From: Pseudomonas cichorii
GTDB taxonomy: Bacteria > Pseudomonadota > Gammaproteobacteria > Pseudomonadales > Pseudomonadaceae
Length of the DNA: 64,000 nt
Assembly (NCBI RefSeq): GCF_018343775.1
Contig: NZ_CP074349.1
Coordinates: 1,168,001-1,232,000, forward strand
Direction: 5' to 3'
Shown here one piece after another: positions 1 through 64,000 of the stretch (positions are counted from its first letter, which is position 1; each line of letters begins with the position of its first letter). The position numbers and the translations under genes are program-made. The notes under the pieces were generated by a model. The model did not search any database. It saw only the letters and a program-made list of their open reading frames with translations, and was not told where the DNA came from.

Positions 1-454
1 CTTCGCCATTGAGGGTGACTTCGCGCATGGGCAGGCGAAAACCGTTTTCCAGCAGCGTGGCCTGCAGGCTCGGGTCGGCGAACAGTTCACCGATGGGCTC
101 GCCTTCAGGTTCGCGGCCTATCAACGCTATCAGCGCCGGGTTGGCCAACAGCACATGTCCGGCACTGTCCAGCGCCAGCACCGGGTCGGTCATGGCGGCG
201 AGCAGGGCATCGAGTTGCAGGTGGCGGCGCTGGCCGGGGAGGATATCGACCACGGTGATCGCTTCGACGCCACGCACCCGGAACAACGCATCCTTGAGCT
301 CTTCGAGCATCTGATGGCTCAGGGTCGGCGCATCGATGTAAACGTTGGGAGGCACCATCTCCACGGCATCGAGATTCAGATTGCGTCCACCCAGGATGGC
401 CAGCACTTCCTGGGTGATACCGACGCGGTCGATGAAGCAGACATGGATACGCAT
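1..454 (-). CDS. TyrR/PhhR-family sigma54 enhancer-binding regulator (5' part only)
   Basis: The gene reads leftwards from the ATG at 454 and runs off the window, so only about 151 N-terminal residues are visible. They start MRIHVCFIDRVGITQEVLAI, an ACT-type ligand domain as in TyrR/PhhR proteins. A PAS-like segment follows (about residues 85-140, MTDPVLALDSAGHVLLANPAL). The sigma54 AAA+ domain and the HTH expected for the family would lie outside the window. Such proteins sense aromatic or other amino acids and activate catabolic promoters. The N-terminus resembles GcsR-like paralogues more than classical PhhR, but this is from memory. Family assignment is firm; the exact regulon is unknown. 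Confidence 0.8.
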   Translation of the reverse strand, partial: MRIHVCFIDRVGITQEVLAILGGRNLNLDAVEMVPPNVYIDAPTLSHQMLEELKDALFRVRGVEAITVVDILPGQRRHLQLDALLAAMTDPVLALDSAGHVLLANPALIALIGREPEGEPIGELFADPSLQATLLENGFRLPMREVTLNGE

Positions 455-513
455 GGGACGTTATGGCTTCTGGAGGGCGAAGAGGCGCAAGTATGCCTTG
501 TGGGCCAAGGTTT

Positions 514-533
514 TTCGCGAATGAATTCGCGAA
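514..533. repeat. REP-like palindrome
   Basis: TTCGCGAATGAATTCGCGAA is nearly self-complementary and lies in the short gap between the regulator gene and the DUF5064 gene. The same core (ATTCATTCGCGA) recurs near 51.9 and 58.8 kb, so it belongs to a dispersed extragenic palindrome family common in Pseudomonas. Confidence 0.6.
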
Positions 534-538
534 GAAGG

Positions 539-895
539 TTACTCCAGATGTTCCGGCTTGACCGGTTCACCCGGCCGGGCATTCAGCTTTTCGCGCACGT
601 CCTTGAACATCCTGTCGTAGTCCTTGTGCAGGTCGATGGGCATTGCGGCGAGGTTGGGCAGGCCGTGTTTCATGCCGATGCGTCCCGCGTGATGGGCGAA
701 GTTGAAGGCCAGATCCCTGGGTAACTGAAACTCTTCAGAGAAGGTCTTGCCGTTGATCTCGCCCTGCATGGTGAAGTGCATGCAGGTTCCTTCCTCGGGA
801 TCTTCACGCACTTCGTAATGGACATGAATGTCGTAGCTGAACCCTGAGCGTTGCAGGGCGGCGTGGGTGAGGTGCAGATGACCTGGCTCAAACAT
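539..895 (-). CDS. DUF5064 family protein
   Basis: A 118-residue acidic soluble protein starting MFEPGHLHLTHAAL. The ATG at 895 is chosen because the family starts at MFEPGHLH; an in-frame ATG 48 nt upstream would add 16 residues that look non-native. It has no signal peptide or membrane segment. The pattern (HVHYEVREDPEEGTCMHFTM, then a helical C-terminus) matches the small Pseudomonas-restricted DUF5064 family, whose function is unknown. It is likely a single-gene unit. Confidence 0.75.
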   Translation of the reverse strand: MFEPGHLHLTHAALQRSGFSYDIHVHYEVREDPEEGTCMHFTMQGEINGKTFSEEFQLPRDLAFNFAHHAGRIGMKHGLPNLAAMPIDLHKDYDRMFKDVREKLNARPGEPVKPEHLE

Positions 896-1005
896 TGAGG
901 TCGCTCCGTCAGAAATTGAAAGTGTACGGGTAGACCCCGGCATGTGTTCCGGGGTTCAGCACCATGAACAAGCACCTGACAGGATAGCCGGGTTGTTCTT
1001 TTGGG

Positions 1006-1467
1006 TTACTGATTCAGATCACGGGCAGGCTCGGGTCTGGACCACAGCCACATATTGCCCATCGCCATGCCCGCGATAGCGAGGTAGAGCCACCAGACAT
1101 GGTTGAGCAGGCTCAGCATCACGATGGCGCACACCAGCATGCTGATGGTTGCGCTGATCTTGGCGCTGCGCGTGACCAGTCGGCCATTGCGCCAGTTGCG
1201 CAGGAGCGGGCCGAACACGCGATGGTTTTCCAGCCAGGCATTGAGGCGCGGCGAGCTGCGGGTCGCGGCCCAGGCGGCCAGCAGAATGAACTCGGTTGTC
1301 GGCAGGCCGGGGATGAATATGGCGGCAATGCCTATCCCCAGGCTGACGTAAGCGAGGATGCCAAACAGAAAGCGCGAAAGTCTGGAGCCGGGCGGTTTAT
1401 AGGTCATGTTCACTACAGGCAGGTTCACAAAGCCCGGCCAGCTTAACAGCACCGGGCGTTTTTTCAT
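1006..1467 (-). CDS. DUF454/YbaN-type inner membrane protein
   Basis: A 153-residue protein with two N-proximal hydrophobic segments (FGILAYVSLGIGIAAIFIPG and the following LPTTEFILLAAWA) and one or two more near the C-terminus (ISMLVCAIVMLSLL, WWLYLAIAGMAMG). The PGLPTTEF and SSPRLNAWLENH motifs are typical of the DUF454 (YbaN) family, whose function is unknown. Its ATG overlaps the haem oxygenase stop codon as ATGA, which suggests translational coupling. An internal ATG at 1407 (MTYKPPGSRLS) is the start used by many homologues and could be the true one. Confidence 0.8.
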   Translation of the reverse strand: MKKRPVLLSWPGFVNLPVVNMTYKPPGSRLSRFLFGILAYVSLGIGIAAIFIPGLPTTEFILLAAWAATRSSPRLNAWLENHRVFGPLLRNWRNGRLVTRSAKISATISMLVCAIVMLSLLNHVWWLYLAIAGMAMGNMWLWSRPEPARDLNQ

Positions 1468-2078
1468 GCCTGAACCTGTTCGCCCTGTGGCGCATGCGCG
1501 TAAGCGTGTTGCAACAGCACTGCGAAGCGCTCGAACGCCGCAATGGCGCCCCGATCCAGCTGTGCTTCTTCTTCGGCACTGAATGTCAGGCCGTCCAGAG
1601 TCCGGATAAAGGTTTTCCAGCCTTCGGCACGGCCACCGGCCGGTTCACCCAGATGCCGTGCACCAAAGCTTTCGCTGAGGTTCAGGGCGGCGGCACGCTT
1701 GATCAGGAAGGCCGCGCCCAGCTTCGAGCCTTCGGAGACGAACAGCCAGCCCAGGGCTTCGGCCTTGCCCGGATTCTGCACCGCGCCTGCGACGGATTGA
1801 GGGATGTCGGTGTTGAGGTCCGCGAGGTCGGCCCTGGCCTGTTCTGCACGGCAGCGGGCGGGCAGGTCGGCGACGATATGGATCAGCTCGGGGTCGTTGT
1901 AGAGGTTTTGCAGTTCCGCCTGGAAAAGGTACTGGGCAACGACAAAACGCTTGTAGCTGTCCAGGGTTTCAAAAGGCGCATTGGCCTTGACTGCCTTGTC
2001 GAGCCGCTCGTGGGGCGCATGGGTAATCTGGTTGAGACGCTGGGAACGCAGGGCAGGACGAGTCTGCTCGGTTGTCAT
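1464..2078 (-). CDS. hemO: Haem oxygenase (biliverdin-producing)
   Basis: A 204-residue haem oxygenase of the bacterial PigA/HemO type, which opens the haem ring in the cytoplasm to release iron, CO and biliverdin. The proximal-histidine region is visible as THAPHERLDKAVKA (His about 23), and the distal helix signature as GWLFVSEGSKLGAAFLI. The ATG at 2078 has a GGAAG Shine-Dalgarno 8 nt upstream; longer in-frame starts lack one. The gene lies downstream of a haem-type TonB receptor and its sigma/anti-sigma pair, so it probably handles haem delivered by that receptor. A strong hairpin separates it from the receptor, so it may be partly uncoupled from it. Confidence 0.9.
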   Translation of the reverse strand: MTTEQTRPALRSQRLNQITHAPHERLDKAVKANAPFETLDSYKRFVVAQYLFQAELQNLYNDPELIHIVADLPARCRAEQARADLADLNTDIPQSVAGAVQNPGKAEALGWLFVSEGSKLGAAFLIKRAAALNLSESFGARHLGEPAGGRAEGWKTFIRTLDGLTFSAEEEAQLDRGAIAAFERFAVLLQHAYAHAPQGEQVQA

Positions 2079-2144
2079 CAGGTTCTTCCTTGCAAAATGA
2101 GAGGGCGTTGTTGAATAGACGAATGGCCAGCCCCCAAAGCGTAA

Positions 2145-2183
2145 AAAAAACACGCCGCCGATCAGGCTCGATGGCGTGTTTTT
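2145..2183 (-). terminator. Rho-independent terminator between receptor and haem oxygenase
   Basis: On the minus strand the stem AAACACGCC/GGCGTGTTT has a 16-nt loop and is followed by a run of about eight U. It lies between the receptor stop at 2207 and the hemO start at 2078. Read on the plus strand it also ends in five T, so it could work in both directions. Confidence 0.75.
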
Positions 2184-2206
2184 CACAAGGCTGGTGGTGG
2201 CTGGAA

Positions 2207-4777
2207 TCAGATGTCCCAGACCAGATTGACGCTGAAGTTGCGGCCCGGCTGGGTCAGGCGATCCAGGTTGGCCGGCGCGGTAGCACCTGCTTCACCGACA
2301 CCGTCGTAGCCGCGAACGTCATCCCAGAGCCAGTATTTCTTGTCGGTCAGGTTGTAGAGGCCGGCATTGACGGTGACGTCGTTCGTGACCTTGTAATAGC
2401 CGCTCAGATCCAGAATGCCGAAGCCCGGTGTGCGGAACTGTGAGGTCGAACCGTCCGGCTCATGGAATTCGCTGTCATCCACACGGTTCTTGCGTTTGAC
2501 CAGTGTCCAGTTCAGCAGGCCTCCGTAGTTGCCCTGCTCGTAGCCCAGGCCGAAAACGCCGGTCAGTGGGTTGACGCTGTTGAGCGGTTCGCCCGTGTCG
2601 TTGTTGCGGCCCTGGGCGTAGGCAATCGAGCCCTGGGTGTAGAGGCCTTGCGGCGCGCCGAAGCTGTCCAGATTCAGGCGGCCCTTGATCTCGGCACCTT
2701 TGATGGTGGCGTGCTTGATGTTGTAGGACTGGAAGGTAAGTTCATCGTAACCGGCAGCCAGACCGTCTTCGTTGATGAAGTCGCGGTACTTGTTATAGAA
2801 CACGGCGACATCGAACGAACCGGACTCGAAGCGGCCACGCAGTCCGGTTTCATAGCTCTTGCTCTTTTCCGGCTCCAGGTTCGGGTTGGGCTCGACCACA
2901 TAACCGGTCGTGGTGTTTTCGAAGCTGCCGTACAAGGCCTTGGCCGACGGTGTGCGGAAACCTTCGGCGTACTGGCCGTACCAGGTGTATTCGTCGCTCA
3001 GGGCATAGGTCACGCCGAATTTGGGCGATACCCGGTCCCAGGTCCGGTCCTTGTTATTGCCGCCGCTTGGATCGTCCAGGCCTTCGGAATTGAGGAATTC
3101 CTCGGTCATCTTCGGCTTCAGGCGGGTGTAGTCGTAACGCAGGCCAGGCATGAAGGTCCAGTCGTTCCAGCTGATCTGGTCCTGGGCGAACAGCGCATAG
3201 CTGGTGATGGTCGGGTCCGGGAAGTCACTGGTCGGCACCGGGTTGTCGCTGGCCACGGGGCTGGTGGCTCCGGCCACGGTACAGGCACCGAGCACCCGCG
3301 CACAGATGGCACTGCCGGTCCGCAGACCGCTGACTTTCTGTTGCTTGAGCGTGGTGCCGTAAGTCAGTTCATGATGGGTATCGGCAATCGCGAAGGCCTT
3401 GTCGAACTGAGCATCGAAGATCCACTGTTTTTCCTGATAGAGCGTGTCGCGAGTGCGCAACAGGTCGCGGCTGAACGGGAAGTAGCGTTCCTCGGTGTTC
3501 TGCTCGGTCTTGGCGTTCTGGTAGTTCAGACTCCATTTGGCTTGGTCGGCCAGCAGGCTGTCGAGGGCGAAAGTGTGTTCGATGCCAAAGCGCTCGCGGG
3601 TGATGGTGTCGTTGGTGGAGCGACCGCGGTACATGCCAACCCCGACGCCGTTGCCGAACGGCCCGCCGACCGCGCTGAGCTGGTTGGTGTCGCGATCATC
3701 CTTGTACTTTTCGTAGGTCAGCGCCAGGCGCGAGTCGTTGGCGTAGTTCCAGCCTAGCTTGGCCAGCACATTCTTTGCGCGCTGGTCTTCCGGGTTGGCT
3801 TCGGTACGGGTCAGGCCGGTGCCGCTGGTACTGCCGTAGGATTCGGTTTCATGACCTTCGCGCTGGCTCAGGTGCAGCAGCGCGTCGAAATCACCCTGGC
3901 GACCGGCGACGGTGCCCGAGGTCAGCCAGCTTTCATCTGCCGAGCTGTAGCCGGTTTTCAGGCGCGCCCCGACGTCTTTGCCGGGTTTGATGATGTCTTC
4001 CGGGTCCAGGGTGTAGTAACTGACCACACCACCGATGGCGCTGCTGCCGTACAGCGCCGAGGCTGGGCCGCGCAGGATTTCGACGCGCTTGACGATTTCC
4101 GGGTCCACATAATTGCGGCGGGTCTGGGCGAAGGGACCGGTGAAGAAACTGTCCGGCACCTCGACGCCATCGACCTGGGTCAGCACCCGGTTTCCGTCGA
4201 TGCCTCGAATGTTGTAGCCGGTGGTGCCGCCACGCTGGCCTGCGCCGCCCACCGAAACACCCGGTTCGTTGCGTACCAGATCGCGAATGTCATTGACGTT
4301 CTGGCGGTCCAGTTCGGCGCGGGTGTGCACGCTGACGGTGTTGGGAACCGAGGCGATGTCCTGCTCCTGACGTGTGGCGCTGACGGTGGTCTGTTCAAGA
4401 GCGATGACACCGGAGACGCGCTTTTCCAGCACGATGTTGTTGTCACCCAGATTGCGATAGCTCAGTTGACTACCCGACAGCAGGCGCTCCAGTGCCTGAG
4501 CGGGCTGCAGGTTGCCATTGGCGCCAGGGGAGACGACATTTTGCGCCAGGTCCGACGACATGCCGACCTGCCAGCCGGTGACGCGGCTGAACTCATTGAG
4601 CGCAGAAACCAGCGGTTGTCGGGTAATCGAGAACGTGTAAGTACCGGCAGCTCGTGCCTGTGGAGCGTTTTCGGTCGCGGCAATGGCGGGCATCGCCTGC
4701 ATGCCGGCGCTGAAAACCGCCACGGTCAGCAGCGAAAGTGCGAATCGCTTGCGCGTGTGAGTGAACGAGGATGACAT
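2207..4777 (-). CDS. TonB-dependent haem/haemoprotein receptor with signalling domain
   Basis: An 856-residue outer-membrane receptor. It has a signal peptide (about 1-33, ending AIAATE) and an STN signalling domain (about 46-110, YTFSITRQPLVSALNEFSRVTGW) that would contact FecR in the periplasm. The plug (about 130-245) contains NIRGIDGNRVLTQVDGV and VEILRGPASALYGSSAIGGVV. A C-terminal 22-strand barrel follows and ends in aromatic FSVNLVWDI. The FRTPSA and NPNLEPEKSKSYETG boxes are the FRAP/NPNL motifs of haem, haemoglobin and haemophore receptors. With fecI, fecR and hemO alongside, it probably imports haem and signals its own expression. HasR is the closest named type I would compare, but the ligand is not proven. 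Confidence 0.88.
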   Translation of the reverse strand: MSSSFTHTRKRFALSLLTVAVFSAGMQAMPAIAATENAPQARAAGTYTFSITRQPLVSALNEFSRVTGWQVGMSSDLAQNVVSPGANGNLQPAQALERLLSGSQLSYRNLGDNNIVLEKRVSGVIALEQTTVSATRQEQDIASVPNTVSVHTRAELDRQNVNDIRDLVRNEPGVSVGGAGQRGGTTGYNIRGIDGNRVLTQVDGVEVPDSFFTGPFAQTRRNYVDPEIVKRVEILRGPASALYGSSAIGGVVSYYTLDPEDIIKPGKDVGARLKTGYSSADESWLTSGTVAGRQGDFDALLHLSQREGHETESYGSTSGTGLTRTEANPEDQRAKNVLAKLGWNYANDSRLALTYEKYKDDRDTNQLSAVGGPFGNGVGVGMYRGRSTNDTITRERFGIEHTFALDSLLADQAKWSLNYQNAKTEQNTEERYFPFSRDLLRTRDTLYQEKQWIFDAQFDKAFAIADTHHELTYGTTLKQQKVSGLRTGSAICARVLGACTVAGATSPVASDNPVPTSDFPDPTITSYALFAQDQISWNDWTFMPGLRYDYTRLKPKMTEEFLNSEGLDDPSGGNNKDRTWDRVSPKFGVTYALSDEYTWYGQYAEGFRTPSAKALYGSFENTTTGYVVEPNPNLEPEKSKSYETGLRGRFESGSFDVAVFYNKYRDFINEDGLAAGYDELTFQSYNIKHATIKGAEIKGRLNLDSFGAPQGLYTQGSIAYAQGRNNDTGEPLNSVNPLTGVFGLGYEQGNYGGLLNWTLVKRKNRVDDSEFHEPDGSTSQFRTPGFGILDLSGYYKVTNDVTVNAGLYNLTDKKYWLWDDVRGYDGVGEAGATAPANLDRLTQPGRNFSVNLVWDI

Positions 4778-4901
4778 CTGTGGCGCTCCCTGACGTACTG
4801 CTGGTTATAGTGTTGTGCTTCTGATTGTTAATACGAATCAGTTGCATCGGCTATGACTAGACGAACGAGGGAGGACGAGCGCGTAAAAAAAGTTTTGTCG
4901 A

Positions 4902-5861
4902 TCAGTTGATGAGTACAACGGCGGGCAATTCACGCACGTTGGCCGAGGTGATGTGCGCCAGTGAACGCACCACGTTCAGGGGATTATCCAGCTTGTAGTT
5001 GCCGGTCACGGTGATGCGATCCAGTGCCGGATTGGTGTTGATGATCCAGCCGGGGTAGTAGCGCCGCAGTTCTGCAAGCACTTCACCGAGCGGGCTGTTA
5101 TCGAAGATCAGTCGACCCTGGACCCAGGCCAGGTCCTTGGCCGGGTCGAGCCTTTCCCGATGGCCAAAGCCCGATGGGCCGACACGCACGCTGTCGCCCG
5201 CACCGAGACTGACTCTGGAGTCGCCGCGTATGGCGCTGACGTCCACTGCGCCACGCTGGACCTGAACCCGTGCCTCGCCATCGAGGTAACGCACCGAAAA
5301 CTCGGTGCTGTTGGCGCTCATGCGGATCGGGCCGGCTTCGATTTCCATCGGCACGTTCGGGTCGAGGGCCACGTTGAAATAGGCTTCTCCTCGATAAAGG
5401 TGTGCCACACGCTGGCCGTCGTCCAGGTGGCTGGAAAAGGCCGAATCGGTGTTGAGCAGGACTTTCGAGCCATCGGCCAGTTCTAGGCGCTGGCGTTCGC
5501 CAACCACGGTCAGGTGATCGGCCTGGATGCGCAGCGGCAGGTTGCTGAAGTTGAGCAGCCCCAACAGCAGAACGGCGGCCATCGCCACAGGCTTCCAGTG
5601 TGGCCGGACCCGCTGCCATGCCGAAGGCTTGCGCGGTGACTGTAAGGTCGCTGCCGCGTGTTGCACCGTTTGCGAGTTCCAGATGGCCTGTGCCTTCTCG
5701 AAGGCTTTGGCATGGGCTGGGTCGGCCAGCAGCCAGGCCTCGAAACGCTCCTGCTGCCCAGGGTCTGCGCCTTCCAGTTCGATCAGCCAGGTCAGGGCTT
5801 GATCCATTGCGCTGTCACTCAGTACATCCTGGGCAAGCGACTGCGGGCGTTCTGTTTTCAC
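4902..5861 (-). CDS. FecR-family anti-sigma/signal transducer
   Basis: A 319-residue inner-membrane protein. The cytoplasmic anti-sigma segment (about 15-60, ALTWLIELEGADPGQQERFEAWLLAD) is followed by one membrane helix (about 93-110, MAAVLLLGLLNFSNLPL). Next comes a periplasmic FecR domain (about 115-215, GERQRLELADGSKVLLNTDSAF and LYRGEAYFNVA) and a C-terminal domain that binds the receptor STN (PLGEVLAELRRYYPGWI). It relays receptor occupancy to the sigma factor encoded just upstream, 76 bp away. The full domain order is present and nothing appears truncated. Confidence 0.9.
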   Translation of the reverse strand: MKTERPQSLAQDVLSDSAMDQALTWLIELEGADPGQQERFEAWLLADPAHAKAFEKAQAIWNSQTVQHAAATLQSPRKPSAWQRVRPHWKPVAMAAVLLLGLLNFSNLPLRIQADHLTVVGERQRLELADGSKVLLNTDSAFSSHLDDGQRVAHLYRGEAYFNVALDPNVPMEIEAGPIRMSANSTEFSVRYLDGEARVQVQRGAVDVSAIRGDSRVSLGAGDSVRVGPSGFGHRERLDPAKDLAWVQGRLIFDNSPLGEVLAELRRYYPGWIINTNPALDRITVTGNYKLDNPLNVVRSLAHITSANVRELPAVVLIN

Positions 5862-5937
5862 GGTGTTCCTCGGCTACTTCGGTTCGATCTGTTTGCATCA
5901 GTGCGGGGTAGCAGACTGCGGCAGCGTCCAGGCCCGG

Positions 5938-6456
5938 TCAAGCCAGGTCGAGTCTTGCCACGACTCCCACACAGATCGCCATGATCAGTTTCAGTTCTTT
6001 TTGTACGGTGCTTGCAGAGATGTCCAGTTGTTCGGCGATCTCCAGATAGCTGCATCCGTTAAGGCGGCTCAACGTGAATATTTTCTGTTGGCGCGGGCTG
6101 AGTTTACCCACAGTGGCACTGAGGCTTTCAAGCAGGCGCTTGGCGTGAGTAGCATCTTCGGGCGTGCTGAGTTGCGCGATGACACTTTCGACCTGCTCGG
6201 CGGGGGCATCTTCGACCAGAGTGCGGCCATGAATGCGACGCGAGCGCAAATGGTCCAGCGCCAGGTTGCGGGCGGTCTGGTAGACGAAGGGTTCCAGGTG
6301 ATCTATCGGGCGTTCGGTCAGGGCGCGGGTGACCCGCAGCCAGGTTTCCTGCAGCAGGTCTTCGGCGGTGCTGTGATTGCCCACCATGCCTTGCAAGGTT
6401 CGCAACAGCACCTCGCGTTGAGCGACAAACACGTCATTGAAGTGCGATTGCGACAC
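5938..6456 (-). CDS. FecI-type ECF RNA polymerase sigma factor
   Basis: A 172-residue iron-starvation ECF sigma factor. Region 2 is seen as AEDLLQETWLRVTRAL and FVYQTARNLALDHLRSRR. Region 4 is seen as LSPRQQKIFTLSRLNGCSYLEIAEQLDISASTV (quoted in part), carrying the HTH for -35 recognition. It heads the sigma/anti-sigma/receptor cluster, and a Fur box lies just upstream of its start. The expected circuit is Fur derepression when iron is low, then receptor-FecR activation of this sigma factor, which transcribes the receptor gene. Confidence 0.9.
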   Translation of the reverse strand: MSQSHFNDVFVAQREVLLRTLQGMVGNHSTAEDLLQETWLRVTRALTERPIDHLEPFVYQTARNLALDHLRSRRIHGRTLVEDAPAEQVESVIAQLSTPEDATHAKRLLESLSATVGKLSPRQQKIFTLSRLNGCSYLEIAEQLDISASTVQKELKLIMAICVGVVARLDLA

Positions 6457-6483
6457 AGAAATACCTGACCGGGAAAATCAGTG

Positions 6484-6502
6484 GATGATAATGCTTATCA
6501 TC
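6484..6502. promoter_or_regulatory. Fur box upstream of the ECF sigma gene
   Basis: GATGATAATGCTTATCATC is a 19-bp near-palindrome matching the canonical Fur box at 13 of 19 positions by hand alignment. It lies about 28 bp upstream of the sigma-factor ATG and is well placed to overlap its promoter. It implies iron repression of the haem uptake cluster. Confidence 0.75.
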
Positions 6503-6551
6503 CACATATTCGGTCAAGTCGGCTTTCTGTATTTTTCTTAATACTCGGCTG

Positions 6552-7553
6552 TTACTGCGCGTTGTGCAGCGCCAGGCAGTTGTCGAGCATGCGGTTGGAG
6601 AACGCCCACTCGTTGTCGTACCAGGCCAGTACCTTGAGCAGCTTGCCGCTGACCTTGGTGTGGTTGGCGTCGAAGATCGACGACAGCGGGTTATGGTTGA
6701 AGTCGTGAGAAACCAGCGGCAGGGTGTTGTAGCCCAGAATCCTGGAGTGCTGGCTGGCTTCCTTTAGCAGTGCGTTGACTTCGTCGGCGGTGGTTTCACG
6801 CTTGATATTGACGGTCAGGTCCACCAGGGAAACGTTGATCACCGGTACCCGCACGGCCATGCCGGTGAGCTTGCCCGCCAGTTCCGGCAGCACCAGACCC
6901 ACCGCCTCGGCTGCGCCGGTCTTGCTCGGGATCATCGATTGAGTGGCCGAACGGGCGCGGTACGGATCGGTGTGATACACATCGATCAGGTTCTGGTCAT
7001 TGGTGTAGGCGTGAATGGTGGTCATCAGGCCGCTTTCGATGCCCAGCTCGCGATGCAGCACCTGAGCGACCGGTGCCAGGCAGTTGGTGGTGCACGAAGC
7101 GCTGGAGATAATCTGATGCGATTGACGCAGGGTATCGTGGTTGACGCCGTATACGATGGTGGCGTCCGCGCCTTTGGCAGGAGCCGAAATAATCACTTTC
7201 CTGGCCCCGGCGGTGATGTGCGCGGCGGCTTTTTCGCGGTCGGTGAACAGACCGGTGCATTCAAAGACGACATCGATGTTCTGGGCTTTCCATGGCAACT
7301 CGGCAGGGTTGCGGATGGCGCTGACAGCGATACGGTCACCATTGACTGTCAGGCTTTCGCTGTCGCATTCGACGGTGCCGGCGAACGGGCCGTGAACTGT
7401 GTCGAAACGCAGCAGATGAGCGTTCATCTCGCTATTGCCCAGATCGTTGATAGCGACGACCTGCAGGTCTTGCCGGTAACCTTGGGTATAGAGTGCGCGT
7501 AGGACGTTACGGCCGATCCGGCCAAAACCGTTGATTGCAATGCGAATAGTCAT
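6552..7553 (-). CDS. gap: Type I glyceraldehyde-3-phosphate dehydrogenase
   Basis: A 333-residue NAD-dependent dehydrogenase that oxidises glyceraldehyde-3-phosphate to 1,3-bisphosphoglycerate. The nucleotide-binding start [15 protein letters not shown], catalytic cysteine motif [12 protein letters not shown] and C-terminal [12 protein letters not shown] are all intact. The ATG at 7553 is preferred: an AAGGA lies 8 nt before it, and the upstream ATG at 7568 adds only MKDDC. It diverges from edd around two HexR operators. It is therefore the catabolic, HexR-controlled gap of the Entner-Doudoroff regulon, acting on the triose released by Eda. Confidence 0.95.
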
Positions 7554-7574
7554 ACAGTCGTCCTTCAAGAATTG

Positions 7575-7589
7575 TTGTTGGAATTACAA
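7575..7589. promoter_or_regulatory. HexR operator (gap side)
   Basis: TTGTTGGAATTACAA fits the HexR consensus TTGT-N7/8-ACAA exactly with a 7-nt spacer. It lies 22 bp upstream of the gap start. HexR represses here and KDPG is the known effector that releases it. Confidence 0.75.
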
Positions 7590-7636
7590 GATTATTCTCA
7601 TAAAAATAGAAAACAAGCATTTTTAGTGGCAATATT

Positions 7637-7651
7637 TTGTTTTATCTACAA
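7637..7651. promoter_or_regulatory. HexR operator (edd side)
   Basis: TTGTTTTATCTACAA is a second exact TTGT-N7-ACAA match, followed by another ACTACAA. It lies 122 bp before the edd start, within the divergent gap/edd regulatory region, and probably controls the edd-glk-gltR-gtrS transcript. Confidence 0.7.
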
Positions 7652-7772
7652 CTACAAGCCTGAAAGGCTGCTTCAGTTGATCGAGATCAGGTTTTTTGCG
7701 CCTTGGCGCAGCATCCCGATAGCTGGCATGGTCTTTACGGGTGACCATAGACGTTAGCCTGGAGTTCATCAC

Positions 7773-9599
7773 ATGCATCCCCGCATTCTTGAGGTAACCG
7801 AGCGTCTCATCGCTCGCAGTCGCGAAACCCGTCAGCGCTACCTTCAACTGATTCGCGGTGCAGCGAGCGACGGCCCGATGCGCGGCAAGCTGCAGTGCGC
7901 CAACTTTGCCCACGGTGTGGCCGGGTGCGGCACCGAGGACAAGCAGAACCTGCGCATGATGAACGCCGCCAACGTCGCAATTGTTTCTTCATATAACGAC
8001 ATGCTCTCGGCGCATCAACCGTACGAAGTCTTTCCTGCCCAGATCAAGCAGGCGTTGCGTGACATTGGTTCGGTCGGTCAGTTCGCGGGCGGCGTGCCAG
8101 CCATGTGCGATGGCGTGACCCAGGGCGAGCCGGGCATGGAACTGGCCATCGCCAGCCGTGAAGTGATCGCCATGTCCACAGCGGTGGCGCTGTCCCACAA
8201 CATGTTCGATGCGGCATTGATGCTGGGCATCTGCGACAAGATCGTGCCGGGCCTGATGATGGGGGCGCTGCGTTTTGGCCATTTGCCGACCATCTTCGTA
8301 CCCGGCGGGCCGATGGTTTCCGGTATTTCCAACAAGGAAAAGGCCGATGTGCGCCAGCGCTACGCCGAAGGCAAGGCGACCCGCGAACAACTGCTGGACT
8401 CGGAAATGAAGTCCTACCACGGCCCCGGCACCTGCACGTTCTACGGCACCGCCAATACCAACCAGTTGCTGATGGAAGTCATGGGCCTGCACCTGCCGGG
8501 CGCGTCGTTCGTCAACCCGGGCACTCCGCTGCGCGATGCGCTGACCGTCGAAGCCGCCCGGCAGGTCACCCGCCTGACCAAACAGAGTGGCGAGTTCATG
8601 CCTATCGGCGAAATCGTCGATGAGCGGGTGCTGGTCAACTCCATCGTGGCCCTGCACGCCACGGGTGGTTCCACCAACCACACCCTGCACATGCCGGCCA
8701 TTGCACAGGCTGCCGGTATCCAGTTGACCTGGCAGGACATGGCCGACCTGTCGGAAGTCGTGCCGACCCTGAGCCACGTCTACCCCAACGGCAAGGCTGA
8801 CATCAACCACTTCCAGGCTGCGGGCGGCATGTCGTTCCTGATTCGCGAATTGCTGGCGGCCGGTCTGCTCCATGAAGACGTCAACACCGTGGCAGGTCGT
8901 GGCCTGAGCCGCTACACCCAGGAGCCTTTCCTTGAGGATGGCAAGCTGGTCTGGCGCGAAGGTCCACTGCAGAGCCTGGACGAAAGCATTCTGCGCCCTG
9001 TGGCGCGTCCGTTTTCCCCTGAAGGCGGTCTGCGGGTCATGGAAGGCAATCTGGGACGCGGCGTGATGAAAGTCTCCGCCGTGGCGCCCGAGCATCAGAT
9101 TGTCGAAGCTCCGGCCAGGGTTTTCCAGGATCAGCAGGATCTGGCCGACGCCTTCAAGGCCGGCGAACTGGAGCGGGATTTCGTGGCGGTGATGCGCTTC
9201 CAGGGGCCGCGCTCCAACGGCATGCCTGAGCTGCACAAGATGACGCCGTTCCTGGGCGTGCTTCAGGATCGCGGTTTCAAGGTTGCCCTGGTGACTGACG
9301 GTCGCATGTCCGGCGCCTCGGGCAAGATCCCGGCGGCAATTCATGTCTGCCCGGAAGCCTTTGATGGTGGCCCTTTGGCTCTTGTGCAGGATGGTGATGT
9401 GATTCGCGTCGATGGCGTAAAAGGCACGTTGCAAGTTCTGGTCGAAGCGTCAGAATTGGGAGCCAGACAACCGGCAGTCGGTCAGCTCGACAATGGTGTC
9501 GGCTGTGGCCGTGAACTGTTCGGCTTCATGCGCATGGCCTTCAGCTCGGCGGAGCAGGGTGCCAGCGCCTTTACTTCAAATCTGGAGACGCTCAAGTGA
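7773..9599 (+). CDS. edd: 6-phosphogluconate dehydratase
   Basis: A 608-residue IlvD/Edd-family enzyme that dehydrates 6-phosphogluconate to KDPG, the first committed Entner-Doudoroff step. Cysteines expected to hold the [4Fe-4S] cluster lie in [17 protein letters not shown] and [15 protein letters not shown], and the C-terminal half carries [23 protein letters not shown] Shine-Dalgarno precedes the ATG. It begins an operon with glk (overlapping GTGA), gltR and gtrS, and faces gap across HexR sites. Length and motifs are full. Confidence 0.96.
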
Positions 9600-10561
9600 A
9601 ATTGGCTCTGGTCGGTGATATTGGCGGCACCAATGCACGTTTTGCCATTTGGGAAGACGACAAGCTGCATTCGATCCGGGTATTCCCCACTGCCGATTAT
9701 GCCGGGCCGGAACAAGCCATCGAGATCTATCTGCAGGACCTCGATCTGCAACGCGGTGATATCGGCTTCGTCTGTCTGGCCGTAGCCGGTCCGGTGGACG
9801 GCGATGAGTTCTATTTCACCAACAGCAACTGGCAACTGAGCCGCTCGACGTTCTGCGCCAACCTGAAGGTCGATGAGCTATTGCTGATCAACGACTTCAC
9901 GGCCATGGCCCTGGGCATGACCCGCCTGCGTGACGATGAATACCTGACCATCTGCCACGGCATCGGCAAGCCGGATCGCCCGCGCGTGGTGGTCGGGCCG
10001 GGAACCGGGCTTGGAGTCGGGACTCTGATCAGCACCGGCGAAGGCCGCTGGATGGCCTTGCCCGGCGAGGGCGGTCATGTGGATCTGCCGATCGGTACGG
10101 CCCGTGAAGCCCTGTTGTGGACGCGGCTGATGGCCGAGCACGAGCATGTCAGTGCCGAGACGGTACTGAGCGGCGCAGGCCTGTTGCAGTTGTATCAGGT
10201 CAGTTGTGCGCTGGACGATATCGAGCCGGTACACAAGTCGCCTGCGGCCATTACCTCGGCGGCGCTGTCGGGTGATCCGGTGGCGGCCGGGGTTCTGGAT
10301 CAGTTCTGTGTGTTTCTGGGCCGGGTGGTGGGCAATAACGTCCTCACGCTGGGTGGCCTGGGTGGGGTATATATCGTGGGTGGCGTGGTGCCACGCTTCG
10401 TCGACTTCTTCAGCAACAGCGGCTTCAAGCGCGCACTCGCTGAAAAAGGCGTGATGAGCGATTACTTCAAGGGCCTGCCGGTCTGGCTGGTCACTGCCGA
10501 ATACCCGGGTTTGATGGGGGCAGGTGTCGCATTGCAACAGGCGTTTGGAAAGGATCTCTGA
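9596..10561 (+). CDS. glk: Glucokinase (proteobacterial type)
   Basis: A 321-residue ATP-dependent glucokinase giving glucose-6-phosphate in the cytoplasm. The phosphate-binding start [17 protein letters not shown], the [13 protein letters not shown] segment and [12 protein letters not shown] are characteristic of the COG0837 family. The start is GTG at 9596, which overlaps the edd stop as GTGA and suggests translational coupling. It phosphorylates glucose imported by GltBFGK and feeds Zwf. The C-terminal [12 protein letters not shown] matches the family end. Confidence 0.94.
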
Positions 10562-10636
10562 TCCGCTTTTCCGCGCTGTATGTCACGGATGGCAACTCAA
10601 TAAAAACAACGTCACTGTCAACAAGGACGATTCAAT

Positions 10637-11374
10637 TTGAGCTCAGTCAGTAAATCGATTCTGTTGGTCGATGATGACCAGGAAATCCGTGAATTGCTGG
10701 ATACCTACCTCAGCCGCGCCGGTTTTCAGGTGCGTACGGTGGGAGACGGCGCGGATTTTCGTCAGGCGTTCAACGAGGCTCCCAGCGACCTGCTGATCCT
10801 CGACGTCATGCTGCCCGATGAAGACGGCTTCAGCCTGTGCCGCTGGGTGCGTCAGCATCCGCGCCAGCCTCATGTACCTATCATCATGCTCACCGCCAGT
10901 TCCGACGAGGCCGACCGTATCATCGGTCTGGAGCTGGGGGCTGACGATTACCTGGGTAAACCTTTCAGCCCTCGTGAGTTGCAGGCCCGCATCAAGGCCT
11001 TGCTGCGTCGTGCGCAGTTCGGCCATGAGCGTTCCGGCAACGACGTGATGGTGTTCGATGAGTGGCGTCTGGATATGGTCAGCCATCGGCTGTTCCATAA
11101 CGATGGCGAGGAAGTGATCCTCTCCGGTGCGGACTTCGCGTTGCTCAAGCTGTTCCTCGATAATCCCCAACAGATCCTGGACCGCGACACCATCGGCAAC
11201 GCCACGCGCGGACGTGAGCTGATGCCGCTGGAGCGTATTGTCGACATGGCCGTCAGCCGTCTTCGTCAGCGTCTGCGCGATACCGGCAAGGCGCCGCGTC
11301 TGATACGCACCGTGCGCGGCAGTGGTTACCTTCTGGCGACGAATGTCAGTGTGCACGCCAGCAATGGCTACTGA
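10637..11374 (+). CDS. gltR: OmpR-family response regulator of glucose uptake
   Basis: A 245-residue response regulator with a receiver domain (about 5-125; phospho-acceptor Asp in LLILDVMLPDEDGF, Lys in GADDYLGKPFS) and a C-terminal winged helix (about 145-235, ending RTVRGSGYLLATN). The start is a TTG at 10637 with AAGGA upstream. It pairs with gtrS, which overlaps it by 11 nt. In P. aeruginosa and P. putida GltR controls the glucose ABC transporter and oprB. An A-rich stretch (AATAAAAACAAC) lies about 30 nt before the start. Confidence 0.92.
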   Translation: MSSVSKSILLVDDDQEIRELLDTYLSRAGFQVRTVGDGADFRQAFNEAPSDLLILDVMLPDEDGFSLCRWVRQHPRQPHVPIIMLTASSDEADRIIGLELGADDYLGKPFSPRELQARIKALLRRAQFGHERSGNDVMVFDEWRLDMVSHRLFHNDGEEVILSGADFALLKLFLDNPQQILDRDTIGNATRGRELMPLERIVDMAVSRLRQRLRDTGKAPRLIRTVRGSGYLLATNVSVHASNGY

Positions 11375-12827
11375 AACGACCCTCTTGAAGTTGCGACGCC
11401 CAAGGCTGCCGCGTTCACTGCTGGGGCGGATGCTGTTGCTGACGTTGCTGGCGGTCTTGATGGCTCAGGCCTTGTCCAGCGTCATCTGGCTTTCCCAGTT
11501 GCGTGCCACGCAAATGGTCGGCCTGGTGACCAGCGCCCGCAGCCTGGCGTATTCCATGGCGGCCAGTGTCAGCTACTTTCGCTCGTTGCCTCTGGCCTAT
11601 CGCCCGCTGGTGCTGGATCAATTGCGTAGCATGGGCGGTACGCGCTTTGTCGTATCGCTCAATGACCGTCCGCTGGACATGCAGATATTGCCGCCAACGC
11701 CTCGCAAGCAGGCGGTGTTGCAGGTCGTCGATGAAGTATTGCGCCAACACCTGGGCAACGATCCCGATATCGCCGTGTGGTTCGTGCGCCCCGATGACCT
11801 GCGGATTTTCAACAGCGGCCTGAAGCTCGATGAGCTGCCTCGTTCATGGGCGCATTACGCCCTGACCCTGGAACCGCTGGACCCACCCGTGCTGGTGACC
11901 CAGATTGAACTGGCCCCCGGCGAGTGGCTGTATATCGCCTCGCTGCTGCCTGAACCCTATACCTCGCTGGAAGAACAGGAACTGCCCTTGCAGCAGGTCT
12001 GGTTCATTGCCCTGACCAGTATTTTCCTGCTGGTCTTCATCGGTCTGCTGGTGCATTGGCAAAGCCGACCCCTCAAGCGTCTGGCGCGTGCGGCGCGGGA
12101 CATGTCCCTGGGCGCTGACGTCGAGCCGGTGGTCGAAGGCGGTGGCAGCGAAGTGGTGGAAGTCAGCCGGGCCTTCAACGCCATGCGCAACCGGATCAGC
12201 CGTTACCTGACCGAGCGCGGCCAGTTGTTCAGTGCCATTTCCCATGACCTGCGTACGCCCATTACCCGCTTGCGGTTGCGGGTTGAACTGCTGGAAGACG
12301 AGAAATTGCAGACCAAGTTCAGCCGCGATCTCGATGAGCTTGAGCTGCTGGTCAAGGGCGCATTGCAATGCGTGAAGGACACCGACATTCACGAGAATAT
12401 CGAGCAGGTGGATCTCAATCACTTGCTCGAGTGCCTGATCGAGCCTTACCTGCGAGACGGGCGTGTCACCCAGAAGGGCGTGGCAGAAGCGGCTTACCCC
12501 GGCAAGCCGCTGGCGCTCAAGCGGTGCATCGGCAACCTGATCGATAACGCCATCAAATACGGGTACCGGGCGCATCTGAAAGTTGAAGACAACGACCTGG
12601 CGTTCGTCCTGCACGTGGATGACGAAGGGCCGGGCGTGCCGGAAAAGCGGCTCGAACATGTCTTCGAGCCGCATTTTCGTCTGGCCGGCAGCCAGCAACA
12701 GGGCTACGGCCTCGGCCTGGGCATCGCCCGCAATATCGCCCACAGCCATGGAGGCGAAGTCAGCCTGCAGAACCTGCGTGAGGGCGGATTGCGGGTGACA
12801 CTGTTTTTGCCTCGGTCAGTGGATTGA
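11364..12827 (+). CDS. gtrS: GtrS sensor histidine kinase
   Basis: A 487-residue membrane kinase with TM1 (about 20-40, LLLLTLLAVLMAQALSSVI), a periplasmic sensor (about 45-215) and TM2 (about 220-240, FIALTSIFLLVFIGLLVHW). HAMP follows, then the H-box FSAISHDLRTPITRL, N-box GNLIDNAIKYG and G-box GYGLGLGIARNIAHSHGG. The ATG at 11364 (MATETTLLKL) is chosen because it follows the overlap with gltR; a start at 11322 would run through the gltR 3' end. GtrS of P. aeruginosa senses 2-ketogluconate and 6-phosphogluconate and phosphorylates GltR; the same role is inferred here. Confidence 0.9.
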   Translation: MATETTLLKLRRPRLPRSLLGRMLLLTLLAVLMAQALSSVIWLSQLRATQMVGLVTSARSLAYSMAASVSYFRSLPLAYRPLVLDQLRSMGGTRFVVSLNDRPLDMQILPPTPRKQAVLQVVDEVLRQHLGNDPDIAVWFVRPDDLRIFNSGLKLDELPRSWAHYALTLEPLDPPVLVTQIELAPGEWLYIASLLPEPYTSLEEQELPLQQVWFIALTSIFLLVFIGLLVHWQSRPLKRLARAARDMSLGADVEPVVEGGGSEVVEVSRAFNAMRNRISRYLTERGQLFSAISHDLRTPITRLRLRVELLEDEKLQTKFSRDLDELELLVKGALQCVKDTDIHENIEQVDLNHLLECLIEPYLRDGRVTQKGVAEAAYPGKPLALKRCIGNLIDNAIKYGYRAHLKVEDNDLAFVLHVDDEGPGVPEKRLEHVFEPHFRLAGSQQQGYGLGLGIARNIAHSHGGEVSLQNLREGGLRVTLFLPRSVD

Positions 12828-12854
12828 GGCAGATTTTCAACGGCATGCCTGTTT

Positions 12855-14180
12855 TCAACTGACGAATCGATAAATGAGATGGGATGACAAAAACGGTGTG
12901 ATACTGGCGCAGTAGGCGCCGCTGTCCGGATCTTCGATTATGTAATTCAAGCTATCGACCACCTCTTCGTAATAAATCACCCCGTCTGCTCCCACTCGGG
13001 TGTCTGGCTGCCCGTCTTCGAGCAGGCGGGCCATGAAGCCTTTCATTTCGGCCACCGAGTTTATGTGCCGACCGCCCAGAACAATCCGCCCGGAACTGTC
13101 GACAATGGCCGTGAAGTTGACGGGGACGGCATTGTCGGGTTCTCTTGACTCGATCAGTACGGTTGCTCCCTGATTGAACTCGGGAATACGTTGACCATTC
13201 ATGTCGATCTTGCAAATGGCCAGAACACCTCTGCCGCGAGCGATGTTTATACTGCCTCTGTTTCCGGCGCAGACAATATTGCCGTCAGCGTCCGGTATCA
13301 GCGTATTCCAGCGCGAATAAGCGTAATTGCCAAAGTCTGTAAAATATCCATCTGAGGCGAATGTGGTATCGAGGGCCCCGTTTTCATGAAACCTGGCAAT
13401 AAAGGGAACACCTGGATGTTCGCCGCCGATGACAATCCTGCCATTGTCTTGCACGACTAAACGATAAGGCTTGAACCACATATAACTTTCGGGCTCCATC
13501 AAGCCATCGGTATTGAATGTCGGGTCCAGTTCTCCGTCCGGGGTGAGCCTCAGGACATAAGTGCGATGAACATATTCAACCATGTCTCTTACTGTGGTGA
13601 GGACGAGCAGTTTTCCATCGCTCAATACCTTGAGGTCACCGTATTGTTCATCGGGGAATCGCAGGGACTTTGTCTGGGGAATGCGGCTGGCAAGTGCGCG
13701 CAATGGCGCCGGCCATTGCCCTGTGTTGCCGGGGAGTGGATACAGGCGCAGCCCATTGTTGCCAAAGGCCGGATCTTTCTGGCCATCCGCTGTAAAACAG
13801 GCCAGTACCAGGCTACTGACTCGCTGGCCCTTGATCGTTATTGTGGTATCCAGCCGGGTCAGGTACCGGCCATCTGGCAATAGATCCACATTCAGCAGAT
13901 AACCGTCGTTCTCGGCCAGAGGGGCGCTGCGTACATTAACAAAGGCATAGCCATTCTGACCGAAGGTTGTATCCAGGCTGTTATCAGGTTTTATTCTGAC
14001 CAGGCAGGGAGGCTGGCTATAAACTTCATCCTGGCAGCCGGCAATAAAAGAACCATCGGCCAGCCTGAGCAAGGTATCGACAGAAAAATTTCTCTGGCCT
14101 TCTATCGGGTTGGGAATGAAGATGGGTTGAAAGCCCGGATCAATTTCACCGGACCTGGGCGAAACAGGGGTGTTGTTCAT
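12855..14180 (-). CDS. Delta-60 repeat beta-propeller protein
   Basis: A 441-residue protein with no evident signal peptide, built from about seven copies of a roughly 55-60-residue unit. Each unit contains a motif like LDTTFGQNGY: DTTFGQNG, DPAFGNNG, DPTFNTDG, DTTFASDG, PEFNQGA, DTRVGADG, and an N-terminal EIDPGF. Each is followed by strands such as LPDGRYL or DNGRIVIGG. This is the delta-60 repeat, expected to fold as a beta-propeller; Pseudomonas has many copies of unknown role. It faces gtrS head-on and sits between the regulators and the transporter they control. Export, if any, would need an unrecognised route. Confidence 0.8.
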   Translation of the reverse strand: MNNTPVSPRSGEIDPGFQPIFIPNPIEGQRNFSVDTLLRLADGSFIAGCQDEVYSQPPCLVRIKPDNSLDTTFGQNGYAFVNVRSAPLAENDGYLLNVDLLPDGRYLTRLDTTITIKGQRVSSLVLACFTADGQKDPAFGNNGLRLYPLPGNTGQWPAPLRALASRIPQTKSLRFPDEQYGDLKVLSDGKLLVLTTVRDMVEYVHRTYVLRLTPDGELDPTFNTDGLMEPESYMWFKPYRLVVQDNGRIVIGGEHPGVPFIARFHENGALDTTFASDGYFTDFGNYAYSRWNTLIPDADGNIVCAGNRGSINIARGRGVLAICKIDMNGQRIPEFNQGATVLIESREPDNAVPVNFTAIVDSSGRIVLGGRHINSVAEMKGFMARLLEDGQPDTRVGADGVIYYEEVVDSLNYIIEDPDSGAYCASITPFLSSHLIYRFVS

Positions 14181-14589
14181 TGTCGTATTCCTTATAAATG
14201 AAAATACACGTCCCTTCCTGTTTTTAAGAAGAACGGAAGTGGGGCGTGCTGAAAGGCGTCCTGCCTTTTTAATTCTAGGTAATCAAAGGCGCTGCAATAG
14301 GTTCACGTTATATTCATTTGCACTATGAAGTAGAGAGTTTCACGTAATCTGAGTGAGGGTATAAAGTCAATGATGTCGTTGTGGTTGAGTTTTCGGTGAT
14401 GACCGGTTTTTGAATAATGTACTAACCTGCCTTGAGTCGGGCATGACTGTCCTGCAGGGAGGGAGTAAATGTAACCATCTTGTGACTTTTGCGCGTCCCT
14501 TCGTTACCGTGCTCGAAAAACCCTTGGTTAAACTGCTTTGAGCGCAAGCACAGACTTGCTCATGCATAACAACAAGAAAGGTCAAATCG
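14181..14589 (+). promoter_or_regulatory. gltB upstream region with A-rich Hfq/Crc-type motif
   Basis: This 409-bp gene-free stretch separates the divergent delta-60 gene from gltB and must hold the gltB promoter. AACAACAAGAA at 14568-14578 fits the AANAANAA motif bound by Hfq/Crc in Pseudomonas catabolite repression. It overlaps the ribosome binding region (GAAAGG) of gltB. I found no clear HexR site here and cannot place the GltR site by eye. Confidence 0.55.
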
Positions 14590-15876
14590 ATGAATTCACT
14601 CTCACGTCTCGCTGTTGTCATTTCCCTCGCCTCGTTGTTCCCTCTGAGCGTTACTGCTGCCGATTCCAAAGGCACTATCGAAGTCGTGCACTGGTGGACG
14701 TCCGGTGGCGAAAAGGCCGCTGTCGATGTTCTGAAAGCGCAGGTTGAGAAAGACGGTTTTACCTGGAAGGACGGCGCAATTGCCGGCGGTGGTGGCGCGA
14801 CAGCCATGACCGTACTCAAGAGCCGTGCAGTTGCGGGTAACCCGCCTGGCGTTGCTCAGATCAAAGGCCCGGACATCCAGGAATGGGGTGCCACCGGCCT
14901 GCTCGATAACGATGCGTTGAAGGACGTTGCCAAGGAAGAGAAGTGGGATTCTCTTCTGGACAAGAAAATCTCCGACACCGTGAAATTCGAGAACGAATAC
15001 GTTGCCGTGCCGGTGAACATCCATCGCGTCAACTGGCTGTGGATCAACCCGCAAGTCTTCAAGAAAGTCGGTATCGACAAGGCACCGACCACTCTTGAAG
15101 AGTTCTACGCAGCAGGTGACAAGCTCAAGGCAGCCGGTTTCATTGCGCTGGCCCACGGTGGTCAGCCATGGCAGGACAGCACCGTATTCGAGGCTGTAGT
15201 CCTCTCGGTCATGGGCGCAGAAGGCTATCAGAAGGCCCTCGTCGATCTTGACCAGAAAGCCCTGACCGGCCCGGAAATGGCCAAGTCATTCGCCGAACTC
15301 AAGAAAGTCGCCACTTACATGGATGCCAACCGTGCCGGTCGTGACTGGAATATCGCGGCGGCTGATGTCATCAACGGCAAGGCCGGCATGCAAATCATGG
15401 GCGACTGGGCCAAGAGCGAGTGGACCGCCGCCAAGAAAATCGCAGGCAAGGATTACGAGTGCGTAGCCTTCCCTGGCACTGCCAAGGCGTTCACCTACAA
15501 CATCGACTCGCTGGCCGTGTTCAAGCAGAAAGACAAGGGCACCACCGCTGCTCAACAGGATCTGGCCAAGGTCGCGCTGGGTGAAAACTTCCAGCAGGTC
15601 TTCAGTATCAACAAAGGCTCCATCCCGGTTCGTAACGACATGCTGGCCAATATGGAAAAGCACGGTTTCGACTCCTGCGCCCAGGCTGCTGCAAAAGATT
15701 TCCTGGCTGACTCGAAAACCGGCGGTCTGCAGCCAAGCATGGCCCACAACATGGCGACTACGCTGGCGGTACAAGGTGCATTCTTCGATGTCGTGACCAA
15801 CTACATCAACGATAAAGATGCCGACCCTGCGGCTACTGCCAAAAAGCTGGGCGCTGCAATCATGTCCGCCCAGTAA
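14590..15876 (+). CDS. gltB: Glucose ABC transporter substrate-binding protein
   Basis: A 428-residue periplasmic binding protein of the extracellular solute-binding family 1. It has a signal peptide (1-23, ending SVTAADS) and a mature domain with [18 protein letters not shown] and [20 protein letters not shown]. Two cysteines ([14 protein letters not shown]) could form a disulfide. It delivers glucose to GltFG-K and is the first gene of gltB-gltF-gltG-gltK. An A-rich Crc-type motif at its start suggests post-transcriptional repression by preferred carbon sources. Confidence 0.94.
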
Positions 15877-15980
15877 TGATCGTTACCTGAACCCCAGCCG
15901 CAGTTCGTGCTGATGAAACCGTACCCCGGTTTCACACACGCCTGCGGCCTGGATTCGATATTCCGGATTGGATATTCCCG

Positions 15981-16889
15981 ATGAGCTCTGTCGCTGTGTT
16001 CAGCAAAGCCTCGCCTCTGGATGCGCTGCAACGCTGGTTGCCCAAGTTGGTACTGGCACCCAGCATGTTCATCGTGCTGGTTGGTTTTTACGGTTACATC
16101 CTGTGGACCTTTGTGCTCTCGTTCACCAACTCGACGTTCCTGCCGACCTACAAATGGGTCGGGCTGGCGCAATACATGCGCCTGATGGACAACGACCGCT
16201 GGTGGGTGGCAAGCAAGAACCTGCTGGTGTTCGGTGGCATGTTCATCGCTATCAGTCTGGTGGTCGGTGTGGTGCTGGCGGTGTTGCTGGACCAGCGCAT
16301 TCGTCGTGAAGGGGCGATTCGCACCATTTATCTCTACCCGATGGCGCTGTCGATGATCGTCACCGGTACGGCCTGGAAATGGCTGCTCAACCCGGGCCTT
16401 GGCCTGGACAAGATGCTGCGCGACTGGGGCTGGGAAGGCTTTCGCCTGGACTGGCTGGTCGATCCGGACCGCGTTGTGTATTGCCTGGTCATCGCGGCGG
16501 TCTGGCAGTCTTCCGGGTTTGTGATGGCGCTGTTTCTGGCGGGCCTGCGGGGTGTCGATCAATCGATCATCCGCGCCGCACAGATGGATGGCGCGAGCCT
16601 GCCGCTCATCTACTGGCGCGTGATATTGCCCAGCCTGCGTCCGGTGTTCTTCAGTGCCGTGATGATTCTGGCGCACATCGCCATCAAGAGCTTCGACCTG
16701 GTGGCGGCGATGACGGCCGGCGGTCCCGGTTATTCGTCCGACCTGCCAGCGATGTTCATGTACTCCTTTACCTTCAGTCGTGGCCAGATGGGCATGGGCT
16801 CGGCCAGTGCGATTCTGATGCTCGGCGCGATCCTGGCGATTCTGGTGCCGTACCTGTATTCCGAGCTGAGGACAAAACGCCATGACTAG
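15981..16889 (+). CDS. gltF: Glucose ABC transporter permease GltF
   Basis: A 302-residue inner-membrane permease of the MalF/sugar type with about six membrane helices (the first near 30-52, VLAPSMFIVLVGFYGYILWTF). The cytoplasmic EAA loop is seen as GLRGVDQSIIRAAQMDGASLPLIYWRVILP (quoted from its parts), which couples to the ATPase. It lies 104 bp after gltB, and its end overlaps gltG by 8 bp. Confidence 0.93.
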   Translation: MSSVAVFSKASPLDALQRWLPKLVLAPSMFIVLVGFYGYILWTFVLSFTNSTFLPTYKWVGLAQYMRLMDNDRWWVASKNLLVFGGMFIAISLVVGVVLAVLLDQRIRREGAIRTIYLYPMALSMIVTGTAWKWLLNPGLGLDKMLRDWGWEGFRLDWLVDPDRVVYCLVIAAVWQSSGFVMALFLAGLRGVDQSIIRAAQMDGASLPLIYWRVILPSLRPVFFSAVMILAHIAIKSFDLVAAMTAGGPGYSSDLPAMFMYSFTFSRGQMGMGSASAILMLGAILAILVPYLYSELRTKRHD

Positions 16890-17727
16890 TCATATTGGCA
16901 AACCTTCCATCAGCTTCAGTCGGATTCTGATTCATGCCGTGCTGCTGCTGGCATGTCTTCTGTATCTGGTGCCCTTGGTGGTCATGCTCCTGACCAGCTT
17001 CAAGGCACCTGAAGATATCGGCAGCGGTAACCTGCTGAGCTGGCCAAGCGTGGTCACGGCTATCGGCTGGATCAAGGCTTGGGATATCGTCGATGGCTAC
17101 TTCTGGAACTCGATCAAGATCACCATCCCGGCAGTGATCATCTCCACAGCTATTGGTGCGTTGAACGGCTATGTGCTGTCGATGTGGCGCTTTCGCGGTT
17201 CGCAACTGTTCTTCGGCCTGTTGCTGTTCGGCTGCTTCCTGCCGTTCCAGACGGTCCTGCTGCCAGCGTCCTTCACCCTCGGCAAAATGGGGCTGGCCAG
17301 CACCACTACAGGCCTGGTGTTCGTGCATGTGGTCTACGGGCTGGCATTCACCACGCTGTTCTTTCGCAACTACTACGTCAGTATTCCGGATGCGCTGGTC
17401 AGGGCGGCACGTCTTGACGGTGCGGGCTTCTTCACGATTTTCTGGCGGATCATCCTGCCGATGTCCACGCCCATCATCATGGTCTGCCTGATCTGGCAGT
17501 TTACCCAGATCTGGAATGACTTCCTGTTTGGCGTGGTGTTTTCCAGTGGCGAATCCCAGCCCGTTACCGTGGCGCTGAACAATCTGGTCAACACCAGCAC
17601 CGGGGCCAAGGAATACAACGTTGACATGGCGGCGGCGATGATTGCCGGGCTGCCGACACTGCTGGTCTACGTACTGGCTGGCAAGTATTTCCTGCGCGGG
17701 CTTACGGCCGGCGCGGTCAAGGGGTAA
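16882..17727 (+). CDS. gltG: Glucose ABC transporter permease GltG
   Basis: A 281-residue MalG-type permease with about six helices (first at about 14-36, ILIHAVLLLACLLYLVPLVV). The EAA loop is ALVRAARLDGAGFFTIFWRI. It overlaps gltF by 8 bp and ends 2 bp before gltK. It forms the membrane channel of the glucose importer with GltF. Confidence 0.93.
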   Translation: MTSHIGKPSISFSRILIHAVLLLACLLYLVPLVVMLLTSFKAPEDIGSGNLLSWPSVVTAIGWIKAWDIVDGYFWNSIKITIPAVIISTAIGALNGYVLSMWRFRGSQLFFGLLLFGCFLPFQTVLLPASFTLGKMGLASTTTGLVFVHVVYGLAFTTLFFRNYYVSIPDALVRAARLDGAGFFTIFWRIILPMSTPIIMVCLIWQFTQIWNDFLFGVVFSSGESQPVTVALNNLVNTSTGAKEYNVDMAAAMIAGLPTLLVYVLAGKYFLRGLTAGAVKG

Positions 17728-17729
17728 TC

Positions 17730-18887
17730 ATGGCGACTCTCGAACTACGTAACGTAAACAAGACCTACGGCGCCAACCTGCCGGACACGCTCAAGAACAT
17801 CGAGCTGAAGATCAATGATGGCGAGTTCCTGATCCTGGTAGGCCCGTCCGGCTGTGGCAAGTCGACGCTGATGAACTGCATTGCGGGCCTTGAGAGCATC
17901 AGTGGCGGCGCGATCCTGATCGACGACGAAGACGTCAGCGGCACCAGCCCGAAGGATCGTGACATCGCGATGGTGTTCCAGTCCTACGCGCTCTATCCGA
18001 CCATGAACGTGCGGGAGAACATCGAGTTCGGTCTGAAAATCCGCAAGATGCCCCAGGCTGCCATCGACGAAGAGGTGAGCCGGGTTGCCAAGCTGTTGCA
18101 GATCGAACACCTGCTCAATCGCAAGCCGGGCCAGTTGTCCGGTGGTCAGCAGCAACGGGTCGCCATGGGACGTGCTCTGGCGCGGCGTCCGAAGATCTAC
18201 CTGTTCGATGAACCGCTCTCCAACCTCGACGCCAAGCTGCGGGTCGAGATGCGCACCGAAATGAAACTGATGCACCAGCGTCTGAAAACCACCACTGTCT
18301 ATGTCACCCACGACCAGATCGAGGCCATGACCCTGGGCGACAAGGTGGCGGTCATGAAGGACGGGATCGTGCAGCAGTTCGGTACGCCCAAGCAGATCTA
18401 CAACGATCCGGCCAACCTGTTCGTCGCCAGCTTTATCGGGTCGCCGCCGATGAACTTCATTCCGTTGCGTCTGCAACGCAAGGAAGGCCGTCTGCTGGCC
18501 GTGCTCGACAGCGGTCAGGCCCGTTGCGAGCTGCCGCTGGGCTTGAGCGATGCCGGGCTGGAAGATCGCGAAGTGATCCTTGGGATTCGTCCGGAGCAGA
18601 TCACGCTTGCATCGGGCGAGCCCAACGGTCTGCCGACCATTCGCGCCGAGGTGCAGGTCACCGAGCCGACTGGTCCGGATACCCTGGTTTTCGTCACGCT
18701 CAATCAGAGCAAGGTCTGCTGCCGTCTGGCGCCAGACGTCGCGCCTCAGGTGAGTGAAAGCCTGACCCTGCAATTCGACCCGGCCAAGGTCCTGCTTTTC
18801 GATGCACAGAGCGGCGAGCGCCTGGGTGTCCTGGGAAAGCAGCAAACGGCTGAGCGCGTGGGCAATGTCACGCAAATGATCCGTTAA
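17730..18887 (+). CDS. gltK: Glucose ABC transporter ATP-binding protein (MalK/UgpC type)
   Basis: A 385-residue ATPase. Walker A is GPSGCGKST (about residues 37-45), Q-loop VFQSYALYP, signature LSGGQQQRVAMGRAL, Walker B IYLFDEPLSNLD, and switch His in YVTHDQIEAMTL. The C-terminal third (about 240-360) is the TOBE/OB regulatory domain of MalK-type ATPases (ILGIRPEQITLA). It energises glucose import through GltFG. Such proteins are sometimes shared by several sugar importers. Confidence 0.94.
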   Translation: MATLELRNVNKTYGANLPDTLKNIELKINDGEFLILVGPSGCGKSTLMNCIAGLESISGGAILIDDEDVSGTSPKDRDIAMVFQSYALYPTMNVRENIEFGLKIRKMPQAAIDEEVSRVAKLLQIEHLLNRKPGQLSGGQQQRVAMGRALARRPKIYLFDEPLSNLDAKLRVEMRTEMKLMHQRLKTTTVYVTHDQIEAMTLGDKVAVMKDGIVQQFGTPKQIYNDPANLFVASFIGSPPMNFIPLRLQRKEGRLLAVLDSGQARCELPLGLSDAGLEDREVILGIRPEQITLASGEPNGLPTIRAEVQVTEPTGPDTLVFVTLNQSKVCCRLAPDVAPQVSESLTLQFDPAKVLLFDAQSGERLGVLGKQQTAERVGNVTQMIR

Positions 18888-18979
18888 GCGTTACCGAGCA
18901 CAGCTGTCGGGTCGAGCGCTGCCATACCGCATGACCCGCCAGTGAACACGAAGCAGTAAGTAAAACGTGCACCAAAGCT

Positions 18980-18990
18980 AATAACAATAA
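18980..18990 (+). promoter_or_regulatory. A-rich Hfq/Crc-type motif before oprB
   Basis: AATAACAATAA contains AANAANAA (AATAACAA) and lies 16 nt before the oprB ATG, next to its GAGGA ribosome binding site. It is consistent with catabolite repression of the porin together with gltB. Similar A-rich strings can occur by chance. Confidence 0.5.
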
Positions 18991-19006
18991 AACGAGGATT
19001 GATGGG

Positions 19007-20365
19007 ATGAAGAAGATCAAGGCTAAATCGCTTTCCCGGTTCCAATTGGTACGCAAACTGTCAGTTGTGGGTGCGATGAGTCTGGCGGGCAGCGTACATG
19101 CTGCCGATGCGTTCGACGCCAACTCACCGTGGATGACGGGCGACTGGGGTGGCACACGCACCGAGTTGCTCGACAAGGGGTATGACTTCTCTCTGGAATA
19201 CGTTTCCGAGATGGCCAGTAACCTCAAGGGTGGCTTTAACGACGACACCACCGGTCGTTACAGTGACCAGTTCGCTTTCGGCTTGAAAGTCGACCTGCAG
19301 AAAGCCTTTGGCTGGCAGGATGCAGAATTCAAGCTGGCCATTACCGAGCGTAGTGGTCGCAACATCTCCAATGACCGGATCGGCGATCCTCGTGCGGGCA
19401 CGCTCAGTTCCTCTCAGGAAGTCTGGGGCCGTGGCCAGACCTGGCGTCTGACGCAAATGTGGATCAAACAGAAGTATTTCGATGGCGCCCTGGACGTCAA
19501 GGCTGGCCGGTTCGGACCAGGCGAAGACTTCAACTCCTTCCCGTGCGACTTCCAGAACCTGTCGTTCTGCGGCTCGCAGGTGGGTAACTACGTCAACACC
19601 TGGTACAACTGGCCAATCAGCCAGTGGGCCTTGCGCATCAAATACAACATCACGCCTGAGGTCTATGCTCAGGTCGGTGTGTACGAGCAGAACCCGTCCA
19701 ACCTCGAAACCGGCAACGGATTCAAGCTTAGCGGTAGCGGCACCAAGGGCATGATCCTGCCGGTCGAACTGGTCTGGACCCCGACCGTCAACTCGCTGCC
19801 CGGCGAATACCGTGTCGGTTTCTACAAGAGCACGCCAAGTGCCGACGACGTTTATGAAGGTGCCGACGGTCAGGCTCAGCCGATCTCTGGCGGTGCGTTC
19901 AAGTCTCACAGCAGCAAGCATGGCTGGTGGATCGTGGCTCAGCAGCAGTTGACGGCTCACAACGGCGATTCGTCTCGTGGTCTGAGCATCTTTGCCAACG
20001 CCACTGTGCATGACAAGGAAACCAACTTCGTCGACAACTACCAGCAGATCGGCCTGACCTACAAAGGTCCGTTCGATTCGCGTCCAAAGGATGACATCGG
20101 TATCGGTATCGCCCGTATCCACGTCAACGACGATGTACAGGACCGTGTCCGTCTGCAAAACCAGCTTAACGGCATCAACGACTACGACAATCCGGGCTAC
20201 CTGCCGGTACAGGACACCGAGTACAACTCGGAAATCTACTACGGCTTCCATGTCACCAACTGGCTGACCGTGCGTCCTAACCTGCAATACATCAAGCATC
20301 CTGGCGGCGTTAGCCAGGTTGACGATGCCATTGTTGCGGGCCTGAAAATTCAGTCTAAGTTCTGA
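19007..20365 (+). CDS. oprB: Carbohydrate-selective porin OprB
   Basis: A 452-residue outer-membrane porin. It has a long signal peptide (about 1-33, ending AGSVHAADAF), then the OprB-family start SPWMTGDWGGTRTELLDKGYDF, and a beta-barrel ending with aromatic-terminal GLKIQSKF. It admits glucose and other sugars to the periplasm, where GltB captures them. It is preceded by a 119-bp gap from gltK and followed by its own terminator. Confidence 0.95.
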   Translation: MKKIKAKSLSRFQLVRKLSVVGAMSLAGSVHAADAFDANSPWMTGDWGGTRTELLDKGYDFSLEYVSEMASNLKGGFNDDTTGRYSDQFAFGLKVDLQKAFGWQDAEFKLAITERSGRNISNDRIGDPRAGTLSSSQEVWGRGQTWRLTQMWIKQKYFDGALDVKAGRFGPGEDFNSFPCDFQNLSFCGSQVGNYVNTWYNWPISQWALRIKYNITPEVYAQVGVYEQNPSNLETGNGFKLSGSGTKGMILPVELVWTPTVNSLPGEYRVGFYKSTPSADDVYEGADGQAQPISGGAFKSHSSKHGWWIVAQQQLTAHNGDSSRGLSIFANATVHDKETNFVDNYQQIGLTYKGPFDSRPKDDIGIGIARIHVNDDVQDRVRLQNQLNGINDYDNPGYLPVQDTEYNSEIYYGFHVTNWLTVRPNLQYIKHPGGVSQVDDAIVAGLKIQSKF

Positions 20366-20397
20366 TTTCACAAACCGCTCAAGGTCGTGTGTGCTTT

Positions 20398-20424
20398 ACG
20401 GGCAGCCTGGCTGCCCGTTTTTTT
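20398..20424 (+). terminator. Terminator after oprB
   Basis: The stem ACGGGCAG/CTGCCCGT with loop CCTGG is followed by seven T. It lies 32 bp after the oprB stop. Confidence 0.9.
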
Positions 20425-20464
20425 ATGGTCATGAATACCTTTATTTTCAGAGGTGCGGTTGGCG

Positions 20465-21337
20465 ATGTCCCTCACTAACGCGCAGATGCACGAGCACCCT
20501 TTACAACGCTTTTTCACCTCCCGACGCGTCAGGCCGACCTTCGAGTGGGATCGCTACCAGTTGCGGGATGTGCTGGTGATCGATCATCCCCAGTGCCAGG
20601 CCGTGTTCAGTCGTCAGGGCGGGCAGTTATTGCATTTCCAGCCTCGGGGTCAGAAACCCTGGCTCTGGTGTGCTGCGCAATGGCCGCAGGTCGGCGCCAT
20701 TCGTGGTGGCGTGCCGGTCTGCTGGCCTTGGTATGGCCGTCATCCCAGTGAAAGCGGCTGGCCTGCCCATGGCTGGGCGCGTCTTCTGAACTGGAAGCTG
20801 ATCGACAGCGCTGAGAGCGAGGCAGGCGTGACCCTGCACTGGCAGTTGCAGCTCTGGGACTGGCAGGTGGATCTGCATGCCGAACTGGGGCAGGGCATGG
20901 AACTGCGCCTGAGCACCCGGCACGAAGACAGCGAGCCCTGCCATTTCAGTCATGGGCTGCATGCTTATTGGCGTATCAGCGATGTGGCGGGCGTCGCGCT
21001 GGAGGGGCTGGATGGCGCGCAGGGCTACGACAAGCTCAGTCGGCAGGTCTGCCAGCAGGAAGGCGAGCTGCGGGTTGCTGGAGGCTGCCAGCGGGTCTTC
21101 GAGCATACCGGCGCCTTGCAGCTTCAGGACAGCGCCTGGAAACGGCGTTTGCACATCGACACCAGCGACAGCCCGAGCACGGTGGTCTGGCATCCCGGCA
21201 GCAGGCCGCTATTGGGTGTCTGTGGCAGCGAAGCCAGCGGCTTTGTCCGTGTTGAAGCGACTTCATGTGAGAGTGAACACGGAAGCCTGGAGCCGGGCGA
21301 GCAGGCGCAGATCAGGTTGCAGGCCTGTCTGGCATAG
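20465..21337 (+). CDS. D-hexose-6-phosphate mutarotase (YeaD type)
   Basis: A 290-residue aldose-1-epimerase-superfamily protein that interconverts alpha and beta glucose-6-phosphate, which helps Zwf and Glk flux. The markers are VFSRQGGQLLHFQP, IRGGVPVCWPWYGRH, PAHGWARLLNW and ECHFSHGLHAYWRISD-type segments (here EPCHFSHGLHAYWRI). The ATG at 20465 is used; an in-frame GTG at 20453 would add four residues. It follows the oprB terminator by 40 bp, so it probably has its own promoter or depends on readthrough. Confidence 0.88.
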   Translation: MSLTNAQMHEHPLQRFFTSRRVRPTFEWDRYQLRDVLVIDHPQCQAVFSRQGGQLLHFQPRGQKPWLWCAAQWPQVGAIRGGVPVCWPWYGRHPSESGWPAHGWARLLNWKLIDSAESEAGVTLHWQLQLWDWQVDLHAELGQGMELRLSTRHEDSEPCHFSHGLHAYWRISDVAGVALEGLDGAQGYDKLSRQVCQQEGELRVAGGCQRVFEHTGALQLQDSAWKRRLHIDTSDSPSTVVWHPGSRPLLGVCGSEASGFVRVEATSCESEHGSLEPGEQAQIRLQACLA

Positions 21338-21358
21338 GATCGAATTCGTTCCTTGCGC

Positions 21359-21446
21359 GCAGGAGCGGATTTATCCGCGAGACGTCATTGAAGGCGATAC
21401 AGTTTCTTCGGATGCATGGGCCTCTCGCGAATAAATTCGCCCCTGC
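21359..21446. repeat. REPIN (inverted pair of REP palindromes)
   Basis: The left unit, 21359-21380, ends GGAGCGGATTTATCCGCGA. The right unit, 21425-21446, begins TCGCGAATAAATTCGCCCC and is inverted. Together they form the REP doublet typical of REPINs. It fills the convergent gap between the mutarotase and hexR. Its left half and inner spacer recur at 57749. Confidence 0.75.
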
Positions 21447-21460
21447 CGGTTGGGGGGCGA

Positions 21461-22327
21461 TCAGCCCTGATCTTCCGCCGGATACCGGCTGTCATTCAGG
21501 CTTTCCTTGATCTTGCGCAGGTGTGGCTGGAAGTCCACGCCGCGGCGCAATGTCATGCCCGTGGCCAGTACGTCGAGGACGGTCAGCTGGATGATCCGGG
21601 ACGTCATCGGCATGTAGATGTCGGTGTCTTCAGGCAGCGGAATATTCAGGCTCACGGTGCTGGCCTTGGCCAGGGGAGAGCCCGCAGCAGTGAGACCCAG
21701 TACCGAGGCACCGTTGGCCCGTGCAATGCGTGCCACTTCCACCAGCTCACGGGTGCGTCCGGTGTAGGAAATGATCACGAACAACTCACCGGTATGCGCC
21801 ACCGAGGCGATCATGCGCTGCATCAGCACGTCCGCATGGGCGGTAACTGCCAGGTTGAAGCGGAAGAACTTGTGCTGGGCATCCAGCGCCACGGGTGCCG
21901 ATGCACCCAGGCCGAAGAAGTGGATCTGGCGGGCCTGGATGAGCATGTCCACCGACTTGCTGATCAGGGTCGGGTCCAGTTGCTGGCAGGCGCTGTCCAG
22001 TGACGCGATGGCGCTGCCGAAAATCTTCTGGGTGTAGGCCTCGGGATTGTCGTCGGCTTCCACTGCCCGGCTGACATAGGCCGCACCGCTGGCCAGGCTT
22101 TGTGCCAGTTGCAGTTTCAGCTCGGGGTAACCGCTGACGTTGAACGAACGGCAAAAGCGATTGACCGTCGGCTCGCTGACTTTCGCCGCCTGGGCGAGGG
22201 CCGCGATGCTGAGCCGCGTGGCCATCTGCGGGTTGAGCAGGATCACCTCGGCGACCTTGCGTTCAGCCTTGTTCAGCTCTTCGAGCCGGACCTGGATCTG
22301 CTCCAGGAGATTTTTTGCGCGGTCCAT
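21461..22327 (-). CDS. hexR: HexR transcriptional repressor
   Basis: A 288-residue RpiR-family regulator with an N-terminal HTH (about 20-75, [19 protein letters not shown] and [21 protein letters not shown]) and a C-terminal SIS sugar-phosphate domain (about 125-260, [20 protein letters not shown] and [13 protein letters not shown]). HexR represses zwf-pgl-eda, edd-glk-gltR-gtrS and gap, and releases DNA on binding KDPG. It diverges from zwf with a HexR-like site between them, allowing feedback by an Entner-Doudoroff intermediate. Confidence 0.95.
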
Positions 22328-22449
22328 TTCAAGTCCTTGTCGCGGCTGATTACCAACGGTTTTGTATTAGCTCTTTAGCCTGTAGCAAAGGTGGCCTATC
22401 GTACTGGTGGCCTGTGTCGATCACCACTGGAATATGGTTTTAGACAAAA

Positions 22450-22468
22450 TGTTGTGGTTATTACTACA
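22450..22468. promoter_or_regulatory. Probable HexR operator upstream of zwf
   Basis: TGTTGTGGTTATTACTACA is an imperfect palindrome with half sites TGTTGT and ACTACA 7 nt apart. It resembles TTGT-N7/8-ACAA, though the right half is ACTACA rather than ACAA. It lies 66 bp before zwf in the hexR/zwf divergent region, where a HexR site is expected. Confidence 0.6.
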
Positions 22469-22533
22469 TATGGCCTTGAGTAACGCCTTTAAAAAAGGTA
22501 TTTGTAGCCTAACTTGATAAAAGAACCAACATT

Positions 22534-24003
22534 ATGCCCTCGATTACGGTTGAACCGTGCACTTTTGCCTTGTTTGGCGCCTTGGGCGACCTGGCGGTGC
22601 GCAAGCTGTTCCCGGCTCTTTACCAACTCGACCGCGCCGGATTGCTGCATGACGACACCCGGATTCTTGCCCTGGCGCGCGAGCCTGGCACCGAGCAGTC
22701 GCATCTGGCGTACATCGAAAAATCCATGCGTCGCTTCATTCCCGAAGCTGAACTGGAAGCGGACAACGTTGAACGTTTCAAGGCACGCCTGAGCTATCTG
22801 CACGTGGACTTCCTCAAGGCAGAGGATTATGTGGCCCTTGCCGAGCGTGTCGGCGATGCCGAAACGCTGATCGCCTACTTCGCCACACCTGCGTCGGTCT
22901 ATGGCGCCATCTGCGAGAACCTGGCATCGGCCGGTCTGGCCGATCGCACCCGCGCGGTGCTGGAAAAGCCCATTGGCCATGACCTGGCGTCCTCGCGACG
23001 GGTCAATGACGCCGTGGCGCAGTTCTTCCCGGAAAACCGCGTCTACCGGATCGACCACTATCTGGGCAAGGACACGGTGCAGAACCTCATTGCCCTGCGC
23101 TTCGCCAACAGCCTGTTCGAGACCCAGTGGAACCAGAATCACATTTCCCACGTGGAAATCACCGTGGCCGAGAAGGTGGGCATCGAAGGCCGCTGGGGCT
23201 ATTTCGATCAGGCCGGCCAACTGCGTGACATGATTCAGAACCATTTGCTGCAACTGCTCTGCCTGATCGCCATGGACCCGCCCAGCGACCTGTCGGCCGA
23301 CAGTATTCGTGACGAGAAGGTCAAGGTGCTCAAGGCACTGGCGCCTTTCACTCCCGAGCGTCTGGCGACCCAGGTGGTGCGTGGCCAGTACACCGCCGGT
23401 TACAGCGAAGGCAAGTCGGTGCCCGGCTATTTGGAGGAAGAAAACTCCAATACCCAGAGCGACACCGAAACCTTCGTGGCCCTGCGCGCCGACATCCGCA
23501 ACTGGCGCTGGTCGGGCACGCCGTTCTATCTGCGTACCGGCAAGCGTATGCCGCAGAAGCTGTCGCAGATCGTGATCCACTTCAAAGAGCCGCCGCACTA
23601 CATCTTCGCACCTGAACAGCGTTTGCAGATCAGCAACCGCCTGATTATCCGCTTGCAGCCCGACGAAGGCATTTCCCTGCAAGTGATGACCAAGGATCAG
23701 GGGCTGGATAAAGGCATGCAGTTGCGCAGCGGCCCGTTGCAATTGAATTTTTCCGACACCTACCGCAGCGCCCGGGTCCCGGATGCCTATGAGCGGTTGT
23801 TGCTGGAAGTGATGCGCGGCAATCAGAACCTGTTTGTTCGCAAAGATGAAATCGAGTACGCGTGGCAGTGGTGCGATCAGTTGATCGCCGGCTGGAAGAA
23901 GGCAGGCGATGCGCCCAAGCCTTACGCCGCCGGTTCCTGGGGCCCCATGAGCTCCATTGCTCTGATTACTCGTGACGGGAGGTCGTGGTATGGCGATATG
24001 TGA
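22534..24003 (+). CDS. zwf: Glucose-6-phosphate 1-dehydrogenase
   Basis: A 489-residue dehydrogenase oxidising glucose-6-phosphate to 6-phosphogluconolactone with NAD(P)+. The nucleotide-binding [19 protein letters not shown] and active-site [14 protein letters not shown] are intact. A second conserved block is [14 protein letters not shown]. Its end overlaps pgl by 14 bp, and zwf-pgl-eda form the HexR-controlled operon that begins the Entner-Doudoroff route. A long antisense ORF across this gene is a codon-bias shadow. Confidence 0.96.
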
Positions 24004-24703
24004 TCTTGAGCTGCCAGCAGGGCTGGTGGCACGCGAATTCGATAACCCGCAGCAGCTGGCCGGTGCGCTGGCTGGCAATGTGGCCGAGCGCCTGAACGCT
24101 GCCATCGCCGCCAATGGCGTGGCGACCCTGGTGGTGTCTGGTGGGCGCAGCCCGGTGGCGTTTTTCCAGAGCCTGGCTGAGCAGCCTGTGGACTGGTCCC
24201 AAGTGGTCATCAGCCTGGCTGACGAGCGCTGGGTTCCTGTCGAGCATGCCGACAGCAATGCTGGCCTGTTGCAGCGCCACTTGCTGCAAGGCCCGGTGGC
24301 CGAGGCGAAGTTCATTGGCCTGTACACCCCGGCCGCGAGCCTGGAAGAAGCGGCTCTGGCAGCCGATGAGATTCTGGCGCAACTGCCTGCCATCGATGTG
24401 CTGATCCTCGGGATGGGCGACGACGGGCACACCGCGTCCCTGTTCCCCGGCAGCCCGAATCTTGCCCAGGCGCTGGACCTGAATGACGAGCGCCGCTGCC
24501 TGCCGATGCTGGCCCCCAGCGTGCCTCATCAGCGCCTGACCCTGACTCGCCGTCTGCTGGCTTCGGCGCGTCATCCGATTCTTTCCGTGTCCGGCCAGGC
24601 AAAGCTCGACACATTGCGCACGGCGCTGGCGGGCGACGATATCGCTCAACTGCCGGTCCGTGCCTTCCTCAACTCAACACTTGAGATTTACTGGTGCCCA
24701 TAA
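23990..24703 (+). CDS. pgl: 6-phosphogluconolactonase
   Basis: A 237-residue DevB-type lactonase that hydrolyses 6-phosphogluconolactone to 6-phosphogluconate. The motifs [27 protein letters not shown] and [15 protein letters not shown] are intact. The ATG at 23990 (MAICDLELP) lies within the end of zwf and follows GGGAGG. It is the middle gene of zwf-pgl-eda, 17 bp before the eda start. Confidence 0.95.
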
Positions 24704-24720
24704 GCAAAGGATCCGTCGCC

Positions 24721-25395
24721 ATGACAACGAACGAAAATAATCAGCCGCGAAACAGCATGGCGAACAAGATTGCCCAGATCGACGAACTCTGCGCCAAGGC
24801 CAGAATCCTGCCGGTCATTACCATTGCCCGCGACGAGGATGTCCTGCCGCTGGCAGACGCCCTGGCGGCCGGTGGCCTGACGGCTCTGGAAATCACCTTG
24901 CGTTCGGCGTTCGGCCTGAGCGCGATCCGTATCCTGCGCGAGCAGCGTCCCGAATTGTGCGTGGGCGCGGGCACCGTGCTGGATCGCAAGATGCTGGCCG
25001 ATGCCGAAGCGGCCGGCTCGCAATTCATCGTGACCCCCGGCAGCACTCACGATCTGCTGCAAGCGGCGGTCGATAGTCCGCTGCCGATGCTGCCCGGCAT
25101 CAGCAGCGCTTCGGAAATCATGATCGGTTATGCCCTGGGGTATCGTCGCTTCAAGCTGTTCCCGGCTGAGATCAGCGGCGGCGTGGCGGCAATCAAGGCC
25201 TTGGGCGGCCCGTTCAACGAAGTGCGTTTCTGCCCGACTGGCGGTGTGAATGCCGATAACCTCAAGAGCTATATCGCGCAGCCTAACGTGATGTGCGTAG
25301 GCGGCACCTGGATGATCGACAACGCCTGGGTCAAGAATGGCGACTGGGGTCGCATTCAGGAAGCCACGGCAGAGGCGCTTGCGTTGTTTGACTGA
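24721..25395 (+). CDS. eda: KDPG aldolase
   Basis: A 224-residue class I aldolase that cleaves 2-keto-3-deoxy-6-phosphogluconate to pyruvate and glyceraldehyde-3-phosphate. The catalytic Glu lies in LTALEITLRS and the Schiff-base Lys in FKLFPAEISGG, with GTVLDRKM and FCPTGGVNADNL conserved. The ATG at 24721 is chosen because the AAAGGATC before it is a good ribosome site; a start at 24694 would overlap pgl. A strong terminator follows. Confidence 0.95.
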   Translation: MTTNENNQPRNSMANKIAQIDELCAKARILPVITIARDEDVLPLADALAAGGLTALEITLRSAFGLSAIRILREQRPELCVGAGTVLDRKMLADAEAAGSQFIVTPGSTHDLLQAAVDSPLPMLPGISSASEIMIGYALGYRRFKLFPAEISGGVAAIKALGGPFNEVRFCPTGGVNADNLKSYIAQPNVMCVGGTWMIDNAWVKNGDWGRIQEATAEALALFD

Positions 25396-25459
25396 ACACT
25401 TGGCCTCGGGCATCCGGCGCGAGGCCTTCAAAGAAGTTGTTGTGGGTTTGTATGGTTTT

Positions 25460-25494
25460 GCGGTGCCCCCTGGTCCGGGGCGCCGCTTTTTTTT
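25460..25494 (+). terminator. Terminator of the zwf-pgl-eda operon
   Basis: The stem GCGGTGCCCC/GGGGCGCCGC (one G-U pair) is followed by eight T. It lies 65 bp after the eda stop. Confidence 0.9.
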
Positions 25495-25541
25495 GCCTGC
25501 ATTATCGGAGTCCATTCGCTACAGCGTCCGGGTAGGAAACT

Positions 25542-25775
25542 TCAGTCGCGAAGAGATTGGCGAGGTCTTGTGCGCAGCGGGTCCAGCAGCGCGCTCAGGC
25601 CGTTATGGTCGATTTCCTGCATCAGGGCCAGCAGCCCACCCAGCTCGCCTTGGGGGAAACCTTCGCGAGCGAACCAGTTCAGGTAATGGCCTGGCAGGTC
25701 GGCAATCAGTCGGCCCTTGTATTTGCCGAAAGGCATTTCACGAGTGACCAGCAGTTTGAGTTTTTCAGGGTTCAT
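25542..25775 (-). CDS. DUF3820 family protein
   Basis: A 77-residue protein starting MNPEKLKLLVTREMPFGKYKG. The block MPFGKYKGRLIADLPGHYLNWFAREGFP is the DUF3820 signature (shown in short pieces: FGKYKG, DLPGHYLNWF). Pseudomonas members have been labelled quorum-sensing-regulated virulence factors, but the biochemical role is unknown. The start at 25775 is preferred; the 20 residues upstream read as non-coding. Confidence 0.8.
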   Translation of the reverse strand: MNPEKLKLLVTREMPFGKYKGRLIADLPGHYLNWFAREGFPQGELGGLLALMQEIDHNGLSALLDPLRTRPRQSLRD

Positions 25776-25994
25776 GTGTAAGCCATCAGTAACGTAATGC
25801 CAATGAGAACTTGCCTGCATTCTGCATGCAGGCAAAAAGACAGTTCATGCAGAAAGAGCGGGTTGTGTATTGGTCGTTTTTTCTAAGTCATTGAAAAATA
25901 TCTATAAAAAATAATAAAAGAAGCTGGCATGGGCTCTGCAATCACTAAGGTCAGCAACATTACTTTCTTCACACTGCCCAGTAAGGATATTGAA

Positions 25995-26465
25995 ATGACC
26001 GACGTCAATAAAGAATCCATTGACCTGCTCAACGATCTGATCGAAACCAGCAAAGACGGTCAGAAAGGCTTTGAAACCAGCGCCGAAGACCTGAAGAACC
26101 CTGTCCTCAAGAGCTTCTTCACCACCCGTGCCAGTGAGTGCAGCGTTGCCGTCAGCGAGTTGCAGGCTGAAGTCCGGGCGCTCGGTGGCAAGCCGGAAAC
26201 CAGTTCCAGCGCTGCTGGCTCTCTGCATCGCGTGTGGGTAGACCTGAAGTCTGCGCTGACCGGCAAGAGCGATGAAGCCATTCTCAATGAAGTGGAGCGT
26301 GGCGAGGACCATGCTCTGGAAGCCTACAAGAAAGCCCTGCAAAAGGCTCAGGAGAAATCCTTGCCTACCAACGTGGTTGCCCTTGTGCGCAAGCAGCTTG
26401 ATGGCACCCAGCGCAATCACGATAAGGTAAAGGCCTTGCGTGATCAGGTGCGTCGCGCTTCCTGA
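25995..26465 (+). CDS. PA2169-type four-helix-bundle protein (DUF2383)
   Basis: A 156-residue soluble, helical protein with the family pattern LLNDLIETSKDGQKGFETSAEDL, then ERGEDHALEAYKKAL. It is similar in architecture to ferritin-like bundles, but I do not see a complete di-iron ligand set. The ATG at 25995 follows AAGGAT; a start at 25929 is possible but lacks a ribosome site. Function is unknown; relatives are often stress- or stationary-phase-induced. Confidence 0.8.
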   Translation: MTDVNKESIDLLNDLIETSKDGQKGFETSAEDLKNPVLKSFFTTRASECSVAVSELQAEVRALGGKPETSSSAAGSLHRVWVDLKSALTGKSDEAILNEVERGEDHALEAYKKALQKAQEKSLPTNVVALVRKQLDGTQRNHDKVKALRDQVRRAS

Positions 26466-26488
26466 TAGCGGTTTGCCGTAAGCTTGAA

Positions 26489-26516
26489 GAAAAACGCCAG
26501 CCAGTCTGGCGTTTTT
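26489..26516. terminator. Bidirectional terminator
   Basis: The stem AACGCCAG/CTGGCGTT with loop CCAGT is flanked by an A-run on the left and six T on the right. It lies between two convergent genes (DUF2383 protein and diguanylate cyclase), so it can end both transcripts. Confidence 0.85.
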
Positions 26517-26521
26517 TGCGT

Positions 26522-28033
26522 TCAGCTCCGGGCGAACAGCCTCTGCTCCACTCGATTGCGTCCATTGTTCTTGGCCTGATACAGCGCCTTGTCTGCCAGC
26601 CCGAACAGGGCTTCGAGCTTACTGTTCTGCTGGACGATCTGTGAGGCGACACCAATGCTGACCGTGATCGACTGGGTGTCGTCGGTAAACGGAGGAATGG
26701 CTTCGACCGCCAGTCGGATCGACTCAGCCAACACCATCGCGCCCTGCAGATCGGTTTCAGGCAGCACCACGACAAACTCCTCGCCACCATAGCGGGCGGC
26801 TATATCGCCAGGGCGACGGATATTGCGTGAAAGGGTGTAGGCGACCTTGCGCAGTGCCTCATCTCCGCCTTGATGGCCATGGCGTTCATTGAAGGCCTTG
26901 AAATGGTCCACGTCGATCATCAGCAGCGACAGTGGCTTGCCGGAACGCAGCGCTCGCGCCCATTCGATGTCCAGCGCATCATCGAGCTGACGCCGGTTTG
27001 CCAGCCCGGTCAGGCCATCGGTCGCGGCGAGGCTGGCCAGTTTGTCTTCAGCCATGTGGCGGCGGCGCAGCTCACGGCACAGCAGCAAGGTCAGCCAGAC
27101 AATCCCGATGCACAGCACACCAGTGGCGCTGCCCACCAGCCAGGCATTGCGTCTCCAGACCGCATACACCTCTTCCTCGGCCTGACCGATCACAACAATC
27201 AGTTGCAAATCGCCGACACGGGAAAAGGTATAGAAGCGCATGGCATTGAGCTGGGATGACATGGCGGTGAAGCTGCCGGTGCCTTCCTGCACGATACGCT
27301 TGAAGTTTTCCGAGGCGCTGTAATCCTTCCCCGTCAGGTCCTGGCCTTCGATATCGGGGTAGCGGACCAGCATGGTGCCCTGTGCCGTGATCAGGCTGAT
27401 GCTGCTGCCTTTTTCCAGCACCTGGCTCTTGAACAGTTGCTTGAAGTAAATCAGCCGTATGACGCCACTGGCGACGCCTTCAAATTCGCCATTGGGGCCA
27501 GACAGGCGACGGCTGAGGCTGATGCACCAATCAGGATTGCCCGAGCGTGTCTTGAACGGGCCGCTTACGTGCAGACCCAGGGACGGGTTTTTCAGGTGGT
27601 TCTGGAAATAGGCGCGATCTGAAAAGTTATCGTTGCGCGGGGTGACCGACAAAGAGTCAGCAATAATCTTTCCGGTGTTATCCAACAGCACCATGTCGCC
27701 CTTGAACGGCGCTATTGTGGAGCGATCAAACAGGACAAGTTGCCGCAGTTCTGCCGAAATACCCATCAGGTCTGGACGCTTCCACGACTTGAGAATGCCT
27801 TGCAATGAAGTGTCATACAGCTCGGCATTGCGCAGGACATCGGCATTGATCAGTTGAACGATATTAGAGGCTGTGCGGGCCGCCGACGATGTGGCATCGG
27901 CACGCTCGCGAGCCAGCAGAAACGCGACAATGATCAGAATGGCAAGCATCGACAACGAGCTGCCGCCGATCAGCACTTTCTCGGAGCGTGTCCACTTGTA
28001 GTTTGCAGATTGCAGAGGTGCAGGAGAATTCAT
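26522..28033 (-). CDS. Membrane diguanylate cyclase with dCache-type sensor
   Basis: A 503-residue protein with TM1 (about 22-43, LIGGSSLSMLAILIIVAFLL), a long periplasmic sensor that looks like dCache (about 45-295), TM2 (about 302-325) and a GGDEF domain (about 345-500). The catalytic GGEEF is intact, and an inhibitory I-site RPGD lies five residues before it. It should synthesise c-di-GMP in response to an external signal and be product-inhibited. No EAL domain is present. It is monocistronic, and a c-di-GMP link to the fimbrial operon 7 kb away is only speculation. Confidence 0.92.
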   Translation of the reverse strand: MNSPAPLQSANYKWTRSEKVLIGGSSLSMLAILIIVAFLLARERADATSSAARTASNIVQLINADVLRNAELYDTSLQGILKSWKRPDLMGISAELRQLVLFDRSTIAPFKGDMVLLDNTGKIIADSLSVTPRNDNFSDRAYFQNHLKNPSLGLHVSGPFKTRSGNPDWCISLSRRLSGPNGEFEGVASGVIRLIYFKQLFKSQVLEKGSSISLITAQGTMLVRYPDIEGQDLTGKDYSASENFKRIVQEGTGSFTAMSSQLNAMRFYTFSRVGDLQLIVVIGQAEEEVYAVWRRNAWLVGSATGVLCIGIVWLTLLLCRELRRRHMAEDKLASLAATDGLTGLANRRQLDDALDIEWARALRSGKPLSLLMIDVDHFKAFNERHGHQGGDEALRKVAYTLSRNIRRPGDIAARYGGEEFVVVLPETDLQGAMVLAESIRLAVEAIPPFTDDTQSITVSIGVASQIVQQNSKLEALFGLADKALYQAKNNGRNRVEQRLFARS

Positions 28034-28204
28034 CGCAGCCGTTGTACGTCCAAAACAGGGCGGTCAAGGCCGGGATATATATCACGCTCTTTATGAAAAT
28101 ATATAAATTAATTCAAGTAAGGACGGGTTTTTCGGGGGCAGTACAGTGAATAAGAATATTTCATTAGTGTGCTGTTTGTTGACGTTGTTTTTATGACGCT
28201 GGCG

Positions 28205-29569
28205 TTAGAGCGGTAGATGGATTCCGAACGTATTGAAACCCTGCTCGCTTCTCACAAAGACCGTACCGCCGTGCATCAGCGCAATGGCTTTGACGATTGC
28301 CAGACCCAGGCCATGATTGGCGCCGCTGTTGCTGCGTGATGCATCTACCCGATAGAACCGCTCGAACAGCCGGGGCAAATGTTCTCGCGGTATTGGTGGG
28401 CCGGGGTTGGCGACGCCGATGCTGACATGTTCGCTGGCTGACTGAATGTCCACGCGAATCACTTCGCCCGGCTCGGTATGTTGCACCGCATTGTGCAGCA
28501 GATTGATCAGCGCGCGACGCAGGTGGGCTTTCTCGATGGGAACGCTGGCATCACCTTGCACTTGGACTTTGACCTGAGCGTCTTCGAGGATGAAGTCCAG
28601 ATAATCGAGAGTAGTGGCGACTTCCTGGGCGAGGGAGGCACAGGTCAGTTCGGTGGCTTTGCTGCCCTGGTCGGCGCTGGCCAGGAACAGCATGTCGTTG
28701 ATGATCGAGCGCAGCCGCTCCAGCTCTTCAAGGTTCGATTGCAGCACCTCGAAGTAATGCTCTGCCGAGCGGCCACGGGTCAGTGCCACCTGGGTCTGGC
28801 CAATGAGGTTGGTCAGCGGCGATCGCAGCTCATGGGCCACATCGGCGTTGAACGATTCAAGCCGTGAATAGGCCTGTTCGACACGCTCCAGCGTCGAGTT
28901 GAAAGAGGTGACGAACTGTTCCAGCTCCGGCGGTAGCGGCGACATGCGCAGGCGACCGGACAAATGCGGCGGCGACAGTTTGCTGGCTTCCCAGGAAAGA
29001 CTGGCCAGCGGTCGCAGACCAATGCGCGCCACCCAGTAACCCAGCACCGAAGCCAGCACGACGCCGACCACTGCCAGGCTGATAAGGGCAATCAGCAGCG
29101 AGTGCTGGGTATGCCAGAACGTTTCTGTGTCGATGGCGGTCATGAAGCGCAACGTAGGGCGCTGGTCCTTGGCCGGGAACTCGCTGACCAGCACTTTGAA
29201 AGGATATGGATGATCGGCCAGCCTGAAGTCGTGCATGCCCAATGGGCCTTGGGCCAGACGGTGGATCTCGGCGTTCGGGTTGCCGTATTCATAGAGCGGA
29301 TCGTCGCTGACCACCCAGAAGCGGATGCGCTTGTCTTCCTCGCTCAACAGGCTGAGCTTGTTCTTGATCTTGCCCCAGTGCTCGGGGTTGCCGAAGCGAC
29401 TGACCGCCGACTCCAGCACACTGTAGCGCGCATCCACCTCGGCCTTGGGCAGCAGGTCCAGGCCCTTGTCGACTTGCAGGTACAAGACCCAGCCGATCAG
29501 CAGAAATACCCCGAAGGCAACCAGCGCGAACAGGCCGCTCAGGCGCAAGGCGATGGAATCAGTCCGCAC
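28205..29569 (-). CDS. CusS/CopS-type sensor histidine kinase
   Basis: A 454-residue kinase with TM1 (about 10-30, LFALVAFGVFLLIGWVLYL), a periplasmic domain (about 35-160), TM2 (about 165-190), HAMP, H-box FNADVAHELRSPLTNLIGQ, N-box ALINLLHNAVQHT and G-box NHGLGLAIVKAIALMHGG. The start is GTG at 29569, overlapping the response-regulator stop by 11 nt; the longer ATG frame reads through the regulator gene. It is last in mfp-rnd-rr-hk, so it probably senses a pump substrate, by analogy a metal or envelope toxicant. Confidence 0.9.
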   Translation of the reverse strand: MRTDSIALRLSGLFALVAFGVFLLIGWVLYLQVDKGLDLLPKAEVDARYSVLESAVSRFGNPEHWGKIKNKLSLLSEEDKRIRFWVVSDDPLYEYGNPNAEIHRLAQGPLGMHDFRLADHPYPFKVLVSEFPAKDQRPTLRFMTAIDTETFWHTQHSLLIALISLAVVGVVLASVLGYWVARIGLRPLASLSWEASKLSPPHLSGRLRMSPLPPELEQFVTSFNSTLERVEQAYSRLESFNADVAHELRSPLTNLIGQTQVALTRGRSAEHYFEVLQSNLEELERLRSIINDMLFLASADQGSKATELTCASLAQEVATTLDYLDFILEDAQVKVQVQGDASVPIEKAHLRRALINLLHNAVQHTEPGEVIRVDIQSASEHVSIGVANPGPPIPREHLPRLFERFYRVDASRSNSGANHGLGLAIVKAIALMHGGTVFVRSEQGFNTFGIHLPL

Positions 29570-30236
29570 CGCGGTTCTCCAGCACATAGCCCATACCACG
29601 GATGGTGTGCAGCAGCTTCTGTTCGTGAGGACCATCCAGCTTGGCACGCAGGCGCTTGATCGCGACTTCGACGACGTTGGCGTCGCTGTCGAAATTGATA
29701 TCCCAGACCATCTCGGCAATCGATGTCTTGGAGAGGATTTCCCCCTGACGCCGGGCCAGTACACTGAGCAGCGAAAACTCCTTGGCGGTCAGCTCCAGGC
29801 GCACCCCGGCGCGAGTGGCCTTGCGGCTGATCAGGTCGATCCACAGGTCGGCGATGCTGATCTGTACCGGTTCATGACCGCCGCTGCGCCGGGTCAGGGC
29901 TTGCAGGCGGGCAACCAGCTCCAGAAAGGAAAAGGGCTTGCCCAGATAGTCGTCGGCCCCTTCGCGCAGGCCGCGAATCCGGTCATCGACCTGCTCGCGT
30001 GCGGTCAGCATGATCACCGGCGTCTGCTTTTTCGCCCGCAGGGCGCGCAGCACACCAAAGCCATCGAGGCCCGGCAGCATCACGTCGAGAATGATGACGG
30101 CGTATTCGTTTTCCAGGGCCAGGTGCAGCCCTTCGATACCGTCCCGGGCCAGGTCCACGGTATAGCCTTGTTCGGTCAGGCCACGATGCAGGTAATCCGC
30201 TGTTTTCTCTTCGTCTTCGATAATCAGCACGCGCAT
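29559..30236 (-). CDS. OmpR/CusR-type response regulator
   Basis: A 225-residue regulator with a receiver (about 1-115; Asp in VIILDVMLPGLDGFG, Lys in GADDYLGKPFSFLEL) and winged-helix DNA-binding domain (about 130-220, ending TIRGMGYVLENR). It most resembles the CopR/CusR/IrlR class. It starts 10 bp after the RND pump gene and overlaps the kinase gene, so the pump is encoded with its own two-component control. Confidence 0.92.
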   Translation of the reverse strand: MRVLIIEDEEKTADYLHRGLTEQGYTVDLARDGIEGLHLALENEYAVIILDVMLPGLDGFGVLRALRAKKQTPVIMLTAREQVDDRIRGLREGADDYLGKPFSFLELVARLQALTRRSGGHEPVQISIADLWIDLISRKATRAGVRLELTAKEFSLLSVLARRQGEILSKTSIAEMVWDINFDSDANVVEVAIKRLRAKLDGPHEQKLLHTIRGMGYVLENRGAD

Positions 30237-30246
30237 GGGACGACTC

Positions 30247-33200
30247 TCACTTGTGGATGGCCAGCGCTGGCGCAGGCTCTGGCTGGCGGCGATGGAACAG
30301 CCGCTCCAGTTGCAGATAGATGACCGGTGTGGTGAACAACGTCAGCATCTGGCTGACCAGCAGGCCGCCGACCACTGCAATCCCCAGGGGCTGGCGCAGT
30401 TCGGCACCGACCCCGAAGCCGAGCATCAGCGGCAAGGCGCCGAGCAGGGCAGCGAGGGTGGTCATGATAATCGGACGAAAGCGCGTCAGGCAGGCTTCGT
30501 AGATTGCCTCTTGTGGCGTCATGCCTTGTTCGCGCTGGGCTTCGAGGGCGAAGTCCACCAGCAGGATGCCGTTTTTCTTGACGATGCCGATCAGTAGCAC
30601 CACGCCGATCAGCGCCATGATCGAGAAGTCCTGGCCCATCAACCACAGCAGCAACAGCGCGCCGATGCCTGCCGAGGGCAGGGTGGAAATGATGGTCAGC
30701 GGGTGGACGAAACTCTCGTAAAGCACACCCAGAATGATGTACACCGCCACCAGCGCTGCCAGAATCAGCCAGGGCTGGTTGGCCAGAGAACTCTGGAATG
30801 CCTGGGCGGCGCCCTGGAAGTTGCCGATGATCGCTGCCGGCATGGCGATTTCTTTCTTGGCCTCATCCAGCATGCGTACTGCATCGCCCAACGCCACGCC
30901 CGAGGCCAGGTTGAATGACAGGTTGGCGGCCGGGAACATGCCGTCATGACTGATGGACAGCGGCCCCATGGTCGGAGCGCTGACCTTGGCCAGTGCCGAC
31001 AGCGGCACCATCTCGTTGGTCAGCGGCGAGCGCAGATAGAAGTAGTTCAGGCTTTCGGCCTTGCCGCGCTGTTGCGCGTCCAGTTCCAGTACGACCTTGT
31101 ATTGGTTGACCTCGGTCTGGAATTCGCTGATCTGCCGCTGGCCGAAGGCGTCGTAGAGCGCTTGATCGACGTCTGCGGTGGTCAGCCCGAAACGTGAGGC
31201 GGCGCTGCGGTCGATGTCGATATGGGTCACGCTGCCGCCCAGTTGCAGGTCGTTGGACAGGTCGCGGAATGCCGGGTTGCTGCGCAGTTTTTCGGTCAGG
31301 CGCTGTGTCCAGGTGTTGAGCAGGTCGCCATCGTTGCTCTTGAGCACGTACTGATACTGGCTGCGGCTGGGGCCGGAGCTGAGGTTGATGTCCTGCCCGG
31401 CGCGCAGGTAAAGCACGATGCCGGGGACCTTGGCCAGTTTCGGACGCAGGCGGTCGATGAACTCATTGACCGACACGTCGCGCTGGGCCCGTGGCTTGAG
31501 GGAAATCCAGAAGCGGCCGTTGGCGATGGTCTGGTTGCTGCCGCTGACGCCCACCGAATGCGAGAACGCCAGCACCGCCGGATCGGCGCCGACGATCTTT
31601 GCCAGCTCCAGGTGTTTTTTCACCATGTCGGGGTAGGAAATATCGGCTGCGGCTTCTGTGGTGCCGAGGGCGAACGCGGTGTCCTGAACAGGAAAGAAGC
31701 CCTTGGGGATCAACACATAACCGACAACAGCCAGTACCAGCGTCAGGCCGAATACCCCTAGCGTCAGGCGCTGGTGAGCCAAAGCCTTGCGCAAGCCGCG
31801 TTCATAAAACGCCAGCAGTCGTTCACCAAACCCGGGTTTCTTGTGTTGGTCGTGCTTGGGAGCGCGCATGAACATGGCTGCGAGGGTAGGGGCCAGGGTC
31901 AGGGATACGACGACTGAAATCAGGATGGTCGCCGTGGCTGTCAGGGCAAACTCCTTGAACAGTCGCCCGACCACGCCGCCCATGAACAGCAGCGGAATGA
32001 AGGCCGCCACCAGAGAGAAGCTGATCGATACCACCGTGAAGCCGATTTCCCCCGAACCCTTGATAGCCGCCTCGCGCATGCCCTGGCCTGCTTCAAGGTG
32101 GCGATGGATGTTCTCCACCACAACGATGGCATCGTCCACCACGAAGCCGACGGCCACCACAATCGCCACCAGGGTCAGGTTGTTCAGGCTGAAGCCCATG
32201 ACGTACATCATCGCGAAGCTGGCAATCAGCGACACGCCCAGTACGCTGCTGACGATAAGGGTGGCGGACAACTGGCGCAGGAACAGAGCCATGACCGCGA
32301 TCACCAACAGGACGGCGATCAGCAGGGTCAGTTCGACTTCATGCAGCGAGGCGCGGATGGTGCGGGTCCGGTCGTTGAGCACTGAAACGTCCACGGATGC
32401 AGGCAGCATTTCCCGCAATCGCGGCAGTTCGCGCTGAACGCGGTCCACGGTATCGACAATGTTGGCGCCTGGCTGGCGGAAGATCGCGATATTGACGCCC
32501 TGCTGGTCACCGGACCAGGTTTTGACGTAGGCGTTTTCGGAGCCATTGATGACCCGCGCCACATCCTTGAGATGCACGGGAGCGCCGTCCTTGTAGGAGA
32601 CAATCAACTGCGCATAGTCCTGGGGCTTGAACAACTGATCGTTGGCAGACAGTGTGGAAATACTGTCCTTGCCATACAAGGCGCCCTTGGCCAGGTTCAG
32701 GCTTGTCTGCTGAACAGACTGGCGTATATCCGCCAGGGTCAGGCCCAGTGCGGCGAGTTTTTCCGGGGCTGCCTGGATGCGGATCGCCGGGCGTTGCTGC
32801 CCTGCGATTGCCACTTGGCCAACGCCTTCTATCTGGCTGATCTGCCGGGCCAGCAGGGTTTCGGTGATATCGCTCAGTTCGGTGCCGGGCATCAGGCTGG
32901 AGCTGACGCTCAGGATCAGCACCGGGCTGTCAGCCGGGTTGACCTTGCGCCAGGTTGGCAGGTTTGGCAGGTCGGCGGGCAAGCGTCCTGCGGCCGTATT
33001 GATGGCGGCCTGCACTTCCTGGGCGGCGGTATCGATGCTTTTGTTGAGGGTGAATTGCAGGGTCAGATTGGTCGAGCCCAGCGCGCTGCTGGAGGTCATC
33101 TGGGTCATGCCCGGTATGGCGCTGAACTGCACTTCAAGCGGCGTGGCCACCGAGGACGCCATGGTTTCCGGGCTGGCGCCGGGAAGTTGGGCGCTGACCT

Positions 33201-33348
33201 GGATGGTCGGGAATTCGGCTTCCGGCAACGGCGCGATGGGCAGGCGCGGGAAGGCGATGGCCCCCAGCAATACCAGCGCAAACGTCAGCAGCAGGGTGGC
33301 GACCGGGTGATCAATGCACCAGGCCGAGATCGAGCCCCGACCTTTCAT
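30247..33348 (-). CDS. RND multidrug efflux transporter (MdtC/MuxC-like)
   Basis: A 1033-residue HAE-1 inner-membrane pump with the usual 12-helix plan, two large periplasmic loops, and the proton-relay aspartate pair in VGFVVDDAIVVVENI. It starts MKGRGSISAWCIDHPVATLLL. Its ATG overlaps the membrane-fusion gene stop as ATGA. Only one pump subunit is encoded, whereas MdtBC/MuxBC systems have two, and there is no outer-membrane factor in the window. It must borrow an OMF (for example an OprM-like one) from elsewhere. Substrates are unknown. Confidence 0.92.
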   Translation of the reverse strand: MKGRGSISAWCIDHPVATLLLTFALVLLGAIAFPRLPIAPLPEAEFPTIQVSAQLPGASPETMASSVATPLEVQFSAIPGMTQMTSSSALGSTNLTLQFTLNKSIDTAAQEVQAAINTAAGRLPADLPNLPTWRKVNPADSPVLILSVSSSLMPGTELSDITETLLARQISQIEGVGQVAIAGQQRPAIRIQAAPEKLAALGLTLADIRQSVQQTSLNLAKGALYGKDSISTLSANDQLFKPQDYAQLIVSYKDGAPVHLKDVARVINGSENAYVKTWSGDQQGVNIAIFRQPGANIVDTVDRVQRELPRLREMLPASVDVSVLNDRTRTIRASLHEVELTLLIAVLLVIAVMALFLRQLSATLIVSSVLGVSLIASFAMMYVMGFSLNNLTLVAIVVAVGFVVDDAIVVVENIHRHLEAGQGMREAAIKGSGEIGFTVVSISFSLVAAFIPLLFMGGVVGRLFKEFALTATATILISVVVSLTLAPTLAAMFMRAPKHDQHKKPGFGERLLAFYERGLRKALAHQRLTLGVFGLTLVLAVVGYVLIPKGFFPVQDTAFALGTTEAAADISYPDMVKKHLELAKIVGADPAVLAFSHSVGVSGSNQTIANGRFWISLKPRAQRDVSVNEFIDRLRPKLAKVPGIVLYLRAGQDINLSSGPSRSQYQYVLKSNDGDLLNTWTQRLTEKLRSNPAFRDLSNDLQLGGSVTHIDIDRSAASRFGLTTADVDQALYDAFGQRQISEFQTEVNQYKVVLELDAQQRGKAESLNYFYLRSPLTNEMVPLSALAKVSAPTMGPLSISHDGMFPAANLSFNLASGVALGDAVRMLDEAKKEIAMPAAIIGNFQGAAQAFQSSLANQPWLILAALVAVYIILGVLYESFVHPLTIISTLPSAGIGALLLLWLMGQDFSIMALIGVVLLIGIVKKNGILLVDFALEAQREQGMTPQEAIYEACLTRFRPIIMTTLAALLGALPLMLGFGVGAELRQPLGIAVVGGLLVSQMLTLFTTPVIYLQLERLFHRRQPEPAPALAIHK

Positions 33349-34505
33349 TGCGCGCTCCCCACCTTGAGCAAGGCAGGCTGTGGCGATTCACTCACTACTT
33401 CGATCCGCGCCCCTGGCCGGAGTCGCGACTGTCCGTCGCTGACCAGTACGTCACCGGCTTGCGGGCCGCTGATCAGGGTCAGGTCGCTGTCCTGATAAAG
33501 CACCGTGACGGGCACCACTTCGACTTTCTGTTCGCTCGTGACTCGATACACATAATGCTGGTCGATGCCACGCTGCACGACCTGCGGCGGGACCTTGAGC
33601 GAGTTGCGTTCGATGCCGGTCTGGATCTTGACCGTGACCAATTGTCCAGGCCAGAGCTTTTCATCGGCGTTGTCGAACTGTGCCTTGGCGCGAATGGTGC
33701 CAGTGGTCGCCGATACCTGGTTGTCAATCAGCGCCAGTTTGCCTTCGCCCAGCAGTGTGCCGTTGGCGCCATCGCCCAGGTAAGCCTTGACTGCCGCCGA
33801 AGCGGGATTGGCGGTCAGGGTCTGCAAGGTGGGCAGCATGTGTTGCGGCAGGGAGAACTCCACCGCCACCGGGTTTATCTGAGTGACGGAAAACATGCCG
33901 GTGGCATCGCTGACACGTAGAAAGTTGCCTTCATCGACATTGCGAATCCCGACCCGGCCAGTCACCGGGGAGCGAATCTGGGTGTGGGAAAGTTGTACCT
34001 GTGCGGCATTGATGTTGGCCTGATTACCCAGCACGGTGGCAGTGAGCTGACGAACCAGAGCCTGTTGCTGGTCGAACGTCTGCCGGGAGATGCCGTTGTC
34101 GTCAGTCAGTTGGCGATAACGCTTGAGGTCCACTTGCGCCACATCCAGTTGCGCCTGGCTCTGGGCCAGTTGGGCGCGGGCCTGTTCGAGTGTGGCGCGA
34201 ATCGAGCGGTCATCCAGGGTTGCCAGCAGGTCGCCGGACTTGACCGATTGCCCTTCCTTGACCAGCAGGCGGGTGAGGATGCCGTCTACCTGCGGGCGAA
34301 TCACCACGCTTTGCAACGACAACACCGAACCTATTCCGGTTACGAAACGCGGTACGTCCTCGGCACTGACACTGATCACTTTGACCGGCACGGCGACCGG
34401 GGTGTTTGTCTTGGTAACAGCAGGGCGTGTCAGGTTCCAGGCGGCAATCGCGGCAAGCGTTGCTAAGGTGGCCACAGCAATGACGATTCTGGTCTGTTTA
34501 CGCAT
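33345..34505 (-). CDS. RND periplasmic membrane-fusion protein
   Basis: A 386-residue MdtA/MuxA-like adaptor with an N-terminal membrane anchor (about 6-26, IVIAVATLATLAAIAAW; no lipobox cysteine). A lipoyl half-motif RPQVDGILTRLLVKEGQSVKSGDLLATLD is seen in pieces, then an alpha-hairpin coiled coil (about 105-165), the second lipoyl half (TQIRSPVTGRVGIRNV) and a beta-barrel domain. It heads the mfp-rnd-rr-hk operon. Confidence 0.92.
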   Translation of the reverse strand: MRKQTRIVIAVATLATLAAIAAWNLTRPAVTKTNTPVAVPVKVISVSAEDVPRFVTGIGSVLSLQSVVIRPQVDGILTRLLVKEGQSVKSGDLLATLDDRSIRATLEQARAQLAQSQAQLDVAQVDLKRYRQLTDDNGISRQTFDQQQALVRQLTATVLGNQANINAAQVQLSHTQIRSPVTGRVGIRNVDEGNFLRVSDATGMFSVTQINPVAVEFSLPQHMLPTLQTLTANPASAAVKAYLGDGANGTLLGEGKLALIDNQVSATTGTIRAKAQFDNADEKLWPGQLVTVKIQTGIERNSLKVPPQVVQRGIDQHYVYRVTSEQKVEVVPVTVLYQDSDLTLISGPQAGDVLVSDGQSRLRPGARIEVVSESPQPALLKVGSAQ

Positions 34506-34855
34506 GTGAAGGAGGCGCCGGTAGGGTCAAGTGAGAAACCATGAAGTCTGGTGCTCCTTATAGCGGGTAAACCCGGTCAGTAGAATGACTTTTAGCTGTC
34601 AGAATTGTCAGCAAGCGACCAGCAGGGAGTCGCAGCATCAAGAAACGCCAGTTTCAGGCGATATCTGTTTCAGGTTGCACGGGAACACGCTTGAATCACT
34701 CACAGGTTCTAGAGCACGAAGTTATTGCAGCATTACTTGCAGAAAATTCGCGCTCTACACAAGAAACATCCTACAGGCAATGTAAGATTTTTCTGGCGAT
34801 TAATCCTTTTGTCGACTTAACTAAAACCTGTCGGTTGATCTAGCGGAGTAGAACC
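34506..34855. other. Intergenic region between RND operon and fimbrial locus
   Basis: This 350-bp stretch separates the divergent pump operon and the fimbrial-domain gene. I see no convincing ORF. It should contain promoters for both sides, including a likely CopR-type box for the pump, but I could not identify one. Base composition is slightly more A+T rich towards the fimbrial side. Confidence 0.5.
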
Positions 34856-35236
34856 ATGAAGCGCGAGGCGTCGGTGTGGAGAAAGTTTGTCGGGGCTGTA
34901 TCCAGTGTCCGGAAACTGTCTGCTTTTATCAGTGTTTCTGTGGTGTTCTTATCCGCGCCCATCATGGCGCAAAGCGAAGGGCTCAGGTTTCACGGCAAAC
35001 TTGTCAATACAGGCTGCACTGTCGAAAGGACTGTCACCCGCGTGACAGATAGTGACGTTCGTTATTTACAGGTTTCCGGTATCACGGTGCAAGTCCGTGC
35101 CGGGCGCGATGCATGCGGCGAGCAGGCCATTCCGTTCAGCCTGCACTATCAGCTATTGCCGGTTACTTCATTGCAGGCAGGCATACAGAATCCCGGGAAT
35201 ATCCAGACAGGGTTGCTCATACTGACTTATCAATAA
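34856..35236 (+). CDS. Small secreted fimbrial-domain protein
   Basis: A 126-residue protein with a long signal sequence (about 1-39, ending SAPIMAQSEG) and a mature part of about 87 residues. That part contains LRFHGKLVNTGCTVER and DACGEQAIPFSL, a cysteine pair placed as in type 1 pilins, and ends GLLILTYQ like a pilin C-terminal strand. It is shorter than a normal subunit (150-180 residues), so it could be a minor, cap or termination subunit, or a reduced relic. A terminator separates it from the fimbrial operon. A GGAG lies 12 nt before the ATG. Confidence 0.65.
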   Translation: MKREASVWRKFVGAVSSVRKLSAFISVSVVFLSAPIMAQSEGLRFHGKLVNTGCTVERTVTRVTDSDVRYLQVSGITVQVRAGRDACGEQAIPFSLHYQLLPVTSLQAGIQNPGNIQTGLLILTYQ

Positions 35237-35252
35237 GCGCCTTCTTCTCATG

Positions 35253-35283
35253 AACCGTCATGTTGGGCAGTGTGACGGTTTTT
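35253..35283 (+). terminator. Terminator after the small fimbrial-domain gene
   Basis: The stem AACCGTCA/TGACGGTT with a 12-nt loop is followed by TTT after the stem's own TT. The rest of the 300-bp gap to 35543 holds the fimbrial operon promoter; I see no further structure I can name. Confidence 0.75.
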
Positions 35284-35543
35284 CAGGCTTTGAAAAAAAG
35301 CGAATTCTGTTTAGCTAAATGCAATCTTTGGTTGAGTGTTTTGCTCTGTCTTTCTGCGCAGTCCGCGGTCCGTATGGCGTGTAGGCTATTTTTAATTTTT
35401 CCTACAGAAACGTCCTGCAATTAAAGTTGGTCTATCTCCTGTTTCAAAGTCATTAGCCTGACAGCGGCTTAAAAGTCCGGGACCTATAGTGCTCGCCGTC
35501 CGATAGTGGGCACACACGAAATAACACAAGGAATGTCGTTGGT

Positions 35544-36128
35544 ATGAAAAAGCTTTCTCTCACATTGGCTGTTATGGGCGTTCTGGGCTTGGGTGCTGCG
35601 GGCATGGCTAACGCCGCCAACAACGGTAAGTTGATATTCAATGGAACACTGACCAATATTTCCTGTGATGTTGCTCCAGGCACGGGTGTCAGCCCGGGTA
35701 CCAATCCTGGCGAAATCAATGTCGATCTTGGAAATGTATCGTTTTCCGATATCGGTCTTTCGAGTGAAAGCAAACTCGAAACGGCCATGCCTATTCAGTT
35801 GCTGGTCAACTGCAGTGCCGGTGCCGATCAGTACAACATGGTGAAAATGCGTTTTACAGCCCGCAATGGCAGTGGCCTGGATAACAACGATCCGAAACTG
35901 TTGCGCACCACCGGTGCGGCAGACGGTGTCGGTATTGGTCTGCTCAACGCATCCAATGTACTCATGGACCTGAGTGGTAATGAAACCATCGACAACACCC
36001 TGGTGAAGGATGGTGCGGGTGGTGCGACGGCAGAAATCAACTTCGGCGCCGTCTATGTACTCAATGGCACACCGACCAATCCGGGTAATGCCGATGGTTT
36101 CATGCCTTTCGTGCTGGACTACGAGTAA
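35544..36128 (+). CDS. Type 1-like major fimbrial subunit
   Basis: A 194-residue pilin with a signal peptide (1-22, ending GMANAANNG) and a mature domain starting NGKLIFNGTLTNISCDVAPG. The two cysteines of the pilin disulfide are in NISCDV and LLVNCSAGAD. The C-terminus ends PFVLDYE, compatible with chaperone recognition of alternating hydrophobics. It is the first gene of a chaperone-usher operon (subunit-chaperone-usher-chaperone-adhesin) of the Cup layout. A strong hairpin just after the stop may favour its mRNA over the downstream genes. Confidence 0.88.
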   Translation: MKKLSLTLAVMGVLGLGAAGMANAANNGKLIFNGTLTNISCDVAPGTGVSPGTNPGEINVDLGNVSFSDIGLSSESKLETAMPIQLLVNCSAGADQYNMVKMRFTARNGSGLDNNDPKLLRTTGAADGVGIGLLNASNVLMDLSGNETIDNTLVKDGAGGATAEINFGAVYVLNGTPTNPGNADGFMPFVLDYE

Positions 36129-36134
36129 TGAAAC

Positions 36135-36161
36135 GGCAGGGTGAGCATTGCTCGCCCTGCC
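36135..36161 (+). other. Intercistronic hairpin after the pilin gene
   Basis: GGCAGGGTGAGCA and TGCTCGCCCTGCC pair over up to 13 bp (one G-U) with almost no loop, 7 nt after the pilin stop codon and before the chaperone start. There is no U-run, so it is more likely an RNA-stabilising or attenuating element than a full terminator. Confidence 0.65.
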
Positions 36162-36189
36162 TCATGCCGAACTCAATGCGAATGCCACC

Positions 36190-36927
36190 ATGTTATTTAC
36201 CTCTTTTCGCTCTGCCGTCGTTCTTGCGGTGGGGCTGTGGATGTCGGCCGTCGAGGCGGGCATTGTGCTCAATACCACGCGGGTCATTTATCAGGGGGGT
36301 GACAAGGAAGCCAGTTTTGCTGTGCAAAACAGCGGCGGCGGAGAGATTCTTCTGCAGTCCTGGCTGGAAGCGCCGGCCCGCGCAGATAACGTCACTGCGA
36401 ACCTGCCTTTTGTCGTGGCTCCGGCACTTGCCCGCATGGCAGGCGGCAGTCGGCAATTGTTGCGCATCATCTATGCCGGATCAGGCTTGCCGGAGGATCG
36501 GGAGTCGGTGCTCTGGCTCAATGTGCAGGAAATTCCCCAGACGGCCTCGGAAAATACCCTGCAGATTGCGATACGTCAGCGCATCAAGGTGTTCTTTCGA
36601 CCTCAGGGCCTGAAGGGCGATCCGACGGCGGCACCGGAAATGTTGCGCTGGCGGCTGCTCAAGGGCGATGTGCTGGAGGTCGAGAATCCGGGGCCTTACC
36701 ACGTCTCGATGCTCAAGCTGGCCACCCGCCAGGGCGGCAAGGAACTGGCAAGTCTTGAAAGCCAGATGCTTTCGCCGGGCCAGAACCTGCGCCTGACACT
36801 GATGCACAAGTCTGGCAACGGGCCGGTGGCGTTGAGTTTTATCAGCATCAATGACTTCGGTGGGCAAGTTCCTTATCAAGCGACTCTCAATGGAGAGCAA
36901 GTTACTTTGGCCACTAAAACCCGATAG
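36190..36927 (+). CDS. Periplasmic fimbrial chaperone (first)
   Basis: A 245-residue PapD-like chaperone with a signal peptide (about 1-23, ending AVEAGIV). The N-terminal Ig domain carries TRVIYQGGDKEASFAVQNSG and the family motif LNVQEIP. The alternating hydrophobic G1 strand TLQIAIRQRIKVFFRP and a C-terminal Ig domain follow. It caps subunits in the periplasm by donor-strand complementation. The ATG at 36190 is used because the signal peptide starts there; an upstream in-frame ATG at 36148 adds 14 residues inside the hairpin. Confidence 0.9.
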   Translation: MLFTSFRSAVVLAVGLWMSAVEAGIVLNTTRVIYQGGDKEASFAVQNSGGGEILLQSWLEAPARADNVTANLPFVVAPALARMAGGSRQLLRIIYAGSGLPEDRESVLWLNVQEIPQTASENTLQIAIRQRIKVFFRPQGLKGDPTAAPEMLRWRLLKGDVLEVENPGPYHVSMLKLATRQGGKELASLESQMLSPGQNLRLTLMHKSGNGPVALSFISINDFGGQVPYQATLNGEQVTLATKTR

Positions 36928-37072
36928 CGATAACTCTCCAAATATTAGCCTGGACGCTTTTATTGATTCTCAACCCTTTGAGTACTGAAGATAACAGTGA
37001 CTCGGTAATCGTGCGCCTGCGTGAAAGGATTCCGCTGCACGTCAGATCTGCGAAGTAGAGTGAAAACAGCTA

Positions 37073-39637
37073 ATGGAATGGCACCACCAGAACAACAAGA
37101 AGGCCATGACAGGTTTTGGTCTGTATGGCAGAGCGAACTGGATCAAAGGCAAGACCCGAAGATCATTGCGGCGATGTCGGCTGGCGATTGTGGGGGGAAG
37201 TCTGTGTATCACGGCGTTCACCGTGGTATCGGCAGACACGCAAGGTGCACAGCCGGTCAAGTTCAATACGGCTTTCATTCAAGGCAGTGACCAGCCTCCC
37301 GACCTGCAGGAGTTTCTGCGCGCCAACAGCGTATTACCCGGTACTTACCGGGTGGATGTGTATGTCAACCGCGCACTGAGCGGTCGCAGGGATATCACCT
37401 TCAGTCGTAACGAAAGCTCCGGCCTGATCGAGCCCTGCCTGAGCCCCGAGATGCTTGAGAACTTCGGACTGGACCCGCAGCGTTTGACGGTGACCAGCGG
37501 GCAGGAGTGTTTCGATCTGGAAAACACCATTGAATTCGCCCGCATCGATTACCGGCCCGATGCCCTGCGTCTCGATATCAGTGTTCCGCAGGCTGCCATG
37601 GCGCGCAGCCGGCGAGGGTATGTATCACCGGAACTCTGGGATCAGGGAGAAACAGCCGGTTTCATCAATTACAACTTCAATGGCTCAAGACGTGATCAGC
37701 GTGGGCAGCAGTCGGATCAGTATTATCTGGGGCTGCGCAATGGCTTTAACCTCGGTGCATGGCGGCTGCGCAACGAGTCTTCGCTGGTGTATGGCGATAA
37801 CCAGCCCTATCGCTTTCGCAGCAACCGCACTTTCGCGCAGCGCGATATCACGGCACTCAAGAGCCAGCTCACTCTGGGTGAAACCTTCACCGATTCTCAG
37901 GTCTTCGACAGCGTGCGTTTTAAGGGCGCGACGATAGCATCCGATGATGGAATGCTGTCCGACAGCGAGCGCACCTATGCGCCGGTGATTCGCGGCACTG
38001 CCGAAACCAACGCTACGGTCGAGGTCCGGCAGAACGGCTTCATGCTGTACAGCGGCAACGTTTCGCCCGGGCCGTTCGAGATCACCGACATTTATCCCAG
38101 CGGTTCCAATGGCGATCTGCTGGTGACCATTATCGAGGCCGACGGTCGACGGCGCACCTTTACCCAGGCCTATGCGTCTCTGCCGATCATGGTGCCTGCC
38201 GGTTCGTTTCGCTACAGCCTCGCCGCCGGGCAAGTGGACAGCAATGACGATCACCAGGCCTCGCCGAATTTCACCAGCGCCGCTGTCATTTATGGGCTTT
38301 CCGAGCGGGTAACCGGTTTTGGTGGCCTGCAACTGGCCGAGGACTACAACGCCGCCAATATCGGAACCGGGGTCAATACAGGCCTTGGGGCCCTGTCTTT
38401 CGACATCACCCATTCGATCAGCGAGCTGAAGCAACAGACCCGCAGCGGCCAGAGTATTCGGGTGCGTTATGCCAATACCCTGGATGTCACCAACACCACA
38501 TTGGCAGTGGCCGGTTATCGTTATTCCACCGAGCAGTACCGGACCCTCAACCAGCATGTCAGTGAAACGGACGAGCGGCCCGGGCTGCTTGCCAATGGCC
38601 GGGCACGAGACCGGCTGGAGCTTAATGTCACTCAGGTGCTGCCCAGCCAGTCCGGTTCTCTGAGCCTGACAGCCTCCGAGCAGCGCTACTGGAACGTGTC
38701 CGGCAAGACTCGCCAGTTGTACCTGTCCTACAACGCGGCCTGGCGCACCTTGAATTACAGTGTGTCGTTAGAGCGCAATCAGGAATTTGGCACTCAGGGA
38801 AAGGGTGAAAACGATAATCGTCTGGCTTTGAGCATGACCCTGCCGCTGGGGGACTCGCCGGGTTCTTCGCGTCTTTCGTTCAATGCCGTGCGTGATGACA
38901 ACGGCGAATACAACGTACAGACCGGGCTCAACGGTCAGGTGCTGGACAGGCGCGACCTGTTCTATTCGGTACAGGCCGGCCATGACAGCAGTTCCGGCAG
39001 CTTCGGTGCCGGCAAACTCAATGTCACGACGCCTTACGGCCGTTTCGAGACGGGCTACAGCCAGGGCCGTGACTATGACGCCTTGACCCTGGCTGCATCG
39101 GGTTCGCTGGTGGCCCATGGTGGCGGGATCAACCTCGGCCAGCCGCTGGGGGAAACCTTTGCTCTGGTTCAGGTACCGGAGGTAGGTGGCGCCAGGTTGA
39201 AGTCCTACAGCAATGTGGAAACTTCGGACAATGGCTATGCGGTGCTGCCCTACGCCCAGCCTTATCGCACCAACTGGGTGTCGCTGGACACCCGGCAACT
39301 GGGCGCCGATATCGAACTGGATAACGCGATCAGCCAGATCGTGCCGCGTCGTGGCGCGATTCCTCTGGTGAGTTTCAAGGCATCCCAGGGTCGCCGTGTG
39401 CAGTTTGAACTGGTTCGTGCCGATGCCAGCCCGATCCCGTTGGGCGCCAGTGTCGAGGATGAGCAGGGCCGTAATCTGGCCGTTGTCGATCCCAACAGCC
39501 AGGCATTGGTGCTCAGCGAAAAGGACAGCGGCGTGTTGCGCGTGCAATGGTCGGGGCAAAGCTGCCGTGCTCCGTTCACGCTTCCCCCCAAAGACGCCAA
39601 GCGTGCCTATGAGCGGCTCAAGGTGGTTTGCCAATGA
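37073..39637 (+). CDS. Outer-membrane fimbrial usher
   Basis: An 854-residue usher. It has a signal region with a long N-terminal extension (cleavage likely near FTVVSADTQG, about residue 54) and an N-terminal chaperone-binding domain (about 60-190, FNTAFIQGSDQPPDLQEFL). A 24-strand barrel with a plug follows (APVIRGTAETNATVEVRQNG), then C-terminal domains with a cysteine pair (GQSCRAPFTLP ... VVCQ). It secretes and polymerises the pilus. A start further downstream (MTGFGLYG) is possible, since the first residues are not signal-like. Its stop overlaps the second chaperone as ATGA. Confidence 0.92.
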   Translation: MEWHHQNNKKAMTGFGLYGRANWIKGKTRRSLRRCRLAIVGGSLCITAFTVVSADTQGAQPVKFNTAFIQGSDQPPDLQEFLRANSVLPGTYRVDVYVNRALSGRRDITFSRNESSGLIEPCLSPEMLENFGLDPQRLTVTSGQECFDLENTIEFARIDYRPDALRLDISVPQAAMARSRRGYVSPELWDQGETAGFINYNFNGSRRDQRGQQSDQYYLGLRNGFNLGAWRLRNESSLVYGDNQPYRFRSNRTFAQRDITALKSQLTLGETFTDSQVFDSVRFKGATIASDDGMLSDSERTYAPVIRGTAETNATVEVRQNGFMLYSGNVSPGPFEITDIYPSGSNGDLLVTIIEADGRRRTFTQAYASLPIMVPAGSFRYSLAAGQVDSNDDHQASPNFTSAAVIYGLSERVTGFGGLQLAEDYNAANIGTGVNTGLGALSFDITHSISELKQQTRSGQSIRVRYANTLDVTNTTLAVAGYRYSTEQYRTLNQHVSETDERPGLLANGRARDRLELNVTQVLPSQSGSLSLTASEQRYWNVSGKTRQLYLSYNAAWRTLNYSVSLERNQEFGTQGKGENDNRLALSMTLPLGDSPGSSRLSFNAVRDDNGEYNVQTGLNGQVLDRRDLFYSVQAGHDSSSGSFGAGKLNVTTPYGRFETGYSQGRDYDALTLAASGSLVAHGGGINLGQPLGETFALVQVPEVGGARLKSYSNVETSDNGYAVLPYAQPYRTNWVSLDTRQLGADIELDNAISQIVPRRGAIPLVSFKASQGRRVQFELVRADASPIPLGASVEDEQGRNLAVVDPNSQALVLSEKDSGVLRVQWSGQSCRAPFTLPPKDAKRAYERLKVVCQ

Positions 39638-40374
39638 ACCGGGCATTGCGTCGCGGTGTGTTTGCGCTGTTCTGCTGGGCGAGCAGCACTGTGCAGGCGG
39701 CAGTATCGCTGGCGGGTACCCGACTGATTTTTGATGGCGTCTTTCGCGAAGCGAGTATCCAGGCCAGTAATCTCAGTGAGCATGAAGTGTTGATTCAGGC
39801 CTGGTTGAGCGCTCCCCAGGACACTGACGAAACGCCCAGAGAGCAGCGAACAGTCCTGCCCTTTGTCGTCACGCCGCATTTCTCCCGTTTGCCTGCCGGA
39901 GGCAAGCAGGAACTGCGGGTGCTGTATCAGGGCGCGGGCCTGCCCGAGGATCGCGAGTCACTGCTGCACCTGTACGTTCTGGAGATCCCGCCGCGGCGTG
40001 AGGGCACCAATCAGCTCAATATCGCCGTGCGTCAGCGTATCAATGTGTTCTATCGACCTCCCGGCCTGCCGGGCGACCCGGCTGAAACTGTCGGGCGCCT
40101 GGGCTGGAGCCTGACGGATGACGCCGTTCGCGTCAGCAACCCCACGGCTTATCACGCCACGCTGCAAGCGGTGAAGCTCGATGAGTTTCTGCTCAGCGAT
40201 TACCTGTTGCTGGAGCCGGGTGCGCGTCTTGAGTTGCCGATGCCGCGTCAGTCCCGGCCACAAGTCTTTTCATTCAAGGGCCTGACCGACTATGGCGGTC
40301 AGCGCTCCCATTGCATGCGGTTGAACGGGCGAATGCCGTTCACTGATTCCATCCCACTCCAAGAAGAATGCTGA
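39634..40374 (+). CDS. Periplasmic fimbrial chaperone (second)
   Basis: A 246-residue PapD-like chaperone with a signal peptide (about 1-20, WASSTVQAAVSL), TRLIFDGVFREASIQASNLS, the family motif LYVLEIPP and the G1-like strand QLNIAVRQRINVFYRP. It shares the architecture of the first chaperone but is clearly a diverged paralogue. Two chaperones in one operon, as in CupA and CupB of P. aeruginosa, suggest separate clients; its position next to the adhesin suggests it serves that protein. Confidence 0.9.
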   Translation: MNRALRRGVFALFCWASSTVQAAVSLAGTRLIFDGVFREASIQASNLSEHEVLIQAWLSAPQDTDETPREQRTVLPFVVTPHFSRLPAGGKQELRVLYQGAGLPEDRESLLHLYVLEIPPRREGTNQLNIAVRQRINVFYRPPGLPGDPAETVGRLGWSLTDDAVRVSNPTAYHATLQAVKLDEFLLSDYLLLEPGARLELPMPRQSRPQVFSFKGLTDYGGQRSHCMRLNGRMPFTDSIPLQEEC

Positions 40375-40375
40375 T

Positions 40376-41374
40376 ATGACCTGTTTTCCTGCCAAGCGCT
40401 GGTTGAAACCCCTCGTTCTTGTAGCGGCACTGAGCCCGGCCACCGGCTTTGCCCTGGTGTGCAAGACCCAGGGTTCGGGTGAGTCCGCGATTCATGGCGA
40501 CCTGAGCAGCACGGTTGCCATACCGGCCTCGGCTCCTAATGGTGAGGTGATCTGGCGTTCCGAACGACTGAACATTCAGGTCGAATGTGCCAGGGAAGGG
40601 CAGCAGTCGGTGCCGCAGGAAATCTTTATCTACATCAACCCGGATAACAGGCCGATCGGCCAGGGCATTCGTGCCGGTCTGACCATTGATGGTGTGGATT
40701 ACCTGCAAACCGGCGGGCGCATCAGTACCCGTCAGTCCGTGCCGGTCTGCCATGAAGGGGATTCCAATATCGGCGCGTGTCCCAAGGCCAGTTTCAACCT
40801 GGCATTTTCAGTCTTCGTGCAAAAGTACGGGCCGACGCCGCCTTCGGGCATGGCCAGTGACCTGACCGATTACCGGGTCTTCCAGCTCGACGGTGCGGCC
40901 GGTCTGGACCCGGTTCCGGGACGCAACCTCAGTTATGTCATCAACAACCTCAAAGGCCTGCGCTTCATCGCCTGTGAGGCACAATTGCAGGTGATGCCTG
41001 AAACACTGGAGTTCGGTTCCATCGGCATTCAGCGGGTCGAGGTGGGAAGGGTATTTGCCAGACGTCCGTTTTCCCTGCTGACCAGCCGCAGTTGTGAATC
41101 ACCGTTCAGCCTCAATGCGCGCTTCAGGCCGGTGACGGGGCGGCTTGCCGGTGACGTGCTGGTACCGGGCAACAACAGTTCGCTGGGGATTCGGATCGTG
41201 AGCGAGAGAAGCAACTTGCCGCTGCGTTATAACGAGCTGTTTCATCTGGCCGACCTGCTGGGTGATAACCAGACGGCGCGTGCAGACTTCAATGCCGAGC
41301 TGCTATGGCAGACAACAAGGCCCAAGGCCGGGCCGTTCGAGGCCGAGGTGATGGTGGATCTGTTCTACAAATGA
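40376..41374 (+). CDS. Two-domain fimbrial tip adhesin
   Basis: A 332-residue secreted protein with a signal peptide (about 1-24, ending TGFALVCK). The N-terminal half (about 25-190) is a lectin-like receptor domain with three cysteines (VCKTQG, QVECARE, PVCHEG and GACPKA, four counting the last). The C-terminal half is a pilin domain ending EAEVMVDLFYK. It is roughly twice pilin length, as expected for tip adhesins. It starts one base after the second chaperone stop. The ligand is unknown. Confidence 0.82.
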   Translation: MTCFPAKRWLKPLVLVAALSPATGFALVCKTQGSGESAIHGDLSSTVAIPASAPNGEVIWRSERLNIQVECAREGQQSVPQEIFIYINPDNRPIGQGIRAGLTIDGVDYLQTGGRISTRQSVPVCHEGDSNIGACPKASFNLAFSVFVQKYGPTPPSGMASDLTDYRVFQLDGAAGLDPVPGRNLSYVINNLKGLRFIACEAQLQVMPETLEFGSIGIQRVEVGRVFARRPFSLLTSRSCESPFSLNARFRPVTGRLAGDVLVPGNNSSLGIRIVSERSNLPLRYNELFHLADLLGDNQTARADFNAELLWQTTRPKAGPFEAEVMVDLFYK

Positions 41375-41476
41375 CGACGACCCATGGCCGATGTCTGGTC
41401 GGGCAAGCGTTCAACGATTGAGGTATGCTGCGCGCCCACGGGCATGTGCCCGGCCATTTCGACTTTTGGTGTCGCC

Positions 41477-41701
41477 ATGACAACCCCCGAACAAACACCT
41501 GCTCCAGAAGCCGTCACCGACTCAGCGCCGGAGACTGACAAGAAAACCACGGTTGCGCCGTTCAGCTTTCCGTTCAAGCCTTCCGAATTCGCGCAGGCCA
41601 AAAAGGATCAGGCCTGGTATCAGAAGTCGAGCAAGTCTTCGCATCACAAGACTCCCGGTGCCGCGCCTGCCGGAACCCGTCGTTCGATGGGCAAGCGCTG
41701 A
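41477..41701 (+). CDS. Small conserved hypothetical protein
   Basis: A 74-residue basic, disordered-looking protein (MTTPEQTPAPEAVTDSAPET, then FSFPFKPSEFAQAKKDQAWY and a Lys/Ser/Gly-rich tail ending RRSMGKR). It has no signal or membrane segment. I recall similar small proteins in other Pseudomonas, but no function. The ATG at 41477 is preferred over 41384, whose extension is cysteine-rich and non-native. Confidence 0.6.
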   Translation: MTTPEQTPAPEAVTDSAPETDKKTTVAPFSFPFKPSEFAQAKKDQAWYQKSSKSSHHKTPGAAPAGTRRSMGKR

Positions 41702-41707
41702 TCGGCA

Positions 41708-42460
41708 TCAGGCCGACTGCAATGGAATGAACATGTAGGACGTCGGGTCGCGGGTCGTTACCTCGGCACCTGCTCCATTCAGCGTGTTGATGACTTCCTG
41801 ACCCGCCACATGAAATTCCCAGCCCGCATCGGACGAAACCGGCTCCGTGCGGGTGGTGACCTGCTCGATGGCGGCCGCAAAAGCCTGCATGTCCGGCAGG
41901 TAAGCCACAAACCCGTTGCCCTTGAGCGCGGTGGTGCGAATCCCCAATAGCTGACAGACCGACTGCTTGGTGGCGATCTCGTCCCGGTCGGCCTGACGCG
42001 ATTGTTCGATCAGCGCTATCAGTTGAGTATCCACCAGTTTGTTGCCCACGATCAGGTCCGGACCCTGTTCCCAGGAGTGCGGCGGGCAGTCCTTGGCTTC
42101 TGGGCGCAGGGGAATGTGCGGATTGATTTCCATCGGATAGATACGGCACACCAGCGGGCGACGTTCGTAGATGCGGCAGAGGTTCTCTGCGTCAAGATTC
42201 CGGCAACGCCCCACGTTGTAGGCAGCGAAAGTGATTGCCACGTACGCTTGTGCGGAGCCGCTGTTCACCACCGTCGAACGTCGGGTGGCGTGGGTCAGTT
42301 GCTCTTGGGGAACACCATAACCATCACTCAGAAATGCCTCGGTCAACACGATCACCGTACCGCCGTCAGCCGCCCATTGCGTGGCTTCGAGCAGAGTCAG
42401 GGGAACATGATGATCGGTACAGCAACCGCCGCAACCTACGCAGGAAAACTGAGTGTTCAT
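41708..42460 (-). CDS. YkgJ-family cysteine-cluster protein
   Basis: A 250-residue soluble protein with the N-terminal cluster FSCVGCGGCCTDHHVPLT, further cysteines in GRCRNLDAENLCRIYERRPLVCRIYP, and DCPPHSWEQG. This spacing defines the YkgJ/UPF0153 family, which probably binds zinc or an iron-sulfur cluster. The function is not established. It is convergent with the small hypothetical gene and leaves only 6 bp between stops. Confidence 0.85.
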   Translation of the reverse strand: MNTQFSCVGCGGCCTDHHVPLTLLEATQWAADGGTVIVLTEAFLSDGYGVPQEQLTHATRRSTVVNSGSAQAYVAITFAAYNVGRCRNLDAENLCRIYERRPLVCRIYPMEINPHIPLRPEAKDCPPHSWEQGPDLIVGNKLVDTQLIALIEQSRQADRDEIATKQSVCQLLGIRTTALKGNGFVAYLPDMQAFAAAIEQVTTRTEPVSSDAGWEFHVAGQEVINTLNGAGAEVTTRDPTSYMFIPLQSA

Positions 42461-42561
42461 TGTTTCGATAACCCGTTCAGGATAGGTGCCAGGACCGACA
42501 GCGAGTGGCTGCCGGTCACGACCTGGACAGGTAACGAAGCAAATTGTGCGCCAGCGCTACC

Positions 42562-42876
42562 TCACTTGAGGGGGAGGCTGTCCCATTCGGTTACGCTGGC
42601 CTCCCGGCTTTTGCGGTTGTACAGGCACAGTTCGGTGCCCTTGCGGTTGTTCATGTGCTTCTGGGGATAGCGGCCTTGCAACAGCAGGGCACTGTAGCCA
42701 ACCCGGTCATCGAACAGGGCGTTGCTGCTGACGGGTTTGCTGTCCTTGAGCTGGCTGGCCTTTAGGCAGCTGTCGAGCATGGCCTTGTCCAGAGCGTTCC
42801 AGGCTTGCGGGGTGGCAGCGTTGGCCTGGCCGACAATTGCCCAGAGGATTATCGGCAGCGCGATAAGTGATTTCAT
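42562..42876 (-). CDS. Small periplasmic hypothetical protein
   Basis: A 104-residue protein with a clear signal peptide (1-20, LIALPIILWAIVGQANAATP) and a mature domain of about 84 residues. That domain contains two cysteines (LDSCLKASQ and TELCLYNRK), which could pair. A GGCC-rich leader with GGAGG lies before the ATG at 42876. I do not recognise the family. Confidence 0.7.
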   Translation of the reverse strand: MKSLIALPIILWAIVGQANAATPQAWNALDKAMLDSCLKASQLKDSKPVSSNALFDDRVGYSALLLQGRYPQKHMNNRKGTELCLYNRKSREASVTEWDSLPLK

Positions 42877-42914
42877 GATTGGCCTCCACACTATCGGGAG
42901 TCGATTATGCCAGA

Positions 42915-43376
42915 TCAGGTTTCTTCGATTGCCGAACGCCGGACGTAGGACATGTCCATTTTTTCGTACAACTGCCGCGCCATCAGATTGTTTTCCATGA
43001 CCAGCAGGTCGACCCTGGGTTCGCCGCGTTGACGCAAGTGGCTGAACAGCAGCGTCAGCAAGGCCATGGCGACACCCTGACGCCGGGCGCGTGGGTGAGC
43101 CACCAGATCCTTGATGAAGGCGCTGGTCCAGCAGGTAATCACGCCGACCGGTCCTTGATCGTCCACGGCAACGAAGCACAGCCCGGTATTGAACTCCGGG
43201 TCATGTTTGAAAGCGTTCACCCAGTGGGAATAGTCCGGCACGCTTCCGCTGCCGTCCTGATAACCCAGGCTGAGCAGGCGATGAATTTCGGTGGCTTGAT
43301 CGAGAGAGAAGGGGATCGGGCGGATGTCGGCAGGCCAGCTGGGTTCAGGTACCGGCTGCCCGAGGTCCCGACGCAT
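42915..43376 (-). CDS. GNAT-family N-acetyltransferase
   Basis: A 153-residue GNAT acyltransferase. The acetyl-CoA loop motif A is visible as IKDLVAHPRARRQGVAMALL (R/Q-x-x-G-x-A), and the C-terminal NNLMARQLYEKMDMSYVRR is the usual motif B. The start is uncertain: an in-frame ATG at 43376 (MRRDLGQ) is used, but homologues may start further upstream in RHYWLMRR, and the longest frame overlaps the cheV 3' end. The substrate is unknown. Confidence 0.78.
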   Translation of the reverse strand: MRRDLGQPVPEPSWPADIRPIPFSLDQATEIHRLLSLGYQDGSGSVPDYSHWVNAFKHDPEFNTGLCFVAVDDQGPVGVITCWTSAFIKDLVAHPRARRQGVAMALLTLLFSHLRQRGEPRVDLLVMENNLMARQLYEKMDMSYVRRSAIEET

Positions 43377-43441
43377 CAACCAGTAATGCCGGGCTGAGGC
43401 GTCGGTCCTTGAAGGGCCTTGGGAGCAGGGCGCTCTGCGTA

Positions 43442-44341
43442 TCAGTTGCCCTGGGCCATGACGGTGTGTGCCGCCTCGATCAGACATTTGGTCAACTCGG
43501 GGGACGAGAACTTGGTCAGCACGGAGTTGGCGCCGGCCAGCTTGGCCTTTTCGCCGTTCATTGCGCTGTCCAGGGAGGTGTGCAGCAGGATGTACAGGTC
43601 CTGGAAGTCCGGGGTTTCACGCAAGGTACGGGTCAGGGCGTAGCCATCCATCTCGGACATTTCGATGTCGGAGACCACGATGTTGATCTGCGCCGGGGTG
43701 CCTTGCAGCTCCAGCAGGACATCGATGGCTTCCTTGGCGCTGCGGGCCGTGTGGCATTCCAGGCCAAGGTTGCGCAAGGTGATGATCGACTGCTGCAACG
43801 CGACCTGGCTGTCGTCGACGACCAGAATCCGGGCCTGGGACAGAACCATGACGTCTTCGGCAGGCAACTCGTCGGACTGGACAACGATTTGTGCTGGCGC
43901 GATGCCGTGAATCACTTTTTCGATATCCAGCACTTGTACCAGAACGCCATCGACCTGGGTGACGCCGGTGATGAACGACCGGCCGCTGGAACCGAAAGGC
44001 GGTGGACGAATGTCGGTGGTCAGGCAGTGGACGATCTTGCTCACCGCCTGCACATGCAGACCCTGCTTGGAACGGCTGACGTCAGTGACGATCAGGCAGC
44101 CGCCATCGGGATCGGCCAGCGGGCGTTCGCCAATGGCACGGCTGAGGTCGATCACGGACAGAGAGGCACCGCGCAGTGTCGCGACACCTTTGACGTGCGG
44201 GTGGGACTCGGGCAGGTGAGTCAGGGGCGGGCAGGGAATGATTTCACTGACCTTGAGCAGATTGATCGCCATCAGCTTGCCGCTGCGTAACGTGAACAGC
44301 AGCAGCGAAAGTGAATCTGCTCGGACGTTCTTGGGGGACAT
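43442..44341 (-). CDS. cheV: CheV chemotaxis coupling protein (CheW-REC)
   Basis: A 299-residue protein with an N-terminal CheW domain (about 8-150, LLLFTLRSGKLMAINLLKVSEI and VKGVATLRGASLSVIDLS) and a C-terminal receiver (about 165-295; Asp in IVVSDIEMSEMDGYAL, Lys in NSVLTKFSSPE). CheV couples chemoreceptors to CheA and is modulated by phosphorylation. The ATG at 44341 starts at MSPKNVRADS. It is not next to the main chemotaxis cluster. Similar stand-alone cheV genes are common in Pseudomonas. Confidence 0.92.
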   Translation of the reverse strand: MSPKNVRADSLSLLLFTLRSGKLMAINLLKVSEIIPCPPLTHLPESHPHVKGVATLRGASLSVIDLSRAIGERPLADPDGGCLIVTDVSRSKQGLHVQAVSKIVHCLTTDIRPPPFGSSGRSFITGVTQVDGVLVQVLDIEKVIHGIAPAQIVVQSDELPAEDVMVLSQARILVVDDSQVALQQSIITLRNLGLECHTARSAKEAIDVLLELQGTPAQINIVVSDIEMSEMDGYALTRTLRETPDFQDLYILLHTSLDSAMNGEKAKLAGANSVLTKFSSPELTKCLIEAAHTVMAQGN

Positions 44342-44941
44342 AAAAACCTTCTGGCTATAGGTGTTCGTCGCTGAGAGGCGCAAAACAACTTTCAGTGACA
44401 GGCTATCGACTCGCGACAGGCTGGCTTTAGGCTAACGGGCCGCAGCATTGAAGGCCTGTGTGTTCGGTCACTCTTCTTGAAAAGTGATTTTCACTTCGTG
44501 CAGGATTGTTTTCGGCCGCAAGAGCGGGGGGCGCAATACTGGCAGTTTGATTTGTTTGACGTCAAACGGTTGATTGCGTCACAGAACGAAAGAGAATTAC
44601 CGATTGTGTCTTTTGTGCGCCCCTGGCTGTGTCCCGGGATTGCCCTGCGGTAAACTGTCGCACTTCTTCTTCCGGGTGCCTGGGTGCGACAAAAAGACGC
44701 ATCCTTCTATATATAAGGAAGAGATCTGTTTTTTTGCGCCTTCGTGCTCCACCACCTGTCGCGGTGCCGAAGGAACCATCCGGTTGGCAAATCCATCCGT
44801 ATGGCGGACAGGCGCTTGAGTTGGCAGGGACGAGAGACGAATATCGCGCACCATCCGCCAGCGGGTATTTACTCGCGATCAGTCCCGCAGGTGCCTGCGC
44901 TGGCCCGGCGCACCTGCACACCATTTCGATAAGGTAAGTGA
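44342..44941. other. 600-bp non-coding region between cheV and dsbB
   Basis: No credible CDS. Visible structure includes GTCGCAC (44657-44663) pairing with GTGCGAC (44684-44690) around a 20-nt loop. A small AT-rich palindrome CCTT...AAGG (about 44704-44719) is followed by a T-run in CTGTTTTTTTG (about 44728-44736), and a GC-rich block lies just before dsbB. It could hold a small RNA or long leader in addition to the cheV and dsbB promoters; this is not established. Confidence 0.45.
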
Positions 44942-45451
44942 ATGAGCGACAACACGTTGTACCTGAGACGCGAAAAGCGTTTTCTGGTCTTGCTGGGAAT
45001 CATCTGCCTGTCCCTGATCGGCGGCGCCCTGTACATGCAGATCGTGCTGGGCGAGGCACCTTGCCCGCTATGCATCCTGCAGCGCTATGCCTTGCTGTTC
45101 ATCGCCATCTTCGCTTTCATCGGCGCTGCCATGCCGGGCCGTCGCAGTATCACGGTGATGGAAACCCTGGTCACCTTCAGCGCCCTGGGCGGTATCGCGG
45201 CTGCCGGCCACCATGTCTACACCCTGGCGTATCCGGCAGTGAGCTGCGGCATCGACACCCTGCAGCCCATTGTCGACGGTCTGCCTCTGGCGTCGCTTTT
45301 CCCGCTGGTATTTCAGGTCAGCGGTTTCTGCTCCACACCCTATCCGCCCGTCTTGGGGTTGTCATTGGCCCAGTGGGCTCTGATAGCATTCGTTCTGACG
45401 GCTGTTCTGGTCCCGATTGGCGTCATTCGCAATCGTCGTAGACCTTACTGA
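44942..45451 (+). CDS. dsbB: Disulfide bond formation protein DsbB
   Basis: A 169-residue four-helix inner-membrane protein that reoxidises DsbA by passing electrons to quinone. The quinone-proximal pair is APCPLCILQRY, and the periplasmic pair is AVSCGIDTL and VSGFCSTPY. The start ATGAGCGACAACACG follows AAGG. A terminator lies just after it, and the cyo oxidase operon follows on the same strand. That adjacency fits ubiquinol redox context, but they look transcriptionally separate. Confidence 0.92.
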   Translation: MSDNTLYLRREKRFLVLLGIICLSLIGGALYMQIVLGEAPCPLCILQRYALLFIAIFAFIGAAMPGRRSITVMETLVTFSALGGIAAAGHHVYTLAYPAVSCGIDTLQPIVDGLPLASLFPLVFQVSGFCSTPYPPVLGLSLAQWALIAFVLTAVLVPIGVIRNRRRPY

Positions 45452-45470
45452 AAGCAAGGGCTTTGATGGA

Positions 45471-45500
45471 AAAATGCCTCGTTTTCACGAGGCATTTTTT
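45471..45500 (+). terminator. Terminator after dsbB
   Basis: The stem AAATGCCTCG/CGAGGCATTT with loop TTTTCA is followed by more T. It lies 20 bp after the dsbB stop. Confidence 0.9.
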
Positions 45501-45917
45501 CTGGTTGTAAAGATCAATGATTTGCGATTGTTGCAAGCTTTGAGATTAACTGTTACAAAATTAGGCATAGTCAATAAAAATTTACATATCTACAATCGCC
45601 AGCACTCATCGTCCAGCCAGGCTTGGCGATCAGAAATTTTGAGGCTCGGAGCGCCCTGTGCAGGCTAAACAGGCAGCGCAATGCTGGCCTCTGAGCGCGC
45701 AGGATCAGCGCGCGCAAGGCGATTGATCTGCGAAAGCAGGCCAGTTTCCGGCGGCTCAAAATAAGAATTCATAGCAAAAAACCCGGATTTGTCGTTTCGC
45801 AACAGAGCGTTTCGGCAGGTCCTTGTTCAATTTAAAAAAAGATGCCGGCACTGGCAGGGTAAAGTGTTGGCGGTCGAAACCCACTGCACCGCGCAAGCTG
45901 CTTTTAGAGGTCGTGAG
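45501..45917. other. Intergenic region upstream of cyoA
   Basis: A 417-bp gene-free stretch that must contain the cyo promoter. It includes an A+T-rich part (45540-45600), then a GC-rich part with inverted CGCGC segments near 45697-45715. I found no full ANR/FNR-type TTGAT-N4-ATCAA site by eye. Confidence 0.4.
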
Positions 45918-46859
45918 ATGAGTAAAACAAGGTACCCCAGGTTTTTTGGCTACTTGGCCCTGTTCAGCATGCTGTTGCTCAGCGGCTGTGACGGCGTTCC
46001 TCTGCTCGATCCGAAAGGGCAGGTGGGTATCGAACAGCGGAACCTGATCATCATCGCCACGCTGCTGATGCTGATCGTGGTCATCCCGGTCATTGTCCTG
46101 ACCTTCGTCTTCGCCTGGAAGTATCGCGCGTCCAACAAGGCCGCCAAGTACACGCCCGACTGGTCGCACTCGACCAAGATTGAAGTCGCGGTCTGGGGTA
46201 TCCCCATGATCCTGCTGGTCTTCCTGGGCTACTTCACCTACATCTCCACTCACTCGCTGGACCCGTACCGTCCGCTTGAGTCCGACGTCAAGCCTGTGAC
46301 CATCCAGGTTGTCGCGCTGGACTGGAAATGGGTGTTCATCTATCCGGAACAAGGCATCGCCACGGTCAACAAGATCGTCTTCCCTGCCAATACCCCGATC
46401 AATTTCCAGGTTACATCCGACTCTGTAATGAACTCGTTCTTCATTCCAGGCCTGGGTGGCCAGATCTACGCAATGGCTGGCATGCACACCAAGCTGCATC
46501 TGATCGCCAACGAAAACCACGAGTTCAACGGTATCTCGGCCAACTACAGTGGCGCGGGTTTCACCGGCATGAAGTTCAAGGCTATCGCCACCAGCCAGGC
46601 TGATTTCGATGCCTGGATCAACGAAGTCAAGAGTTCACCTAAACAGCTTGGTGCTGCTGAATACGCTGAACTGGCCAAACCTAGCGAACGCAATCCCGTC
46701 GAACTTTATTCCACGGTTACTCCGAACCTGTTCCAGATCATCATCGACAAGTATGAAGGTATGAACCCAGGCAAGAAGCTGATCCCTGGTGAGAAAGAAG
46801 TCGCTGGTGCCGAAGGTGCGGAAAAGGGCAAAAATTCAGCTGCTGGGGCAGAGGAGTAA
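45918..46859 (+). CDS. cyoA: Cytochrome o ubiquinol oxidase subunit II
   Basis: A 313-residue lipoprotein-type subunit: the signal ends LLLSGCDG with the lipobox cysteine, and two helices follow (about 42-65 and 88-108). A C-terminal cupredoxin-fold domain (VTIQVVALDWKWVFIYPEQ) lacks the Cu-A ligands, as in quinol oxidases. The ATG at 45918 is used; an earlier frame start at 45789 adds residues that do not look like a signal peptide. The C-terminal tail is Ala/Glu/Gly-rich. It is the first gene of cyoABCDE. Confidence 0.95.
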   Translation: MSKTRYPRFFGYLALFSMLLLSGCDGVPLLDPKGQVGIEQRNLIIIATLLMLIVVIPVIVLTFVFAWKYRASNKAAKYTPDWSHSTKIEVAVWGIPMILLVFLGYFTYISTHSLDPYRPLESDVKPVTIQVVALDWKWVFIYPEQGIATVNKIVFPANTPINFQVTSDSVMNSFFIPGLGGQIYAMAGMHTKLHLIANENHEFNGISANYSGAGFTGMKFKAIATSQADFDAWINEVKSSPKQLGAAEYAELAKPSERNPVELYSTVTPNLFQIIIDKYEGMNPGKKLIPGEKEVAGAEGAEKGKNSAAGAEE

Positions 46860-46862
46860 ACG

Positions 46863-48875
46863 ATGTTAGGTAAATTAAGTTGGGAATCGGTACCGTTCCA
46901 CGAGCCGATAGTCATGGTGACCCTTGCCATGATCGCGCTCGGTGGTCTGGGTGTGGTCGGGGCTATCACTTACTTCAAGAAGTGGTCTTACCTGTGGACC
47001 GAGTGGTTGACGTCCGTCGATCACAAGAAAATCGGCGTGATGTATATCATCGTCGCCATGATCATGCTGCTGCGCGGTTTTGCCGACGCCATCATGATGC
47101 GTGCACAGCTGGCCATGGCCCAGAACGGCGCCGAAGGCTTCCTGCCGCCTGAACACTATGACCAGATCTTCACCGCTCACGGTGTGATCATGATCATCTT
47201 CATGGCGATGCCGTTCTTCACCGGTCTGATGAACATCGTTCTGCCGTTGCAGATCGGTGCTCGTGACGTTGCCTTCCCGTTCCTTAACTCCCTCAGCTTC
47301 TGGCTGCTGGTATCGGGCATGCTGCTGATCAACATCTCCCTGGGTGTCGGCGAGTTCGCCAAGACCGGCTGGGTTGCGTATCCGCCGTTGTCGGGTCTGC
47401 AATACAGTCCTGGAGTGGGTGTCGATTACTACATCTGGGCGCTACAGCTATCGGGGCTAGGTACGACACTTACGGGCGTCAACTTCCTGGTGACCGTGCT
47501 GAAGATGCGTACCCCTGGCATGAAACTGATGGACATGCCGATCTTCACCTGGACCTGCACCTGGGCAAACATCCTGATCGTGGCTTCGTTCCCGATCCTG
47601 ACCGCTACCCTGGCGTTGCTGACCCTCGACCGTTACCTGGACTTCCACATCTTCACGAACGAAATGGGCGGTAACCCCATGATGTACGTGAACCTGTTCT
47701 GGGCATGGGGTCACCCTGAGGTTTACATCCTGATTCTGCCTGCGTTCGGTGTCTTCTCCGAAGTCATCTCGACGTTCTCGGGCAAGCGTCTGTTCGGCCA
47801 CAAGTCGATGATCTTCGCTTCCGGCGCGATCTGTGTACTGGGCTTCATGGTATGGCTGCACCACTTCTTCACCATGGGTGCGGGCGCCAACGTCAACGCC
47901 TTCTTCGGTCTGGCGACGATGCTCATCGCGATACCGACGGGTGTGAAGCTATTCAACTGGCTGTTCACCATCTACCAGGGCCGTCTGCGTTTCACCGCGC
48001 CAGTACTCTGGACCCTGGGCTTCATGGTTACCTTCTCGATCGGCGGCATGACCGGCGTTCTGTTGGCAATCCCGGGTGCTGACTTCGTACTGCACAACAG
48101 CCTGTTCGTAATCGCTCACTTCCACAACGTCATCATCGGCGGTGCGGTATTCGGTTACATCGCCGGCTTCGCGTTCTGGTTCCCTAAAGCGTTCGGTTTC
48201 ACCCTGAACGAGAAGTGGGGCAAGGCAGCGTTCTGGTTCTGGATCAGCGGCTTCTTCGTTGCATTCATGCCTCTGTACGCGCTGGGCTTCCTGGGTATGA
48301 CCCGTCGCCTGAACGCTACCGACATGCCTGAGTGGAACATCTACCTGAACGTTGCTCTGTTCGGTGCATTCCTGATCGCAGCCGGTATCGCTTCGCAGCT
48401 GATCCAGTTGTTCGTCAGTATCCGTGACCGCAACCAGAACCGCGATCTGACCGGTGACCCATGGAATGGCCACACTCTGGAGTGGTCCACTTCTTCGCCA
48501 CCACCGTTCTACAACTTTGCCGAGCTGCCTGAGGCAAAAGACATCGATGCATTCACGGACGCCAAGCGTGCCGGTACCGCCTACAAGGTTCCTGCTCACT
48601 ACTCGGCTATCCACATGCCTAACAACACGGCGACCGGCCTGTACATGGGTCTGCTGTTGACCGTCTTCGGCTTCGCGTTCATCTGGCACATCTGGTGGCT
48701 GGTGGGTGCAAGTCTGCTGGCGACCATCGTTGTCTTCGTCATTCACGCTGCACGTGACGACCAGGGCTACATGGTGCCTGCTGAAGATGTAGCGCGTATT
48801 GAAGGTGAGCATCACAAGGTCCTGGCGGCCAACGGTGCATACACTCCTGTCAAGTCCTCGCTGGAACAGGTTTAA
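46863..48875 (+). CDS. cyoB: Cytochrome o ubiquinol oxidase subunit I
   Basis: A 670-residue haem-copper oxidase subunit with about 15 helices. Haem/Cu-B ligands lie in [33 protein letters not shown] and [12 protein letters not shown], with [11 protein letters not shown] near the C-terminal part. It reduces oxygen to water with ubiquinol electrons while pumping protons. It follows cyoA by 3 bp. Confidence 0.97.
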
Positions 48876-48877
48876 AC

Positions 48878-49507
48878 ATGTCAAATATTGCTATCAACTC
48901 CGGAGCCCACGGTCATGACGCTCATGACCATGGGCATGACGATCACCACGACAGCGGTGGAATGACGGTCTACGGCTTCTGGCTGTACCTGATGACCGAC
49001 TGCGTGTTGTTCGCATCGTTCTTCGCGGTCTATGCCGTGATGGTCAACAGTGTCGCGGGCGGCCCGTCGGGCCAGGACATCTTCCTGCTGCCTTTCGTGG
49101 CTGTGGAAACCGCGTTCCTGCTGGTCAGTAGTATCACTTATGGCTTCGCCATGCTGGCGCTGTACAAAGGCAAGAAGAGTCAGGTCCTGAGCTGGTTGGC
49201 CCTGACTTTCCTGTGCGGTGCTGCGTTTATCGCCATGGAAATCTATGAGTTCCATCACCTGATCAACGAAGGCTACGGTCCTAGCCGCAGCGGCTTCCTG
49301 TCGGCGTTCTTCGCCCTGGTCGGCCTGCACGGTCTGCACGTAACCAGCGGTCTGATCTGGATGGGTATCATGATGTATCAGGTCCAGAAAAAGGGCCTGA
49401 CCAACACCAACAAGACCCGCCTGAGCTGCCTGAGCCTGTTCTGGCACTTCCTGGACGTGGTCTGGATCGGTGTGTTCACTATCGTCTACCTGATGGGAGC
49501 CCTGTAA
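48878..49507 (+). CDS. cyoC: Cytochrome o ubiquinol oxidase subunit III
   Basis: A 209-residue five-helix subunit. The N-terminal tail is histidine/aspartate-rich ([20 protein letters not shown]), followed by [20 protein letters not shown] and [15 protein letters not shown], typical of subunit III. It lies 2 bp after cyoB. Confidence 0.96.
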
Positions 49508-49840
49508 ATGGCGAATTCACATCATCCAGCTGAAGACAATAGCCACGGTTCCGTGAAGTCGTACATCATCGGTTTCGTGCTGTCGATCATCCTGACTGCC
49601 ATCCCGTTCGCTCTGGTCATGTCTCCGGTTCTGCCGAAAGACCTGACCATCGCGATCATCCTGGCCTTCGCGATCGTCCAGATCCTGGTGCACCTGCATT
49701 ACTTCCTGCACCTGGACTTCACGAGTGCGCAACGTAACAACGTGCTGGCGTTTGCCTTCACCGCGTTGGTTATCGTGCTGCTGGTCGGCCTGTCGCTGTG
49801 GATCATTTTCAGTATCCATCGCGAAATGATGGCGCATTGA
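49508..49840 (+). CDS. cyoD: Cytochrome o ubiquinol oxidase subunit IV
   Basis: A 110-residue three-helix subunit (helices at about 19-40, 48-68, 80-102) starting [20 protein letters not shown], directly abutting cyoC. It helps assemble the oxidase. Confidence 0.95.
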
Positions 49841-49850
49841 GGAATACCAG

Positions 49851-50738
49851 ATGTCCCTGAAGCACTTTATCCAAATCACCAAGCCGGGGATCATTTTCGG
49901 TAACGTGCTTTCGGTGGCAGGTGGCTTTTTTCTGGCTTCCAAGGGTGATATCGATTTCATCGTGTTTCTTGCGGCGGTAATCGGTACCTCCCTGGTCGTA
50001 GCGTCAGGTTGCGTATTCAACAACTGCATCGATCGTGATATCGACCAGCGCATGGAGCGGACTCGCAACCGTGTGCTGGTGCAGGGCCTGGTGTCCATCA
50101 AGCTTGCACTGCTGTATGCCACGATTCTGGGCATCGCCGGTGTCAGCCTGCTGTACACCTACGCCAACCCTCTGGCTGCCTTGCTGGGTGTGATCGGCTT
50201 CGTGATCTACGTGGGCTTCTACAGCCTGTACTTCAAGCGTAAATCCGTACACGGCACCCTGATCGGCAGCCTGTCGGGGGCCATGCCTCCGGTGATTGGC
50301 TACTGCGCTGTAAGCAACAGCTTCGATTTCGCGGCATGGACGCTACTGGTGATGTTCAGCCTGTGGCAGATGCCGCACTCGTATGCGATCGCGATCTTTC
50401 GTTTCAACGACTATCGTGCAGCGAAGATTCCGGTTCTGCCGGTCAAGCGCGGCATTCTGGTCACCAAGCGTCACATCCTGCTCTACATCCTGGCGTTCCT
50501 CGTGGCGACCCTGATGTTGACGTTCGGCGGTTACGCGGGTCTGAACTACCTCGCTGTTGCAGCGGGCATGGGCATGTACTGGTTGTACATGGCCTGGAAG
50601 GGCTACAAGGCTGCAGACGATACTGTCTGGGCCCGCAAGCTGTTCGTGTTCTCCATCTTCACCATCACCGCCCTGAGCGTGATGATGTCGGTGGACTTTC
50701 AGGTAACGAAAGAGTTGCTGGTGACCTACGCCTTCTGA
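49851..50738 (+). CDS. cyoE: Protohaem IX farnesyltransferase (haem O synthase)
   Basis: A 295-residue UbiA-family membrane enzyme that converts haem B to haem O for the Cyo oxidase. Prenyl-diphosphate/metal-binding motifs are [18 protein letters not shown] and the loop around [16 protein letters not shown]. It starts 10 bp after cyoD and is last in the operon, which ends in a strong terminator. Confidence 0.96.
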
Positions 50739-50760
50739 CTTGCACTTGAACCCGAAAAAC

Positions 50761-50793
50761 AAAACCCTGTCCCCGAAAGGCGCAGGGTTTTTT
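50761..50793 (+). terminator. Terminator of the cyo operon
   Basis: The stem AAACCCTG/CAGGGTTT with a 13-nt loop is followed by TTT, giving a run of six T. It lies 22 bp after cyoE. Confidence 0.88.
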
Positions 50794-50881
50794 ATTGGAT
50801 GCTCACTTCAGCTCAAATGATCTGGCAGAATACGGCACAGGCCTGACTCATCCAGGCAGCGGCTAAACGAAAGAGGGCGTT

Positions 50882-51901
50882 ATGAGTCAAGAAAGCATCA
50901 ACTGGGAAACCCTGGGTTTCGATTACATCAAAACCGACAAGCGCTACCTCTCTCACTGGCGTGATGGCGCCTGGGATCAGGGTTCCCTGACCGAAGACAA
51001 CGTTCTGCATATCAGCGAAGGTTCTACCGCGCTGCATTACGGTCAACAGTGCTTTGAAGGCCTGAAGGCTTATCGTTGTAAGGATGGCTCGATCAACCTG
51101 TTCCGTCCTGACCAGAACGCCCAGCGCATGCAGCGCAGTTGTTCCCGTCTGTTGATGCCTCACGTACCGACCGATGTATTCATCGAAGCGTGCAAGCAGG
51201 TCGTCAAGGCCAACGAACGTTTCATCCCGCCTTATGGTTCGGGCGGTGCCCTGTACCTGCGTCCGTTCGTGATCGGCGTTGGCGACAACATCGGCGTGCG
51301 TACCGCGCCCGAGTTCATCTTCTCGATCTTCTGCATTCCGGTTGGCGCCTACTTCAAGGGCGGCCTGAAGCCGAACAACTTCGTGATCTCCGGCTACGAC
51401 CGTGCTGCCCCGAACGGCACCGGTGCTGCCAAGGTCGGTGGCAACTATGCTGCCAGCCTGATGCCAGGTTCCGAAGCCAAGAAACACAGCTTTGCCGACT
51501 GCATCTACCTGGACCCGCAAACCCACTCCAAGATCGAAGAAGTCGGTTCGGCCAACTTCTTTGCAATCACCGCCAACAATGAGTTCGTCACGCCCAAGTC
51601 GCCTTCCGTGCTGCCGGGTATCACCCGTCTGTCGCTGATGGAACTGGCACAAAGCCGCCTGGGCCTGACCGTTATCGAAGGTGATGTGCTGATCGACAAG
51701 ATCGGTGAGTTCAAGGAAGCGGGCGCCTGCGGCACCGCGGCCGTCATCACTCCGATTGGCGGGATTTCCTACAAGGACAAACTGCACGTCTTCCACAGCG
51801 AAACCGACGTCGGCCCTGTAACCCGCAAGCTCTACGCTGAACTCACCGGCGTGCAGTCCGGCGATGTCGAAGCGCCGGCTGGCTGGATCGTGAAGGTCTG
51901 A
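50882..51901 (+). CDS. ilvE: Branched-chain-amino-acid aminotransferase
   Basis: A 339-residue class IV PLP aminotransferase that interconverts leucine, isoleucine and valine with their 2-oxo acids. The PLP lysine is in GAAKVGGNYAASL, and the EVGSANFFAIT and ACGTAAVITPIG segments are conserved. A GAGGGCG ribosome site lies before the ATG. The length matches the bacterial/mitochondrial BCAT subgroup of about 340 residues rather than the 308-residue E. coli IlvE. Confidence 0.93.
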   Translation: MSQESINWETLGFDYIKTDKRYLSHWRDGAWDQGSLTEDNVLHISEGSTALHYGQQCFEGLKAYRCKDGSINLFRPDQNAQRMQRSCSRLLMPHVPTDVFIEACKQVVKANERFIPPYGSGGALYLRPFVIGVGDNIGVRTAPEFIFSIFCIPVGAYFKGGLKPNNFVISGYDRAAPNGTGAAKVGGNYAASLMPGSEAKKHSFADCIYLDPQTHSKIEEVGSANFFAITANNEFVTPKSPSVLPGITRLSLMELAQSRLGLTVIEGDVLIDKIGEFKEAGACGTAAVITPIGGISYKDKLHVFHSETDVGPVTRKLYAELTGVQSGDVEAPAGWIVKV

Positions 51902-51917
51902 TTCCCCACGACCCGCG

Positions 51918-51970
51918 TAGGAGAGAATTCATTCGCGAAATGCCCCGTCTTCGCGGATGAATTCGCTCTC
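51918..51970. repeat. REPIN (inverted REP pair)
   Basis: AGGAGAGAATTCATTCGCGA and, after 12 nt, the inverted TCGCGGATGAATTCGCTCTC. Same family as the palindromes at 514 and 58790. It lies between ilvE and the next convergent gene. Confidence 0.7.
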
Positions 51971-52121
51971 ATCAAACAAGACGCAAGACCATGAGTCTGG
52001 AAACACCTGCTCCTGTTTGCTGCGCGACAGCGCGGCGCCGAGGCGGCGGGTGATCTCCTACGGCAGTCAGGTCGTAAATTACTTTGTACGATGCTAAATC
52101 TCTGTCGGTTTTCAGGCCTTT

Positions 52122-52147
52122 TTCGCCAGCAAGCTGCCTCCTACAGG
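52122..52147. repeat. Second-type REP element
   Basis: TTCGCCAGCAAGCTGCCTCC plus TACAGG is the common Pseudomonas REP of the GCCAGCAAGCTGGCTCCTACA kind. A diverged copy lies at 58744-58767 (TCGCCAGCAAGCTGTCTCCC). Confidence 0.65.
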
Positions 52148-52157
52148 TTTTTTTGCC

Positions 52158-53120
52158 TCACGCCTTCGCTGGCCCCAGCACAATCGCCAAATGCCGCAAG
52201 TCGTCGACTTCGACGCTGAAGCTTTTCCCCGATGGGCTTTTGACGACATTCCCCAAGGCATAGACCGTGAAGAACTTCACTTCATCGGCATGGCTCAACA
52301 GCTCGGTGATGTACCGACTGGAGCGATAGGCCTGCATCTGCGCGGGTGATACGTACAGTGTCACCAGTTTGGCTTCGAGACGGTCGAAGAACTTGAACTT
52401 GAACCCCAGACCATAACGCTCCACCAGCCCGCCGCCATACAGCACCCGGCCGTTGTCGCCTGTCTGCGCATATTTGATGTGGCGAAAGTACGAGCGCAGG
52501 GACAACTCGCCTTGTCCGGGAATCTTCAGGGTCAGCAGCTTGAAGTCATCGGGGGATAATTGCGCCTTGGCCTGACGGAAGCTGTCCACCAGCCGCTCAA
52601 GATTATTGGTGCGCGTTTCACTGTAGCGCGGTGCTGCAGGCGTCGAAGCTTCTGCCGCTGGAGAGTCGTTCGCGGGCTTCGGTGCGCGAGGTCCAGCCTT
52701 GTCGGGGCCGGCCTTTTCCTTGACCGGGTCTTTGATCACGGGATCGAAGACATCAATGTAGTCATCCAGCTTGCGCTTGACCTTGCGAATGCGGGCCTGG
52801 GGATCGGTCTCTTCGACTTCGGGTTCTTCGTTGGCTTCCCCGGCGTCCTCCTCGACCCACTCGCAGCTGGCGTGATGGTCGTAATGCGGGTTGGCGCGAA
52901 AATGAGCGGCCACGAAGGTTGGATTGTCCTGAGGCTTCACGTCATAGCGAACCCCTGTCACTTTGGCGCCCAGCGCCCGGCAGGCTTCGCTCGAGCACAG
53001 GAACTCGAATCGCGAGCGCGGTAGCTCCTGAGAGAAATACTCTCGCCGGGCGGCGGTAATGGACAGTTCCTGCTGCAACTCGACACAGAACGCACGAGTG
53101 ATGGTTTTGCTGGGTTTCAT
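52158..53120 (-). CDS. Uncharacterised protein with N-terminal zinc-ribbon-like module
   Basis: A 320-residue soluble protein in three parts. The N-terminus (about 1-95) has FEFLCSSEACRALGAK, then HFRANPHYDHHASCEW: a Cys-x4-Cys ... His-x2-His-x3-Cys pattern that could bind zinc and superficially recalls CoiA-type N-domains. A charged Pro/Ala/Lys-rich linker covers about 95-180. A compact C-terminal domain (about 185-318) begins TNNLERLVDSFRQAKAQLS and includes RSYFRHIKYAQ and ALGNVVKSPSGKSFSVEV. I do not recognise the family. The start at 53120 (MKPSKTI) is preferred over 53147. Confidence 0.65.
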   Translation of the reverse strand: MKPSKTITRAFCVELQQELSITAARREYFSQELPRSRFEFLCSSEACRALGAKVTGVRYDVKPQDNPTFVAAHFRANPHYDHHASCEWVEEDAGEANEEPEVEETDPQARIRKVKRKLDDYIDVFDPVIKDPVKEKAGPDKAGPRAPKPANDSPAAEASTPAAPRYSETRTNNLERLVDSFRQAKAQLSPDDFKLLTLKIPGQGELSLRSYFRHIKYAQTGDNGRVLYGGGLVERYGLGFKFKFFDRLEAKLVTLYVSPAQMQAYRSSRYITELLSHADEVKFFTVYALGNVVKSPSGKSFSVEVDDLRHLAIVLGPAKA

Positions 53121-53196
53121 GCGTCTTTCCTTGATCGTCCAAGGCAATACGCTATTTCAGGACGGACTGGCTTTCAACCGAATGTTTGGCTGGAAG

Positions 53197-53230
53197 ACAC
53201 TCTTTGCGCTGCGGGCAGCGCAAAGAGTGT
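53197..53230. other. Long perfect hairpin after the chemoreceptor gene
   Basis: ACACTCTTTGCGCTGC and GCAGCGCAAAGAGTGT pair over 16 bp with a 2-nt GG tip, 9 bp after the chemoreceptor stop codon on the minus strand. There is no T-run on either side, so it is not a classical terminator; it may protect the 3' end or slow polymerase. Confidence 0.7.
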
Positions 53231-53238
53231 GTCTTGGG

Positions 53239-54894
53239 TCAGGACAGGCGGAAACGTCCGACGATGCCGCTCAGGTCCACAGCCAGTCGTGACAGCTCGC
53301 GGCTGGCCGTACTGGTTTGCTGTGCGCCGGAAGAAGACTGCGCCGACAGGTCGCGGATGTTCACCAGGTTGCGGTCAACTTCCCGCGCAACATGCGCCTG
53401 CTCCTGTGCAGCGCTGGCGATCACCAGATTGAGGTCGTTGATCTCGCTGACCGCCGCGTTGATCTTGCTCAGCGCTTCATTGGCGCCTTCGGCGATGCCC
53501 AGGGTTTCGCTGGCCAGTTCGGTATTGCCGCGCATGGAGCCCACGGCGCGGTCGGTACCGTTCTGGATATTGGTGACCAGACGTTCGATTTCGCTGGTGG
53601 ATTGCTGGGTACGATGAGCCAGAGCGCGCACTTCGTCGGCAACGACGGCAAAACCACGTCCGGCTTCGCCTGCGCGCGCCGCTTCGATAGCGGCGTTCAG
53701 CGCCAGCAGGTTGGTTTGTTCCGCCAGGCCCTGAATCACGTCCAGCACCTTGCCGATATCACGGGACTGATCTGCCAGCTCACCGATCAGGGTCGCAGTC
53801 TTTTGTACGTCATTGCTCATGGTATCGATGGCACTGACCGTCTTTTTGACCAGCCCGAGCCCGTCTTGCGCGGCTCCCGTCGCGTTGTTGGACGAACGGG
53901 CGGTGTGTTCGGCATTGCGGGCCACTTCTTCCACTGCGCTGGTCATTTGATTGACTGCCGTGGCGGCCTGATCGATTTCGGTGTTCTGTTTGTGCAGGCC
54001 GTGAACGCCATCTTCGGTAATGGCGGTCATTTCTTCGGCTGCCGAGGCGAGCTGGTTTGCCGAGCTGGAGATCTGCTGCAATGTCTCGCGAAGCTGTGCC
54101 TGCATGGCACCGACGGCGGCCACCACGCTGGACTTGTCATTGCTCGCAATGTTAATGGTGCTGCTCAAGTCACCCTTGGCGATGGTGCGGGTGATGCCAG
54201 CCACCATGTCGGGTTCTCCACCAATGGCGCCGAGAATGCTACGAGTCGTCAGCAGCGTTGCGATGACGCCCAGCAGAGCAATGACCAGCGTCGCGCCTAT
54301 CGCCAGGCCATTGGCCTGGTTGGCGCTCTCTTCCTGCGCCTGGAAGCGTTTGCCGGCCTGTTGCTTGCCTTGCTCGCGCAGGGTTTGCAGGGTCTTGAAG
54401 ACCTGCTCCGCGTAAGGCTTGACCTCGGTGCGGTTGATATTGGTGGCCCCGGCAATATCGCCGGTCTGGATCACGCTGGTCTGATGGCGCATACCGTCAC
54501 GCAACTTCGCATAGTCACGCTGCAATTGCTGGGTCAGTTGAGTATCCAGAGTGCCAGCCGTTTCCTGGCTCAACTGACTCGTCAGCTTGTCCAGTTGAGT
54601 GAAAGCGTTTTCGTTCTCGGTTTTCCAGACGGCGGTTTGCTCCGGGTTGCCAATGGCGATCATGCGCAGAATATTGATGTCCACCCGAGTGAGTGTGCCA
54701 TCAATATTGTTCACGGTTTCTGTCGCCAGAAAGTCGCGGTTATAGAGCGCATCGACGTTTTCGGTCGATGTCTTGAGTGTCTGGATCATGAAAACCGACA
54801 AGACGAAAAAAGCAATGATGATCGCGAAGGTCGAGAACATCAGACGCTGTTTTACGGTGAAGCCGGTTCTGGTGGCGACTTGAGTGTGTGCCAT
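53239..54894 (-). CDS. Methyl-accepting chemotaxis protein
   Basis: A 551-residue chemoreceptor with TM1 (about 17-38, [20 protein letters not shown]), a periplasmic four-helix-bundle sensor (about 40-200) and TM2 (about 203-223, [18 protein letters not shown]). HAMP and a long cytoplasmic coiled coil follow. The hairpin tip is [35 protein letters not shown] (quoted as family core [19 protein letters not shown]). No C-terminal CheR-tether pentapeptide is evident. The ligand is unknown. Glu/Gln methylation sites are expected from the family. Confidence 0.93.
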
Positions 54895-55002
54895 GACTTT
54901 CTCCTCGATGGAGCTTGTTGCGCAGATTGGAGATGCCGCGCTCTGGAGGCGCGTTATCTTTTATCGGCGTGAAACCCCTGAGCTAAAGCCATGGCCTGGA
55001 GT

Positions 55003-55791
55003 TTATTGGCCCGGTACCGCCAGCCATTCACTCAGCGCCTGCTGGTAGGCGCCTGTCGCTTTACTCAAGTGCAACCACTGGTCGACATAGCTTTTCCAGG
55101 TCACGTCATCCCGTGGCAGCAGATAGGCCTTTTCACCGTATTGCATGTAACGGGCCGGATTGACCGCACACAGGCCCGGCATGCGCTTCTGCTGATAGAG
55201 CGCTTCGGAGGCATCGGTGATCATCACGTCGGCCTTCTTGTCCAGCAACTCCTGGAAGATGGTCTTGTTGTCGTGGAAGGCAATCGGAGCCTTGGGCAGG
55301 TAGGCGCGGGCGAAAGCTTCGTTGGTGCCACCTGCGGGTTCGATCAGGCGGACGGACGGCTGGTTGATCTGCTCGATTGTCTGGTACAGCGCCTGATCTT
55401 CGCAGCGGACCAGCGGGATCTTGCCGTCGACATCCAGCGTGTTGCTGAAGAAGGCTTTCTTCTGGCGCTCCAGGGTGACGGAGATGCCGCCCATGCCGAT
55501 GTCGCATTTACCGGCGACCATGTCCGGCATCAGGGTTTTCCAGGTGGTCGGGACCCACTCGACCTTGACGCCCAGGCTCTTGGCCAGCGAGCGTGCCATG
55601 GTGATATCGATGCCTTCGTACTCACCGTCCTCGCGCAGGAAGGTGTAAGGCTTATAGTCGCCAGTGGTACACACTGACAGCTCACCGGCCTGAATCACCT
55701 TGTCCAGATGCGAGGACGATTCCTGTGCCTGAGCCATGCCTGTCAGGCCCAGCAGAAGGGCGGCCGGTACGCTGTATTTCAGATTCATCAT
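55003..55791 (-). CDS. PheC-like periplasmic protein (cyclohexadienyl dehydratase/solute-binding fold)
   Basis: A 262-residue exported protein of solute-binding family 3, with a signal peptide (about 1-23, LLLGLTGMAQAQES). It follows P. aeruginosa PheC closely by memory: TTGDYKPYTF, GISVTLERQKKAFFS, PAGGTNEAFARAYLPKA, MITDASEAL and a C-terminal YVDQWLHL. PheC converts prephenate to phenylpyruvate and arogenate to phenylalanine in the periplasm. No transporter permease or ATPase is adjacent, which favours an enzyme over a transport role; pure ligand binding cannot be excluded. The MM start at 55791 is chosen for the signal peptide. Confidence 0.7.
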   Translation of the reverse strand: MMNLKYSVPAALLLGLTGMAQAQESSSHLDKVIQAGELSVCTTGDYKPYTFLREDGEYEGIDITMARSLAKSLGVKVEWVPTTWKTLMPDMVAGKCDIGMGGISVTLERQKKAFFSNTLDVDGKIPLVRCEDQALYQTIEQINQPSVRLIEPAGGTNEAFARAYLPKAPIAFHDNKTIFQELLDKKADVMITDASEALYQQKRMPGLCAVNPARYMQYGEKAYLLPRDDVTWKSYVDQWLHLSKATGAYQQALSEWLAVPGQ

Positions 55792-55953
55792 GGGGCTGGG
55801 TACTCGCAGCGGTTTGATTGGATTTATCGGACGCGGCAGAGTGCTCCATGGGTTGGAGCGACGTGAAGCCGCAGTCGCGTCATGCCCGTTCGTTGAACTT
55901 ACGGGTACGCATTTCGTCATTTCACAGGACGTTGAATGGAAAGGAGATCGATC

Positions 55954-56964
55954 ATGAGCAACACAACCATTTATGTACAGGCCGGTGGCGGTTACGAGCG
56001 CGTTATTGTCGGTGACAGTGAAGTGCTGGCACCCAAGGCCGGGGAAATCACCGTGCGCCTGCACGCCAACTCCCTCAACTACCACGACTTCGCGGTGGTC
56101 AGCGGCATGTGGGGCCCCAGCGAGTCACGCATTCCGATGGCTGATGGTGCCGGTGTGGTCACGGCGGTGGGTGAGGGCGTCAGCGAGTTCAAGGTCGGGG
56201 ATTCGGTGGTCAGCACCTTCTTCCCGGACTGGATCAGCGGCGAGCCGCTGGTGGAAGGCTTCGTGACTGTCCCAGGCGATGGCATCGATGGCTATGCCCG
56301 TCAGCAAGTCACCGCCCGCGCAACCTCCTTCACCCTCGCACCGGTCGGCTACACCCACGCAGAAGCCTCGACCCTGACCACTGCGGGCCTGACCGCCTGG
56401 CGTGCGCTGATGAGCGATGGCGGCCTGAAGGCAGGTGACACCGTATTGGTCCAAGGCACCGGTGGTGTTTCGATATTCGCCCTGCAATTCGCCAAAATGG
56501 CGGGTGCCACCGTCATCGCCACATCCTCCAGCGACGAAAAACTGGAGCGCCTGAGCGCGCTGGGTGCCGATCACCTGATCAACTACCGCAAGGACAGCAC
56601 CTGGGGCGAAACTGCCCGTACCCTGACCGGTGGTCGTGGTGTCGATCACATCATCGAAGTCGGTGGCCCCTCGACGCTTGAGCAGTCCATGCAGGCGGCG
56701 CGTGTGGGCGGGCATATCTCGGTGATCGGCATTCTGACCGGCGTGGCCGGGCAACTGGCAGTCGTGCCGGCCCTGCTCAAGCAACTGCGCCTGCAAGGCG
56801 TACTGGTCGGCAGCCGAACCCAGCAGCAGGACATGATCCGTGCAATCGATGCCAACGGCATGCGCCCGGTCCTGGATCGCTCGTTCCCGCTGACCGATAT
56901 CGTCGAAGCATTCCGCTATCAGGAAACCAACCAGCACTTCGGCAAGATCACGCTGGATATCTGA
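55954..56964 (+). CDS. Medium-chain dehydrogenase/reductase (quinone-oxidoreductase-like)
   Basis: A 336-residue NAD(P)-dependent MDR protein with LHANSLNYHDFAVVSG, the AGLTAWRALM helix, and the nucleotide-binding VLVQGTGGVSIFALQFAKMAGATVIATSS. The catalytic and structural zinc ligands of classical alcohol dehydrogenases are absent (no GHE motif), so it belongs with zinc-independent members. GAAAGGAG precedes the ATG at 55954. It diverges from the PheC-like gene. The substrate is unknown. Confidence 0.85.
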   Translation: MSNTTIYVQAGGGYERVIVGDSEVLAPKAGEITVRLHANSLNYHDFAVVSGMWGPSESRIPMADGAGVVTAVGEGVSEFKVGDSVVSTFFPDWISGEPLVEGFVTVPGDGIDGYARQQVTARATSFTLAPVGYTHAEASTLTTAGLTAWRALMSDGGLKAGDTVLVQGTGGVSIFALQFAKMAGATVIATSSSDEKLERLSALGADHLINYRKDSTWGETARTLTGGRGVDHIIEVGGPSTLEQSMQAARVGGHISVIGILTGVAGQLAVVPALLKQLRLQGVLVGSRTQQQDMIRAIDANGMRPVLDRSFPLTDIVEAFRYQETNQHFGKITLDI

Positions 56965-56976
56965 TCGGCTTGGGCG

Positions 56977-57636
56977 TTATGTGTAGGTTTCTTCCAGAGT
57001 TGTGAGCTGTTCTTCGATAGTCGTCATCAGGGTTTCCCAATCGGCCTGGGTTCTTTGCCAGGCCTCTCCCTCATGCACATAGAGAAAGTCCACGATGGTG
57101 TGAGTGACCTTACCTTTGCCCACGGCCCCGAACGCCTCGGCACTCAGCGCCCGCGCCAGCATCTCAAGCTCGGCGGCATGGTTCAGCCAGCGCCAGTGGC
57201 TTTTGATCACCACCTTGTCCAGCAGAATGCACTGCTTTTTGAATGCCCTCAGCGCCAGACCCAGCGGGCTGGCGCTGAGCAACGAATCGATCTGACGCAC
57301 ATTATTACCGGCCTTCAGCTCGGCATTGGGGCCGAAAAACCATTCGTTGAACCCGATCTCGATCTCCCGGAACGCCACACTGGCATCCCAGATAACCCCA
57401 AGTGCCTTGTGCTGACGCACGTCCTGCTTCCACGAACCATAAGCCTTGAACGCGACCCCCGCGATCCCTATGACTGCCAGGGCCTCGATCAGAGAAGAGG
57501 CCGAATAAATGACAAAGTAAGCATCTGCCGTCCGCACAGGATGGGTACCGGAAGCCGCGCTGTAATAAGTCGCCGCAACCACCACCATCAGCGCGAAACA
57601 GGCACTGTAGAACCCGAAGGCATAAGGGTCTTTCAT
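56977..57636 (-). CDS. Two-helix membrane protein of unknown function
   Basis: A 219-residue protein with two N-terminal membrane helices (about 7-27, FYSACFALMVVVAATYYSA; about 44-64, SSLIEALAVIGIAGVAFKAYG). A roughly 150-residue soluble, mainly helical tail follows (KQDVRQHKALGVIWDAS, FNEWFFGPNAELKAGNNVRQ, WRWLNHAAELEMLARAL). I do not recognise the family. It is convergent with the oxidoreductase and is the nearest gene to the CRISPR island, which by itself is weak evidence of any link. The start at 57636 (MKDPYAF) is chosen for the membrane segment. Confidence 0.6.
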   Translation of the reverse strand: MKDPYAFGFYSACFALMVVVAATYYSAASGTHPVRTADAYFVIYSASSLIEALAVIGIAGVAFKAYGSWKQDVRQHKALGVIWDASVAFREIEIGFNEWFFGPNAELKAGNNVRQIDSLLSASPLGLALRAFKKQCILLDKVVIKSHWRWLNHAAELEMLARALSAEAFGAVGKGKVTHTIVDFLYVHEGEAWQRTQADWETLMTTIEEQLTTLEETYT

Positions 57637-57748
57637 TATTATTCTTGCCCCCATCAGTCAAGGTGGTTAGAGCATCAACCGCTTAAATGATGGGTTTGAG
57701 GGTAGTCGAGAGTGGGAGTGTTTGCCGCTGAGATATCTGGGTGAGTAC

Positions 57749-57766
57749 GGGCGGATTTATCCGCGA
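57749..57766. repeat. Truncated REPIN half
   Basis: GGGCGGATTTATCCGCGA matches the left unit of the REPIN at 21359, and the match continues outward through GACGTCACTGAA (GACGTCATTGAA in the other copy). The opposing right unit is missing, so this is half of a REPIN. Confidence 0.65.
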
Positions 57767-58024
57767 GACGTCACTGAAGACAATGAATTTCATGTGATGA
57801 AAGGTTCATCCCGCAGACCCAACCCCGTGGGAGGGTCCTTGGCCGCGACAGCTTTCACACAAAATATGTCCGGAAATGGAGCTTTCCAGGCTGTCATGTC
57901 GCAATTTCCGTTTTTTAGCGACACGTTATTGGGTCATGTCGTTGGCGACGACCTATCAAAAAGCACGGCGCTGTCGCAGCATATGAATATCTGGCCACGG
58001 CAGACAGGAATGAACCCTTTTCTG
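57767..58024. other. Non-coding stretch before the CRISPR leader
   Basis: A 258-bp region with no recognisable gene. A 107-codon frame (57722-58045) crosses it but runs into the leader and resembles nothing I know. TGTCGC/GCGACA around AATTTCCGTTTTTTA (57897-57924) can form a weak hairpin. I found no cas-gene remnant by eye. Confidence 0.45.
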
Positions 58025-58155
58025 ACCCTCTTTTTTTCACCATAGGTTCGTCCTTTAAAAATCAAAGACTTACAAAACTTGATAAAAAAAGGGGTAAAAC
58101 GGCTGCAAGCGCATATTTTTCTTTGAAAACGGAGGGTTATCGAGGAGAGTGTCTA
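58025..58155 (+). promoter_or_regulatory. Left CRISPR leader with IHF site
   Basis: A 131-bp A+T-rich sequence directly before the first repeat. AATCAAAGACTTA at 58060-58072 fits the IHF consensus WATCAA-N4-TTR and lies 83 nt from the first repeat. IHF-bound leaders are needed for spacer integration in type I-E and I-F systems. The whole segment is mirrored, inverted, at 58541-58671 with about 16 mismatches and no gaps by hand alignment. Confidence 0.75.
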
Positions 58156-58540
58156 CTTCACTGCCGTATAGGCAGCTCAGAAACAGGTCGAAGCCAAACA
58201 GCAAGCAGAACGCATCTTCACTGCCGTATAGGCAGCTCAGAAACACAGCATGCCGTGGCGCTGGCCGCGCTGGTGCTTCACTGCCGTATAGGCAGCTCAG
58301 AAATGACGGAATGCCAAGGCCAGCAACTGGAACGCCTTCACTGCCGTATAGGCAGCTCAGAAAAAGGATGAAGCCATAGAGCGCTGAATGCGCAACTTCA
58401 CTGCCGTATAGGCAGCTCAGAAAAAGGATGAAGCCATAGAGCGCTGAATGCGCAACTTCACTGCCGTATAGGCAGCTCAGAAAGACAAAGGTGTTCATCA
58501 AAGCCGACAAGGGTCCTTCACTGCCTATACGGCAGTGAAG
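58156..58540 (+). CRISPR. Orphan type I-F-like CRISPR array, six spacers
   Basis: Six identical 28-nt repeats start at 58156, 58216, 58276, 58336, 58396 and 58456, exactly 60 apart, with six 32-nt spacers. Each repeat is CTTCA, stem CTGCC, loop GTATA, stem GGCAG, tail CTCAGAAA, which matches known I-F repeats (recognised by Cas6f/Csy4) apart from the first base and one tail base. Spacers 4 and 5 are identical. The last element (58516-58540) is not a normal repeat but a 25-bp palindrome, CTTCACTGCC-TATAC-GGCAGTGAAG. No cas gene is present in the window, so any function would need Cas proteins in trans. Confidence 0.95.
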
Positions 58541-58671
58541 AAGACACTCTGCTCGATAACTCTCCGTATTCAAAGAAAAATATGCGTTTGAGGCCGTTTT
58601 ACCCCTTTTTTCATCACGCTTTGTAAGTGATTGATTTTTAAAGGATGAACCCAATGTGAAAAAAAGAGGGT
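58541..58671 (-). promoter_or_regulatory. Right CRISPR leader, inverted, with IHF site
   Basis: Reading the minus strand, this 131-bp segment matches the left leader at about 88% and abuts the palindromic repeat, whose minus-strand reading begins with the canonical first 20 repeat bases. AATCAATCACTTA (minus strand, 58624-58636) fits the IHF consensus and lies 83 nt from that repeat, exactly as on the left. Two leaders therefore face one array. Confidence 0.75.
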
Positions 58672-58678
58672 CCAGAAA

Positions 58679-58706
58679 CTTCACGGCCGCACAGGCCGCT
58701 CAGAAA
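58679..58706 (+). repeat. Solitary diverged CRISPR repeat
   Basis: CTTCACGGCCGCACAGGCCG followed by CTCAGAAA aligns over all 28 positions with the array repeat. The stem CTGCC/GGCAG has become CGGCC/GGCCG (a compensated pair change) and the loop GTATA is now GCACA. The 5' CTTCA and the 3' CTCAGAAA are unchanged. It lies 7 bp outside the right leader, in the array's orientation, with no spacer or second repeat beside it. Confidence 0.75.
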
Positions 58707-58943
58707 ATCGACTCAGGCAGGCATCGATGGAAACCGCGACCAGTCGCCAGCAAGCTGTCTCCCACGGTGCTCTGACCTTAACGCATACAGAGCCAATTCA
58801 TTCGCGAAAGGTGTTTGAATACGGCTTTCCCGGATGAATCCGGTCCTGCATATGTTTGAAGGCCACCCTGCACAAACCTTCTAGACTTCCCGTCTCCCAT
58901 ACGCGATAACACTCAACCCGACCCCAAACCCTGTAAGCCCACC
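58707..58943. other. Intergenic region with diverged REP copies
   Basis: Between the solitary repeat and the AraC gene. TCGCCAGCAAGCTGTCTCCC (58744) is a diverged second-type REP. CCAATTCATTCGCGAAA (about 58793) and the inverted CCGGATGAATCCGGTCCTGC (about 58830) form a degraded REPIN. No gene seen. Confidence 0.55.
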
Positions 58944-59786
58944 ATGACTCAGAGCAACTGGATCAATCTTGCTCAGGACCGCGACACCGGTATCGAGACG
59001 TTGCATGCCCATTTCCAGGGGAATGCTCATGTCTACGATCCGCATTGGCATGACAGTTATCTGGTGGGTGTCACGGAGCAAGGGGTGCAGCAGTTTCATT
59101 GTCGGCGGCAGCGTTATGCCTGTACGCCGGGGCAGGTGTTCATGCTGGAGCCGGGGGAGATTCATGATGGGGATGCGCCAAGCGCAGACGGTTTTACGTA
59201 CCGGATGCTTTACCTCGACCCGGACTGGGTGGCCCGTGAGTTGCCCTCGCTGTTTGAAGACGCGCCGGATGGCTATCAACTCGGTTTCGCCAGCACCCTG
59301 GCAAGCGACTTGCGACTGACCAACGCCACTCTTTTTGCCTTTGCCGCGCTGCATGGGCAGGAAACACGCTTGTTCCGGCAAAGCGCGCTCGATGGATTGC
59401 TGGAGCGGCTGACCGGCAATCTGCGCTGGCGGCTTCGGCAGAATCAGGACCCGCGTCTGCCGCAGGTTGCCTTGCGCGCCCGTGATTATCTGCATGCCAA
59501 CTTTCGACGCGATCTTGGCCTTGATGAACTGGCTCAGGTCTGTGGTGTGGATCGTTTTCGTTTGAGTCGTGCCTTCAAGTCGGCATTTGGCTTGCCGCCC
59601 CATGCCTATCTTGTGCAACTGCGTCTGGCCCAGGCCCGAAGGATGCTGGCTGCCGGAGCGTTGCCCGTCCAGGTTGCCAGCGACCTGGGTTTTGCCGATC
59701 AGAGCCACCTGGGCCGATGGTTTCTGCGTGCCAACGGCATGACGCCATCAGCCTATCGAAACCGCTGCACGGATCTTCCAGACTAA
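58944..59786 (+). CDS. AraC-family transcriptional regulator
   Basis: A 280-residue regulator with an N-terminal cupin sensor (about 10-130, DPHWHDSYLVGVTEQGVQQF and MLEPGEIHDG) and a C-terminal double HTH (about 175-275, LGLDELAQVCGVDRFRLSRAFK and VASDLGFADQSHLGRWF). It lies 50 bp upstream of a LysE-family exporter on the same strand, a common pairing, and so probably controls that exporter. The inducer is unknown. Confidence 0.9.
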   Translation: MTQSNWINLAQDRDTGIETLHAHFQGNAHVYDPHWHDSYLVGVTEQGVQQFHCRRQRYACTPGQVFMLEPGEIHDGDAPSADGFTYRMLYLDPDWVARELPSLFEDAPDGYQLGFASTLASDLRLTNATLFAFAALHGQETRLFRQSALDGLLERLTGNLRWRLRQNQDPRLPQVALRARDYLHANFRRDLGLDELAQVCGVDRFRLSRAFKSAFGLPPHAYLVQLRLAQARRMLAAGALPVQVASDLGFADQSHLGRWFLRANGMTPSAYRNRCTDLPD

Positions 59787-59836
59787 GGCTGCATACCGGG
59801 CGAGCATGAGCACATCCCGCTTCTGGAGTTGTGCTC

Positions 59837-60403
59837 ATGTTGTCCTTCCTGTTGTTTGCCTTTGTTTCCTCGATTACCCCAGGCCCGACCAATATTCTGG
59901 TCCTGAGCAACAGCGCCCGTTATGGCCTGCGCGCCAGCCTGCCGATCATTTTCGGTGGCTGCATGGGCGCGGCGGCATTGGTGCTGGTGGTCGGGACTGG
60001 TGTGGGACGTTCTCTGGTGCAGATACCGGGTGCCCATCAGGTGATGGCAACCATCGGTGTGCTCTGGCTGACCTGGCTGGCATGGAAGATTTTCAACAGC
60101 GCCAGCACCATCGAGCAGGACGACAAACAGCAACGGCTCGGTTTTATCGGCGCGGCAGGCCTGCAAGTGGTCAACCCCAAAACATGGATGATGGCGCTGG
60201 CAGTCGTCAGTGTCTTCAGCCAGGGCACGGTGGTCGATCTGGCGCTGGTGTTCTTTCTGGTATCGCTGCCCTGTATGAGTTGCTGGGCATTGCTGGGCCT
60301 TGGATCGGCGCGGCTGCTCAAGTCCGGGCAGGCCATGCAGCGGTTGAACCGTGGCATGGCGGTGCTATTGCTGGTGTCGGCGTGGGCCGGGTTTTTGCGT
60401 TGA
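59837..60403 (+). CDS. LysE/RhtB-family amino-acid exporter
   Basis: A 188-residue inner-membrane protein with about five or six helices and the N-terminal signature FVSSITPGPTNILVLSNSARYG. The later block GAAGLQVVNPKTWMMAL is also family-typical. The ATG at 59837 is used; the TTG at 59831 adds two residues. LysE proteins export amino acids or related compounds. The D-amino-acid-type lyase and RidA nearby hint at amino-acid metabolism, though the operons are separate. Confidence 0.88.
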   Translation: MLSFLLFAFVSSITPGPTNILVLSNSARYGLRASLPIIFGGCMGAAALVLVVGTGVGRSLVQIPGAHQVMATIGVLWLTWLAWKIFNSASTIEQDDKQQRLGFIGAAGLQVVNPKTWMMALAVVSVFSQGTVVDLALVFFLVSLPCMSCWALLGLGSARLLKSGQAMQRLNRGMAVLLLVSAWAGFLR

Positions 60404-60405
60404 AG

Positions 60406-60801
60406 TCAGCTTCCACACCGCGCAACCGCCTCGATTTCAATCAGATACCCATGATGCAAAACCGGCACGGGCACCACCGCGCGTGCCGGGCGATGTTGGC
60501 CCAGGTAGCGGGCATAGAGCTGATCGAATGCGGGCCAGTGTTCGATGCCGACGATATAGACGGTCACCTTCAGAAGATCATCTGCACCACTGTCAGCCTT
60601 TTCGAGAATCGCCAGCAGGTTATTCAGGACAATGGCGGCCTGGACCTCGAAAGGCTCGTCGACACTGTGGCTGCCATCGGCGCGTACCGGTAACTGGCCG
60701 GACACCCACAACAAGCCTTGATGACGCACGGCCTGTGAATAGTGCCCGCCCGGTGCCGCAGCATTCGGGGTGTGGATCAGGTCGATCGGATTACCAGCCA
60801 T
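60406..60801 (-). CDS. RidA-family enamine/imine deaminase
   Basis: A 131-residue RidA/YjgF protein that hydrolyses reactive enamines and imines made by PLP enzymes. The markers are GGHYSQAVRHQGLLWVSGQLP and the catalytic-site region PARAVVPVPVLHHGYLIEIEAVA (in pieces), with the conserved Arg and Glu in place. Its start overlaps the 3' end of the PLP lyase gene by 11 bp, so the two are translationally linked and probably work on the same substrate. Confidence 0.9.
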   Translation of the reverse strand: MAGNPIDLIHTPNAAAPGGHYSQAVRHQGLLWVSGQLPVRADGSHSVDEPFEVQAAIVLNNLLAILEKADSGADDLLKVTVYIVGIEHWPAFDQLYARYLGQHRPARAVVPVPVLHHGYLIEIEAVARCGS

Positions 60802-61927
60802 GCAGACGACTCCAGATGTGCGTTTCGCCATTGGCATCAAGGGCGTGGTAATGAGGAAATTGCGCACCCGTCGCACAGGCGTGGTTTGGCAGAATGCGCA
60901 GGCGGCTGCCTATGGGGAAGAGGGCGGTCAGGTCGCCGTTTGCGGGTGTTTGCAGAGTCACGATGCCGTGTTCCTGATTAGCGCTGTGCAGCAGGGTGCC
61001 GTCGATCCATTGGCCGTCTTCGCTGCACACTTGGCCATAGCCGAAATCCTGTTGTTGGCGCTGGGTGCCACGGTCGCGGCTCATGGCCATCCAGCCCGAG
61101 TCGGTAATCACCCAGCCCTTGTCCAGTTGATGGCCGATGACCGTGGTCAGCACGCTCAAGGCCAGCTCATCGGCCTGGCACACGCCGACGTTATGCATCA
61201 CCAGATCAAAGAACACATACACCCCGGCGCGCACTTCGGTGACGCCTTGCAGATCGGCAGCCGACAGCGCCGTGGGCGTCGAGCCGATACTCACTTGCGG
61301 GCACGGCAGACCTGCCGCCCGAATCCGCTCGGCGGCGCTGACACATTGATAACGCTCTTGCTCGGCCAACCGTTGCAGGGCTTCGGCGGTGTTCAGTTCA
61401 TAGCTGGAACCGGCATGAGTCATGACTCCGACGAGCCGCATGCCGCCGTCATGCAGCACCTTCGCCACTTCGATCAGCACACTGTCGTCATACTGGATCC
61501 CCGAGCGATGGCCATCACTGTCGATCTCGATCCAGACGTCCAGCACTTCACCTTGCGCCTGGCCAAAAGCAACGATTGCCCGGGCACCGGCAACGCTGTC
61601 AGTGATGATGCTCAGTGCGCAGCCCTGACGTTTGAGCGCCAGCGCTTGAGGTAACTTGCCGGGAGCCATGGCGACCGCATAGAGAATGTCAGTGATCCCG
61701 GCCGCAAAGCAGTGCTCGGCTTCTTTCAGGGTCGACACCGTGACACCACTGGCACCCGCCGCTATCTGCGCCTCGATCACCGGCAGGCATTTGCTGGTTT
61801 TCACATGAGGTCGCAGACGAACGCCCAGGCTGTCCATACGTTGCTGCATGCGCTGAATATTGCGCTGCATTCTGGCCACATCAATGATCGCGGCAGGTGT
61901 TTCCAGGCTGGAGAGGGCGTTGGGCAT
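60791..61927 (-). CDS. DSD1/D-threonine-aldolase-family PLP enzyme
   Basis: A 378-residue alanine-racemase-fold PLP enzyme. The PLP lysine is in LRPHVKTSKCLPVIEAQ, and the C-terminal metal ligands are in LPNHACATGAQF (His-x-Cys). This fits D-threonine aldolase or D-serine dehydratase (DSD1 type). The overlapping RidA gene favours a dehydratase or deaminase, which releases an imine; an aldolase would not. It diverges from a LysR regulator, its likely controller. Confidence 0.85.
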   Translation of the reverse strand: MPNALSSLETPAAIIDVARMQRNIQRMQQRMDSLGVRLRPHVKTSKCLPVIEAQIAAGASGVTVSTLKEAEHCFAAGITDILYAVAMAPGKLPQALALKRQGCALSIITDSVAGARAIVAFGQAQGEVLDVWIEIDSDGHRSGIQYDDSVLIEVAKVLHDGGMRLVGVMTHAGSSYELNTAEALQRLAEQERYQCVSAAERIRAAGLPCPQVSIGSTPTALSAADLQGVTEVRAGVYVFFDLVMHNVGVCQADELALSVLTTVIGHQLDKGWVITDSGWMAMSRDRGTQRQQQDFGYGQVCSEDGQWIDGTLLHSANQEHGIVTLQTPANGDLTALFPIGSRLRILPNHACATGAQFPHYHALDANGETHIWSRLHGW

Positions 61928-62023
61928 GATCGGTTCTCGAAGGGAGGCTGACGGTTCTCACTCTACTGATTGATCGTAAGTCCATGGTTAAATAAGACGT
62001 CACTTATGATTAAGTAAAATTGA

Positions 62024-62905
62024 ATGATCACCATCGAAGACCTGCGCCTGGCCGTGACTCTGGCGCGCTCCGAATCCCTGAGCGCAGCCGCCAGAACTCT
62101 CAATGTTTCACCGCCTGCGCTGTCCATGCGCTTGCGCAAGCTGGAGGCTTTGCTGGGGGCCCGCCTGGCCAGTCGGGATGCCCGGCGCTTGAGCCTCACG
62201 GCAGAAGGTGAGCGTTTTGCCAGAGAAAGCGCGATATTGCTGGAGCGTCTGGAAGCGCTGCCCGAGTCTTTCAAGCAGCCTGACGACCAACTGACAGGCA
62301 CCCTGCGGCTCGCTGCGCCCTTCGGCTACGGTCGCCAACGCATTGCGCCATTGCTGGCGCGTTTTGCGAAGCTGCATCCGGGGTTGCGTCTGCACCTGGA
62401 TCTGCGCGAAACACCCTGGCCGGATCGTCATGACAGCGATGCCGTGATCCATATCGGCAGCATCAATGACAGCTCATGGGTTGCCCGCACGCTGGTGCAA
62501 AACGAGCGTTGGCTGTGTGCCAGCCCGCAGTACCTGAAAACCCATGGCGTGCCCCAGAGCCCGGCCGAACTGGCGAACCACCGCTGTATCTGCATTCGCG
62601 AGAATGAGGAAGATGTCACGCTCTGGCACCTGCGCAAACAGACGGCCCGGCATACGGTGCGTATCGAACCCGCCATGCTCTGCAACGATGGCAGTGTTGC
62701 CCGCCGCTGGGCCGAGCAGGATCAAGGACTGGTTCTGCGCTCCGAGTGGGACGTGAGCGACGCTATCCAGGCCGGCGCTCTGGTCCGGGTACTGGCCGAC
62801 TGGTCCTTCGAGAGCGCACCCATTCTGTTGCTGGTGCCGTCACGCAAACACCGCAATGCGAGGATGCAGGCGCTAGTGGGGTTTCTTGAAGAGTCGTTGA
62901 AGTGA
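62024..62905 (+). CDS. LysR-family transcriptional regulator
   Basis: A 293-residue LTTR with N-terminal HTH (about 1-60, DLRLAVTLARSESLSAAARTL and VSPPALSMRLRKLEALLGARL) and an effector-binding domain (about 90-290). It starts 96 bp from the divergent DSD1-type gene, the usual arrangement for a regulator of its neighbour, with the A+T-rich gap (61928-62023) as the likely operator region. Confidence 0.9.
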   Translation: MITIEDLRLAVTLARSESLSAAARTLNVSPPALSMRLRKLEALLGARLASRDARRLSLTAEGERFARESAILLERLEALPESFKQPDDQLTGTLRLAAPFGYGRQRIAPLLARFAKLHPGLRLHLDLRETPWPDRHDSDAVIHIGSINDSSWVARTLVQNERWLCASPQYLKTHGVPQSPAELANHRCICIRENEEDVTLWHLRKQTARHTVRIEPAMLCNDGSVARRWAEQDQGLVLRSEWDVSDAIQAGALVRVLADWSFESAPILLLVPSRKHRNARMQALVGFLEESLK

Positions 62906-63014
62906 GTGATTGTTCTTAAAGATGACTGATCTCACGCCGATATCGCTGTAACTTCAGTCACCGCTCAGCCCAATCCCGCAGGATGCGCAGAGCTTCCATC
63001 ATGGACGAACATCA

Positions 63015-63770
63015 ATGAATCAAAGTGGTTACCTGTGTCTGGCCTTCATGATCATCGTGGGCTGCCTGAGCTTTTTTCTGCAACCCGAGGCCGCTGGCGT
63101 TTCATTCGCATTGATTGCGCTGTTTTCCTGCAGCTACTTTGTCTACTTCCTGATCAAGAACAACCTGCACCACGGCATCATTCGTGGCCTGCTGCTCTCG
63201 GTGCTGGTCATGGCACTGGCGGTCATCCCGGTTCTGGGCTGGATCGTGGTCATCGGTTTTGTGATCTACAACATATCCAAAGCCGTGGACGGTCTTAAAA
63301 GCCTGATCCCGGACGTGCTCACCAGTGTGGTCATTTACGGCCTGCTGCTTGCCCGACTGGCCTTCGATATTCGTGACCCGTTGGCCATTGCCGTACTTGC
63401 CTGTGCTTATCTGGTGGCTGCGATCATCTATTGCCGAGGCCTCAACGGGCTGACCACCCAGAATGCGCTGTTCAAGATGAGCATCATGTGGCTCTCGATT
63501 CCCTTTGCGGCGCTGACCGTCATTTCCATCGTTTCAGCTCTGGGCAACCTGTTCCGCACCATCAGCTCCACCATCACCCGCACGGTTCTTACGCCTCAAG
63601 TGGTTTCTGCCCACATGCGTGGCGGCATCCAGATTGAGGAATACACCCGCACGATCAGCACCTCCGTCAACGAAACCGTCACGCGAGTCGTGCCAGGTGT
63701 GGGGGGCGTGGTGACAACATCCATGGCCGGCGAAGTGGCACAGAAGGTCAAAGAGGAAAAGCCTGAGTAA
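63015..63770 (+). CDS. Polytopic membrane protein of unknown function
   Basis: A 251-residue protein with about six membrane helices in the first 190 residues (for example YLCLAFMIIVGCLSFFL and VIPVLGWIVVIGFVIYNI). A Thr/Ser/Val-rich soluble tail follows (ISTSVNETVTRVVPGVGGVV, ending KEEKPE). I do not recognise the family. No neighbour suggests a role. Confidence 0.65.
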   Translation: MNQSGYLCLAFMIIVGCLSFFLQPEAAGVSFALIALFSCSYFVYFLIKNNLHHGIIRGLLLSVLVMALAVIPVLGWIVVIGFVIYNISKAVDGLKSLIPDVLTSVVIYGLLLARLAFDIRDPLAIAVLACAYLVAAIIYCRGLNGLTTQNALFKMSIMWLSIPFAALTVISIVSALGNLFRTISSTITRTVLTPQVVSAHMRGGIQIEEYTRTISTSVNETVTRVVPGVGGVVTTSMAGEVAQKVKEEKPE

Positions 63771-63782
63771 TTCGGGGGACGG

Positions 63783-63812
63783 GTCTGGTCGCAGGTTCTG
63801 CTGACGACCAGA
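63783..63812. terminator. Hairpin between convergent genes
   Basis: GTCTGGTCG pairs with CGACCAGAC over 9 bp around a 12-nt loop. It lies between the stop of the membrane protein (63770) and the stop of the minus-strand repeat protein (63833). A long U-run is absent, so termination is plausible but not certain. Confidence 0.5.
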
Positions 63813-63832
63813 CTCCGGATATTCGTTCCAGG

Positions 63833-64000
63833 CTAGAGGTCTTTCTTCACTTCCTTGTCCACATGCTTGTCCGCTTTGTGGCGCTCTTCATCATCGTGCT
63901 TGAGGCCTTTTTCGGCTTCCTTGGCGTCATGCTCGACACCCTTGTCCACTTCACGATTGTCGTGCCGTACGCCTTTCTCCAGCTCGCTTTCAGCAAGGGC
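63833..64000 (-). CDS. C-terminal part of an 11-residue-repeat charged protein
   Basis: The gene enters from the right edge; 55 residues and a TAG stop are visible. They consist of tandem hendecads: ELEKGVRHDNR, EVDKGVEHDAK, EAEKGLKHDDE, ERHKADKHVDK, then EVKKDL. The pattern E-x-x-K-G-x-x-H-D-x-x is very hydrophilic and likely forms an extended or amphipathic helix. Eleven-residue repeats are a hallmark of group 3 LEA-like desiccation-tolerance proteins; the link is by pattern only. The N-terminus is outside the window. Confidence 0.6.
   Translation of the reverse strand, partial: ALAESELEKGVRHDNREVDKGVEHDAKEAEKGLKHDDEERHKADKHVDKEVKKDL

Follow-up and report, generated by a model that had tools for sequence, protein, structure and literature searches.

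A type I-F CRISPR array between two inverted leaders in Pseudomonas cichorii, very probably the scar of a collapsed CRISPR-Cas locus

Architecture of the array

The window, i.e. the whole stretch of 64,000 nucleotides from the plant-associated Pseudomonas cichorii that was analysed (contig NZ_CP074349.1), contains a short CRISPR array framed by two protein-coding genes (Table 1). With its 28-bp repeats and spacers of about 32 bp it is a type I-F array; the six perfect repeats match Rfam CRISPR-DR4, and spacers 4 and 5 are identical. Instead of the one leader at one end that is expected for an array of this type it carries a leader at each end, the right one being inverted. Positions 58024-58175 pair with 58521-58672 as an inverted repeat free of gaps, with arms of 152 nt, 345 nt between them and 16 mismatches, which continues past the leader into 20 nt of the CRISPR repeat. 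The slightly shorter arms described in the initial annotation (58025-58155 and 58541-58671) were reproduced in the arm alignment with exactly 16 mismatches in 131 bp and free of gaps. Its description of an inward-pointing leader at each array end holds as well; the inverted repeat encloses the array, and the leader-repeat junction is kept in both arms. The enclosed repeats are seven in number, six of them intact and of type I-F and the last one chimeric; none of the six intact ones is inverted (0/6). An inverted repeat by chance is rejected at 16 mismatches in 152 bp. An assembly artefact is an unlikely source of the inverted arms because 16 positions distinguish one arm from the other and the whole genome is assembled in a single contig of 5,984,143 bases. 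The best supported reading of this architecture is the fusion of two arrays, with a leader at each end.

Both leaders show, at the mirror positions 58060 (+) and 58624 (-), the motif WATCAANNNNTTR, which we take to be IHF-like; four matches of it were observed in the window and 0.79 expected. Outside the right leader there is a single degenerate forward repeat (58679-58706), still recognized as CRISPR-DR4, in which stem pairing is kept through a two-sided change from CTGCC/GGCAG to CGGCC/GGCCG. Its place is occupied by a forward array (array 3) in the two related genomes G018 and G391, so that it probably represents the trailer-end remnant of such an array. As the length of the 60-bp unit is divisible by three, an open frame of 204 aa (58070-58684, minus strand) extends in antisense direction over the entire array, and gene-finding software could take it for a protein.

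Table 1. Features of the array and its surroundings (positions in the window)
Feature	Position	Strand	Evidence
Left flanking gene, 225 aa, no Pfam family	56977..57654	-	syntenic in G018, G391 and P. capsici (L054)
Left leader (array-1 leader)	58024..58155	+	identity to leader 1 of G391 and G018; left flank collinear with G018
IHF-like motif, left leader	58060-58072	+	
Six perfect type I-F repeats, separated by five 32-nt spacers	58156..58483	+	60-bp spacing
Sixth spacer, last before the joint	58484..58515	+	
Putative fusion joint, chimeric repeat 7	58516..58540	no strand	crossover product at CTGCC
Right leader, inverted, pointing into the array	58541..58672	-	place and orientation of leader 2 in G018 and G391
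IHF-like motif, right leader	58624-58636	-	
Degenerate forward repeat outside the right leader	58679..58706	+	RF01317, 36.2 bits
Right flanking gene, AraC-family regulator	58944..59786	+	PF02311 and PF12833; syntenic in G018, G391, L054 and L055

The chimeric repeat

Repeat 7 has the sequence CTTCACTGCCTATACGGCAGTGAAG and is composed of ten bases from the start of a forward repeat and then fifteen from the end of an inverted one, i.e. forward CTTCACTGCC is joined to inverted TATACGGCAGTGAAG. This joint is a palindrome with 10-bp arms and a 5-nt loop, and the reversed right leader starts directly after it. A forward and an inverted repeat copy have, if read on one strand, two 5-bp words in common, CTGCC and GGCAG, which are the arms of the repeat stem. 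A computed crossover at CTGCC yields exactly the 25 bases observed; at GGCAG it would yield the other loop. The predicted folding energy of the joint is -17.4 kcal/mol vs -8.6 kcal/mol for an intact repeat. Antisense copies of the repeat had been expected to fold still, and this is borne out by prediction (-10.9 vs -8.6 kcal/mol in sense direction). The further suggestion that convergent transcription from both leaders could silence or alter crRNA production is probably moot in this genome, since no Csy4 was found.

Missing cas genes and spacer content

Profile searches of the P. cichorii genome for Csy2, Cas1 and Csy4 gave no match (csy1, csy3 and cas3f were outside this genome-wide search), and the Cas1 and Csy4 searches found their targets in both relatives run alongside. 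The array can thus be regarded as an orphan that should neither acquire spacers nor give processed crRNA, because the tested proteins of adaptation and processing are missing.

Its spacers show no match with up to nine mismatches in the cas stretches of G018, G391 and P. cichorii ICMP 3353, the contig of the latter being without csy4 and most of csy3. In these three cas stretches the array thus lacks what defines anti-cas orphan arrays, namely spacers that match I-F cas genes. Searched against phage sequences only, the five unique spacers gave partial matches, the best with E 0.02 among the best six per spacer; one spacer was matched in a Mycobacterium phage at 94% coverage and 90% identity (E 0.08). 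We judge these phage matches to be due to chance.

Corresponding loci in related genomes

At the site of the window two relatives of the same genus, G018 and G391, have two arrays that face inwards around cas genes, and this means that the orphan array has relatives with cas genes at the same syntenic site. The order in G018 is array 1 (+, 22 repeats), csy4-csy3-csy2-csy1-cas3f-cas1f, array 2 (-, 17 repeats) and array 3 (+, 5 repeats), and it is the same in G391. The cas operon of G018 lies on the minus strand within an interval of 8.7 kb between the arrays, the leader of array 2 is at its right end, and the right flank of the window follows after array 3. On the left the collinearity of the window with G018 extends across leader 1 (own positions 55000-58485, 88.9%), and on the right the alignment resumes at own position 58856 against G018 and 58813 against G391. 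These intact loci, which belong to the P. cichorii group, resemble the window in site, repeats and leader family and differ from it by the presence of the cas operon and most of the arrays. A contig of P. cichorii ICMP 3353 (L055) aligns to the cas operon of G018 at 82% and has two minus-strand arrays. The corresponding stretch of P. capsici Pc19-1 gave no alignment to the cas operon and shows one degenerate forward repeat beside the right flank.

The last spacer of array 2 is common to G018, G391 and ICMP 3353 (3-4 mismatches), which marks array 2 as the same array in all three. In P. capsici Pc19-1 (L054:5992-9163) the place of the relatives' cas genes is taken by a TIR-domain gene, a DUF2971 gene and a gene of 393 aa without Pfam match; the I-F site of the window may be a hotspot of defence genes. 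The P. cichorii genome has two further CRISPR remnants: beyond the window, at C1:1241009-1241170 (L039), a lone minus-strand repeat whose leader has 86.8% identity with a leader of P. capsici Pc19-1, and at C1:1244662 a single degenerate repeat. A short intergenic piece of the window (52086-52154) has two counterparts in the G018 locus (84%) and is probably a dispersed repeat.

Joints and mirror scars in other genomes

The window-type joint, written as TTCACTGCCN5GGCAGTGAA, was found in 2 of 398 genomes of the genus (the own genome and G391), in 2 of 369 genomes of the class (the own genome and G615, whose match is without an I-F repeat in a 3-kb locus) and in none of the viral contigs. In G391 it is located outside the cas locus (L061:1501-1523, C4:321817-321839), where a forward array ends in CTTCACTGCCTATAAGGCAGTGAAG with no leader behind. 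The opposite form, in which the inverted half comes first (TCTNAGCTGCCN5GGCAGCTNAGA), occurs in seven of the 398 genus genomes (G009, G151, G278, G353, G367, G377 and G403; L065-L071, L072), and a reversed control pattern in none of the 398. Two viral contigs match this mirror pattern, both without an I-F repeat; their matches presumably reflect an RNA-phage stem-loop. The joint patterns were exact and decayed joints are therefore missed; the mirror pattern was run in the genus sample and the viral contigs.

In six of the seven mirror scars minus-strand repeats lie to the left and plus-strand repeats to the right of the joint at normal spacing, the right one in G367 being degenerate, and in G377 there are just decayed repeats beside it. 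The array of G353 shows 12 repeat matches in good order, joint included. No leader was found between the halves of these arrays, and both of their ends are trailers. The loop of the left repeats in G151 is GTGTA, and that of both the right repeat and the joint is GGATA; the loop of the joint fits one side only, and the halves differ in G403 as well, as would be expected from the joining of two different arrays. Csy4 was detected in none of the seven genomes, which taken alone is weak evidence because the base rate in the genus is low (11/302). The mirror scars resemble the window in that two opposite arrays are fused at the repeat stem in a genome without Csy4, and they differ in that the arrays point away from the joint, with no leader and a trailer at each end. 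We interpret them as outward-facing arrays that were fused with loss of both leaders.

Intact counterparts of such scars exist. The scars of G367 and G278 have both flanks in common with the intact loci of G211 and G148, in which the arrays are directed outwards from the cas genes; between G367 and G211 the common flanks extend over 8.4 kb (89-94%) on one side and 6 kb (86%) on the other side of a 10.4-kb cas interval. For G151 one flank is matched, for G353 a piece of 0.4 kb, and for G009, G403 and G377 no flank match was obtained in the stretches compared; there is no spacer common to scars and intact loci. Among 11 further csy4 loci from 10 genomes, two have outward arrays (G211, G148), four tandem arrays (G198, G099, G291, G134) and five one array in the stretch; a fused joint occurs in none of them. 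Array orientation thus probably decides which scar is left by cas loss, as judged from a few pairs of intact locus and scar.

A fourth array of G018 (L038, around 46601) lies at a site that has one flank in common with G151 and G367. The intact I-F loci in G211 (L104/L105) and G148 are bordered by this flank too, so that I-F systems of the genus may commonly reside at this site.

Origin of the array and of its right leader

The architecture, the lack of cas matches, the relatives with an intact locus, the joint that agrees to the base and the mirror scars together favour one reading: the feature is very probably what remained when a type I-F CRISPR-Cas locus collapsed and its arrays 1 and 2 became fused. 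Fusion of two opposed arrays after loss of the interval between them had already been proposed in the initial annotation, and it gains support from the inward arrays around cas genes in two relatives, from the absence of Cas1, Csy2 and Csy4 matches in this genome and from the stem-homology joint. The ancestor would have been organized as the two living relatives are, with array 1 and its left leader, the cas genes, and array 2 on the opposite strand, its leader at the right end. A deletion with end points in repeat 7 of array 1 and in the repeat of array 2 next to its leader would have removed the rest of array 1, the cas operon and all of array 2 except its first repeat, leaving leader 1, six repeats, the chimeric repeat and the inverted leader 2. 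As forward and inverted I-F repeats are complementary, they could pair and thereby bring together two copies of CTGCC, and slippage or end joining across this word might then produce the palindromic joint. The order of events and the slippage step are deduced from the present arrangement. As no intact repeat is inverted, no post-fusion spacer from the right leader has been retained.

Some observations count against fusion of arrays 1 and 2, among them the lack of a spacer common to mirror scars and intact loci. The right edge requires a second event, a deletion that would have taken most of array 3. The sole other window-type joint among the 398 genus genomes, that of G391, is without a leader. 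Finally, the right leader is closer to leaders of the leader 1 type than to leader 2. The left leader is 94.8% identical to leader 1 of G391 and 86.6% to both leader 1 of G018 and the right leader. For the right leader the identities are 86.6% with leader 1, 85.8% with leader 5 and 77.6% with leader 2 of G391, and 73.1% with leader 2 of G018. In a tree of 15 leaders it falls within the group of leaders 1, 2, 3 and 5 (100/99). The best tree places it beside leader 5 of G391 (59/65), and a constrained tree that unites it with the two leaders 2 is not rejected (p-AU 0.164). We infer its identity as leader 2 from position and orientation, not from sequence, and would see in it a paralogous leader of old date, with exchange between leaders in its past. 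A leader survey gave 3 of 398 genus genomes, a number that is possibly low with at most two candidates scored per genome.

The affinities of the right leader also bear on other origins. By a template switch in the hairpin of repeat 7, leader 1 could have been copied backwards, with the cas genes lost separately. Such an inverted duplication would suit both the resemblance to leader 1 and the position of the joint in a hairpin stem, and a tree with the two arms as sisters is not rejected (p-AU 0.316). The left leader, however, is far nearer to leader 1 of G391 than to the right arm, and of the seven sites at which these two nearest leaders differ, the right arm agrees with the left leader at three, with G391 at three and with neither at one. 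Moreover, cas loss would need its own event, and an inverted leader at the very place of the relatives' leader would be a coincidence, so that we consider this origin quite unlikely. A fusion with another opposed array, whose leader of the array 3 or array 5 type was inverted or altered by exchange before the fusion, would agree with the best tree and with the four (G018) and five (G391) leader-array units that are found near the locus in both orientations. Against it, leader 3 in G018 and G391 and leader 5 in G391 point in the opposite way, which demands an extra inversion, and the tree support is weak; its probability appears very low. Hardly credible is a maintained two-way array, in which both leaders are used and sense and antisense RNA play a regulatory role: the IHF-like motifs and leader-repeat junctions are kept in both arms and antisense repeats fold, but matches to Csy4 and Cas1 are missing, and a simple scan of the array region, in itself weak evidence, revealed no sigma-70-like promoter.

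Known systems and implications of the probable fusion

Loss of cas genes between two arrays is already known. E. coli strains without I-F cas genes are described as keeping one array, CRISPR4.1-2 (PMC4489801). It resembles the array of the window as a single short I-F array at a place where the cas genes formerly lay between two arrays. Within the only E. coli locus with cas genes that was examined, 56 of 56 repeat matches have one direction. The remnant of E. coli K-12 is unlike the window in having one leader and no palindromic joint; BLAST revealed no inverted leader copy there, and the same test finds that of the window. The K-12 stretch was matched in 5374 of 5426 E. coli genomes, with detail from two. 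Orphan I-F arrays that target cas genes are described for E. coli (PMC8616872, PMC2886076); the window is similar in having an I-F array without I-F cas genes and dissimilar in that its spacers match none of the three cas stretches compared. Where I-F arrays occur in pairs, they nearly always lie on either side of the cas locus, with orientations independent of each other (PMC12814883). A search of titles and abstract openings, with subscription journals thinly covered, found no description of a two-leader array, a stem-word joint or its mirror form.

The similar weld marks in relatives suggest a recurring route by which CRISPR immunity is lost. A loss in one step would be possible if any forward and any inverted repeat can pair, with their matching stem words. 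It is conceivable, though we stay slightly on the doubting side, that opposed I-F arrays act as a built-in self-deletion device with one-step cas loss and a stereotyped palindromic scar, the fossil being set by orientation. Such a device could, and here too we hesitate just short of an even judgement, turn inward arrays into a scar with two leaders, as in the window, outward arrays into one with two trailers and no leader, as in the seven other genomes, and tandem arrays into one with a single leader, as in E. coli K-12.

Loss of a whole CRISPR-Cas system is usually visible as presence or absence. In the present case the joint is legible base by base, relatives have kept the intact locus, and a stem-word joint of mirror form recurs in other species of the genus. 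A leader at each end of an array, or none, can be the scar of a fusion rather than a new array design, which calls for caution. If the fusion of arrays is right, array orientation predicts the remnant, losses become countable from a simple sequence mark, and the loss rate as well as the recombination genes involved could be measured in a laboratory strain. If opposed arrays should indeed delete their own cas genes, scars across genomes could serve to count and date CRISPR-Cas losses.
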